Shown: piece by piece, positions 1 to 35,306 of the stretch
How positions within the stretch are numbered: the first letter of the stretch is position 1
Layout of the letters: each line of letters starts with the position of its first letter
Source: Chloroflexota bacterium
GTDB taxonomy: Bacteria; Chloroflexota; Limnocylindria; P2-11E
Length of the DNA stretch: 35,306 nucleotides
Direction: 5' to 3'
Assembly: GCA_016183435.1 (NCBI GenBank)
Contig: JACPEQ010000046.1
Location: 1-35,306 of the forward strand
The notes under the pieces: generated by a model
What the model was told of the DNA's origin: nothing
Databases searched by the model: none
What the model saw: only the letters and a program-made list of their open reading frames with translations
Translations under genes and position numbers: made by a program

Positions 1-128
1 ACGTGGACGACTCGAGGCGCCTCGCCACGCTGCTGCCGGAGAAAGGCGTGCCCGCCGAGCCCCATCTGTGGCAGGGCTGGGCGCACGACTGGCCCTACTG
101 GAAGGACATGGTGGACGTCTTCCTGTGA
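1..128 (+). CDS. Esterase / alpha-beta hydrolase, C-terminal end only (partial)
   Basis: The reading frame enters from the left edge (first full codon at base 3) and ends at TGA 126-128, leaving 41 visible residues. The tail contains VDDSRR, an LWQGWAHDWPYW stretch and a hydrophobic end (VDVFL). The AHDW segment resembles the part of putative-esterase (EstD-like) alpha/beta hydrolases that carries the catalytic histidine, and VDDS resembles the segment just before it. The nucleophile and oxyanion parts lie outside the window, so the family call rests on a short tail and on context. The stop overlaps the GTG of the ATP-grasp gene (GTGA), so the two are probably translated together. Its substrate cannot be read from what is visible. 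Confidence 0.6.
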   Translation, partial: VDDSRRLATLLPEKGVPAEPHLWQGWAHDWPYWKDMVDVFL

Positions 129-1087
129 GCGAGAAGGTCGTGGGGCTCCTGGTCGGACGGGAGGACACGTTCCCGAAGCCGTTCCTCGAGGTCGTGGACC
201 GCAAGGGCGGGCCCCACGGCGTCCGCGCCGAGATGGTCCTCTTCGGCGGCGCGAAGCTTGACGAGGAGCCGCGTTACAGCGTCATCGTCGACCGCATCAG
301 CCATGAGGTCCCGTACTACCGGGCGCATCTCAAGGGCGAGGTGCTCAAGGGGACCGTGGTCGTCAACGACCCGTTCTGGTGGGAGGCCGACGAGAAGTAC
401 TTCGAGTGCGTGCTGGCGCGCCGCCTCGGCGTCGCGGTCCCGAAGACCGTCGTGCTGCCGAACAAGTCGTACATCTCCGACATCAACGAGCTGTCGTTGC
501 GCAACCTGCGCTACCCGCTCGACTGGGACGGGATCATCGAGTACATCGGGCTGCCCGCGATCCTCAAGCCGAACACCGGTGGGGGATGGAAGGACGTCTT
601 CCGCGTGGACAGCAAAGAGGAGCTGCTCTGGGCGTATGACCAGACGGGCTCCGCGGCCTTCGGCTACCGGCCGAAGACCATGATCCTCCAGGAGTTCATC
701 AAGTGGCAGGACTACGTGCGCTGCATCTGCATCGGCCGCACGCACGTGTACCCGATGCGGTACGACCCGACGGCGCCGTTCCACGAACGCTACGTCATCG
801 ACCGGCCGATCGAGGGCGAGCTGCGCGAGCGCGCCGTCCATGACGCGACGGCGCTCGTGGACGCGCTCGGGTACGACATGGACACCGTCGAGTTCGCCGT
901 GCGGGATGGCACGCTGTACGCGATCGACTTCCTCAACCCGGCACCGGACTTCGACAGCTTCTCCATCAAGGACGAGGCCTTCGCGTGGGTCCTCGACCGC
1001 ATGAGCGACCTGGTCATCGACTACGCGCTCGGGCGCGCGCGACCGCCGTGGCGCGGGGAGCACCGCTGGTGGCGGTTCGCGCGATGA
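125..1087 (+). CDS. ATP-grasp family ligase (RimK-like fold)
   Basis: A 320-residue ATP-grasp protein, expected to activate a carboxylate as acyl phosphate and join it to an amine or thiol. I chose GTG 125 instead of the ATG 68 of the ORF track because it overlaps the upstream stop as GTGA and the extra 19 residues look unlike protein. Visible elements are AILKPN near residues 145-150 (ATP-binding lysine strand), the glycine loop GGGW near 152-155, ILQEF near 187-191 (hinge/adenine region) and AIDFLNPAPDFD near 266-277, which supplies acidic and Asn metal ligands. It lies between an esterase and two further ligase-type genes, suggesting a stepwise condensation pathway. Substrates are unknown. 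It could modify a peptide or build a small metabolite. Confidence 0.8.
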   Translation: MSEKVVGLLVGREDTFPKPFLEVVDRKGGPHGVRAEMVLFGGAKLDEEPRYSVIVDRISHEVPYYRAHLKGEVLKGTVVVNDPFWWEADEKYFECVLARRLGVAVPKTVVLPNKSYISDINELSLRNLRYPLDWDGIIEYIGLPAILKPNTGGGWKDVFRVDSKEELLWAYDQTGSAAFGYRPKTMILQEFIKWQDYVRCICIGRTHVYPMRYDPTAPFHERYVIDRPIEGELRERAVHDATALVDALGYDMDTVEFAVRDGTLYAIDFLNPAPDFDSFSIKDEAFAWVLDRMSDLVIDYALGRARPPWRGEHRWWRFAR

Positions 1088-1139
1088 TCACCCCGATCGG
1101 CCGAGCCTGCTGCCGCTGTCTCGGCCTCCGGGGGCCCCG

Positions 1140-2501
1140 ATGACGGCGCGGGCGCACGTCCGTTCCCGGCGCACGCCCGCCGACGAATACCACTCGCTGC
1201 TCGAGGACGTCGACGTCGCGGCCGCGAGCGCGACGGCGCTCGCCGCGGGGCAGCGTGAACGGCGCCTGGTGTTCGGCGAGCGCCCGCTGTGCGTCTCGCT
1301 GCGGCCGAACCTCGTCTCGAAGGGGACGTGGGAGAGCGTGCGCCGGGGTACCGAGACGCTCTACGGCGCGCTCAGTCGCCTCGAGCGCACGCTTCTCCAG
1401 GAGGAGGACCTTCGCCGCGAGCTCGATCTCGATCCGGAGGAGGAACGCCTCGCCCTCGCGGACCCCGGCTTCGACGCGTCGTCGCCGTCGGCGAGGTTCG
1501 ACGGCTTCATCGGGGACGGCGTCATCCGGTTCGTCGAGTACAACGCCGAGTCGCCCGCGGGCATGGCCTACAACGACGAGCTCGTCGCCGTGTTCGAGTC
1601 GCTACCCGTGATGGCGGCGTTCCGGCGGCGCTGGCGCATCCGCACGCTGCCCGCGCGCCGCCATCAGCTCGCGGTCATGCTGCGGGCGTACGGGAAGCGC
1701 GTCCCCGCTCGGCCGTGCATCGCGATCGTGGACTGGCGCGGGCTGCCCACCCTCACCGAGTTCGAGATGTTCCAGCGCTACTTCGAGGAACAGGGCCTCG
1801 CGTGCGTCATCTGCGCGCCCGAGGACCTGGAGCTGCGGCGCGACCGCCTCTATGCGAGGGGCGAGCGCGTCCACCTGGTGTACCGGCGCGTCCTCACGAG
1901 CGAGCTCCTCGCGCGGCGCGACGTCGCGAAGCCGCTCGTGGACGCGTACCTGAAGGGTGCGGTCATCGTCGTGAACAGCTTCCGCGCGAAGATCCTCCAC
2001 AAGAAGATGAGCCTCGCGCTGCTGTCGGACGACCGCTACGCGCGGCTGTACACGCCGGTGCAGCGCGTCGCGATCGCGCGGCACATCCCGTGGACTCGGA
2101 AGGTCCGCGAGGGGCACACCACGTACGGCGGCAGGGTCGTCGACCTGACGGAGTTCGTGTTGAAGGAGCGCGCGCGGCTCGTGCTGAAGCCGAACGACGA
2201 GTACGGCGGCAAGGGCGTCGTCCTCGGCTGGACCGTGGACGCGCGGGAGTGGGAGCAGGCGTTCCTCGCCGCGCTCACGAGCTCCTACGTCGTGCAGGAG
2301 CGCGTCGAGATCCCGCGCGAGCCGTTCCCTGTGCTCCTCGAGAACATGCACTTCCTCGACCTCGGCGCCGACCTCGATCCGTACCTCTTCTGGGGCAAGG
2401 CCCAGGGGAACCTGTGCCGGCTGTCCTCCAGCGCACTGCTGAACGTGACCGCGGGCGCCGGCAGCGTCGTCCCGACGTACGTCGTCGAGGGAAGAGCGTG
2501 A
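1140..2501 (+). CDS. Circularly permuted ATP-grasp domain protein
   Basis: A 453-residue protein resembling the circularly permuted ATP-grasp group (relatives of the C-terminal half of glutathionylspermidine synthase and of DUF404/DUF407 proteins). The order of motifs fits permutation: FVEYNAESPAGM near residues 131-142 comes early, and the ATP-binding strand and glycine loop LVLKPNDEYGGKGV near 347-360 come late, followed by VQERV near 385-389. VVNSFRAKILHKK near 277-289 is a basic segment typical of this group. It starts at ATG 1140, 52 bases after the previous gene. Its stop overlaps the start of the GCS2 ligase by four bases. I infer that it performs one amide-forming step in the same pathway; the substrate is not evident. 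Confidence 0.75.
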   Translation: MTARAHVRSRRTPADEYHSLLEDVDVAAASATALAAGQRERRLVFGERPLCVSLRPNLVSKGTWESVRRGTETLYGALSRLERTLLQEEDLRRELDLDPEEERLALADPGFDASSPSARFDGFIGDGVIRFVEYNAESPAGMAYNDELVAVFESLPVMAAFRRRWRIRTLPARRHQLAVMLRAYGKRVPARPCIAIVDWRGLPTLTEFEMFQRYFEEQGLACVICAPEDLELRRDRLYARGERVHLVYRRVLTSELLARRDVAKPLVDAYLKGAVIVVNSFRAKILHKKMSLALLSDDRYARLYTPVQRVAIARHIPWTRKVREGHTTYGGRVVDLTEFVLKERARLVLKPNDEYGGKGVVLGWTVDAREWEQAFLAALTSSYVVQERVEIPREPFPVLLENMHFLDLGADLDPYLFWGKAQGNLCRLSSSALLNVTAGAGSVVPTYVVEGRA

Positions 2502-3640
2502 CCTCCAGGCGTGTCGACCCCGCGGACGTGCCGAAGCTGACGATCGGGATCGAGGAGGAGTTCCAGATCGTCGACGCCGACCGGCAGCTGAAGAGCCACA
2601 TCGACACGCTGCTGAAGGCGGCCGCCGGCCGTCTCGGGGATCAGATCAAGCCCGAGATGATGCAGTCCGTCGTCGAGATCGGGACGAAGATCTGCCGCGA
2701 CATCGCGGAGGCGCGCGCGGAGATCGTTCGGCTGCGGGGCACGCTCGCCGGGCTCCTGCGCCCGGCCGGACTTCGGCTCGCCTCCGCCGGCACCCATCCG
2801 TTCTCCCACTGGCAGGAGCAGGAGGTCACCGAACACGAGCGCTACAAGATCCTCGAGGCGGAGCTCCAGGACGTGATCCGCGAGCTCCTCATCTTCGGGC
2901 TGCACGTGCACGTCGGGATCGCCGATCGCGACCGGCGGATCGAGGTCATGAACGAAGCGCGTTACTTCCTGCCGCACCTGCTCGCGATCTCAACGTCGAG
3001 CCCGTTCTGGCTGGCGCGCAACACGGGCCTGCGGTCGTACCGCCAGGTCATCTGGAGCCGGTTCCCGCGCACCGGCATCCCGCCGGACTTCTCCTCGTGG
3101 GACGACTTCGAGAACTACGTCGAGCTCCTCGTGCGCACGGGCTCGATCGACGACGGGAAGAAGATCTGGTGGGACGTGCGGCCCCACGCCTTCTATCCCA
3201 CGCTCGAGTTCCGGATCTGCGACGCCGCGACGACCGTCGATGAGTCGCTGTGCGTCGCCGCCCTGACCCAGGCGATCTGCGCGAAGCTGCTCGTCCTGCG
3301 CGACCGCAATCTCGGCTTCCGCAAGTACATCCCCGCGCTCATCCAGGAGAACAAGTGGCGCGCGACGCGGGGCGGCATGGACGCGAAGCTCATCGATCTC
3401 GGCAAGCAGGCCGAGGTGCCGATGAAGGACCTCGCCGCGGAGATCTGCGAGTTCGTGGACGACGTCGTCGACGCGCTCGGCTCGCGCCGCGAGTGCGAAT
3501 ACATCCTGACGATCGCGCGTGAAGGCACGAGCGCCGACCGGCAGCTGCGCGTATGGCGCGAGACCGGCCATCTCCACGCGGTCGTCGATGCCGTCTGCGA
3601 GGAGACCGTCCGCGGCGTCCCCGAGGTGATCCTGGGCTAG
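2498..3640 (+). CDS. Carboxylate-amine ligase, GCS2 (YbdK-type glutamate-cysteine ligase) family
   Basis: A 380-residue glutamate-cysteine ligase 2 family enzyme; members use ATP to couple a carboxylate to an amine. The start is GTG 2498, overlapping the previous stop as GTGA and preceded by a GAGGGA Shine-Dalgarno-like run. The long upstream extension in the ORF track is a shadow of the preceding gene. Family marks include LTIGIEEEFQIVD near residues 14-26 (acidic metal/ATP site), LHVHVG near 135-140, TLEFRICD near 235-242 and the late ENKWRATRGG segment. Length is normal for YbdK-like proteins (about 370). The true product need not be gamma-glutamylcysteine: paired with two ATP-grasp ligases, a different substrate is likely. 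The 3' end shares a CTAG with the convergent peptidase gene. Confidence 0.85.
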   Translation: MTSRRVDPADVPKLTIGIEEEFQIVDADRQLKSHIDTLLKAAAGRLGDQIKPEMMQSVVEIGTKICRDIAEARAEIVRLRGTLAGLLRPAGLRLASAGTHPFSHWQEQEVTEHERYKILEAELQDVIRELLIFGLHVHVGIADRDRRIEVMNEARYFLPHLLAISTSSPFWLARNTGLRSYRQVIWSRFPRTGIPPDFSSWDDFENYVELLVRTGSIDDGKKIWWDVRPHAFYPTLEFRICDAATTVDESLCVAALTQAICAKLLVLRDRNLGFRKYIPALIQENKWRATRGGMDAKLIDLGKQAEVPMKDLAAEICEFVDDVVDALGSRRECEYILTIAREGTSADRQLRVWRETGHLHAVVDAVCEETVRGVPEVILG

Positions 3641-5187
3641 GGCCCCGCGGCCATCTCCAGCACGACGAGCGCGGCGACCCGGCCGATCGTCGTCAGGCGG
3701 TCGGCGGTGATCTTGTCGATGGTGTCGTCGGTCGAATGGATCGTTCCGATGTCCGACCAGTTCAGCAGCGTCCCCGGCACGCCGCGCCTGTTGAAGCTCT
3801 CCTGATCGCTCCCGCCCCGGCCACCACGGGCGAACGACAGGCCGAGGCGCTCCGCGGCGCGCTGGACGCGCTCGACCATCGCGTCGCTCTCCACCGACGC
3901 GGAGATCGTCGCGCCACAGCAGCCCACGACATCGAGGTTCACGTAGCCGATCAGGCTCTCGCGCCGCCCGGGGATCGCCGAGAAGCCCTCCACGAAGCGC
4001 TCCGATCCCAGCGCGCCCTGCTCCTCGCCGGCGAACGCGACGAAGATCACCGACGAGCGCAGCTCCGCCTTCCGCACGGCGAGCGCCCGCGCGAGCTCGA
4101 TCGTCACCGCGGGCCCCGAGGCGTTGTCGTTGGCCGCCTGGAAGACCGTTCCGTCGGGATCCGTCCCGACGCCGTCGAGATGCCCGCCGACGATCACCGC
4201 GCGCTTCGCCGCATCCGGGTCGCTGCCGCGCAGGAGGCCCACGACGTTCGTCGCCTGCACCTCGCGGACCGGTGTGAGCGGGACGCTCACGCGGACGCGC
4301 TCGCTCAGCTCGAAGGCCGGCGACGCCGGCGCGGGCGACGACCCGGTGCGGCCCCCCTGGGCCTGGACCTCCCGGATCAGGTCGCTCACGCGCTTGCCCG
4401 AAGGCGCGAGCAGCTCGTCCGCGACCGAGGTGGTCACGACGATCCCCGGGATGGTCGTGCCCTCGAACCGCGAGATGTAGGAGAACTTCAGCAGCGTGCC
4501 GCTCGAGACGTAGATGGCCGCAAGGGCGCCGCGGGCGGCGAGGTCGCGCGCGGGGTCCGCCCGCCCCCCGGTGATGACCATGGCGACCTTGCCGCGCACG
4601 TCCACCGCGTCGAAGTCGCTGGCCGGCCCGCTCGTGATGCCACTGCCGATGAACACGAGCGGTCCGTCCACGGTGCCGGAGCCGAACGTGCCGCCGACGC
4701 GCTCGGTGAAGTCCACACGGTGGCGGTAGCTCTTCGCGTCGGGGCCCGTGCGGGCCAGTACCGGCGTGGCGGCCAGGTCGACCAGCGGCATCCGGAAGCG
4801 CTGGAAGAACGTGCCGCTGTCGCCCCAGGGCTCGACGCCGATCTCCGCGAGACGGTCGGCCATGTACGTGGCGCTCCTGTCATAGCCGGCCGACGCCGTG
4901 TAGCGGCCGCCCTGCGCCGGCGCCGCGAAGAACGCGAGGTGGTCGAGGGCGCGCTTGCCGTCGACGTCGAGCACGTTCCCCGTCGGTGTGCCGGCCGGCG
5001 TGGTCGTCGGTCTGATCAGCGTGGGCGATGAGGTCACGGCTGATGTCTCGGGGGCGAAGGTCACGGGGTATGGCGGCGAGGGGGCGAGGATCGGTCCCGC
5101 CACGGCGCCCGCGACCACCGCCGCGAGCGCGAAGCCGACGACCGCCCCGAGCAGGAGGCGTGCCGCACGGAGACGGACCGGGGTCAT
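3637..5187 (-). CDS. Secreted or membrane-anchored M28 family zinc aminopeptidase with PA-type insert
   Basis: A 516-residue protein. An N-terminal hydrophobic segment (about residues 8-34) is followed by a Pro/Thr/Ser-rich stretch to about 70, indicating export with a stalk or anchor. A protease-associated-type insert occupies roughly 165-270. The M28 catalytic core follows, with all expected ligands visible: H336 in GGHLD, D354 in AANDNASG, E388/E389 in AGEEQG, D419 in VNLDV and H484 in TIHSTDDT. M28 enzymes remove N-terminal residues from peptides using two zinc ions. The start is ATG 5187. Divergent from metG by under 50 bases and convergent with the GCS2 ligase by a 4-base overlap. Peptide scavenging is the plain reading; a role linked to the amide-ligase cassette is only speculative. 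Confidence 0.9.
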   Translation of the reverse strand: MTPVRLRAARLLLGAVVGFALAAVVAGAVAGPILAPSPPYPVTFAPETSAVTSSPTLIRPTTTPAGTPTGNVLDVDGKRALDHLAFFAAPAQGGRYTASAGYDRSATYMADRLAEIGVEPWGDSGTFFQRFRMPLVDLAATPVLARTGPDAKSYRHRVDFTERVGGTFGSGTVDGPLVFIGSGITSGPASDFDAVDVRGKVAMVITGGRADPARDLAARGALAAIYVSSGTLLKFSYISRFEGTTIPGIVVTTSVADELLAPSGKRVSDLIREVQAQGGRTGSSPAPASPAFELSERVRVSVPLTPVREVQATNVVGLLRGSDPDAAKRAVIVGGHLDGVGTDPDGTVFQAANDNASGPAVTIELARALAVRKAELRSSVIFVAFAGEEQGALGSERFVEGFSAIPGRRESLIGYVNLDVVGCCGATISASVESDAMVERVQRAAERLGLSFARGGRGGSDQESFNRRGVPGTLLNWSDIGTIHSTDDTIDKITADRLTTIGRVAALVVLEMAAGP

Positions 5188-5223
5188 CGCCCTTGAGACG
5201 CTACGTCACTCGTCGCGCTTCCG

Positions 5224-5235
5224 TAAGATTCCGTG
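5224..5235 (+). promoter_or_regulatory. Putative -10 element of metG, leaderless layout
   Basis: TAAGAT (5224-5229) lies six bases before ATG 5236, so a start site about 7 bases downstream of the hexamer would coincide with the start codon. No convincing -35 is placed at 17 bp; a TTGAGA at 5193 is too far. No Shine-Dalgarno is visible, which fits a leaderless message. Confidence 0.45.
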
Positions 5236-6786
5236 ATGGCCAGGAAGTTCTACGTCACGACGGCGATCGATTACGTGAACGATCGCCCCGGGCTGCACCA
5301 CGCCTACGAGAAGACGGGCGCCGACGCGCTCGCGCGCTTCCACCGTCAGCGAGGCGACGACGTCTTCTTCCTGACCGGCACCGACGAGAACGCGACACGG
5401 AACGACCGTGCCGCGAAGGCCGCCGGGATCCCGACCCAGGAGCTCGTCGACAAGCACGCCGCCGAGTTCCAGCGCATGTGCGAGGCATGGCAGATCTCGT
5501 ACGACCGCTTCATCCGCACGTCGGTGGACGAGGATCACCGGCGCGGCGTGCAGGAGTTCGTGCGGCGCTGGATGGCGAACGACGACATCTACGTCAATGA
5601 GTACGAAGGGCTGTACTGCGTCGGATGTGAGGCGTTCTACGAGGAGACGGACCTCGTCAACGGGCAGTGTCCGATCCACCCGACCCGCCAGATCGAGCGG
5701 CTGAAGGAAGAGAACTACTTCTTCCGCTTGACGAAGTACGAGCAGCGCCTGAAGGACCTCTACCGCGAGCGGCCGGAGGTCTGCGTGCCCGAGATCCGGC
5801 GGAACGAGGTGCTCGGCTGGCTCCAGCGGGGCCTGAAGGACATCAGCGTCTCGCGCAGGAGCCTCACCTGGGGGATCCCGTTCCCGGACCATCCCGACCA
5901 CGTCGTCTACGTGTGGTTCGACGCGCTCATCAACTACGTCACGGGGGTCGGCTTCGGGAGCGACGAGGCGCGGTTCGCGAAGTGGTGGCCGGCGGACGTC
6001 CACGTGATCGGCAAGGACATCACCCGGTTCCACTGCATCTTCTGGCCGGCGATGCTCATGGCGGCCGGCGTGGACGTGCCGAACCAGGTCTACGCGCACG
6101 GCTTCCTCGAGTCCGCGGGCCAGGGCCGCCTATCCCGGTCGAGCGGGAACATGATCGATCCGATCGCCGCCGCGGAAGAGTGGGGATCCGATGCGGCGCG
6201 GTACCTCGTCCTGCGCGAGGCGCCGTTCGCGAAGGACTCGCCGATCTCGCCGGAGTCGTTCAATGCGCGCTTCAACGCCGATCTCGCCAACGGGCTCGGC
6301 AACCTGGTCTCGCGCACGACGGCGATGGTCGAGCGGTACTTCGGCGGCCGCGTGCCCGAGGCGTCGCCGATCGGCCCGTCCGAGGGGACGCTGCGTGAGG
6401 CCGCCGAGCGCGCGCTGCGCGACCACGACGCCGCCGCGGAGCGGCTCGACTTCGCGGACGCGCTCGCGGCCGCGTTCTCGCTGGTGGACGCGGCGAACAA
6501 GCACTACACGCGCACGCAGCCCTGGCAGCTCGCGCGGGAGCCCGCGCGCCGCGCGGAGCTCGGCGCCGCGCTGTACGCGGGATGCGAGTCGCTGCGGCTG
6601 CTGGCGTACCTGCTGTGGCCGTACGTGCCGACGACCGCCGAACGCATCGCCGAGCAGCTGAGCTCGCCGTCTCCGGCGACGTGCCGGTGGGACGAGGTCG
6701 CGAAGTGGGGGCTGCTGCGCGCGGGCACCGAGGTCCGTCCCGGACCCGCCCTGTTCCCGCGACTGGAGCCGCCGAAGGTCGCGTAG
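5236..6786 (+). CDS. metG: Methionyl-tRNA synthetase, short form, with altered class I signatures
   Basis: A 516-residue MetRS that charges tRNA-Met. ATG 5236 is preferred over the adjacent GTG 5233. The HIGH-type motif, normally P-H-x-G-H, reads P18-G-L-H-H22: the first His is Gly and the Gly is His. The KMSKS loop reads R298-L-S-R-S302. GTDEN replaces the more usual GTDEH. The rest is conventional: a zinc knuckle with C128/C131 and C145/H148, WFDALINYVTG, and an anticodon-binding helical C-terminus. There is no C-terminal Trbp111-like domain, so it is a short form. Followed after 9 bases by tatD, a common pairing. The altered motifs may be lineage-specific; no second metG is visible here. 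Confidence 0.9.
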   Translation: MARKFYVTTAIDYVNDRPGLHHAYEKTGADALARFHRQRGDDVFFLTGTDENATRNDRAAKAAGIPTQELVDKHAAEFQRMCEAWQISYDRFIRTSVDEDHRRGVQEFVRRWMANDDIYVNEYEGLYCVGCEAFYEETDLVNGQCPIHPTRQIERLKEENYFFRLTKYEQRLKDLYRERPEVCVPEIRRNEVLGWLQRGLKDISVSRRSLTWGIPFPDHPDHVVYVWFDALINYVTGVGFGSDEARFAKWWPADVHVIGKDITRFHCIFWPAMLMAAGVDVPNQVYAHGFLESAGQGRLSRSSGNMIDPIAAAEEWGSDAARYLVLREAPFAKDSPISPESFNARFNADLANGLGNLVSRTTAMVERYFGGRVPEASPIGPSEGTLREAAERALRDHDAAAERLDFADALAAAFSLVDAANKHYTRTQPWQLAREPARRAELGAALYAGCESLRLLAYLLWPYVPTTAERIAEQLSSPSPATCRWDEVAKWGLLRAGTEVRPGPALFPRLEPPKVA

Positions 6787-6795
6787 CCGCACCTC

Positions 6796-7557
6796 GTGAT
6801 CGACGCGCACGCGCACCTGACCGACGCACGGTTCTCGAGCGACCTCGATGCCGTGCTCGACCGGGCGGCTTCTGCGGGCGTCGACCGCATCCTCGCGTGC
6901 GGCGAGGACGTCGTGTCGAGCGAGCGCGCCGTCACGCTCGCGGCGCGATCATCAGGCGTGCGCGTGGCGGTGGGGATCCACCCGCATCGCGCGCCGGCGG
7001 CCGATGCCCAGGCGCTCCGCCGGATCCGTGAGCTGGCCAGCGCGCCCAGCGTCGTCGCCGTCGGCGAGATCGGGATCGACCTGTCCGGCCGGAGCGCGCC
7101 GCGCCCCGACCAGGAGCGCGCGCTCCTCGCGCAGCTCGAGCTCGCCGCGGACGCGGACCTCCCGGTGTGCCTGCACGTCCGCGACTCCGGCCCGGTCGTG
7201 CGCGCGTTGGTCGATCGCGTCACGGGCGTGCGCGGGTACGTCCACTGCTACAGCGAAGGCCCAGCAGAGGTGGATGAGTGGGTCTCGCGCGGCTTCCTCA
7301 TGTCGCTCTCGGGCACCGTGACCTACCCGCGCAGCGAGCCTCTTCGCGCCGCGGCCGCGCTGATCCCCTCCGACCGGCTGCTCATCGAGACCGACGCGCC
7401 GTCGCTCGCGCCGCAGCCACGGCGCGGCCGGCGCAACGAGCCCGCCTTCGTTGCCTTCACGTACGAGGAGGTCGCGCGCATCCGGGGTGTGAGGCCCACT
7501 CGTCTGGCCGAGCTGGTGCGAGAGAATGCGGCATCGCTCTTCGGGGCCCGGTGGTGA
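6796..7557 (+). CDS. tatD: TatD family metal-dependent hydrolase (putative DNase)
   Basis: A 253-residue TIM-barrel amidohydrolase-type phosphoesterase. TatD proteins bind divalent metals and degrade DNA, often 3'-5'. GTG 6796 gives an N-terminus that begins directly at the first metal motif, D-A-H5-A-H7. The other ligands are visible: E91 in VGEIGID, H127 in CLHVRDSG, H150 in YVHCYS and D200 in IETDAPS. Length is usual for the family. It follows metG by 9 bases, as in many bacteria, and its stop overlaps the start of the next lipoprotein gene as GTGA, implying a metG-tatD-lipoprotein transcript. The exact cellular role of TatD in this organism cannot be read from sequence. Confidence 0.88.
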   Translation: MIDAHAHLTDARFSSDLDAVLDRAASAGVDRILACGEDVVSSERAVTLAARSSGVRVAVGIHPHRAPAADAQALRRIRELASAPSVVAVGEIGIDLSGRSAPRPDQERALLAQLELAADADLPVCLHVRDSGPVVRALVDRVTGVRGYVHCYSEGPAEVDEWVSRGFLMSLSGTVTYPRSEPLRAAAALIPSDRLLIETDAPSLAPQPRRGRRNEPAFVAFTYEEVARIRGVRPTRLAELVRENAASLFGARW

Positions 7558-8243
7558 GGCCGCTCGCGCTCGCCGTGCTCGCCGTCGCGGCGACGACCCT
7601 GGCCGCGTGCCAGAGCGCCGGCGACGCGACGTCTCGCCTGGCGAGCGCGCTCGAGCGCATGGAGGTCACATCCGCCCGGCTCGAGATGCAGGCCGTGGCC
7701 CAGGCGAAGGGGACCGCGGTGCTCGGCGGCGGCTTCGACCAGACCATCCGCGCGGTGGGGGAGCTCGTGCCGCCCGATCGCCTGCATCTGGTGCTCGACG
7801 GCGCCGGCCGCGCCCAGGAGCTGATCATCGTCGGCAGGCAGATGTGGATCGACGCGGGTGACGGCATGCGCCTCGCCGACAAGGTCCCGCTCGGACCGCT
7901 GTCTCGTCCGACGGCGCCGCTCGAGCTCATTCGTGGTCCGGGCCGCCCGGAGTTCGCCGGGTTCGGGCTCTCGCGGGGGATCCTCACGTATCGGGTCCGC
8001 ATCCAGCTCGACAGCCGCGAGCTCCAGGCGCGGATGCGCAGCGACCAGCCCGTCGACCCGGACAGCACCGGCGCCGTCGAGGTCGAGATCGGGCTCTTCG
8101 ACGGCCTCATCCGCCGGCAGACGTTCGAGGTGAAGGAGCCGGCCGACCCGTTCGGCGGGAGCGGCCTGCAGACCGTGCGGACCACCTACACCATCGAGTA
8201 CTGGGACCACGGGCGCCCCCTGGAGGTCCGGGAACCGAAGTAG
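7554..8243 (+). CDS. LppX/LprG-like (LolA-type fold) lipoprotein
   Basis: A 229-residue predicted lipoprotein. I chose GTG 7554, which overlaps the tatD stop, because it yields a clean signal peptide with lipobox LAAC (Cys 19). The mature part has the alternating beta pattern and a polar-hydrophobic profile like LppX/LprAFG proteins: a segment on induced loss of charge and lipid-like handling (GELVPPDRLHLVL), a QELIIVGRQMWID strand and a late IRRQTFEVKE strand. Those families bind lipids or glycolipids on the outer face of the membrane; whether this one does is inference. It is translationally coupled to tatD. Family assignment is by profile and length only. Confidence 0.65.
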   Translation: MRPLALAVLAVAATTLAACQSAGDATSRLASALERMEVTSARLEMQAVAQAKGTAVLGGGFDQTIRAVGELVPPDRLHLVLDGAGRAQELIIVGRQMWIDAGDGMRLADKVPLGPLSRPTAPLELIRGPGRPEFAGFGLSRGILTYRVRIQLDSRELQARMRSDQPVDPDSTGAVEVEIGLFDGLIRRQTFEVKEPADPFGGSGLQTVRTTYTIEYWDHGRPLEVREPK

Positions 8244-8293
8244 CCGCGCGCTCGTCTGCTCCTCATCAGGCCACGACCACATGGAGGTGGACG

Positions 8294-9223
8294 ATGAAGA
8301 GCAAGCCGAGCCGACTGGCGCTCCTCGTTCTCCCCGCGATCCTCCTCGCCGCCTGCGCGACGGCGAGCGCCCCGACGGCCGCCCCGGCCGGCGGCCGGGA
8401 CGCGTCGCTTGTCGGCGGAGACCCAGGCTTCGCGGTCGGCGCGCCGAACGCGCTCCCGGAGGCGCAGCGCACCGACGTGAAGGCCGCGAGCGGCAACGGC
8501 GCACCCGCCCCGATCCCCGTCCCGCAGGCCTTCGACCCCGACCGCGCCTTGATCCTCACCGCGAACGTCTCGCTCAAGGCGAAGGACGCCTGGTCCGTCG
8601 CGGATCGCGTCCAGTCGATCGCGCTCGGGCTCGGCGGCGACGTGATGTCGCTGGCGCAGTCGGGCAGCGGTGAGCACCGCAGCGCGACGCTGACCGTCCG
8701 CGTGCCGCAGGCCCGCTTCAACGACGCCCTGCGCCAGGTCCGCGAGATCGCGGACATCGAGGTCCTGACCTCGAACGTCGACGGCAAGGACGTCACGGAC
8801 CAGTTCGTCGACCTCCAGGCGCGCCTCACGGCGAAGAAGGCCGAGGAGCAGCGCTACCTCGCGCTCCTGGCCCGTGCCGAGAAGATCGAGGACATCCTCA
8901 GGATCGACAGCGTGCTCTCTCAGGTCCGCACGCAGATCGAGCAGCTCACGGCGCAGGTGAACTCGATCAAGGCGCGGACGACCTACTCGACGATCGTGGT
9001 GCAGATCTCGCCGGTCGGGCCCCTGCCGGTGCCGACGCCCGACCCGAAGGCGTACGACCCGTCGAAGACGGTCGAGCGCGCGGTCACGGCGCTGGTGTCA
9101 CTCCTGCGCTACGCCACCGATGCGGCGATCTGGGCCCTCGTGTTCGGGTGGATCCCGCTGGTCCTCTTCGGCCTCGTCCTCCTCATGTCGCGCACGCGCG
9201 CGCGGATGGCCCCGACCTCATAG
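8294..9223 (+). CDS. DUF4349 domain lipoprotein with C-terminal transmembrane helix
   Basis: A 309-residue protein with a signal peptide and lipobox LLAAC (Cys 21), a Pro/Ala-rich spacer to about residue 75, and then the DUF4349 pattern. That pattern starts with a strand like ALILTANVSLKAKD and LTVRVPQARF, runs through a coiled-coil-forming helix (about 165-225, rich in Glu/Lys/Leu heptads), and ends with TTYSTIVVQI. A hydrophobic segment near 275-300 and a basic tail RTRAR close the protein. The start is supported by GGAGGT five bases before ATG. Function of DUF4349 is not established; the architecture suggests an envelope protein held at both ends. It is separated by 50 bases from the preceding lipoprotein and may be cotranscribed. 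Confidence 0.82.
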   Translation: MKSKPSRLALLVLPAILLAACATASAPTAAPAGGRDASLVGGDPGFAVGAPNALPEAQRTDVKAASGNGAPAPIPVPQAFDPDRALILTANVSLKAKDAWSVADRVQSIALGLGGDVMSLAQSGSGEHRSATLTVRVPQARFNDALRQVREIADIEVLTSNVDGKDVTDQFVDLQARLTAKKAEEQRYLALLARAEKIEDILRIDSVLSQVRTQIEQLTAQVNSIKARTTYSTIVVQISPVGPLPVPTPDPKAYDPSKTVERAVTALVSLLRYATDAAIWALVFGWIPLVLFGLVLLMSRTRARMAPTS

Positions 9224-9237
9224 GCCTCTTTCTCGTC

Positions 9238-9261
9238 GGCGGTCGCCCTTCGGGCGCCGCC
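9238..9261 (+). terminator. GC-rich hairpin 14 bases after the DUF4349 gene
   Basis: GGCGG-(T)-CGCCC pairs with GGGCG-CCGCC around a TTC loop: ten base pairs with one bulged T. There is no downstream T run, as is common for terminators in very GC-rich genomes. Position right after a stop codon supports a termination or mRNA 3'-end role. Confidence 0.5.
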
Positions 9262-9291
9262 TCAGGCCGCGGGCGCCTCCACCTCCCAGCG

Positions 9292-9319
9292 GACGGCCCG
9301 TGCTCGAGCACGGGCCGTC
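9292..9319. repeat. Perfect 28-bp palindrome upstream of the HD-domain gene
   Basis: GACGGCCCGTGCTC is followed immediately by its exact reverse complement, with no spacer. In RNA it would fold as a 12-bp stem with a TCGA loop; in DNA it could bind a dimeric protein or terminate transcription in both directions. It lies 25-52 bases before the HD gene start at 9345. No T run follows. A second terminator or an operator are both possible. Confidence 0.5.
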
Positions 9320-9344
9320 GGATCTTGTGGCAACCTTGGCCGCG

Positions 9345-9944
9345 ATGCTCCACGAGCAGCTCGCTCGGGCCTTCCCGGATCTTGCGCGGATAGAGGACAA
9401 GCGGCTGCGCGACGCCGTCGCGGACCAGTGGCGCTACGTCGGCGAATGCAACCCGATCCACACGGACCTCGAGCGCATCCCCGCGCACCCGTCCCTTCCC
9501 GTCGAGCGCTACGGCAGCCTCGCGGCCCACATCCGCGCGCAGCTGGCGCTCTCGCGGACGCTGGTGCCGACCTACGCGAAGGAGTGGAACATCCAGCTGT
9601 CCCTCGACCACTTCCTGGCGTGCGCGCTGGTCCACGACTCCGCCAAGGTGATCGAGTTCGTCGAGCAGGACGGCGCGCTCGTCGCGACGCCGGGCTTCGA
9701 CCACGCCTACGAGGGCGCGAAGATCGCGCTCCAGGTCGGGTTCCCGCGCGAGGTCGCGCACATGATCTCGGTGCACACGTACCTCGGGGCCAAGCGGCTG
9801 CCGCGGACCGCGGCCGCCCAGCTGTTCCAGTTCCTCGACCCGATCTGCCTCCCGGTCTTCCCGGAGCTGGGGAAGAGCGCCGTCGAGCGCCACCTCGAGG
9901 CGAACAAGTGGGTCGCGCCCCCGGCGCCGGAGGATCTGCCATGA
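9345..9944 (+). CDS. HD-domain protein (putative metal-dependent phosphohydrolase)
   Basis: A 199-residue protein. ATG 9345 was chosen; GTG 9327 in the same frame would add six residues, and neither has a clear Shine-Dalgarno. The HD signature is ALVHDSAK (H97-D98), with further histidines at H89 and in FDHAYEG and SVHTYLG, placed as in HD superfamily hydrolases acting on nucleotides or cyclic nucleotides. The N-terminus is helical (LARAFPDLARIEDKRLRD). Substrate is unknown. It ends in CCATGA, where ATGA opens a six-codon mini-ORF that leads into the acetyltransferase gene, so translation of the two is probably linked. Confidence 0.72.
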   Translation: MLHEQLARAFPDLARIEDKRLRDAVADQWRYVGECNPIHTDLERIPAHPSLPVERYGSLAAHIRAQLALSRTLVPTYAKEWNIQLSLDHFLACALVHDSAKVIEFVEQDGALVATPGFDHAYEGAKIALQVGFPREVAHMISVHTYLGAKRLPRTAAAQLFQFLDPICLPVFPELGKSAVERHLEANKWVAPPAPEDLP

Positions 9945-9961
9945 GCGAGGCGCTCCCGTGA
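9941..9961 (+). other. Six-codon mini-ORF (MSEALP) bridging the HD and GNAT genes
   Basis: ATG 9941 overlaps the HD stop as ATGA, and its own TGA 9959-9961 overlaps the GNAT GTG as GTGA. The two start contexts are near-identical (ATGAGCGAGG and GTGAGCGAGG), suggesting a short tandem duplication of a start site. It could let ribosomes re-initiate stepwise. Whether it is translated is unproven. Confidence 0.35.
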
Positions 9962-10395
9962 GCGAGGTGCGGATAAGGGACCTCACCGAGCTGGACATCG
10001 ACGGCATCACCCGCGTCGACGAGCGCATCACCGGCAGGTACCGGCCGGAGGTCTGGGAGCAGCGGGTCGTGTACTACATCCGCCGCGACGCGGACGCGCC
10101 GAAGGTCGCCGAGCAGGACGGCACGGTCGTGGGGTTCATGCTCGGCGAGGTCCGCGGCGGGGAGTTCGGTCTCGACGAGCCGACGGGCTGGATCGAGTTC
10201 TTCGGCGTCGATCCCGGCGCGCGAGGCAGTGGCGTCGGCCGCCGGCTCACCGAAGCGCTGCTCGACCACTTCCGCTCGCGCGGGGCGCGGATCACGCGGA
10301 CGATGGTCGCGACCAGGGACCGCGAGATCGACGCGTTCCTGCGCGCGATGGGCTTCAAGCCCGCGCCCCTGACGGCGCTCGAGAAGCCACTTTGA
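9958..10395 (+). CDS. GNAT family N-acetyltransferase
   Basis: A 145-residue acetyltransferase starting at GTG 9958. The acetyl-CoA binding motif A is visible as FFGVDPGARGSGVGRRL near residues 80-96 (the R-G-x-G-x-G/A type loop), followed by a helix and a late strand (ARITRTMVATRDREIDAFLRAMGF) typical of GNAT motif B. The N-terminal half begins VRIRDLTELDIDGI, like the RimI-type start. Substrate cannot be assigned: small molecule, peptide or protein amine are all possible. The coupling to the HD gene through a mini-ORF suggests joint expression. Its stop codon overlaps the operator of the next gene. Confidence 0.85.
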   Translation: MSEVRIRDLTELDIDGITRVDERITGRYRPEVWEQRVVYYIRRDADAPKVAEQDGTVVGFMLGEVRGGEFGLDEPTGWIEFFGVDPGARGSGVGRRLTEALLDHFRSRGARITRTMVATRDREIDAFLRAMGFKPAPLTALEKPL

Positions 10396-10427
10396 ATGGT
10401 CATACCATTCGCCGCTAACATCGAGCG
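10392..10427 (+). promoter_or_regulatory. Putative sigma-A promoter of the diiron oxygenase gene, leaderless layout
   Basis: TTGAAT (10392-10397), an 18-bp spacer and TAACAT (10416-10421) each match four of six consensus positions. The expected start site falls at or beside ATG 10428, so the message would be leaderless. The -35 and the first part of the spacer are covered by the GntR/FadR-type inverted repeat, which suits repression. Confidence 0.55.
10394..10410. promoter_or_regulatory. FadR-subfamily GntR operator-like inverted repeat
   Basis: GAATGGT-CAT-ACCATTC is a perfect 7-bp inverted repeat with a 3-bp spacer and contains TGGTCATACCA, which fits the known FadR-subfamily pattern TNGTNNNACNA. 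It overlaps the predicted -35 of the oxygenase gene. No GntR regulator gene lies in the window, so the binding protein must be encoded elsewhere. Confidence 0.6.
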
Positions 10428-11738
10428 ATGAGCGAGAAGCGGCTCGAGCTCCCGCGCGAGTACCACGAGGCCGTCCTGCACTGGCAGCGGCACAGCTTCC
10501 CCGACTACCCCAAGCTCGCGGAGGTCTGGGACAGGTACTTCCCGCGCGACGAGCCGTTCTGCCTGTGCGCCAAGGTCGCCGACGGCATGTCCGACGTCAT
10601 CGAGATCGGGGACCTCATCGGCGAGCCGAAGGCGACGAAGCCGGCGGACCTGCGGCCGGAGGCCGCGCGCATCCTGCTCGGCCAGATCCGCGCCCAGGCC
10701 TCCACCGAGTTCGGCTCGATCCAGCAGCACACCGGCACCTTCCAGCGCGCGAGCGACCCGCAGGACCAGGCGTGGGTGCTGCGCGTCATGGCCGAGGAGC
10801 TGCGCCACGGCTACCAGATGATCCACCTGCTCACCAGCACGGACTGGTCGCCGGTCACCGATACCACACCCGCCGACATGGTCGAAGAGATCCTGAGCAT
10901 GCAGACCGGCTCGCACGTGCTGGCGGCGTTCAATCTCGAGTTCGACAGCTTCACCGACAACGTCGTGTTCGCCGCGTTCATCGACCGCGTCGGCAAGTAC
11001 CAGCTGACGATGCAGAAGGTGTCGTCGTACGCGCCGTACGCGACGAGCATGCCGCCGATGCTGAAGGAGGAGGCATTCCACCTCGCCGCGGGCGTCGTGC
11101 CGCTGCGGCGCTGGGTGGAGGCCGCCGCGCGCGGCGACGCCCTGGTGGGCATGGACGCCATCCGGAAGGCCTGCACCAAGTGGTTCTGCCGGGGACTCGA
11201 GATGTTCGGTGACGACCGGCCGGACTCGCACGGTGGCGAGGACTCGGTCCGGCTCGGCCTGAAGGACATGACCAACCGCCAGGCGCAGGACGCATACATC
11301 GCCGAGGTCGGCCAGATGCTCGACGATCTCAACGAGCGCTACGTGCGCGCCAAGCGGCCCGACCTCTCACGGGACGACGCCGCTGCGCTGTACGAGCGCG
11401 TGAAGCAGGGTCGCAGCGGCGAGGGCGGGGTCGAGTGGACGGACCTGCTGCGCCTGCCGGACCGGCGCTTCTTCCGCCGCCGCGGCGACGGTGCGTTCCA
11501 GATGTGGGGCTTCGACGGCGAGCGGTTCGACGATCCCGAGAAGTGCATCGCGCACGTCGCGTCGCACCTGCCCGAGGCGTACCGCGCGTCCGTGGACGTG
11601 CGGCACTGGGCCGACATGCTGCGCAACGTCCACTCCGGCGAGGTCGCGCTCAAGGACGCCATCAAGAGCATGCCGCGCCTCGCGCGCGTCGGCGGCCCGT
11701 GCCCATGCTCACGGTCCGTTCGGTGGGTGAGCGTGTAA
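10428..11738 (+). CDS. BoxB/PaaA-like ferritin-fold diiron oxygenase
   Basis: A 436-residue protein of the phenylacetyl-CoA/benzoyl-CoA epoxidase type. Candidate diiron ligands are visible in order: E94 in STEFGSIQ, E124 and H127 in EELRH, E171/D173 in LEFDSF, and E215 and H218 in EEAFH. Such enzymes use O2 to form a ring epoxide on an aromatic CoA thioester, with a separate reductase. Length lies between PaaA (about 310) and BoxB (about 475). No other box or paa gene lies nearby, so it is an orphan here. The C-terminus ends in an unusual GGPCPCSRSVRW. A FadR-type operator fits control by an acyl-CoA or acid ligand. The substrate could differ from benzoyl- or phenylacetyl-CoA. Confidence 0.75.
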   Translation: MSEKRLELPREYHEAVLHWQRHSFPDYPKLAEVWDRYFPRDEPFCLCAKVADGMSDVIEIGDLIGEPKATKPADLRPEAARILLGQIRAQASTEFGSIQQHTGTFQRASDPQDQAWVLRVMAEELRHGYQMIHLLTSTDWSPVTDTTPADMVEEILSMQTGSHVLAAFNLEFDSFTDNVVFAAFIDRVGKYQLTMQKVSSYAPYATSMPPMLKEEAFHLAAGVVPLRRWVEAAARGDALVGMDAIRKACTKWFCRGLEMFGDDRPDSHGGEDSVRLGLKDMTNRQAQDAYIAEVGQMLDDLNERYVRAKRPDLSRDDAAALYERVKQGRSGEGGVEWTDLLRLPDRRFFRRRGDGAFQMWGFDGERFDDPEKCIAHVASHLPEAYRASVDVRHWADMLRNVHSGEVALKDAIKSMPRLARVGGPCPCSRSVRWVSV

Positions 11739-11752
11739 GTCGAGGGCGGCAA

Positions 11753-11781
11753 GCCGGTCCGGTGTGGGGAACCGGGCCGGC
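11753..11781 (+). terminator. GC-rich hairpin after the diiron oxygenase gene
   Basis: GCCGGTCCGGT pairs with ACCGGGCCGGC around a GTGGGGA loop: 11 pairs with one G-U type pair. It starts 14 bases after the stop. No T run follows. Confidence 0.5.
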
Positions 11782-12353
11782 GGAGGAGGGGAAGGCGCCG
11801 GAGGGGTCCCAAGCGACCCGCCGTCAGGGCCCTCAGGACGCGGGAAGCACCGTAAACGCCGATCTCTCCTGGCGACCAGAGCGTTGGGTCACATTCGGGG
11901 CGACCGAACGGCCGCCGAGGAGGTGCCATCAGCGATCCGCGGATGGACCGCACACGTCCACGAACACGAGCACCCCGTCCACCAGGGCGCGCCCGTCTGA
12001 GAAGGAGACCGACCAAGAAAGGCCCGAGCGATCTGTCGCCGCTCCGAGATGGTGTCTGACTTCGCATCTCGGTCGGTGGGACCGGCCCTTGATACCGTCT
12101 CCGGCCGTCTTTGATGCCGTCCCCAAGGCCGATCCTCGTTGATGGGATCTCCGTTCGACCGGCCTCTTGACAGACCCCTCGGGTCGGTGACCCACGCTAC
12201 GACGGGCTCGTTCGCTGTGGAAGGGTCGAACGTCCCCGCCGTGACCGACCTGATGCCGGGGATCGAAGCGGATCGTGGATAACTGCTGCCGACCGACGCG
12301 GGAGGTTCGACCCTGTCCATCCTCGCGTGTCCGCATGAGACTCGCTGGTGCGC
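11782..12353. other. Large intergenic region, first copy of the repeat element inside
   Basis: No frame in this stretch looks like protein: the listed ORFs have runs of Arg/Gly/Pro and no recognisable fold. It contains repeat element copy A (12001-12186), one TTATCCACG site on the minus strand at 12274-12282, and weaker GTCCAC-type matches near 11955-11980. I see no tRNA: the GGTTCGACCC near 12304 lacks a pairing T stem. Confidence 0.5.
12001..12186. repeat. Intergenic repeat element, copy A
   Basis: This stretch matches 21500-21700. Both begin GAAGGAG, then share CCCGAGCGAYCTG (12023 and 21524), then carry the iterated TTGAT-N4-TCTC-like motif (12088-12104, 12109-12124, 12137-12153) and finish with the identical CAGACCCCTCGGGTCG (12171-12186). 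Ungapped comparison of 12081-12124 with 21583-21626 gives 34 of 44 matches by eye, with most differences being transitions. The last part folds as GACCC-CTC-GGGTC. No transposase or terminal repeats accompany it. Confidence 0.7.
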
Positions 12354-12563
12354 ATGGCGAAGCGGCGATCCGAGCAGCCGCGCACGTTCACTGAGACGCC
12401 GTCGAAGCGTGCGCTGCGCGGGGCGCAGCAGGTCGCGCGGCACGACATGGAGCGCGGTGTGACGAGCCGCGCGCGCAAGAGCGTTCAGGGGCGCGAGACG
12501 ACGCCCGATCCGCGCCACGGAGGCCGGCCGGGTCAGCGCAGCTCGAAGTGGCAGCCGCCGTAG
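12354..12563 (+). CDS. Possible small basic protein, 69 residues
   Basis: This frame (MAKRRSEQPRTF...) runs from ATG 12354 to TAG. I do not recognise it. Support for coding is base composition: by eye nearly nine of ten codons end in G or C, like the real genes around it, whereas the flanking intergenic DNA does not show this. The product is rich in Arg, Lys, Gln and Ser with few hydrophobic residues, so it would be disordered and nucleic-acid-binding in character. An in-frame GTG lies two codons upstream. No Shine-Dalgarno is visible. It precedes the YbaK-archease-RtcB genes on the same strand by 112 bases. It could be spurious. Confidence 0.4.
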   Translation: MAKRRSEQPRTFTETPSKRALRGAQQVARHDMERGVTSRARKSVQGRETTPDPRHGGRPGQRSSKWQPP

Positions 12564-12675
12564 ACGCGCGACGAGCAGATGGTCCGGCGCGATGACCTCC
12601 GTTCGATGCCGCGTCGCCAGATGGCACTTGAGGCCCGCCGGCCGGCGCGCCAACGTCGTGTCGTGGAGGTGTGCG

Positions 12676-13209
12676 GTGGAATGCAGCGAGCGGCTCCAGT
12701 CCTATCTACGTGAGAGCAACGTCCCATTCCAGCTGGTCGAGCATCCGGTCGCGTACACCGCCCAGGAGGTCGCCGCCTCCGAGCACGTGCCGGGTCGGAT
12801 GTTCGCGAAGGTCGTGATGGTGGTCGCCGATGGTCAGTTGACGATGCTCGTCCTCCCCGCGATGGAGAGGGTCCGCCTCAGCGAGGTGCAGAAGGCCCTC
12901 GGGGCGAAGGAGACCAGGCTCGCGAGCGAGGAAGAGTTCGGGTCGCGCTTTCCGGACTGCGACGTCGGCGCGATGCCCCCTTTCGGCTACCTCTACGGCG
13001 TGCCGATGATCGTCGACGAGTCGCTCGCGCGGAACGAGCGCATCGTCTTCCAGCCAGGAACGCACACGCAGACGATGAGCGTGCGGTACGCGGACTACGT
13101 CCGGCTCGTCCAGCCGCGCATCGCCGAGATCGGGACCGTCGCGGAGCGCGAGCCGGCGGGCAGCATGTTCACCGAAGAGCGGCTTCGGCCGAGCACCTCG
13201 GCCCGCTGA
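12676..13209 (+). CDS. YbaK/EbsC-type aminoacyl-tRNA deacylase domain protein
   Basis: A 177-residue protein of the YbaK/ProX editing-domain family, which hydrolyses mischarged aminoacyl-tRNAs such as Ala-tRNA-Pro or Cys-tRNA-Pro. GTG 12676 is preferred because GGAGGT lies five bases upstream; the longer ORF start lacks this. Family marks are the N-terminal VPFQLVEHPVAYTAQEVA, the conserved lysine K45 in MFAKVVMVV, and the GAMPPFGYLYGVPMIVD segment. A C-terminal extension of about 25 residues (AEREPAGSMFTEER) exceeds the usual domain. It heads a probable operon with archease and RtcB, which suggests a joint role in tRNA quality and repair. The specificity cannot be read. Confidence 0.85.
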   Translation: MECSERLQSYLRESNVPFQLVEHPVAYTAQEVAASEHVPGRMFAKVVMVVADGQLTMLVLPAMERVRLSEVQKALGAKETRLASEEEFGSRFPDCDVGAMPPFGYLYGVPMIVDESLARNERIVFQPGTHTQTMSVRYADYVRLVQPRIAEIGTVAEREPAGSMFTEERLRPSTSAR

Positions 13210-13236
13210 GCGCGTCCAGCGCGCGGAGCTGGGGAC

Positions 13237-13647
13237 GTGGGCTATCGAACGACGGAACACACCGCCGACATCGGCATCGAGGCTTGGGGTGAGAGCCTCC
13301 CGCTCGCCTTCGAGGAAGCGGCGCGGGCGATGTTCTCGCTGATGGTGGACCTCGACACGGTCGCCGAGCGTGCGACCCGCACGCAGACGGTGCACGCGTT
13401 CGAGCGCGGCGACCTGCTCGTCGGATGGCTCAACGAGCTCATCGGCCTCGTTGATTCGGAGGGCCTCGTGTTCCGACGCTTCGTGGTCAGCTCGCTGACG
13501 GAGCGCGATCTCACCGCGCGCTCGTACGGCGAGCCGATCGACCCCGCGCGCCACTCGCCGCACCTCGCGGTCAAGGCGGCCACCTATCACCGGCTCGCGC
13601 TCGACGATGGTCCGCCTGCGCGCGTGCACGTCGTGCTGGACATCTAG
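13237..13647 (+). CDS. Archease, RtcB activator
   Basis: A 136-residue archease. Archease speeds guanylylation and multiple turnover of the RNA ligase RtcB. GTG 13237 gives the family's usual N-terminus: GYRTTEHTADIGIEAWG, with the HTAD metal-site aspartate near residue 12. Other marks are FEEAARAMFSLM, a central LLVGWLNELIGL helix, KAATYHRL and the terminal VLDI with its aspartate. It lies 27 bases after the YbaK gene and two bases before rtcB. This tight pairing with rtcB is well known and makes the assignment firm. Confidence 0.93.
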   Translation: MGYRTTEHTADIGIEAWGESLPLAFEEAARAMFSLMVDLDTVAERATRTQTVHAFERGDLLVGWLNELIGLVDSEGLVFRRFVVSSLTERDLTARSYGEPIDPARHSPHLAVKAATYHRLALDDGPPARVHVVLDI

Positions 13648-13649
13648 CG

Positions 13650-15107
13650 ATGACCGTGTCCGTCGCCGCGCGCCTCGAGCCGATCGACGGCTGCCGCTGG
13701 CGGCTGCCCCGAGGAAGCCGGCCCGGCATGCACGTCCCCGGGATCGTGTACGCGGACGCCGCCATGGCGGCGGAGCTCGAGCACGATCCGGCGCTCGACC
13801 AGGTGGCCAACGTCGCGACGTTGCCGGGGATCGTTCGGGCATCGCTCGCGATGCCCGACATCCACTGGGGATACGGGTTCGCGATCGGCGGCGTCGCCGC
13901 GTTCCGCCTGAGCGACGGCGTCGTCGCCGCGGGCGGGGTCGGCTACGACATCAACTGCGGGACACGGATCATCCGCACGACCCTGACGCGGTCGGATCTG
14001 GAGGCCGTGACCGATCGGCTCGCCGACGAGCTCGCCCAGCGGGTGCCGGCGGGCCTCGCGTCACAGGGTCCGACGGCGCGCGCCGGGTCCGAGCTCGACG
14101 CCATCCTCCGCGGTGGCGCGCGGTGGGCGGTGGAGCACGGGCTCGGCTGGCCGGACGACCTCGAGACCTGCGAAGAGCGAGGAGCGATGGACGGTGCGGA
14201 TCCCGGTCTCGTGTCCGCACGCGCCAAGGAGCGCGGCCGTGGACAGCTCGGGTCACTGGGCTCGGGGAACCACTTCGTCGAGGTCGAGGCCGTCGATGAG
14301 GTCTTCGACGACCGCGTCGCCGCGGCATTCGGCGTCAGCACGGGCCAGATCGTCGTCTTCCTGCATACCGGCTCACGCGGCCTCGGACACCAGGTCTGCA
14401 CGGACTTCCTGGGTGTGATGGGGGATGCGGCACGCCGGAGCGGCATCCAGCTGCCGGACCGCCAGCTGGCGTGCGCCTACATCCGCTCCAAAGAGGGCCA
14501 GGAGTACCTCGCGGCGATGCGCGCGGCGGCGAACTTCGCCTGGGCGAACCGCCAGGCCATCACGCACGCCGTGCGCGGGGCATTCACCGCGGTCTTCCGG
14601 CGAAGTGCGGACGCGCTCGGGATGTCGGTCCTCTACGACGTGGCGCACAACATCGCCAAGGTCGAGCGGCACGCCGACGACGGCGAGAGCGTCGAGGTGC
14701 TCGTCCACCGCAAGGGCGCGACGCGCGCCTTCCCCGCGCACCACCCCGACGTACCGGCGCGATATGCCGCCGCCGGCCAGCCGGTCCTCATCCCCGGCGA
14801 CATGGGCCGCTACTCCTTCCTCTGTGTGGGCGCGGACGGTGCCATGCGCGAGACGTTCGGCTCGACGTGCCACGGCGCCGGACGGCGGCAGAGCCGTCAC
14901 GCGGCGCTGCGCGAGCAGCGGGGGGTCGACCTGGTCAGCCTCCTGCGCGCGAAGGGCATCACGGTGCGCGTCACGGACCGGCGCCTCCTCGGGGAGGAGG
15001 CATCCTCGGCCTACAAGGACGTGGCCTCGGTCGTGGAGGTGTGCGACCGCGCGGGGATCGCCCGCAAGGTGGCGCGCCTGCGGCCGATCATCGTCGTCAA
15101 GGGGTAG
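13650..15107 (+). CDS. rtcB: tRNA-splicing/RNA repair ligase RtcB
   Basis: A 485-residue GTP- and Mn2+-dependent RNA ligase that joins 2',3'-cyclic phosphate (or 3'-phosphate) ends to 5'-OH ends. Conserved blocks in order: MPDIHWGYGFAIGG, GYDINCGTR (about residue 100; Asp and Cys metal ligands), GSLGSGNHFVEV, HTGSRGLGHQVC, VLYDVAHN, HRKGATRAFP, GDMGRYSF and TCHGAGR (about residue 406), whose histidine receives GMP. All key residues are present. Start ATG 13650, two bases after the archease stop. In bacteria RtcB usually repairs stress-cleaved tRNA or rRNA; the YbaK neighbour fits a tRNA theme. No sigma-54 regulator RtcR is present. Confidence 0.95.
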   Translation: MTVSVAARLEPIDGCRWRLPRGSRPGMHVPGIVYADAAMAAELEHDPALDQVANVATLPGIVRASLAMPDIHWGYGFAIGGVAAFRLSDGVVAAGGVGYDINCGTRIIRTTLTRSDLEAVTDRLADELAQRVPAGLASQGPTARAGSELDAILRGGARWAVEHGLGWPDDLETCEERGAMDGADPGLVSARAKERGRGQLGSLGSGNHFVEVEAVDEVFDDRVAAAFGVSTGQIVVFLHTGSRGLGHQVCTDFLGVMGDAARRSGIQLPDRQLACAYIRSKEGQEYLAAMRAAANFAWANRQAITHAVRGAFTAVFRRSADALGMSVLYDVAHNIAKVERHADDGESVEVLVHRKGATRAFPAHHPDVPARYAAAGQPVLIPGDMGRYSFLCVGADGAMRETFGSTCHGAGRRQSRHAALREQRGVDLVSLLRAKGITVRVTDRRLLGEEASSAYKDVASVVEVCDRAGIARKVARLRPIIVVKG

Positions 15108-15116
15108 GGCGTCGCG

Positions 15117-15150
15117 CCGTCCGGGCGTGCTTGCGCGCTGACCTGGACGG
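15117..15150. terminator. Inverted repeat between convergent rtcB and the GerW-like gene
   Basis: CCGTCC (15117-15122) pairs with GGACGG (15145-15150), with a smaller GCG/CGC pairing inside. It lies between two convergent stops and could terminate both transcripts. The stem is short, so confidence is low. Confidence 0.3.
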
Positions 15151-15156
15151 GAGACT

Positions 15157-15633
15157 CTAGCGCCGCGTCGCGAGCGCCTTCACCACGGAGCGCACCGTCA
15201 GGAAGAACACGATCGCCACGAGCTGCCCCATGAAGATCGTGCGGTTCAGGTCCAGCGCCGGTTCCCAGCGCACACGACCCTCCCGGATGACGAAGGCGCC
15301 CGCCGGCTTCGCGCTCACGCCGAACCCCCCGCCCTGACCGCTCCCTCGCTGCCCGGCGCCCTCGCCGCCGCCGCTGCCGCCGCCCCCGCCGCCGCCCAGC
15401 GAGACCGCGGGGATGACCGTCACGCCGTCGCGTTCGACCGGCTCGCCGAACACACGCTTCACGGTGAGAACGTCCTGTGCGCGCTCGATGAACGCGAGCG
15501 GCCGCGCCGGACCCGCGCTGTCGCTCAGGTGACCCGCCTCGGGCACTCGCACGAGCTCGCCGCGGTGCCGGTCGTGCTTGCGCTCGTGCTCGTCGTCCTC
15601 GTCGCCGGTGTCACTCTCGTCGTCGTCGGACAT
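15157..15633 (-). CDS. GerW (YtfJ)-like protein with C-terminal membrane segment
   Basis: A 158-residue protein. It has an acidic/His-rich N-terminus (about residues 1-25), then the GerW core RVFGEPVERDGVTVIPAVSL, a glycine-rich loop near residues 78-103, VSAKPAGAFVI and VRWEPALDLNR. A hydrophobic segment near 133-150 ends in a basic tail. The GerW/YtfJ family was named for spore germination in Bacillus but also occurs in non-sporulating bacteria, where its role is unclear. The start is supported by GGGAGG six bases before ATG 15633. The membrane anchor at the C-terminus is not part of Bacillus YtfJ as I know it. It lies downstream of, and may be cotranscribed with, the enolase-superfamily gene. 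Confidence 0.82.
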   Translation of the reverse strand: MSDDDESDTGDEDDEHERKHDRHRGELVRVPEAGHLSDSAGPARPLAFIERAQDVLTVKRVFGEPVERDGVTVIPAVSLGGGGGGGSGGGEGAGQRGSGQGGGFGVSAKPAGAFVIREGRVRWEPALDLNRTIFMGQLVAIVFFLTVRSVVKALATRR

Positions 15634-15677
15634 CTGCCGCCTCCCGCTCCGCTGCGAACGGCCGTCGATCGACGCCG

Positions 15678-16802
15678 CTACGTCAGCCGGTACTTCGCGA
15701 TCTTCTTCATGTCGAGGGCGAGACCCATGCCAGGCCGCTGCGGCAGGTCTACCACGCCCTTCGTCGCCTTCGGAATAGGCTCAGTGAAGATCTCGGCGAG
15801 CGGATTGTCGATGTACATCTCCTCGACCTTCCACAGATCGGGCACCGCCGCGGCGAGATGGATCGACGCCAGCTGCGCGACGCCGCATGAGAAACCGGTG
15901 TGCGGCGCGTACCGGACGTTGTGCGCGTGCACGAGCGCGCCCAGGCGCATGCCGCCGGTGAAGCCGCCGACGCGCGCGATGTCCGGCTGGACGATGTCCA
16001 CCGCGCGGCGGCGCAGGAGCTCGCGGAACCCGAAGATGCCGAACTCCGACTCGCCGCAGGCGAGCGCGATCGACGTGTGCCGGCGGATCTGCTCGTACCC
16101 GTCGATGTCATCGGGATAGACCGGCTCCTCGAGGAAGGTGATGTCGTACTTCTCGACCTGATCGCAGAAGCGGATCGCGGTCGCCGCGTCATACGCGCTG
16201 TTCACGTCGATGCCGATCTCGATCTCCGGCCCCGCGGCCTCGCGGACCGCGCGGACGCTCTCGATGTCCATGCGCAGCCCACCCAGCTCGGCCGTCCGGC
16301 CGACCTTCATCTTCAGCGTGGTGTGGCCCTTCTGGACCTGCTCGCGCGTCTCGCGCTGCATCGTGTCGAGGTCGGCGATGTAGACCGAGGACGCGGACAC
16401 CGGGACGCGGTCGCGGCCGGCGCCACCGAGCGCCTTGTAGAGCGGGATGCCCTGCGCCTTGGCGACGATGTCCCACAGCGCCTGGTCCACGCCGCTCATG
16501 GCCTCCTGGACGAACCCGCGATAGTGCCCCCAGCCGCGCAGCTGGCGGAACATGTCGTCCCAGATCCCGCCCGCGTCGCGGGGATCGCGCCGCTCCAGGA
16601 CCGGCCACAGGAGGTCGCGGACGACGACGTCGGTCACGCGCGGGGCTTTGCGGGCGATGCACTCGCCGATCCCGGTGATGCCGTCGTCGGTCGTGAGCTC
16701 GACCAGCGTGGCCGTGAACGCGCCGTAGGGGCCGATGCCGAACTGGATCGGCTTCTCGAGCCGGGCCTCCAGCACGTATGTCTGGAGCTTGGCGATGCGC
16801 AT
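15678..16802 (-). CDS. Enolase-superfamily enzyme, mandelate racemase/muconate lactonizing type
   Basis: A 374-residue enzyme. The N-terminal capping domain (about 1-125) is followed by the barrel with K164-x-K166 (LKMKVG), metal ligands D199 (GIDVN), E225 (FLEEP) and E251 (ACGES), then D274 (QPDIARVGG) and H301 (APHTGFSCG). The KxK plus His/Asp dyad is the mandelate-racemase arrangement, so abstraction of a proton alpha to a carboxylate is expected, probably on an acid sugar or hydroxy acid. The substrate cannot be told from sequence. The start is ATG 16802. TAGTCT eight bases upstream could be a -10 of a nearly leaderless message. It is divergent from groESL. Confidence 0.88.
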   Translation of the reverse strand: MRIAKLQTYVLEARLEKPIQFGIGPYGAFTATLVELTTDDGITGIGECIARKAPRVTDVVVRDLLWPVLERRDPRDAGGIWDDMFRQLRGWGHYRGFVQEAMSGVDQALWDIVAKAQGIPLYKALGGAGRDRVPVSASSVYIADLDTMQRETREQVQKGHTTLKMKVGRTAELGGLRMDIESVRAVREAAGPEIEIGIDVNSAYDAATAIRFCDQVEKYDITFLEEPVYPDDIDGYEQIRRHTSIALACGESEFGIFGFRELLRRRAVDIVQPDIARVGGFTGGMRLGALVHAHNVRYAPHTGFSCGVAQLASIHLAAAVPDLWKVEEMYIDNPLAEIFTEPIPKATKGVVDLPQRPGMGLALDMKKIAKYRLT

Positions 16803-16855
16803 CCGGGCCGAGACTAGCCGGGAACGGACGCCGCCCGCTCGGGGGCAGGCCCGGC

Positions 16856-16884
16856 TTGACAGCCGCTGCGCGCCGCCATAACTT
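16856..16884 (+). promoter_or_regulatory. Putative vegetative promoter of groESL
   Basis: TTGACA (16856-16861) is a perfect -35. The -10 is CATAAC (16877) or, with 17-bp spacing, TAACTT (16879-16884). The expected start site lies at the edge of the CIRCE element, the normal place for HrcA repression. Confidence 0.65.
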
Positions 16885-16887
16885 TCG

Positions 16888-16914
16888 TTAGCAGTCTCGT
16901 GGGGCGAGTGCTAA
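16888..16914. promoter_or_regulatory. CIRCE operator (HrcA binding site)
   Basis: TTAGCAGTC-N9-GAGTGCTAA. The right arm matches consensus exactly; the left arm has one change (consensus TTAGCACTC). Spacing is the canonical nine bases. It lies between the promoter and groES, so heat-shock control by HrcA is expected; hrcA itself is not in the window. Confidence 0.93.
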
Positions 16915-16997
16915 CACCCCCTTCGGGCGACCGACCCGTGGGTGAGCCTGCCTCGCGACCAAACTCGGATGCAAGACACGTAGGAGGGAGCGCGTAC

Positions 16998-17336
16998 ATG
17001 GCAACAGCCGTCGCAGAAAAGGCGAAAGAGAAGGCCAAGACCACCACCAAGCTGAAGCCGCTGGGCGCCCGCGTGGTCATCAAGCCGCTACAGCGCGAGG
17101 AGATGACCAAAAGCGGGATCGTCCTGCCGGACACCGCCAAGGAGAAGCCGCAGGAGGGGATCATCGTCGCCGTCGGGCCCGGCGGGCTCGACAAGAACGG
17201 CAACAAGGTGGAGATGGTCCTGAAGGTCGGGGACAAGGTCCTCTACCAGAAGTACGCCGGGACCGAATTCAAGATCGATGACGAGGAGCACCTGGTCATG
17301 CACCAGGACGACGTCCTCGCCCTCGTCGAGGGCTAG
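16998..17336 (+). CDS. groES: Co-chaperonin GroES with N-terminal extension
   Basis: A 112-residue GroES that caps the GroEL ring. ATG 16998 is supported by AGGAGG at 16982; the longer ORF start runs through the CIRCE region and is wrong. The core begins at KLKPLGARVVIKPL, carries the mobile loop REEMTKSGIVLPDTAKEKPQ and ends HQDDVLALVEG. The first 18 residues (MATAVAEKAKEKAKTTTK) are an Ala/Lys-rich extension beyond the usual 95-100 residue length and would be flexible and positively charged. Twelve bases separate it from groEL, and both share the CIRCE-controlled promoter. Confidence 0.96.
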   Translation: MATAVAEKAKEKAKTTTKLKPLGARVVIKPLQREEMTKSGIVLPDTAKEKPQEGIIVAVGPGGLDKNGNKVEMVLKVGDKVLYQKYAGTEFKIDDEEHLVMHQDDVLALVEG

Positions 17337-18986
<1,650 letters not shown>

Positions 18987-19007
18987 GAACCCTCTCTCTC
19001 CGCGAGC

Positions 19008-19041
19008 GGAGGCCCGGCCCGATCGAAAGGGTCGGGCCTCC
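19008..19041 (+). terminator. groESL transcription terminator
   Basis: GGAGGCCCGGCCC pairs with GGGTCGGGCCTCC: 13 pairs with one G-U type pair, around a GATCGAAA loop. A weak pyrimidine tract TGCTTCTTC follows. Position after groEL makes termination very likely. Confidence 0.85.
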
Positions 19042-19136
19042 TGCTTCTTCGGGACCGTTGCATGCTCGGCTGCCGGACCCCTTGTCAAACGGGCGCGTCG
19101 GTGGCAGAACACGCGCCGGAAAGGAGGGGAGACCAC

Positions 19137-19574
19137 TTGAACGCACTCCTCACCTCTGCGGGTTTCCTTCGCTTCGGCGGCATCGTGCTTCTTCTCGTCG
19201 GCGTCGCGGGTCTCGTCGGTATCCCAGGGCAGTCCTTCTGGGCCTTCACCGATGGTGAAGACATCGCGCATCTCGCGCTGGGCATCGTTGGCGTCGGCGC
19301 GGGCTTTGGCCTCAAGAACGCCGGTCTGCACAGGCTTCTCACGATCGTCGTGTTCGCGACCGCCATCGTCTTCGCGCTTTGGGGCCTGATCCTGCCGTCC
19401 GGCGGCGCCTTCACCGCGCCCGACAAGTTCGCCACCCCGAACTTCTACGGCCTCGCCAACCTCGAAAGCCCGATGGACAGCATCCTTCACCTCGTCGTCG
19501 CGGTCTGGTCCGGCCTCGCGCTCTGGATGGAGCGTCGCGCACCGGCGTTGGCAGCGGCACCACAGAGCCGCTAG
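19137..19574 (+). CDS. Small integral membrane protein, four helices (DUF4383-like)
   Basis: A 145-residue protein. TTG 19137 is preferred because AAGGAGG lies nine bases upstream; the ATG 19062 start of the ORF track adds Cys/Arg-rich residues unlike a membrane protein. Four hydrophobic segments are visible (about 10-28, 43-60, 68-86 and 112-130). Between the third and fourth is a polar loop with FATPNFYGLANLESPMDS. The length and layout resemble DUF4383 proteins, but I am not certain of the family. Function is unknown. The gene stands alone after the groESL terminator, with TTGTCA near 19082 as a possible -35 but no good -10. Its stop shares a CTAG with the convergent kinase gene. Confidence 0.7.
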   Translation: MNALLTSAGFLRFGGIVLLLVGVAGLVGIPGQSFWAFTDGEDIAHLALGIVGVGAGFGLKNAGLHRLLTIVVFATAIVFALWGLILPSGGAFTAPDKFATPNFYGLANLESPMDSILHLVVAVWSGLALWMERRAPALAAAPQSR

Positions 19575-20152
19575 CTCTGACCCCCGCTCGGATCCAGAAG
19601 AGGGCCGGTCTCCGGCCCTCTTCCCGTTGAGAGCGTAGCGAGCCATTGCTCGGCGTCGGCGTTCGAGCGGAACCGCAACACGTTCAGGTGCGGATACCGA
19701 CCCGGCGCGAACTTCGCTTCCCAGCGTCGGCGGCGCCTGCGATACGTTCGCAGCGCGTAGAGCACAAGCGAGTCGCGTGAGAAGAACGCGTTGCGGACCG
19801 TCTCGCGGTTGCCGCTCCATAGCGCCTCGCCAAGGCGGATCCGCCGCAGCGTGCGCCGGACGATGCGCCAGAGCGCCACGCGCAGGGGCACGTCTAGCCA
19901 CACCACCGTGTCGGCTCGCTCGTAGATCAGCTCTCCCAGCTTGCCGTAGTTGCCGTCGATGACCCATCCGTCGGTGCCGAGTTCGGGCTCGACGCGGCCA
20001 CGGAAGGTGTCCGCGTCGAGCGGTGTCCACGCGGGACCCCAGTGGAGAGCATCGAGCTCGATGAAACGAAGGCCAAGCTGGGCGGCCAGGCGCCTCCCGA
20101 AGCTCGTCTTTCCCGCGCCTGGGCTGGACCCAATGACGGAGATACGCCGCAC
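19571..20152 (-). CDS. FlaR-like P-loop kinase ("DNA topology modulation protein" family)
   Basis: A 193-residue P-loop NTPase that starts at GTG 20152. The Walker A motif GSSPGAGKTS lies near residues 8-17, followed by an LRFIELDALHWGPAWTP segment and WVIDGNYG, both typical of the adenylate-kinase-like FlaR group. A basic patch (RTYRRRRRRWEAKF) resembles a lid. Despite the historical name, these proteins look like small-molecule or nucleotide kinases; the true substrate is unknown. TATCGT lies exactly six bases before the start codon, suggesting its own leaderless promoter rather than readthrough from the anti-sigma gene. Confidence 0.78.
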   Translation of the reverse strand: MRRISVIGSSPGAGKTSFGRRLAAQLGLRFIELDALHWGPAWTPLDADTFRGRVEPELGTDGWVIDGNYGKLGELIYERADTVVWLDVPLRVALWRIVRRTLRRIRLGEALWSGNRETVRNAFFSRDSLVLYALRTYRRRRRRWEAKFAPGRYPHLNVLRFRSNADAEQWLATLSTGRGPETGPLLDPSGGQS

Positions 20153-20158
20153 CCGGTG

Positions 20159-20187
20159 ACGATACGGGCGCGCGAGGTCACTGCGAA
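20159..20187 (-). promoter_or_regulatory. Putative promoter of the FlaR-like gene
   Basis: On the minus strand, TTCGCA (20187-20182), a 17-bp spacer and TATCGT (20164-20159) each match four of six consensus positions. Six bases separate the -10 from GTG 20152, so the transcript would begin at the start codon. The -35 lies inside the 3' end of the anti-sigma gene. Confidence 0.45.
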
Positions 20188-20906
20188 GGCGGGGCGATCC
20201 TCGACTGCATGACGACGGGCCCCTCTCGCTTGCCGGTCGACGACGTCTCGACGGTCACCGCGCAGCGCTCGAATCCGGCGAGCTCCTGACCGATCTCGAC
20301 CATCTGGATGCGCTCGGCGTCGGGTCGGAAGCTCGCGCCGCGGACCCACTTGCCGTCGGGGGCGATGAGCCAGAGCGCGTAGAGCTGCCCCTGATCCAGC
20401 GGCCGCAGGTCGTGGAAGACCACGAAGGCGGGCTTGCCCGACGCCGGCTGCATGAGGTTGCCGCCCGAACCCTTCCACTGATCGACGCCGGCCATGTACC
20501 AGGTGCGTCCGCCGAGGGCGACGTTGGCCAGGCCGCGCTCGTACTCGTCCCGCTCCGCCTGGACCGCCTGGAGCCGCAGCGTCTGGTTCGCGTCGAACCC
20601 GAGCAGGAGCACGATCGCGGCGGCCATCGCGAGCATCCGCGGATCGAGCGGGATGCGCGGCAGGCGCACCGCCCGCCGCTGCCGGCGCACATCCTCCGCG
20701 GCCGCCGCGAGGATGCGGTCCTTCAGGTCGGCCGGAGGCTCGCGGAGCGGGACCGTATCGGCGAGGGCCGCGACGACCTCGGCGATCTCGCCCGCGGCCG
20801 CGCGGCACGAGGCGCAGCCCCGCAGGTGGGCGGCGACGGCGTCGCTCCGATCGGCGGGCAGCGCCCCGACCGCGTACAGCTCGAGGTCGTCGAGGACATG
20901 GGTCAT
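20178..20906 (-). CDS. RskA-type transmembrane anti-sigma factor
   Basis: A 242-residue membrane protein expected to hold the partner ECF sigma factor inactive. The N-terminal cytoplasmic zinc-binding anti-sigma domain shows H-x3-C-x2-C (AHLRGCASC, about residues 27-34). A single membrane helix lies near residues 91-105. The extracytoplasmic part has the RskA pattern, including ANVALGGRTWYMAG, LRPLDQGQLYALWLI and GFERCAVTVETS. In this family the signal is sensed outside and the anti-sigma factor is destroyed by regulated proteolysis. The start ATG overlaps the sigma gene stop as ATGA (20903-20906), which fits balanced synthesis of the pair. Confidence 0.9.
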   Translation of the reverse strand: MTHVLDDLELYAVGALPADRSDAVAAHLRGCASCRAAAGEIAEVVAALADTVPLREPPADLKDRILAAAAEDVRRQRRAVRLPRIPLDPRMLAMAAAIVLLLGFDANQTLRLQAVQAERDEYERGLANVALGGRTWYMAGVDQWKGSGGNLMQPASGKPAFVVFHDLRPLDQGQLYALWLIAPDGKWVRGASFRPDAERIQMVEIGQELAGFERCAVTVETSSTGKREGPVVMQSRIAPPSQ

Positions 20907-21451
20907 CGGACCGCTCCGAGGACGCGCCGCATCTTCTGCAGGCCGATGCGCATCCGGCCCTTCACCGTCCCGAGGGGCACTCCCATGAGCTCGGCCAGCT
21001 CGGACTGGGTGTACCCGCCGAAGTACGCGAGCTCGATGGTCCGGCGCTGGGCCTCGGGAAGGGTCTCGAGCGCCGCGCGGACGGAGCCGCGCTCGACGTT
21101 GCGGGCGGCCTCCTCCGCGGTGTCGAGCTCCGAGGCCGTGTGGTCGGCGGCTTCCAGCGGGGCCGGGCGGAAGGCGGTGCGCCGGCGCAGCACGTCGACC
21201 GCCCGGTGGTGGACGATCGACAGGAGCCAGCTCCGGACGTTGCCGCGCTCGCGCCGGAACGTCCCGGCGCCGCGCCAGGCGGCCAGGAACGCGTCCTGGA
21301 CGACGTCCTCGGCGGCCTCCGGCTCGCCGAGGATGCGGTAGGCGAGCGTGTACGACACGCGGCCGTAGCGGTCGTAGAGGCCGCTCAGCGCCGACAGATC
21401 ACGCGCAGCCAGCGCCTCGGCGAGGACGTTGTCGTCCCGCTCGACCGTCAT
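20903..21451 (-). CDS. ECF sigma factor (SigK-like, sigma-70 family)
   Basis: A 182-residue group 4 sigma factor. Region 2 is visible as LYDRYGRVSYTLAYRIL and DVVQDAFLAAWRGAGTF (about residues 25-68), with RSWLLSIVHHRAVDVLRRR following. Region 4 carries the helix-turn-helix YTQSELAELMGVPLGTVKGRMR near residues 150-171. The adjacent anti-sigma gene of RskA type supports a SigK-like envelope-stress or redox-type circuit. TACCCT lies seven bases before ATG 21451 and may be the -10 of a leaderless message. No typical ECF AAC -35 stands out upstream, so autoregulation is not evident. The target regulon is unknown. Confidence 0.93.
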   Translation of the reverse strand: MTVERDDNVLAEALAARDLSALSGLYDRYGRVSYTLAYRILGEPEAAEDVVQDAFLAAWRGAGTFRRERGNVRSWLLSIVHHRAVDVLRRRTAFRPAPLEAADHTASELDTAEEAARNVERGSVRAALETLPEAQRRTIELAYFGGYTQSELAELMGVPLGTVKGRMRIGLQKMRRVLGAVR

Positions 21452-21499
21452 CTACGGAAGGGTACGGAGGGGGCCTTGCTCTGGATGAAAAAGGGGAGG

Positions 21500-21700
21500 G
21501 AAGGAGGTCGGAAAAAGAAGCGACCCGAGCGACCTGCTTCCGGTCCCAGCCACTGCTTCGAAGACAGTGTCCGGGTCGTGGAGCCGGTCCTCGATACCCT
21601 CTCGGACCGCCTTTGATGCTATCTCCGGTTGCGCTCCCAGGACCTGGCCCTTGATAGGATCTCGGGCCCTGCCGATCCCTTTAGCAGACCCCTCGGGTCG
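21500..21700. repeat. Intergenic repeat element, copy B
   Basis: Second copy of the element at 12001-12186. It has GAAGGAG, CCCGAGCGACCTG (21524-21536), motif units at 21590-21605, 21611-21628 and 21650-21666, and the terminal CAGACCCCTCGGGTCG (21685-21700), identical over 16 bases to copy A. The interval between the first two TTGAT/TCGAT cores is 22 bp in both copies; later intervals differ by 2 and 10 bp. A further unit, CTTGAGGCGATCTCGG, lies at 21968-21983. Confidence 0.7.
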
Positions 21701-21740
21701 CGCTGAAACATACGGTCCCACCCATGGCCCAACAAGCGCT

Positions 21741-22110
21741 TTTTCCACGATCTCGATCGGCGTGACGTCATCCGTGTCCACCGATCCCCGCAGTTATCCA
21801 CGCGGATCGAACAGCGCTGTGGACAGCAGTGTCTTTCGTCCCCACCGCGCGCAGACCGAGGCCCGCAGGACGAGGTCGAGCACGGTGTCGCGAGGAGGGC
21901 TTTGGCCCGACCGAGCGTCGGACAAAAGCAAACATCCCGAGCGACGACCGACCGACGGATCACGCACCTTGAGGCGATCTCGGTAGCGCTCCCCCGGGCG
22001 GCCCCCTCTCGGGACGGTCGCGAACTTTAGTCCCGCTCAACGGAAGGCCGCGAGCCGTTCATCCACGATCCGACGTGCCGGATATCCACCAGTTCGGCGA
22101 GTTATCCACC
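21741..22110. promoter_or_regulatory. Cluster of seven DnaA-box-like sites
   Basis: Matches to TTATCCACA or its TTGTCCACA variant: TTTTCCACG (21741), GTGTCCACC (21774), TTATCCACG (21794, one mismatch), CTGTCCACA on the minus strand (21818-21826, one mismatch to TTGTCCACA), TCATCCACG (22059), ATATCCACC (22082) and TTATCCACC (22102, one mismatch). Such density in 370 bp suits DnaA binding: an origin, a DnaA-titration site or DnaA control of pcrA. There is no dnaA, dnaN, rpmH or parAB nearby, so an origin is not established. Confidence 0.45.
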
Positions 22111-22130
22111 GAAGCCTGCGCCCCTACCAT
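22102..22130 (+). promoter_or_regulatory. Putative pcrA promoter overlapping a DnaA-box-like site
   Basis: TACCAT (22125-22130) lies six bases before GTG 22137, giving a leaderless layout. The hexamer 17 bp upstream (22102-22107, TTATCC) is a poor -35 and is the first part of the TTATCCACC box, so DnaA binding there would touch RNA polymerase. Confidence 0.4.
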
Positions 22131-22136
22131 CGACGA

Positions 22137-24413
22137 GTGTCCGACCCGATCCTCGACGTCCTGAACGAAGAGCAGCGTCGGGCGGTCGCCCACGGCACGG
22201 GCCCCTTGCTCATCCTCGCCGGCGCAGGGTCGGGCAAGACCCGCGTCCTGACGCACCGGATCGCGTACTTGCTGCGCGACCTGAACGTCCCGCCGCGCGC
22301 GATCCTGGCCGTCACCTTCACGAACAAGGCCGCTCGCGAGATGCGCGAGCGGCTCGCGCGCCTGGTGCCTGCGGCCGCCCTGGCGGAGCTGACGGTCGGT
22401 ACCTTCCACGCCTTCTGCGCGCGCCTCCTTCGGCGGCACGCCCGGGCGGTCGGCATCGAGCCGAGCTTCGCCATCTACGACGAGGCGGACCAGCGCGCGC
22501 TGCTCCGCCGGGCGATGGAGGACGCCGGGCTCGGCGAGCGCCTCGTGCCGCCCGGCGCGATCTCAGCGACGATCTCGAACGCGAAGAACGAGCTGCGGGG
22601 CCCCGCCGACCTGGCCGGCGGCGCGCGCGGGCAGCTCGAGCGCGTGACGGCGATCGTCTGGCCGCGCTACGAGGCGCTGCTGCGCGAGAACAACGCCCTC
22701 GATTTCGACGATCTGCTGCTGTTCGCGGTGCGGCTCTTCGAGACCGACGACGACGCGCTGAACCTGTGGCAGGACCGCTTCGACCACATCCTCGTCGACG
22801 AATACCAGGACACGAACCGCGCTCAGTACGTGCTCCTCCGGTACCTCAGCGGCTGGAAGCAGAACCTCGCCGTGGTGGGCGACGACGATCAGTCGGTCTT
22901 CTCGTGGCGCGGCGCGGACCTGCGCAACATCCTCGACTTCGAGCGCGACTTCCCCAAGACCTCGGTCGTGAAGCTCGAGCAGAACTACCGCAGCACACAG
23001 CGCATCCTCGACGCGGCGCACTCGATCGTCCGGAACAACGCGTCCCGCACGGAGAAGCGCCTCTGGACCGATCGCAGCGGGGGTGAGGACGTCGTCATCA
23101 TCGAGGCGTACGACGAGCGCCACGAGGCCCAGCTCATCGCGCGCGAGATCGAGCAGCTGCGGCGCGAAGGCGAGGCCAAGGCGCCGCGCGACGTCGCGAT
23201 CCTCTATCGCACGAACGCGCAGTCACGGGCGATCGAGGACGCGTTCCGCGAGTTCGGTCTCGCCTACCAGGTGGTCGGCGGCGTCTCGTTCTACGAGCGG
23301 CGCGAGGTCAAGGACGTGCTCGCGTACCTCCGTCTCGTGCGGAACCCGCAGGACACCGTGGCGCTCGGCCGCGTCGTGAACGTGCCGCCGCGGGGGATCG
23401 GTCCGAAGACGCAGGCCGCGCTGCTGGCCGCTGCGCGCGAGCGCGGAGTGCCGGTGGCCGACGCGCTCCGCGACGCGGACGCGATCGCCACCGTCCCGCA
23501 GCGGCAGCGCTCCGCCCTCGCGTCGTTCGGCCGGATCGTCGCGGAGGTGCGCGCCGCGGTGGAGGAGCGCGACCTGCCGGAGATCGTCGACCTCCTCCTC
23601 GACCGCTCCGGGTACGCCGCGTACCTGCGCGACGGCACGCAGGAGGGAGAGGAGCGGTTCGCGAACGTGCTCGAGCTCCACAGCATCGCCGAGGAGTTCG
23701 TGCGGCTGCCGCGCGACGAGCAGCTCCCCGCGTTCCTCGAGGACGTCGCGCTCGTCTCCGACCAGGACCAGTACGAGGAGGCCAAGCCCGCGGCGACGCT
23801 CATCACGCTGCATGCGGTGAAGGGACTGGAGTTCCCGATCGTGTTCCTCACCGGCATGGAGGAAGGCGTCTTCCCGCACGTGCGGTCGCTCGAGGAGGAG
23901 GCCGAGCTCGAGGAGGAGCGGCGGCTCTGCTACGTCGGCGTCACCCGCGCGATGCACCGCTGCTATCTCACCTGGGCGCGGCAGCGGATGCTGTTCGGCC
24001 GCACGTCGTCGAACCCCCCGTCCCGGTTCCTGCGCGAGCTGCCGCACGAAGGCGTGGAGCGGCGCAGCAGCGGCGAGGCCGAGGAGCGCGACGTGTGGGC
24101 GGAGCTCGACGACGAGGCCGTGCGCGCGAGATACGAGGATCGGCGCGCGGCTCGCCGCCGGAGCGCGCTCGAGGGGCTGCCGTCCCGGTGGAGCGGCGAG
24201 CGGAGCGGCGACGGCCGCCGCGCCGCGGACGCGGTCCGCCCGGCGGAGGCTGCGCGCTTTCGCGCGGGGCAGAAAGTGCGGCACCCCACGTTCGGCGAAG
24301 GCATCGTCGTCTCGAGCGCGGTCCGCGCCGACGACGAGGAGGTGACCGTCGCGTTCCCGCGGAAGGGCGTGAAGAAGCTGATGGCCGCCTTCGCGGATCT
24401 CCGGCCCCTCTGA
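22137..24413 (+). CDS. pcrA: ATP-dependent DNA helicase PcrA/UvrD (superfamily 1)
   Basis: A 758-residue 3'-5' helicase for repair, replication restart and clearing of proteins from DNA. All SF1 motifs are visible: Q-motif LNEEQRRAV, Walker A AGAGSGKT (about residues 28-36), Ia VTFTNKAAREM, Ib GTFHAFCARLLRR, Walker B VDEYQDTN (about 219-226), III VGDDDQSVFSWRGA, IV LEQNYRST, V LHAVKGLEFPIVFLTGMEEGVFPH and VI RRLCYVGVTRAM. The C-terminus has the PcrA Tudor-like module VRHPTFGEGIVVSS that binds RNA polymerase. Start is GTG 22137. It lies next to the DnaA-box-like cluster and, one gene further, ligA. Confidence 0.95.
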   Translation: MSDPILDVLNEEQRRAVAHGTGPLLILAGAGSGKTRVLTHRIAYLLRDLNVPPRAILAVTFTNKAAREMRERLARLVPAAALAELTVGTFHAFCARLLRRHARAVGIEPSFAIYDEADQRALLRRAMEDAGLGERLVPPGAISATISNAKNELRGPADLAGGARGQLERVTAIVWPRYEALLRENNALDFDDLLLFAVRLFETDDDALNLWQDRFDHILVDEYQDTNRAQYVLLRYLSGWKQNLAVVGDDDQSVFSWRGADLRNILDFERDFPKTSVVKLEQNYRSTQRILDAAHSIVRNNASRTEKRLWTDRSGGEDVVIIEAYDERHEAQLIAREIEQLRREGEAKAPRDVAILYRTNAQSRAIEDAFREFGLAYQVVGGVSFYERREVKDVLAYLRLVRNPQDTVALGRVVNVPPRGIGPKTQAALLAAARERGVPVADALRDADAIATVPQRQRSALASFGRIVAEVRAAVEERDLPEIVDLLLDRSGYAAYLRDGTQEGEERFANVLELHSIAEEFVRLPRDEQLPAFLEDVALVSDQDQYEEAKPAATLITLHAVKGLEFPIVFLTGMEEGVFPHVRSLEEEAELEEERRLCYVGVTRAMHRCYLTWARQRMLFGRTSSNPPSRFLRELPHEGVERRSSGEAEERDVWAELDDEAVRARYEDRRAARRRSALEGLPSRWSGERSGDGRRAADAVRPAEAARFRAGQKVRHPTFGEGIVVSSAVRADDEEVTVAFPRKGVKKLMAAFADLRPL

Positions 24414-24436
24414 CATCTTCGCACGATGCGGTAAAG

Positions 24437-24454
24437 ACGTGCTCGCTTGCACGT
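24437..24454. repeat. Short inverted repeat between pcrA and the hydrolase gene
   Basis: ACGTGC-TCGCTT-GCACGT, a perfect 6-bp inverted repeat with a 6-bp spacer, 24 bases after the pcrA stop. It could be a weak terminator or an operator for the lipoprotein gene; no T run follows. Confidence 0.3.
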
Positions 24455-24522
24455 TCGTCGAACCGCTGAGGGCGATGTCTCGTATGTAGGGCAGCGGAGC
24501 CGTTCGGAACGGGGGAGGTCGC

Positions 24523-25551
24523 ATGAACGAGACGCAGCGCTATCTCGCCGTCGAGCACTACGAGGACTTCCAGGACGGGTTGATCGGCAGGCGCGAGCTG
24601 TTCCGCCGGCTGACGCTCATCCTCGGGACGAGCGCGGCCGCCTCCGCGTTCGTCGCGGCCTGCGGCGGCGCTCCGGCGGGCACCACCGCCACCGCGGCGG
24701 CGACGGCGCCGGCCACCGCGGCCGCGACGACAGCACCGACAGCGGCGCCGACCGCTGCGGCGACGACCGCCGCCAGCCCGGCCCCGGCCGTCGCGTACGC
24801 GACACCGCCGCCAGCGACGACGACCGATGGGATCACCGTGAAAACGGACGATCCGCGCATCACCGCGGGCCCGCAGACCATCAAGGCCGCGGACGGCGCG
24901 AACCTCATCGGGTACCTCTCGCGTCCGAAGGCCGACGGGAAGTACCCCGCGATCCTCGTCATGCACGAGAACCGCGGGCTGCTCGAGCACATCAAGGACG
25001 TGACGCGCCGCGCAGCGACGGCCGGTTTCGCCGCGGTCGCCATCGACGTGCTCTCGCGTGACGGCGGTGCCGACAAGCTGTCCGACCAGGCGGCGTACAA
25101 CGCGGCGCTCGGCAGGCGCGCGCCGGCGGACATGGTGAAGGATTTCGCCTCCGTCCTCGACTTCATGAAGACGCAGCCGTACGTGAACGGCACGAAGCTC
25201 GGCGCGACCGGGTTCTGCTTCGGTGGCGGCACCGTGTGGCATCTGCTGAATGGCGGGGTCGCCGTGCAGGCCGCCGCGCCGTTCTACGGTCCGGTGCCGC
25301 AGGACCCCTCAGGCATCGCCTCAACGAAGGCGGCGGTGCTCGGGGTGTTCGCCGAGACGGACAACAACGTGAACGCCGGAATGGCGCGCGTCGAGGAGGC
25401 GCTGAAGAAGGCCGCGACCACGTACAAGTTCAACACCTACCCCGGGACCATGCATGGGTTCCACAACGACACGGGCCAGCGCTACAACGCCGACCAGTCG
25501 CGGAAGGCCTGGGTCGACGCGATCGAGTGGTTCCGGAAGTATTTAGGGTGA
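24523..25551 (+). CDS. Dienelactone hydrolase-family lipoprotein
   Basis: A 342-residue exported alpha/beta hydrolase. The N-terminus has a charged lead, a GRRELFRR segment and a hydrophobic run ending in lipobox FVAAC (Cys 47), so Tat-type export with lipid anchoring is plausible. Residues about 50-100 form an Ala/Thr/Pro linker of low complexity. The catalytic domain has VMHENRGLLEHIKD, the nucleophile elbow G-F-C232-F-G-G-G, an aspartate in FAETDNNV and the histidine in MHGFHND, the Cys-Asp-His triad of dienelactone hydrolases. The start is supported by GGGAGGT before ATG 24523. The substrate outside the cell is unknown. Many surface-exposed members of this family have no assigned reaction. 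Confidence 0.88.
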   Translation: MNETQRYLAVEHYEDFQDGLIGRRELFRRLTLILGTSAAASAFVAACGGAPAGTTATAAATAPATAAATTAPTAAPTAAATTAASPAPAVAYATPPPATTTDGITVKTDDPRITAGPQTIKAADGANLIGYLSRPKADGKYPAILVMHENRGLLEHIKDVTRRAATAGFAAVAIDVLSRDGGADKLSDQAAYNAALGRRAPADMVKDFASVLDFMKTQPYVNGTKLGATGFCFGGGTVWHLLNGGVAVQAAAPFYGPVPQDPSGIASTKAAVLGVFAETDNNVNAGMARVEEALKKAATTYKFNTYPGTMHGFHNDTGQRYNADQSRKAWVDAIEWFRKYLG

Positions 25552-28249
<2,698 letters not shown>

Positions 28250-28253
<4 letters not shown>

Positions 28254-29209
28254 GGCCGGAACGTCACGTCCTTCACGGCGGGCGCGCTCTGGATGTCGCC
28301 GATGCTCTTCGCCGCCTCCCAGGTCGTGGCGATCTGGGCCATGTCGGTGTCGGTCAGGGGACCGGCGGCGAGGTCGAGCACGGTGAAGACCCACTCGAGG
28401 AAGGCCTCGTCCACGCCGCGCTTCTGCGCGACGTCCTTGAAGACCTCGGCCTTGTTCGCCATGAGGTAGGCGCGCGAGGACGCGAGCATCCTCTGGAGCT
28501 CGCCGAGCGCGGCGCGCTTCGCCTCGGCCTTGTCGCGGTACGTGACGATGACGCTGTTCACCGGACGGTGCCCGGACAGGCGCGTGAACTCCTCGGTGAC
28601 GTTGACGAGCGTCCGGTGGTCCGCCGAGCCGCGCAGCCGGTAGAACGCGAGCTGCGCGAGGACGGCCGCGTCGAGCTTGCCGTCCCTGAGGAGCGTCGCC
28701 GTCGCCTCCGGTGGGGTCTCGCTGAACTTCACCTCGCCCGTGCGCAGGTCGGTGTTCAGGCCGTGCTGCTTCTGGAGGACGTACCGCGTCTCCAGGACGA
28801 ACGTGCCGCCGAGCGACGCGACACCGATGGTCTTCCCCTTCAGCTCCGCCGGCGAGCGGACGCCGTCCTTGCCGACCATGAGCGCCGTGCTCGAGATGTT
28901 CACCAGGCCGTTGGAGAGGATGAGGAAGCCCGGCTCCGCTCCCGGTGCGCGAGGGAGGGCCAACGGCGTCGCCTCGAGCGCGTCGTACTGCTTCGTGTTC
29001 GCGGCGGGGATGATCTGCGCCAGCGGAAGGAAGCTGACCTTCACGTCGACCGTCGGCGACGTCACCTTGCCGTTCACGATCCCCCAGAGCAGCGCGTGAC
29101 GGCTCGGGTCATCGGCGTACGCGATCTCGAGGGTCGTGCGCTGCGCGGGCTCCGCCGGCGCGGGTGTGCAGGCCGCGACGAGGATCGTGAGGACGGCGAG
29201 GAGCTTCAA
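28250..29209 (-). CDS. ABC transporter substrate-binding lipoprotein, NitT/TauT type
   Basis: A 319-residue binding protein. TTG 29209 is chosen: GGAGGT lies six bases upstream, it overlaps the permease stop as TTGA, and it yields a signal peptide with lipobox LVAAC (Cys 14). The fold of aliphatic sulfonate, nitrate or pyrimidine-precursor binding proteins is suggested by the LEIAYADDPSRHALLWGIVNG start, ELKGKTIGVASLGGTFVLETRYVL and LRDGKLDAAVLAQLAF. The ligand cannot be inferred; the binding-site residues of known taurine or nitrate receptors are not clearly recognisable. It sits second in a permease-receptor-ATPase operon. Confidence 0.85.
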
Positions 29210-30048
29210 CGGGGGACCTCCATCGCGAAAGTGGACGACGCAGTGTCCGCGCGGTGCCTCGTCACGAGCCGCTCGAGACGGGCGAACACGAGCCCGTCCG
29301 CGACGAAGACGAGGACGATGATGACGAGGATCGCGGCGTACAGCAGTGCCGTGTCGAAGACCGTGCGCGCGTACGCCATAAGGTACCCGAGCCCGCTCGT
29401 CACGCCGAAGATCTCGGCGACGATGCCGACCTTCCATCCGACGCCGTAGGAGAGCCGCAGCGAGCTCACCAGCTCCGGAAGGATCTGCGGCAGGACGATG
29501 AGGCGAAGGCGGCGCAGCCGGTCACGCGTGAACGACCGGCCCATCTCGTAGACGTCCTCGTCGATCGTGAGGAGTCCCGCCCAGACGTTGGCCATCGTGA
29601 ACGGCAGCAGGATCGCGACGATGACGAAGACGACGGCGACGTCGTTCACGCCGAACCAGAACACGGCGAGCAGCGCCCAGCCGACGGTCGGGAACGCGTT
29701 GAGGATCGGCAGGAGACGGTGCGCGACCAGGATCCGCGTCAGGCGGAGGAAGCGCGCGGCGATCATGAGGCCGGTCCCGGCGACGATCGCGACCGCGACC
29801 GCGACGACGACGCGGAACAGCGACACGTACGTGTGCTGCGCGAGCCCGGGATCGACGAACAGCTGGGCCGTCAGCGGGAGCACGCGCGCGGGGTCGGGCG
29901 CGATGTCGCTCGGCACACCCGCGGTGCTGGAGGCGATCCACGCGAGGAGCACGGCCGCCAGCGCGCCGTCCGCGACGATGCGTTGTGCGCGTAAGGAAGG
30001 CCGTCCCGGACCGACGGCCCAGGCTGGTGTGCCGCTCACCCCGTTCAT
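29206..30048 (-). CDS. ABC transporter permease, NitT/TauT type
   Basis: A 280-residue inner-membrane permease with about six hydrophobic segments. The EAA-type cytoplasmic loop that contacts the ATPase is recognisable as EMGRSFTRDRLRRLRLIVLPQILPEL. It is followed by the characteristic SLRLSYGVGWKVGIVAEIFGVTSGLGYLM of SsuC/TauC-like permeases. Start ATG 30048 lies only 11 bases from the divergent AAA+ gene, so the promoters must overlap the coding starts. It is first in a three-gene operon with coupled stop/start overlaps (TTGA, then GTGA). Confidence 0.9.
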   Translation of the reverse strand: MNGVSGTPAWAVGPGRPSLRAQRIVADGALAAVLLAWIASSTAGVPSDIAPDPARVLPLTAQLFVDPGLAQHTYVSLFRVVVAVAVAIVAGTGLMIAARFLRLTRILVAHRLLPILNAFPTVGWALLAVFWFGVNDVAVVFVIVAILLPFTMANVWAGLLTIDEDVYEMGRSFTRDRLRRLRLIVLPQILPELVSSLRLSYGVGWKVGIVAEIFGVTSGLGYLMAYARTVFDTALLYAAILVIIVLVFVADGLVFARLERLVTRHRADTASSTFAMEVPR

Positions 30049-30059
30049 ACTCCCAGGTG
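30046..30059 (+). promoter_or_regulatory. Putative -10 of the AAA+ gene inside the divergent permease start codon
   Basis: CATACT (30046-30051) lies eight bases before ATG 30060 (five before GTG 30057), and its CAT is the antisense of the permease ATG. Transcription from here would be leaderless or nearly so. The -35 is weak. Confidence 0.35.
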
Positions 30060-31409
30060 ATGACGATCTCCCCGCCGCAGCAGGGGATAGCGGTCGGCCC
30101 GGCGCAGCCGGCCGGGATGCCCGGCATCCCCCTGCCGCCGGAGCCTCAGACGGTCGAGCAGACCGGCCTGCAGCTCGGCTTCCTCGCGGATCTCGCTCTG
30201 AAGACGCTCTACCTGCGCGGTCAGATGACGCTCGGCGAGATCGCGACCGCGCTCGGCCTCCCGATCACCAACGTCACAGAGAAGGTCATGGACTTCCTCA
30301 AGACGGAACGCCTGGTGGAGATCCGAGGCGGCTCCGGCCTGTCTGCGGCGACGTACCAGTTCGTCATCGTCGAGAAGGGCGCCGAGAAGGCGCAGGAAGC
30401 GCTCGCGCGCAGCCAGTACGTCGGCCGCGCGCCCGTCCCGCTCGCGACGTACGTCGCGGCGGTGCAACGCCAGAGCATCGCGAACGTCACCGTCACGCAG
30501 GAGGACATCGTCCGCGCGTTCTCGCATCTCGTGATCCCGCGCGAGACGCTCACGCAGCTCGGGCCCGCGATCAACTCCGGGAAGTCCATCTTCCTGTTCG
30601 GGCCACCCGGCAACGGGAAGACGACGATCGCCGAGGTCATGGTGGGCCTGCTGCGCGGCGAGGTCGTGCTGCCGTTCGCCGTCGAGATCGACGGGCAGGT
30701 CATCAAGGTGTTCGACCAGGTCTATCACCGCGTCGCCGTGGACATGGCGGTCCAGGAGCGCGCCCGCTTCGATCACCGTTGGCTCGTCTCGAAGCGGCCC
30801 ATCGTGATGACCGGCGGCGAGCTCACCCTCGAGACGCTCGACCTCATCTACGACGAGACCTCGAAGATGTACGAGGCGCCGTTCCAGATGAAGGCGAACG
30901 GCGGGATCTTCATGGTCGACGACTTCGGCCGCCAGCGCGTCTCGCCGCGCGACCTGTTGAACCGCTGGATCGTCCCGCTCGAGAAACGCGTCGACTACCT
31001 GACGCTGCACACCGGAAAGAAGATCGAGATCCCGTTCGACATGCTCATCGTCTTCTCGACGAACCTCGATCCGGCCGACCTCGTCGACGAGGCCTTCCTG
31101 CGGCGGATCCGCTACAAGATCGGCATCACCTCGCCAACGGTCGATCAGTACGAGGAGATCATGAAGCGCCTCTGCGCGCGCAAGCAGATCGAGTACCGCG
31201 CCGAGGCGCTGTCGCAGATCCTCGCGTTCTACCGCAAGAAGGGGCTCCAGCTGCGCTCGTGCCACCCCCGCGACATCCTCGACCAGATCATCGACACCGC
31301 GCGCTTCCTCCAGAAGCGGCCGGCGCTCGATCCGGACCTCGTCGACATGGCGTGCGAGTCGTACTTCGTCTCACTGAACGCGGAGGGCGTGCCAGCCTCG
31401 CACACCTGA
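30060..31409 (+). CDS. AAA+ ATPase with N-terminal winged-helix domain, function unknown
   Basis: A 449-residue protein. After a Pro/Gly/Gln-rich lead (about 1-32) comes a helix-turn-helix or winged-helix segment, LALKTLYLRGQMTLGEIATALGLP (about 45-68), continuing through VEIRGGSGLSAATYQFVI. A linker leads to the AAA+ module: Walker A FGPPGNGKTT (about 180-189), Walker B GIFMVDDFG (about 281-289) and sensor 1 FSTNLDP (about 331). The lid carries SCHPRDILDQIID near 400. I know of no firmly assigned function for this architecture; MoxR-like remodelling ATPases are the nearest general comparison. No VWA-domain or pilus gene lies beside it. ATG 30060 or GTG 30057 could be the start. Confidence 0.75.
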   Translation: MTISPPQQGIAVGPAQPAGMPGIPLPPEPQTVEQTGLQLGFLADLALKTLYLRGQMTLGEIATALGLPITNVTEKVMDFLKTERLVEIRGGSGLSAATYQFVIVEKGAEKAQEALARSQYVGRAPVPLATYVAAVQRQSIANVTVTQEDIVRAFSHLVIPRETLTQLGPAINSGKSIFLFGPPGNGKTTIAEVMVGLLRGEVVLPFAVEIDGQVIKVFDQVYHRVAVDMAVQERARFDHRWLVSKRPIVMTGGELTLETLDLIYDETSKMYEAPFQMKANGGIFMVDDFGRQRVSPRDLLNRWIVPLEKRVDYLTLHTGKKIEIPFDMLIVFSTNLDPADLVDEAFLRRIRYKIGITSPTVDQYEEIMKRLCARKQIEYRAEALSQILAFYRKKGLQLRSCHPRDILDQIIDTARFLQKRPALDPDLVDMACESYFVSLNAEGVPASHT

Positions 31410-31432
31410 CCGGCGAAGCCGGCTCTTCTCTC
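31410..31432 (+). terminator. Hairpin with pyrimidine tract after the AAA+ gene
   Basis: CCGGC-GAA-GCCGG directly follows the stop codon and is followed by CTCTTCTCTC. The stem is short (5 bp) but position and T-rich tail fit a terminator. Confidence 0.5.
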
Positions 31433-31480
31433 GCAGCGGGCGCCCGCCCCTTTCCACCCCCCGGGTCGGCATCGCGTCGG

Positions 31481-32617
31481 TCAGCTCGACGGTGGCCAGG
31501 GCTGACCGAGGGCGCGCACGCGGTTCGCGATGGCCGGATGGCTGTAGAACCAGATCTGTTCCCAGCGCGGTGGCTCCGGGTCGACGAGGTTCTGGTCGGC
31601 AAGCCGCACGAGCGCGCGGGCCATCGACTCGCGTGAGGTGTGCCGCGCGCCGAACGAGTCGGCTGCGGACTCGCGCCAGCGCGTGAACGCCATGAGCCCC
31701 GGACGGCCGAGGAGGCCGATGACGCTGAGCGCCGCGGCCACCAGCGGATAGGACGCCGGGTCCGCGGCACCGTGCACCAGACCCTGCGACGTCACGGCAT
31801 CGACGAGCAGGCGCGTGAGGATCAGGGCGGCGCTGCCCGCGACCGCGAAGGCGACGACATAGCGCGGCGGGTCCCCGCTGACGTCATGCCCGACCTCATG
31901 CGCGACCACGGACTCGACCTCGTCCATCGGGAAGCTGGCGAGGAGCGTGTCGCCCAGCGCGATGCGCTTCGTCGGTCCGAGGCCGATGACCGCCGCGTTC
32001 GCCGCCGTCGTCTTGGCGCCGAGCCCCCAGCGGTACACGCCCGAGACGCGGACGCCCGCACGCTCGGCGACGGCGCGGACGCGCTCCGTCACCGCTTGGT
32101 CCGTGAGCGGCTCGAACCGGAAGAACAGCCACGTCAGCGCCGGACCGAGCAGCGTGCTGACGATCGCGAGGACGCCCGCGCCCGCGATGGTCCACAGCCA
32201 CCAGTCCGGACGCGGAAGGACGGCGTACCACGCCGTGAGCGGGATCCCGAGAAGGATGAGCGTGAGCACGAGCGTCTTGAGGCTGTCCGTGAAGGCGCCC
32301 GCGAGCGGCTGGACCACCAGCCCCTCGCGCCGGCCCCGCCGCCATGACAGGTACGAGAAGGGCAGGCGGACCACCCAGCCGATCACGGTGAACAGCGAGA
32401 TCACGAGGAAGATCGGCGCGGCGTCGATCGGCCTCGCGAACGGGAGCTCCATCGGGTTCGTCATGTATCGGGCGAAGACGCCGATCTCGAGGACGTGCAG
32501 CGCGACCAGCACGAGGACGCCGGTCGCGGTCGATGCGAGGCCGGTCCAGAGGCTGAACTTCCGGTACGCACGCGCGCGGCGCAGACGGTCGGGGTCGAGG
32601 CGCGGTGCGGCCATCAT
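31481..32617 (-). CDS. M48 family (CAAX/HtpX-like) membrane metalloprotease
   Basis: A 378-residue zinc protease of the membrane. ATG 32617 overlaps the upstream stop as ATGA; the long extension in the ORF track is a shadow. Several hydrophobic segments in the first 190 residues precede the cytoplasmic catalytic part. The zinc motif HEVGHD lies near residue 240 and the third ligand is in ESAADSFG. The size, several N-terminal helices and late position of HExxH resemble Ste24/CAAX prenyl protease 1, whereas HtpX is shorter (about 290). The true substrates may be misfolded membrane proteins. It is last in an operon whose preceding gene handles prenyl-type substrates, a suggestive but unproven link. 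Confidence 0.85.
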   Translation of the reverse strand: MMAAPRLDPDRLRRARAYRKFSLWTGLASTATGVLVLVALHVLEIGVFARYMTNPMELPFARPIDAAPIFLVISLFTVIGWVVRLPFSYLSWRRGRREGLVVQPLAGAFTDSLKTLVLTLILLGIPLTAWYAVLPRPDWWLWTIAGAGVLAIVSTLLGPALTWLFFRFEPLTDQAVTERVRAVAERAGVRVSGVYRWGLGAKTTAANAAVIGLGPTKRIALGDTLLASFPMDEVESVVAHEVGHDVSGDPPRYVVAFAVAGSAALILTRLLVDAVTSQGLVHGAADPASYPLVAAALSVIGLLGRPGLMAFTRWRESAADSFGARHTSRESMARALVRLADQNLVDPEPPRWEQIWFYSHPAIANRVRALGQPWPPSS

Positions 32618-34188
32618 GCGAGACGCACCGCGAGCGCCGACAGCGCGACGAGGACGGCGACGGCCGTGAGCCACCGGAGCGCCGTCTCCGGCGCATCGAT
32701 GAGCCGCTCGCGGTCGATCGCGACCCGCCCGCCGTCCGCCATGCGCATTTCGCCGGTCACGCTCTCGGTCCGGCGCCGCAGCGTCCGCACCCACGTGCTC
32801 AGCACGCGCTGCGCGTAGCTGAGCGCGACCGCGTACGCCGCGCCGCCGAGCGCGGCGACCGTGACCGAGCCCCCGCTCGCGTACGCCCCCGTGAGGACCG
32901 GGAACACGCCCCAGCCAAGGGCGAACCAGAGGTCGCTGTGCAGCCGGCCGCGCGCGAGCTCGAGCGGATAGCCCAGCGCGAGCGCGATCCCCGCCGCGAC
33001 GAACGCGAGCAGGCCGGGACCGATGAGGCCCGTCGCGGCGATCCCGAGGCCGACGGCGCCGCCGAGCCCGAAGACCGCGAGCGCCGTGAGGACCCGGTCC
33101 GGGATGCGCGTGCGAAGCGGGCGCCCGTTCATCTCGTCGAGCGCGTGGACGCCCACGCCGAGCGCCAGGAAGAACGCGAGCAGCGTGCCGACGAGACGGT
33201 CGATCCGGACGTCGCTCGCGAGCGCCGCGCCGAGGACGACGTAGCTCAGATGCCAGAGCGTGTACGGCGGGTGCAGGAGCGTGACATAGTCGCGCCAACC
33301 TCCCGAGCTCAGCGCGTAGAAGGCGGGAGTCGGATGCTCGGACGGGCGACGTTGCCTCGGGTCGCGGCCAGGAGGCGTTTCGGAAGCCTCCGCACCTACC
33401 GATCCCTTCGAGTCCGATCCACTGATCCGCTGCTGCGCTTCACGGACCTCTACGCTCCCTCGCCAGAGAGGCGGCTCCCCTCGACCTCGCCCGTCCTCGC
33501 CTCCGACGGCTGCGCCATCACCTAACTCAGCCGAGACGACGACCGCTGCGCCCGATCCAAGTCGATCGGTGGTCACGTTCACAAGGCCGACCTCGCGCCA
33601 GATCCTCTCCATGTCATGTCGGTCGTAGAAGCGGTCGATCGACGGGCCCAGGAACGCTCCGACCGCGCGCCAGTCACGCGACACGAGGGTGCCGAGGACC
33701 GGCAAGGCGATCCGCGTGTAGAGCCACCACCCCAGCCGGAGCACGGGCGAGCGCGGGCGCGCGAACTCGAGCATCACGATGCGGCCGCCCGGGCGAACGA
33801 CGCGCGCGAGCTCGCGCAGCGTCGCGACCGGATCCTCGACGTAGCGGAGGAGGTACGTGAACGTGAGGCCGTCGAAGCGGCCGTCGGGGAAGGGGAGCCG
33901 CTCCGCCCGTCCCTGCACGTATCGGACGCCGTCCGCGCGGTCCGCCGCCGCGAGCATCCCGTGCGAGAGATCGACGCCGACGACGCGACAGCCCGCCGAC
34001 CGGCGCAGCTCGCGCGCGACGAGCCCCGTGCCGGTCGCGACGTCGAGGTAGAGGTCGCCGTCGCGCGGCGCGGCGCGCTCGATGAGGCGCCGTCGCCAGC
34101 CGCGCTCGAGGCCCAGGCTGAGGAGCGCACCCGCGCGCTCGTAGGTCGTGCCAAGCGGAGCGAAGAGGTGCCCAGGGTCGACCGTCAT
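32614..34188 (-). CDS. Fused MenG/UbiE-type methyltransferase and UbiA-like membrane prenyltransferase
   Basis: A 524-residue two-domain protein from ATG 34188. Residues 1 to about 236 are a class I SAM methyltransferase of demethylmenaquinone type: LFAPLGTTYERAGALLSLG, motif I DVATGTG (49-55), GVDLSHGML, LPFPDGRFDGLTFTYLLRYV and RVVRPGGRIVMLEF. About 75 hydrophilic residues follow (33296-33525), with many A- or T-ending codons including a TTA, unlike the rest. The C-terminal part has about eight membrane helices with a UbiA-like outline (LLHPPYTLWHLSYVVLGA). The usual N-D-x-x-D-x-x-x-D motif reads HALDEMNGRPLRT, so catalysis is uncertain. A quinone or polyprenyl-lipid role is inferred. An assembly or frameshift artefact joining two genes cannot be fully excluded. 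Confidence 0.78.
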   Translation of the reverse strand: MTVDPGHLFAPLGTTYERAGALLSLGLERGWRRRLIERAAPRDGDLYLDVATGTGLVARELRRSAGCRVVGVDLSHGMLAAADRADGVRYVQGRAERLPFPDGRFDGLTFTYLLRYVEDPVATLRELARVVRPGGRIVMLEFARPRSPVLRLGWWLYTRIALPVLGTLVSRDWRAVGAFLGPSIDRFYDRHDMERIWREVGLVNVTTDRLGSGAAVVVSAELGDGAAVGGEDGRGRGEPPLWRGSVEVREAQQRISGSDSKGSVGAEASETPPGRDPRQRRPSEHPTPAFYALSSGGWRDYVTLLHPPYTLWHLSYVVLGAALASDVRIDRLVGTLLAFFLALGVGVHALDEMNGRPLRTRIPDRVLTALAVFGLGGAVGLGIAATGLIGPGLLAFVAAGIALALGYPLELARGRLHSDLWFALGWGVFPVLTGAYASGGSVTVAALGGAAYAVALSYAQRVLSTWVRTLRRRTESVTGEMRMADGGRVAIDRERLIDAPETALRWLTAVAVLVALSALAVRLA

Positions 34189-34228
34189 CGCCGTGCGCGG
34201 ATGGTACGAGCGGAGTGCGGCCGCCGGA

Positions 34229-35152
34229 TCAGGCCGCGGGACGCAGCGCTCTGCGCACCTGCCACGTGTCGGCGTTCGGCGCGACGAAGAGCAAGAGCAT
34301 GATCCCATAGAGGGGGAGGTGGCCGAGGAGCTCCGGCCAGCCGAACACGAAGAGCGTCATCGTGAAGATGGCCGCTCCCGCCGCCATCACCGGGCGCGTG
34401 ATCTGCCCCGACACGATCACCAGGCCGATGGTCAGCTCGATCGCGCCCGCCAGCCAGATGAACGCCTCGTCGGGGAGACCGACCGGACGGTTGAGCGCGA
34501 TCTGCGGGTAGCGCTCGAGCAGCGACTTCGCCAGCGGCTCGTTCAGCAGCTTCTCGGTGAGCGCGGTGAACGCGATCCCGAACCCCATGAGGATCCGCAG
34601 GAAGCTCAGCGCGGCATCGGGGACGAGCTCCCCCCGGATGGGCGGCTTCACGCCGCGCAGGCGATCGAACGAGAGCGGTCCACGGCCGATGAGGAAGAGG
34701 AAGATCGCGATCCCGAGGAGCGGGACCTGCTCGAGGATGCTCTCGAAGGTGAACGGCTCCATGGCGACGACGCCGAGCACCGCGAGCACGACCGCGCCCG
34801 CGCGCGTCGCCAGGCCGAGGAGGATCGAGACGCCCGCGATCGCCTCCATGACGAGGATCACGCCGCCGATGGCGCCCTTGTCCTCGACGTGCAGGCTCGG
34901 CACGAAGAGCAGCCCCGCGAACGCGGCGACGACGAGCGCCACGCCGGTGTGCAGCCCGAGCGCGAGCGGGCCGTATCGGGCGAACCGCTCGAAGGCGCGC
35001 GCCGCGGAGGGCTCGGGGACGTTGTGCTGGATCCAGTAGGCGACGCCGACCGCGGCCACGGCCAGGCCGAACGCGAGCGCGACGGGCCAGCTGAGCAGCC
35101 GCTCGTACTGCGTCGGGAACGGGTCCGTGAACCACTTCACGTGCTCGAGCAC
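34229..35152 (-). CDS. DoxX-like integral membrane protein
   Basis: A 307-residue protein with about eight hydrophobic segments. GTG 35152 is chosen because it lies seven bases after the preceding stop, has a GAGG run just upstream, and leads into VLEHVKWFTDPFPTQ, a natural membrane-protein start; the ORF-track start runs through the previous gene. The C-terminal half (LRILMGFGIAFTALTEKLLNEPLAKSLL, AGAIELTIGLVIVSGQITRP) resembles DoxX/DoxD-type quinone-linked membrane proteins. The N-terminal half is a similar helical bundle. Biochemical function is not known. It is placed 40 bases before the MenG-UbiA gene, which is compatible with a quinone-related role. Confidence 0.75.
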   Translation of the reverse strand: MLEHVKWFTDPFPTQYERLLSWPVALAFGLAVAAVGVAYWIQHNVPEPSAARAFERFARYGPLALGLHTGVALVVAAFAGLLFVPSLHVEDKGAIGGVILVMEAIAGVSILLGLATRAGAVVLAVLGVVAMEPFTFESILEQVPLLGIAIFLFLIGRGPLSFDRLRGVKPPIRGELVPDAALSFLRILMGFGIAFTALTEKLLNEPLAKSLLERYPQIALNRPVGLPDEAFIWLAGAIELTIGLVIVSGQITRPVMAAGAAIFTMTLFVFGWPELLGHLPLYGIMLLLFVAPNADTWQVRRALRPAA

Positions 35153-35159
35153 GACGGCC

Positions 35160-35306
35160 TCAGATCCTCGGGACGATCCCCAGCTGCTGCATCTGACCGA
35201 GCATGTCGTACGACGCGTGGATCTCGACGACCTTGCCATCCACGACGCGGAACGTGTCGATGCCTCGCACGCTGAACCGTTCTCCGTTGGGGAGCAGACC
35301 CATGAG
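35160..35306 (-). CDS. SnoaL-like / ester cyclase family protein, C-terminal end only (partial)
   Basis: The frame enters from the right edge and ends at TGA 35160, leaving 48 residues. FRVVDGKVVEIHASYDMLGQMQQLGIVP is the familiar last strand pair and tail of NTF2-fold SnoaL-like or ester cyclase proteins, in which D-x-L-G-x-x-Q-Q-L-G is typical. The active-site residues lie outside the window. Seven bases separate its stop from the DoxX-like start, so it is probably the upstream gene of the same operon. Substrate is unknown. Confidence 0.65.
   Translation of the reverse strand, partial: LMGLLPNGERFSVRGIDTFRVVDGKVVEIHASYDMLGQMQQLGIVPRI

Follow-up and report, generated by a model that had tools for sequence, protein, structure and literature searches.

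Does the dense group of DnaA-box-like sites between an ECF sigma factor gene and pcrA in a Chloroflexota genome mark a replication origin, a locus that titrates DnaA, or a regulatory region? The window analysed here, i.e. the whole stretch of 35,306 nucleotides, belongs to a 2.22-Mb draft genome (G000; 198 contigs, 90.1% complete). A preliminary description had listed seven 9-mers with one to three changes from TTATCCACA/TTGTCCACA at positions 21741-22110. All seven were found, each with a perfect TCCAC core (7/7) and one or two mismatches, three of them with a single mismatch as described (B3, B4 and C3 in Table 1), and the additional site mentioned beside a repeat copy, copy A, is likewise present. 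To evaluate the clustering, we used 60 dinucleotide-preserving shuffles of the whole 35-kb window and scored the best 370-bp stretch. The observed 3 sites with ≤1 mismatch, 8 sites with ≤2 mismatches and 7 TCCAC cores per 370 bp exceeded the shuffle maxima of 2, 6 and 5, respectively, in agreement with the earlier assertion that such clustering is unexpected by chance. The number of ≤1-mismatch sites in the entire window (6) was mildly unusual (shuffle mean 2.24; 6 reached in 5/100 shuffles). The DNA had also been called less GC-rich, which holds to the extent that the ~900 bp upstream of pcrA contain 66% GC vs ~70% for the window, a mild contrast.

No dnaA had been seen near the cluster, and indeed none was found in the window or in the entire draft assembly. 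A search of 41 genomes located dnaA in 39, among them the four other members of the genus, and the likeliest explanation for its absence here is a gap in the draft assembly. In the relatives that were read, a box triplet with 21/20-bp steps lies just downstream of dnaA (dnaN was read there in L012). The perfect box TTATCCACA, common at dnaA-dnaN of relatives, is absent from the whole 2.22-Mb draft (0 occurrences vs 3 for the backwards pattern). Based on the dnaA-dnaN box triplets, which constitute a standard oriC in relatives, we rejected the origin option of the preliminary description. Dense intergenic DnaA-type boxes in a draft without dnaA might suggest a chromosomal or second origin, but many relatives with boxes upstream of pcrA also carry the dnaA-dnaN oriC, no GC-skew switch is evident within the 35-kb window, and outside the families f1/f2 the boxes recur at other loci, in several copies, together with the RNA described below; an origin at this place is scarcely credible. 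The cluster resembles oriC in its degenerate box consensus and in the 20-bp steps B2-B3 and C2-C3, and differs from it in that no dnaA or dnaN is present, in that the boxes precede RNA promoters with steps of 31-33, 42 and 53 bp, and in that several such loci occur per genome.

Alignment of 24 pcrA upstream regions, the window's included, revealed an element of ~190 bp with ~30 bases identical in nearly all of them. Read on the minus strand, this element (RNA B) comprises a 17-bp closing helix, three hairpin modules, a further hairpin and a T-rich 3' end, each module consisting of a stem followed by GA facing AA and, after that, GAU-nnn-AUC. Covariation demonstrated the structure: two-sided compensatory changes occur at 17 of 56 consensus pairs (shuffle mean 6.1), 98.9% of alignment cells are paired, and 0/500 shuffles scored as high on any of five measures, while the pairing signal collapsed when partner columns were slid by 1-3. 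The minus strand folded better than the plus strand for RNA B (-92.0 vs -77.6 kcal/mol; z -4.1 vs -2.8) and also for a second, shorter element, RNA C (-52.0 vs -32.8 kcal/mol). As the promoter hexamers also lie on the minus strand, transcription of the plus strand was rejected. Short-type copies such as C were folded singly, RNAalifold performing poorly on the gapped alignment A2. Searching Rfam 15 gave 0 gathering-score matches across the window, and a relaxed search of 21450-22140 returned only a weak, chance-level miRNA match. On the basis of their sequences, B and C are members of an RNA family without Rfam match and thus a candidate new family. What had been described as copy A of a repeat is a paralogue of the same RNA. 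The module TTGATRSSATCTC shared by copies A, B and C (≤1 mismatch) was found in these three elements, all in the window, and nowhere else in the draft, and the 8-mer TTATCCAC occurs five times in the 2.22-Mb draft, three of them in the window, one each beside RNA copies A, B and C. The fifth occurrence (L150, G000:C27:17786) lies between genes that by eye are HD-domain-like and sigma-factor-like and adjoins a TTGACA-type promoter-like sequence. In one relative (G013; L038/L128, C79), RNA B lacks its 3' half and the DNA continues into the sigma gene, by natural deletion or assembly error.

Table 1. Features of the locus in window coordinates; mismatches are those to the DnaA-box consensus.
Feature	Position	Strand	Supporting observation
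Structured non-coding RNA gene B, about 190 nt	21511..21702	-	kept in 23 relatives; covariation; R1 201.9 bits
Short paralogue RNA C, about 95 nt, one module	21923..22018	-	R1 20 bits; R2 45.8 bits; element also in G001, G004
Diverged paralogue RNA A, without phased boxes or clear promoter	12010..12188	-	R1 86.4 bits, E 1.8e-26 in window
Promoter B -10, TATGTT	21707..21712	-	TAnnnT at same distance in 22/23 f1/f2 copies, null mean 0.18
Promoter B -35, TTGTTG	21730..21735	-	CAA column invariant in alignment
Box B1 TTTTCCACG (2 mismatches), proximal box of promoter B	21741..21749	+	GTGGA at -47 to -45 in 23/23 f1/f2 copies
Box B2 GTGTCCACC (2 mismatches), 33 bp from B1	21774..21782	+	33-bp spacing in 16 f1/f2 copies
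Box B3 TTATCCACG (1 mismatch), 53 bp from B1, 20 bp from B2	21794..21802	+	53-bp spacing in 12 f1/f2 copies
Box B4 CTGTCCACA (1 mismatch), reverse orientation	21818..21826	-	CTGTGG(A)-like motif at same place in G002, G001
Promoter C -10-like TAAAGT	22024..22029	-	same place: TAGTGT in G001, TACAGT in G004
Box C1 TCATCCACG (2 mismatches), proximal box of promoter C	22059..22067	+	TCGTGGATGA upstream of C in G001 too
Box C2 ATATCCACC (2 mismatches)	22082..22090	+	site match
Box C3 TTATCCACC (1 mismatch), 20 bp from C2, 26 bp before pcrA start	22102..22110	+	site match
TTATCCACG beside copy A, orientation relative to RNA opposite to B boxes	12274..12282	-	site match
pcrA/uvrD helicase gene, divergent from RNAs B and C	22137..24413	+	UvrD_C, UvrD-helicase and PcrA tudor domains
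ECF sigma factor gene, downstream of RNA B here	20903..21451	-	Sigma70 r2 and r4 domains

The spread of the RNA was evaluated with two covariance models, R1 built from B and the short-type model R2 built from 24 sequences, C among them; neither model contains the boxes. R1 detected relatives in 55 of 151 genomes of the class. R2, run over 400 genomes of the phylum, matched in 36 class genomes and in one genome outside the class (G192), where the match is weak, 41 nt long and resembles a plain hairpin. Many class genomes carry 2-4 dispersed copies, and single copies contain one (75-95 nt), two (~115 nt), three (B type) or four modules (229 nt). Searching for the exact core of B yielded 24 GTDB contigs, each with the label Chloroflexi or Chloroflexota, and 0 viral contigs. 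Given this absence from viral contigs and the constant place upstream of pcrA in all f1/f2 loci read, a mobile element is unlikely. The family is class-wide, the class probably being Ca. Limnocylindria, for which 2.39 Mbp and 68.9% GC have been described (PMC10608941). Literature searches, which covered open-access papers, brought up neither this RNA nor any Chloroflexota RNA genes under the control of DnaA boxes. Copies of the A type (copy A of the window and L118-L123) keep the fold and lack the phased boxes. In six further genomes (G106, G124, G140, G110, G115, G083; L267-L273), the standard promoter and closing stem are followed by much longer RNAs that branch differently, with GAGCAATC-type modules.

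What precedes the RNA proved as regular as the RNA itself. A standard promoter and terminator scan at strict thresholds returned nothing, and it was conservation that revealed the promoter instead. Among copies collected via the RNA model alone, TTG-N17/18-TAnnnT is found in 61/80 f3/f4 and 22/23 f1/f2 copies (null means 0.46 and 0.18). In regular copies, the -35 TTG is preceded, at a distance of a few bases, by a box that reads GTGGATAA along the RNA. G[T/G]GGA lies at -53 to -36 in 80/80 scored f3/f4 copies, 63 of them with GTGGA (shuffled mean 1.4, max 6), and GTGGA lies at about -47 in 23/23 B-type f1/f2 copies (null mean 0.5, max 3). The R2 match L206, with neither boxes nor promoter, was excluded by hand, so that the stricter count for the proximal box is 80/81; L138, L144, L148, L236 and L238 were also excluded, as matches judged to be fragmentary, internal or spurious, to lie outside the class or to abut a contig end. 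Within the 140 bp upstream, cores totalled 242 in f3/f4 copies (null 23, max 36) and 82 in f1/f2 copies (null 6.8, max 15). Measured from the proximal box, the spacing to the next boxes peaks at 31-33, 42 and 52-54 bp, i.e. approximately 3, 4 and 5 turns of DNA. Since the nulls come from mononucleotide shuffling within each sequence and the copies share ancestry, these counts do not represent independent events, and the recurrence at unrelated loci and in several families is the stronger point.

The association was also approached from the promoter side. A pattern of two boxes plus TTG, devoid of any RNA information, matched in 53 of the 151 class genomes, while the reversed control pattern gave 0 matches among the same 151; in 30/30 promoter-pattern loci read (by stem pattern and by eye), the closing stem of the RNA lies 37-40 nt after the TTG. 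As judged from these comparisons, box architecture and RNA are tightly associated both ways, and a DnaA-box consensus stands at the RNA promoters, as in a DnaA-regulated promoter. The regulatory option of the preliminary description is thus strongly supported, for two minus-strand structured RNA genes that had not been seen at the time. A main role of the boxes for pcrA was rejected because the box-RNA unit sits at other loci outside f1/f2; a side effect on pcrA is possible.

Two other readings of the locus bear on this architecture. In the window, the sigma gene follows RNA B on the same strand, and B might accordingly be a 5' leader or riboswitch of that gene, with the boxes belonging to the sigma gene promoter. 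We consider this very improbable: a long helix joins the two ends of the RNA and is followed by a T-rich stretch, the downstream sequence differs in some relatives, and the copies of G029 are surrounded by unrelated genes. Neighbouring genes vary from copy to copy (UPRTase, lactate/malate dehydrogenase, CbiQ, an FAD-binding protein and a MoaA-like protein), which argues against a role in cis. Alternatively, the boxes might mainly titrate DnaA or alter its nucleotide state, their proximity to RNA promoters being secondary. E. coli datA and DARS are box clusters in intergenic DNA outside the origin, and in this the boxes of the window are alike; they differ in being tied to the promoters of an RNA family. 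That dense boxes are scattered over several loci of a genome would suit titration, but the positions of the boxes are fixed relative to -35 and -10 and helix-phased at many unrelated loci, which is not what pure titration needs, and we regard this reading as improbable, although some titration may occur as a side effect.

We thus propose, with a probability of roughly 0.65, that the boxes are upstream control elements of promoters B and C, at which DnaA binds and probably activates the RNA family. From sequence, DnaA is the best candidate for the binder, at odds of about two to one or better. The boxes at the RNA promoters and those at dnaA-dnaN of the clade have a common degenerate consensus, TTNTCCACN, which includes TTATCCACG. 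GGRDHSTVLH is present in the DnaA of the genus, which can be aligned with DnaA proteins of solved structure. Upstream of dnaB, a triplet ATGTCCACA, TCATCCACA, TTATCCACG with 21/20-bp steps is present in the genome of the window, G004 and G001 (L154 / L310-L312, L314), and G002 retains two of these three boxes. In several relatives, the dnaB match is split at residue ~390 by an intein-like open frame of ~1 kb (L314, L315, L323-L325, L334), and many genomes carry a second dnaB-like gene in tandem.

Some observations do not fit binding by DnaA equally well. The A-type copies are without the architecture, boxes and promoter are both lacking at L206, promoter C has a degenerate -35, and the draft does not include the DnaA of the window genome itself. 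In 17/80 f3/f4 copies, the proximal box reads TTATCCCC, a less favourable site for DnaA. DnaA usually regulates several genes, but at the stringency of the pattern the architecture seems dedicated to the RNA (30/30), to which a specialised regulator would also fit. These last two points equally favour a dedicated transcription factor that binds the GTGGATAA boxes, the site merely resembling a DnaA box. Against such a factor, the sites have consensus and position-9 variation in common with the oriC boxes of the clade, and steps of 20-21 bp are seen at oriC, in the triplet before dnaB and again between B2 and B3. We therefore judge a dedicated factor rather unlikely, though worth keeping in mind.

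In the reading that we propose, promoters B and C would drive small structured RNAs away from pcrA, each with a GC-rich closing helix around one to four hairpin modules. DnaA would occupy the boxes on one face of the DNA beside RNA polymerase and control, probably activate, transcription, so that RNA output would be tied to the level or nucleotide state of DnaA. A precedent is sda of B. subtilis, which DnaA activates (PMC4447404). DnaA-type boxes at the promoter are common to both systems; unlike at sda, the targets here are multi-copy structured RNA genes, the boxes are fixed and helix-phased class-wide, and DnaA is a putative binder and activator.

The RNA itself may act by binding a protein through its modules, as their repetition, near-identity and variable number suggest binding of a protein or ligand. 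Protein-sequestering RNAs of the CsrB/RsmZ type similarly contain a variable number of near-identical hairpin modules, although the module here consists of GA/AA and GAU-nnn-AUC instead of GGA loops, and has no Rfam match. The family resembles bacterial 6S RNA in being structured, in a length that reaches ~190 nt and in its long closing helix, but it is multi-branched, 75-229 nt long with 1-4 repeated modules, and often present in several copies per genome; its range of sizes, its branching and the number of copies speak against a 6S-like role. RF00013 (6S RNA) matched in 0/41 genomes, which is weak evidence as the model matched in only 5/14 control genomes. More tentatively, DnaA may class-wide be a dedicated regulator of a multi-copy RNA whose level is set by replication-initiation potential and whose function would be new, perhaps protein binding via the GAU-nnn-AUC modules with feedback on replication or growth.

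In place of an odd origin, the locus thus presents a promoter whose geometry is fixed class-wide, together with an RNA family that Rfam 15 does not contain, and the promoter rule is exact enough for direct testing. If DnaA binds, this would be, to our knowledge, the first known multi-copy structured RNA family in which DnaA boxes define the promoters, and their phasing to the helix would offer a clean system for studying contact between DnaA and RNA polymerase; if another factor binds, the pair would still be a dedicated regulator and its RNA in an uncultured, widespread group. Elsewhere in the window, a gene of the Cpn60/TCP-1 chaperonin family (17349-18986) lies within a strongly AT-skewed stretch.
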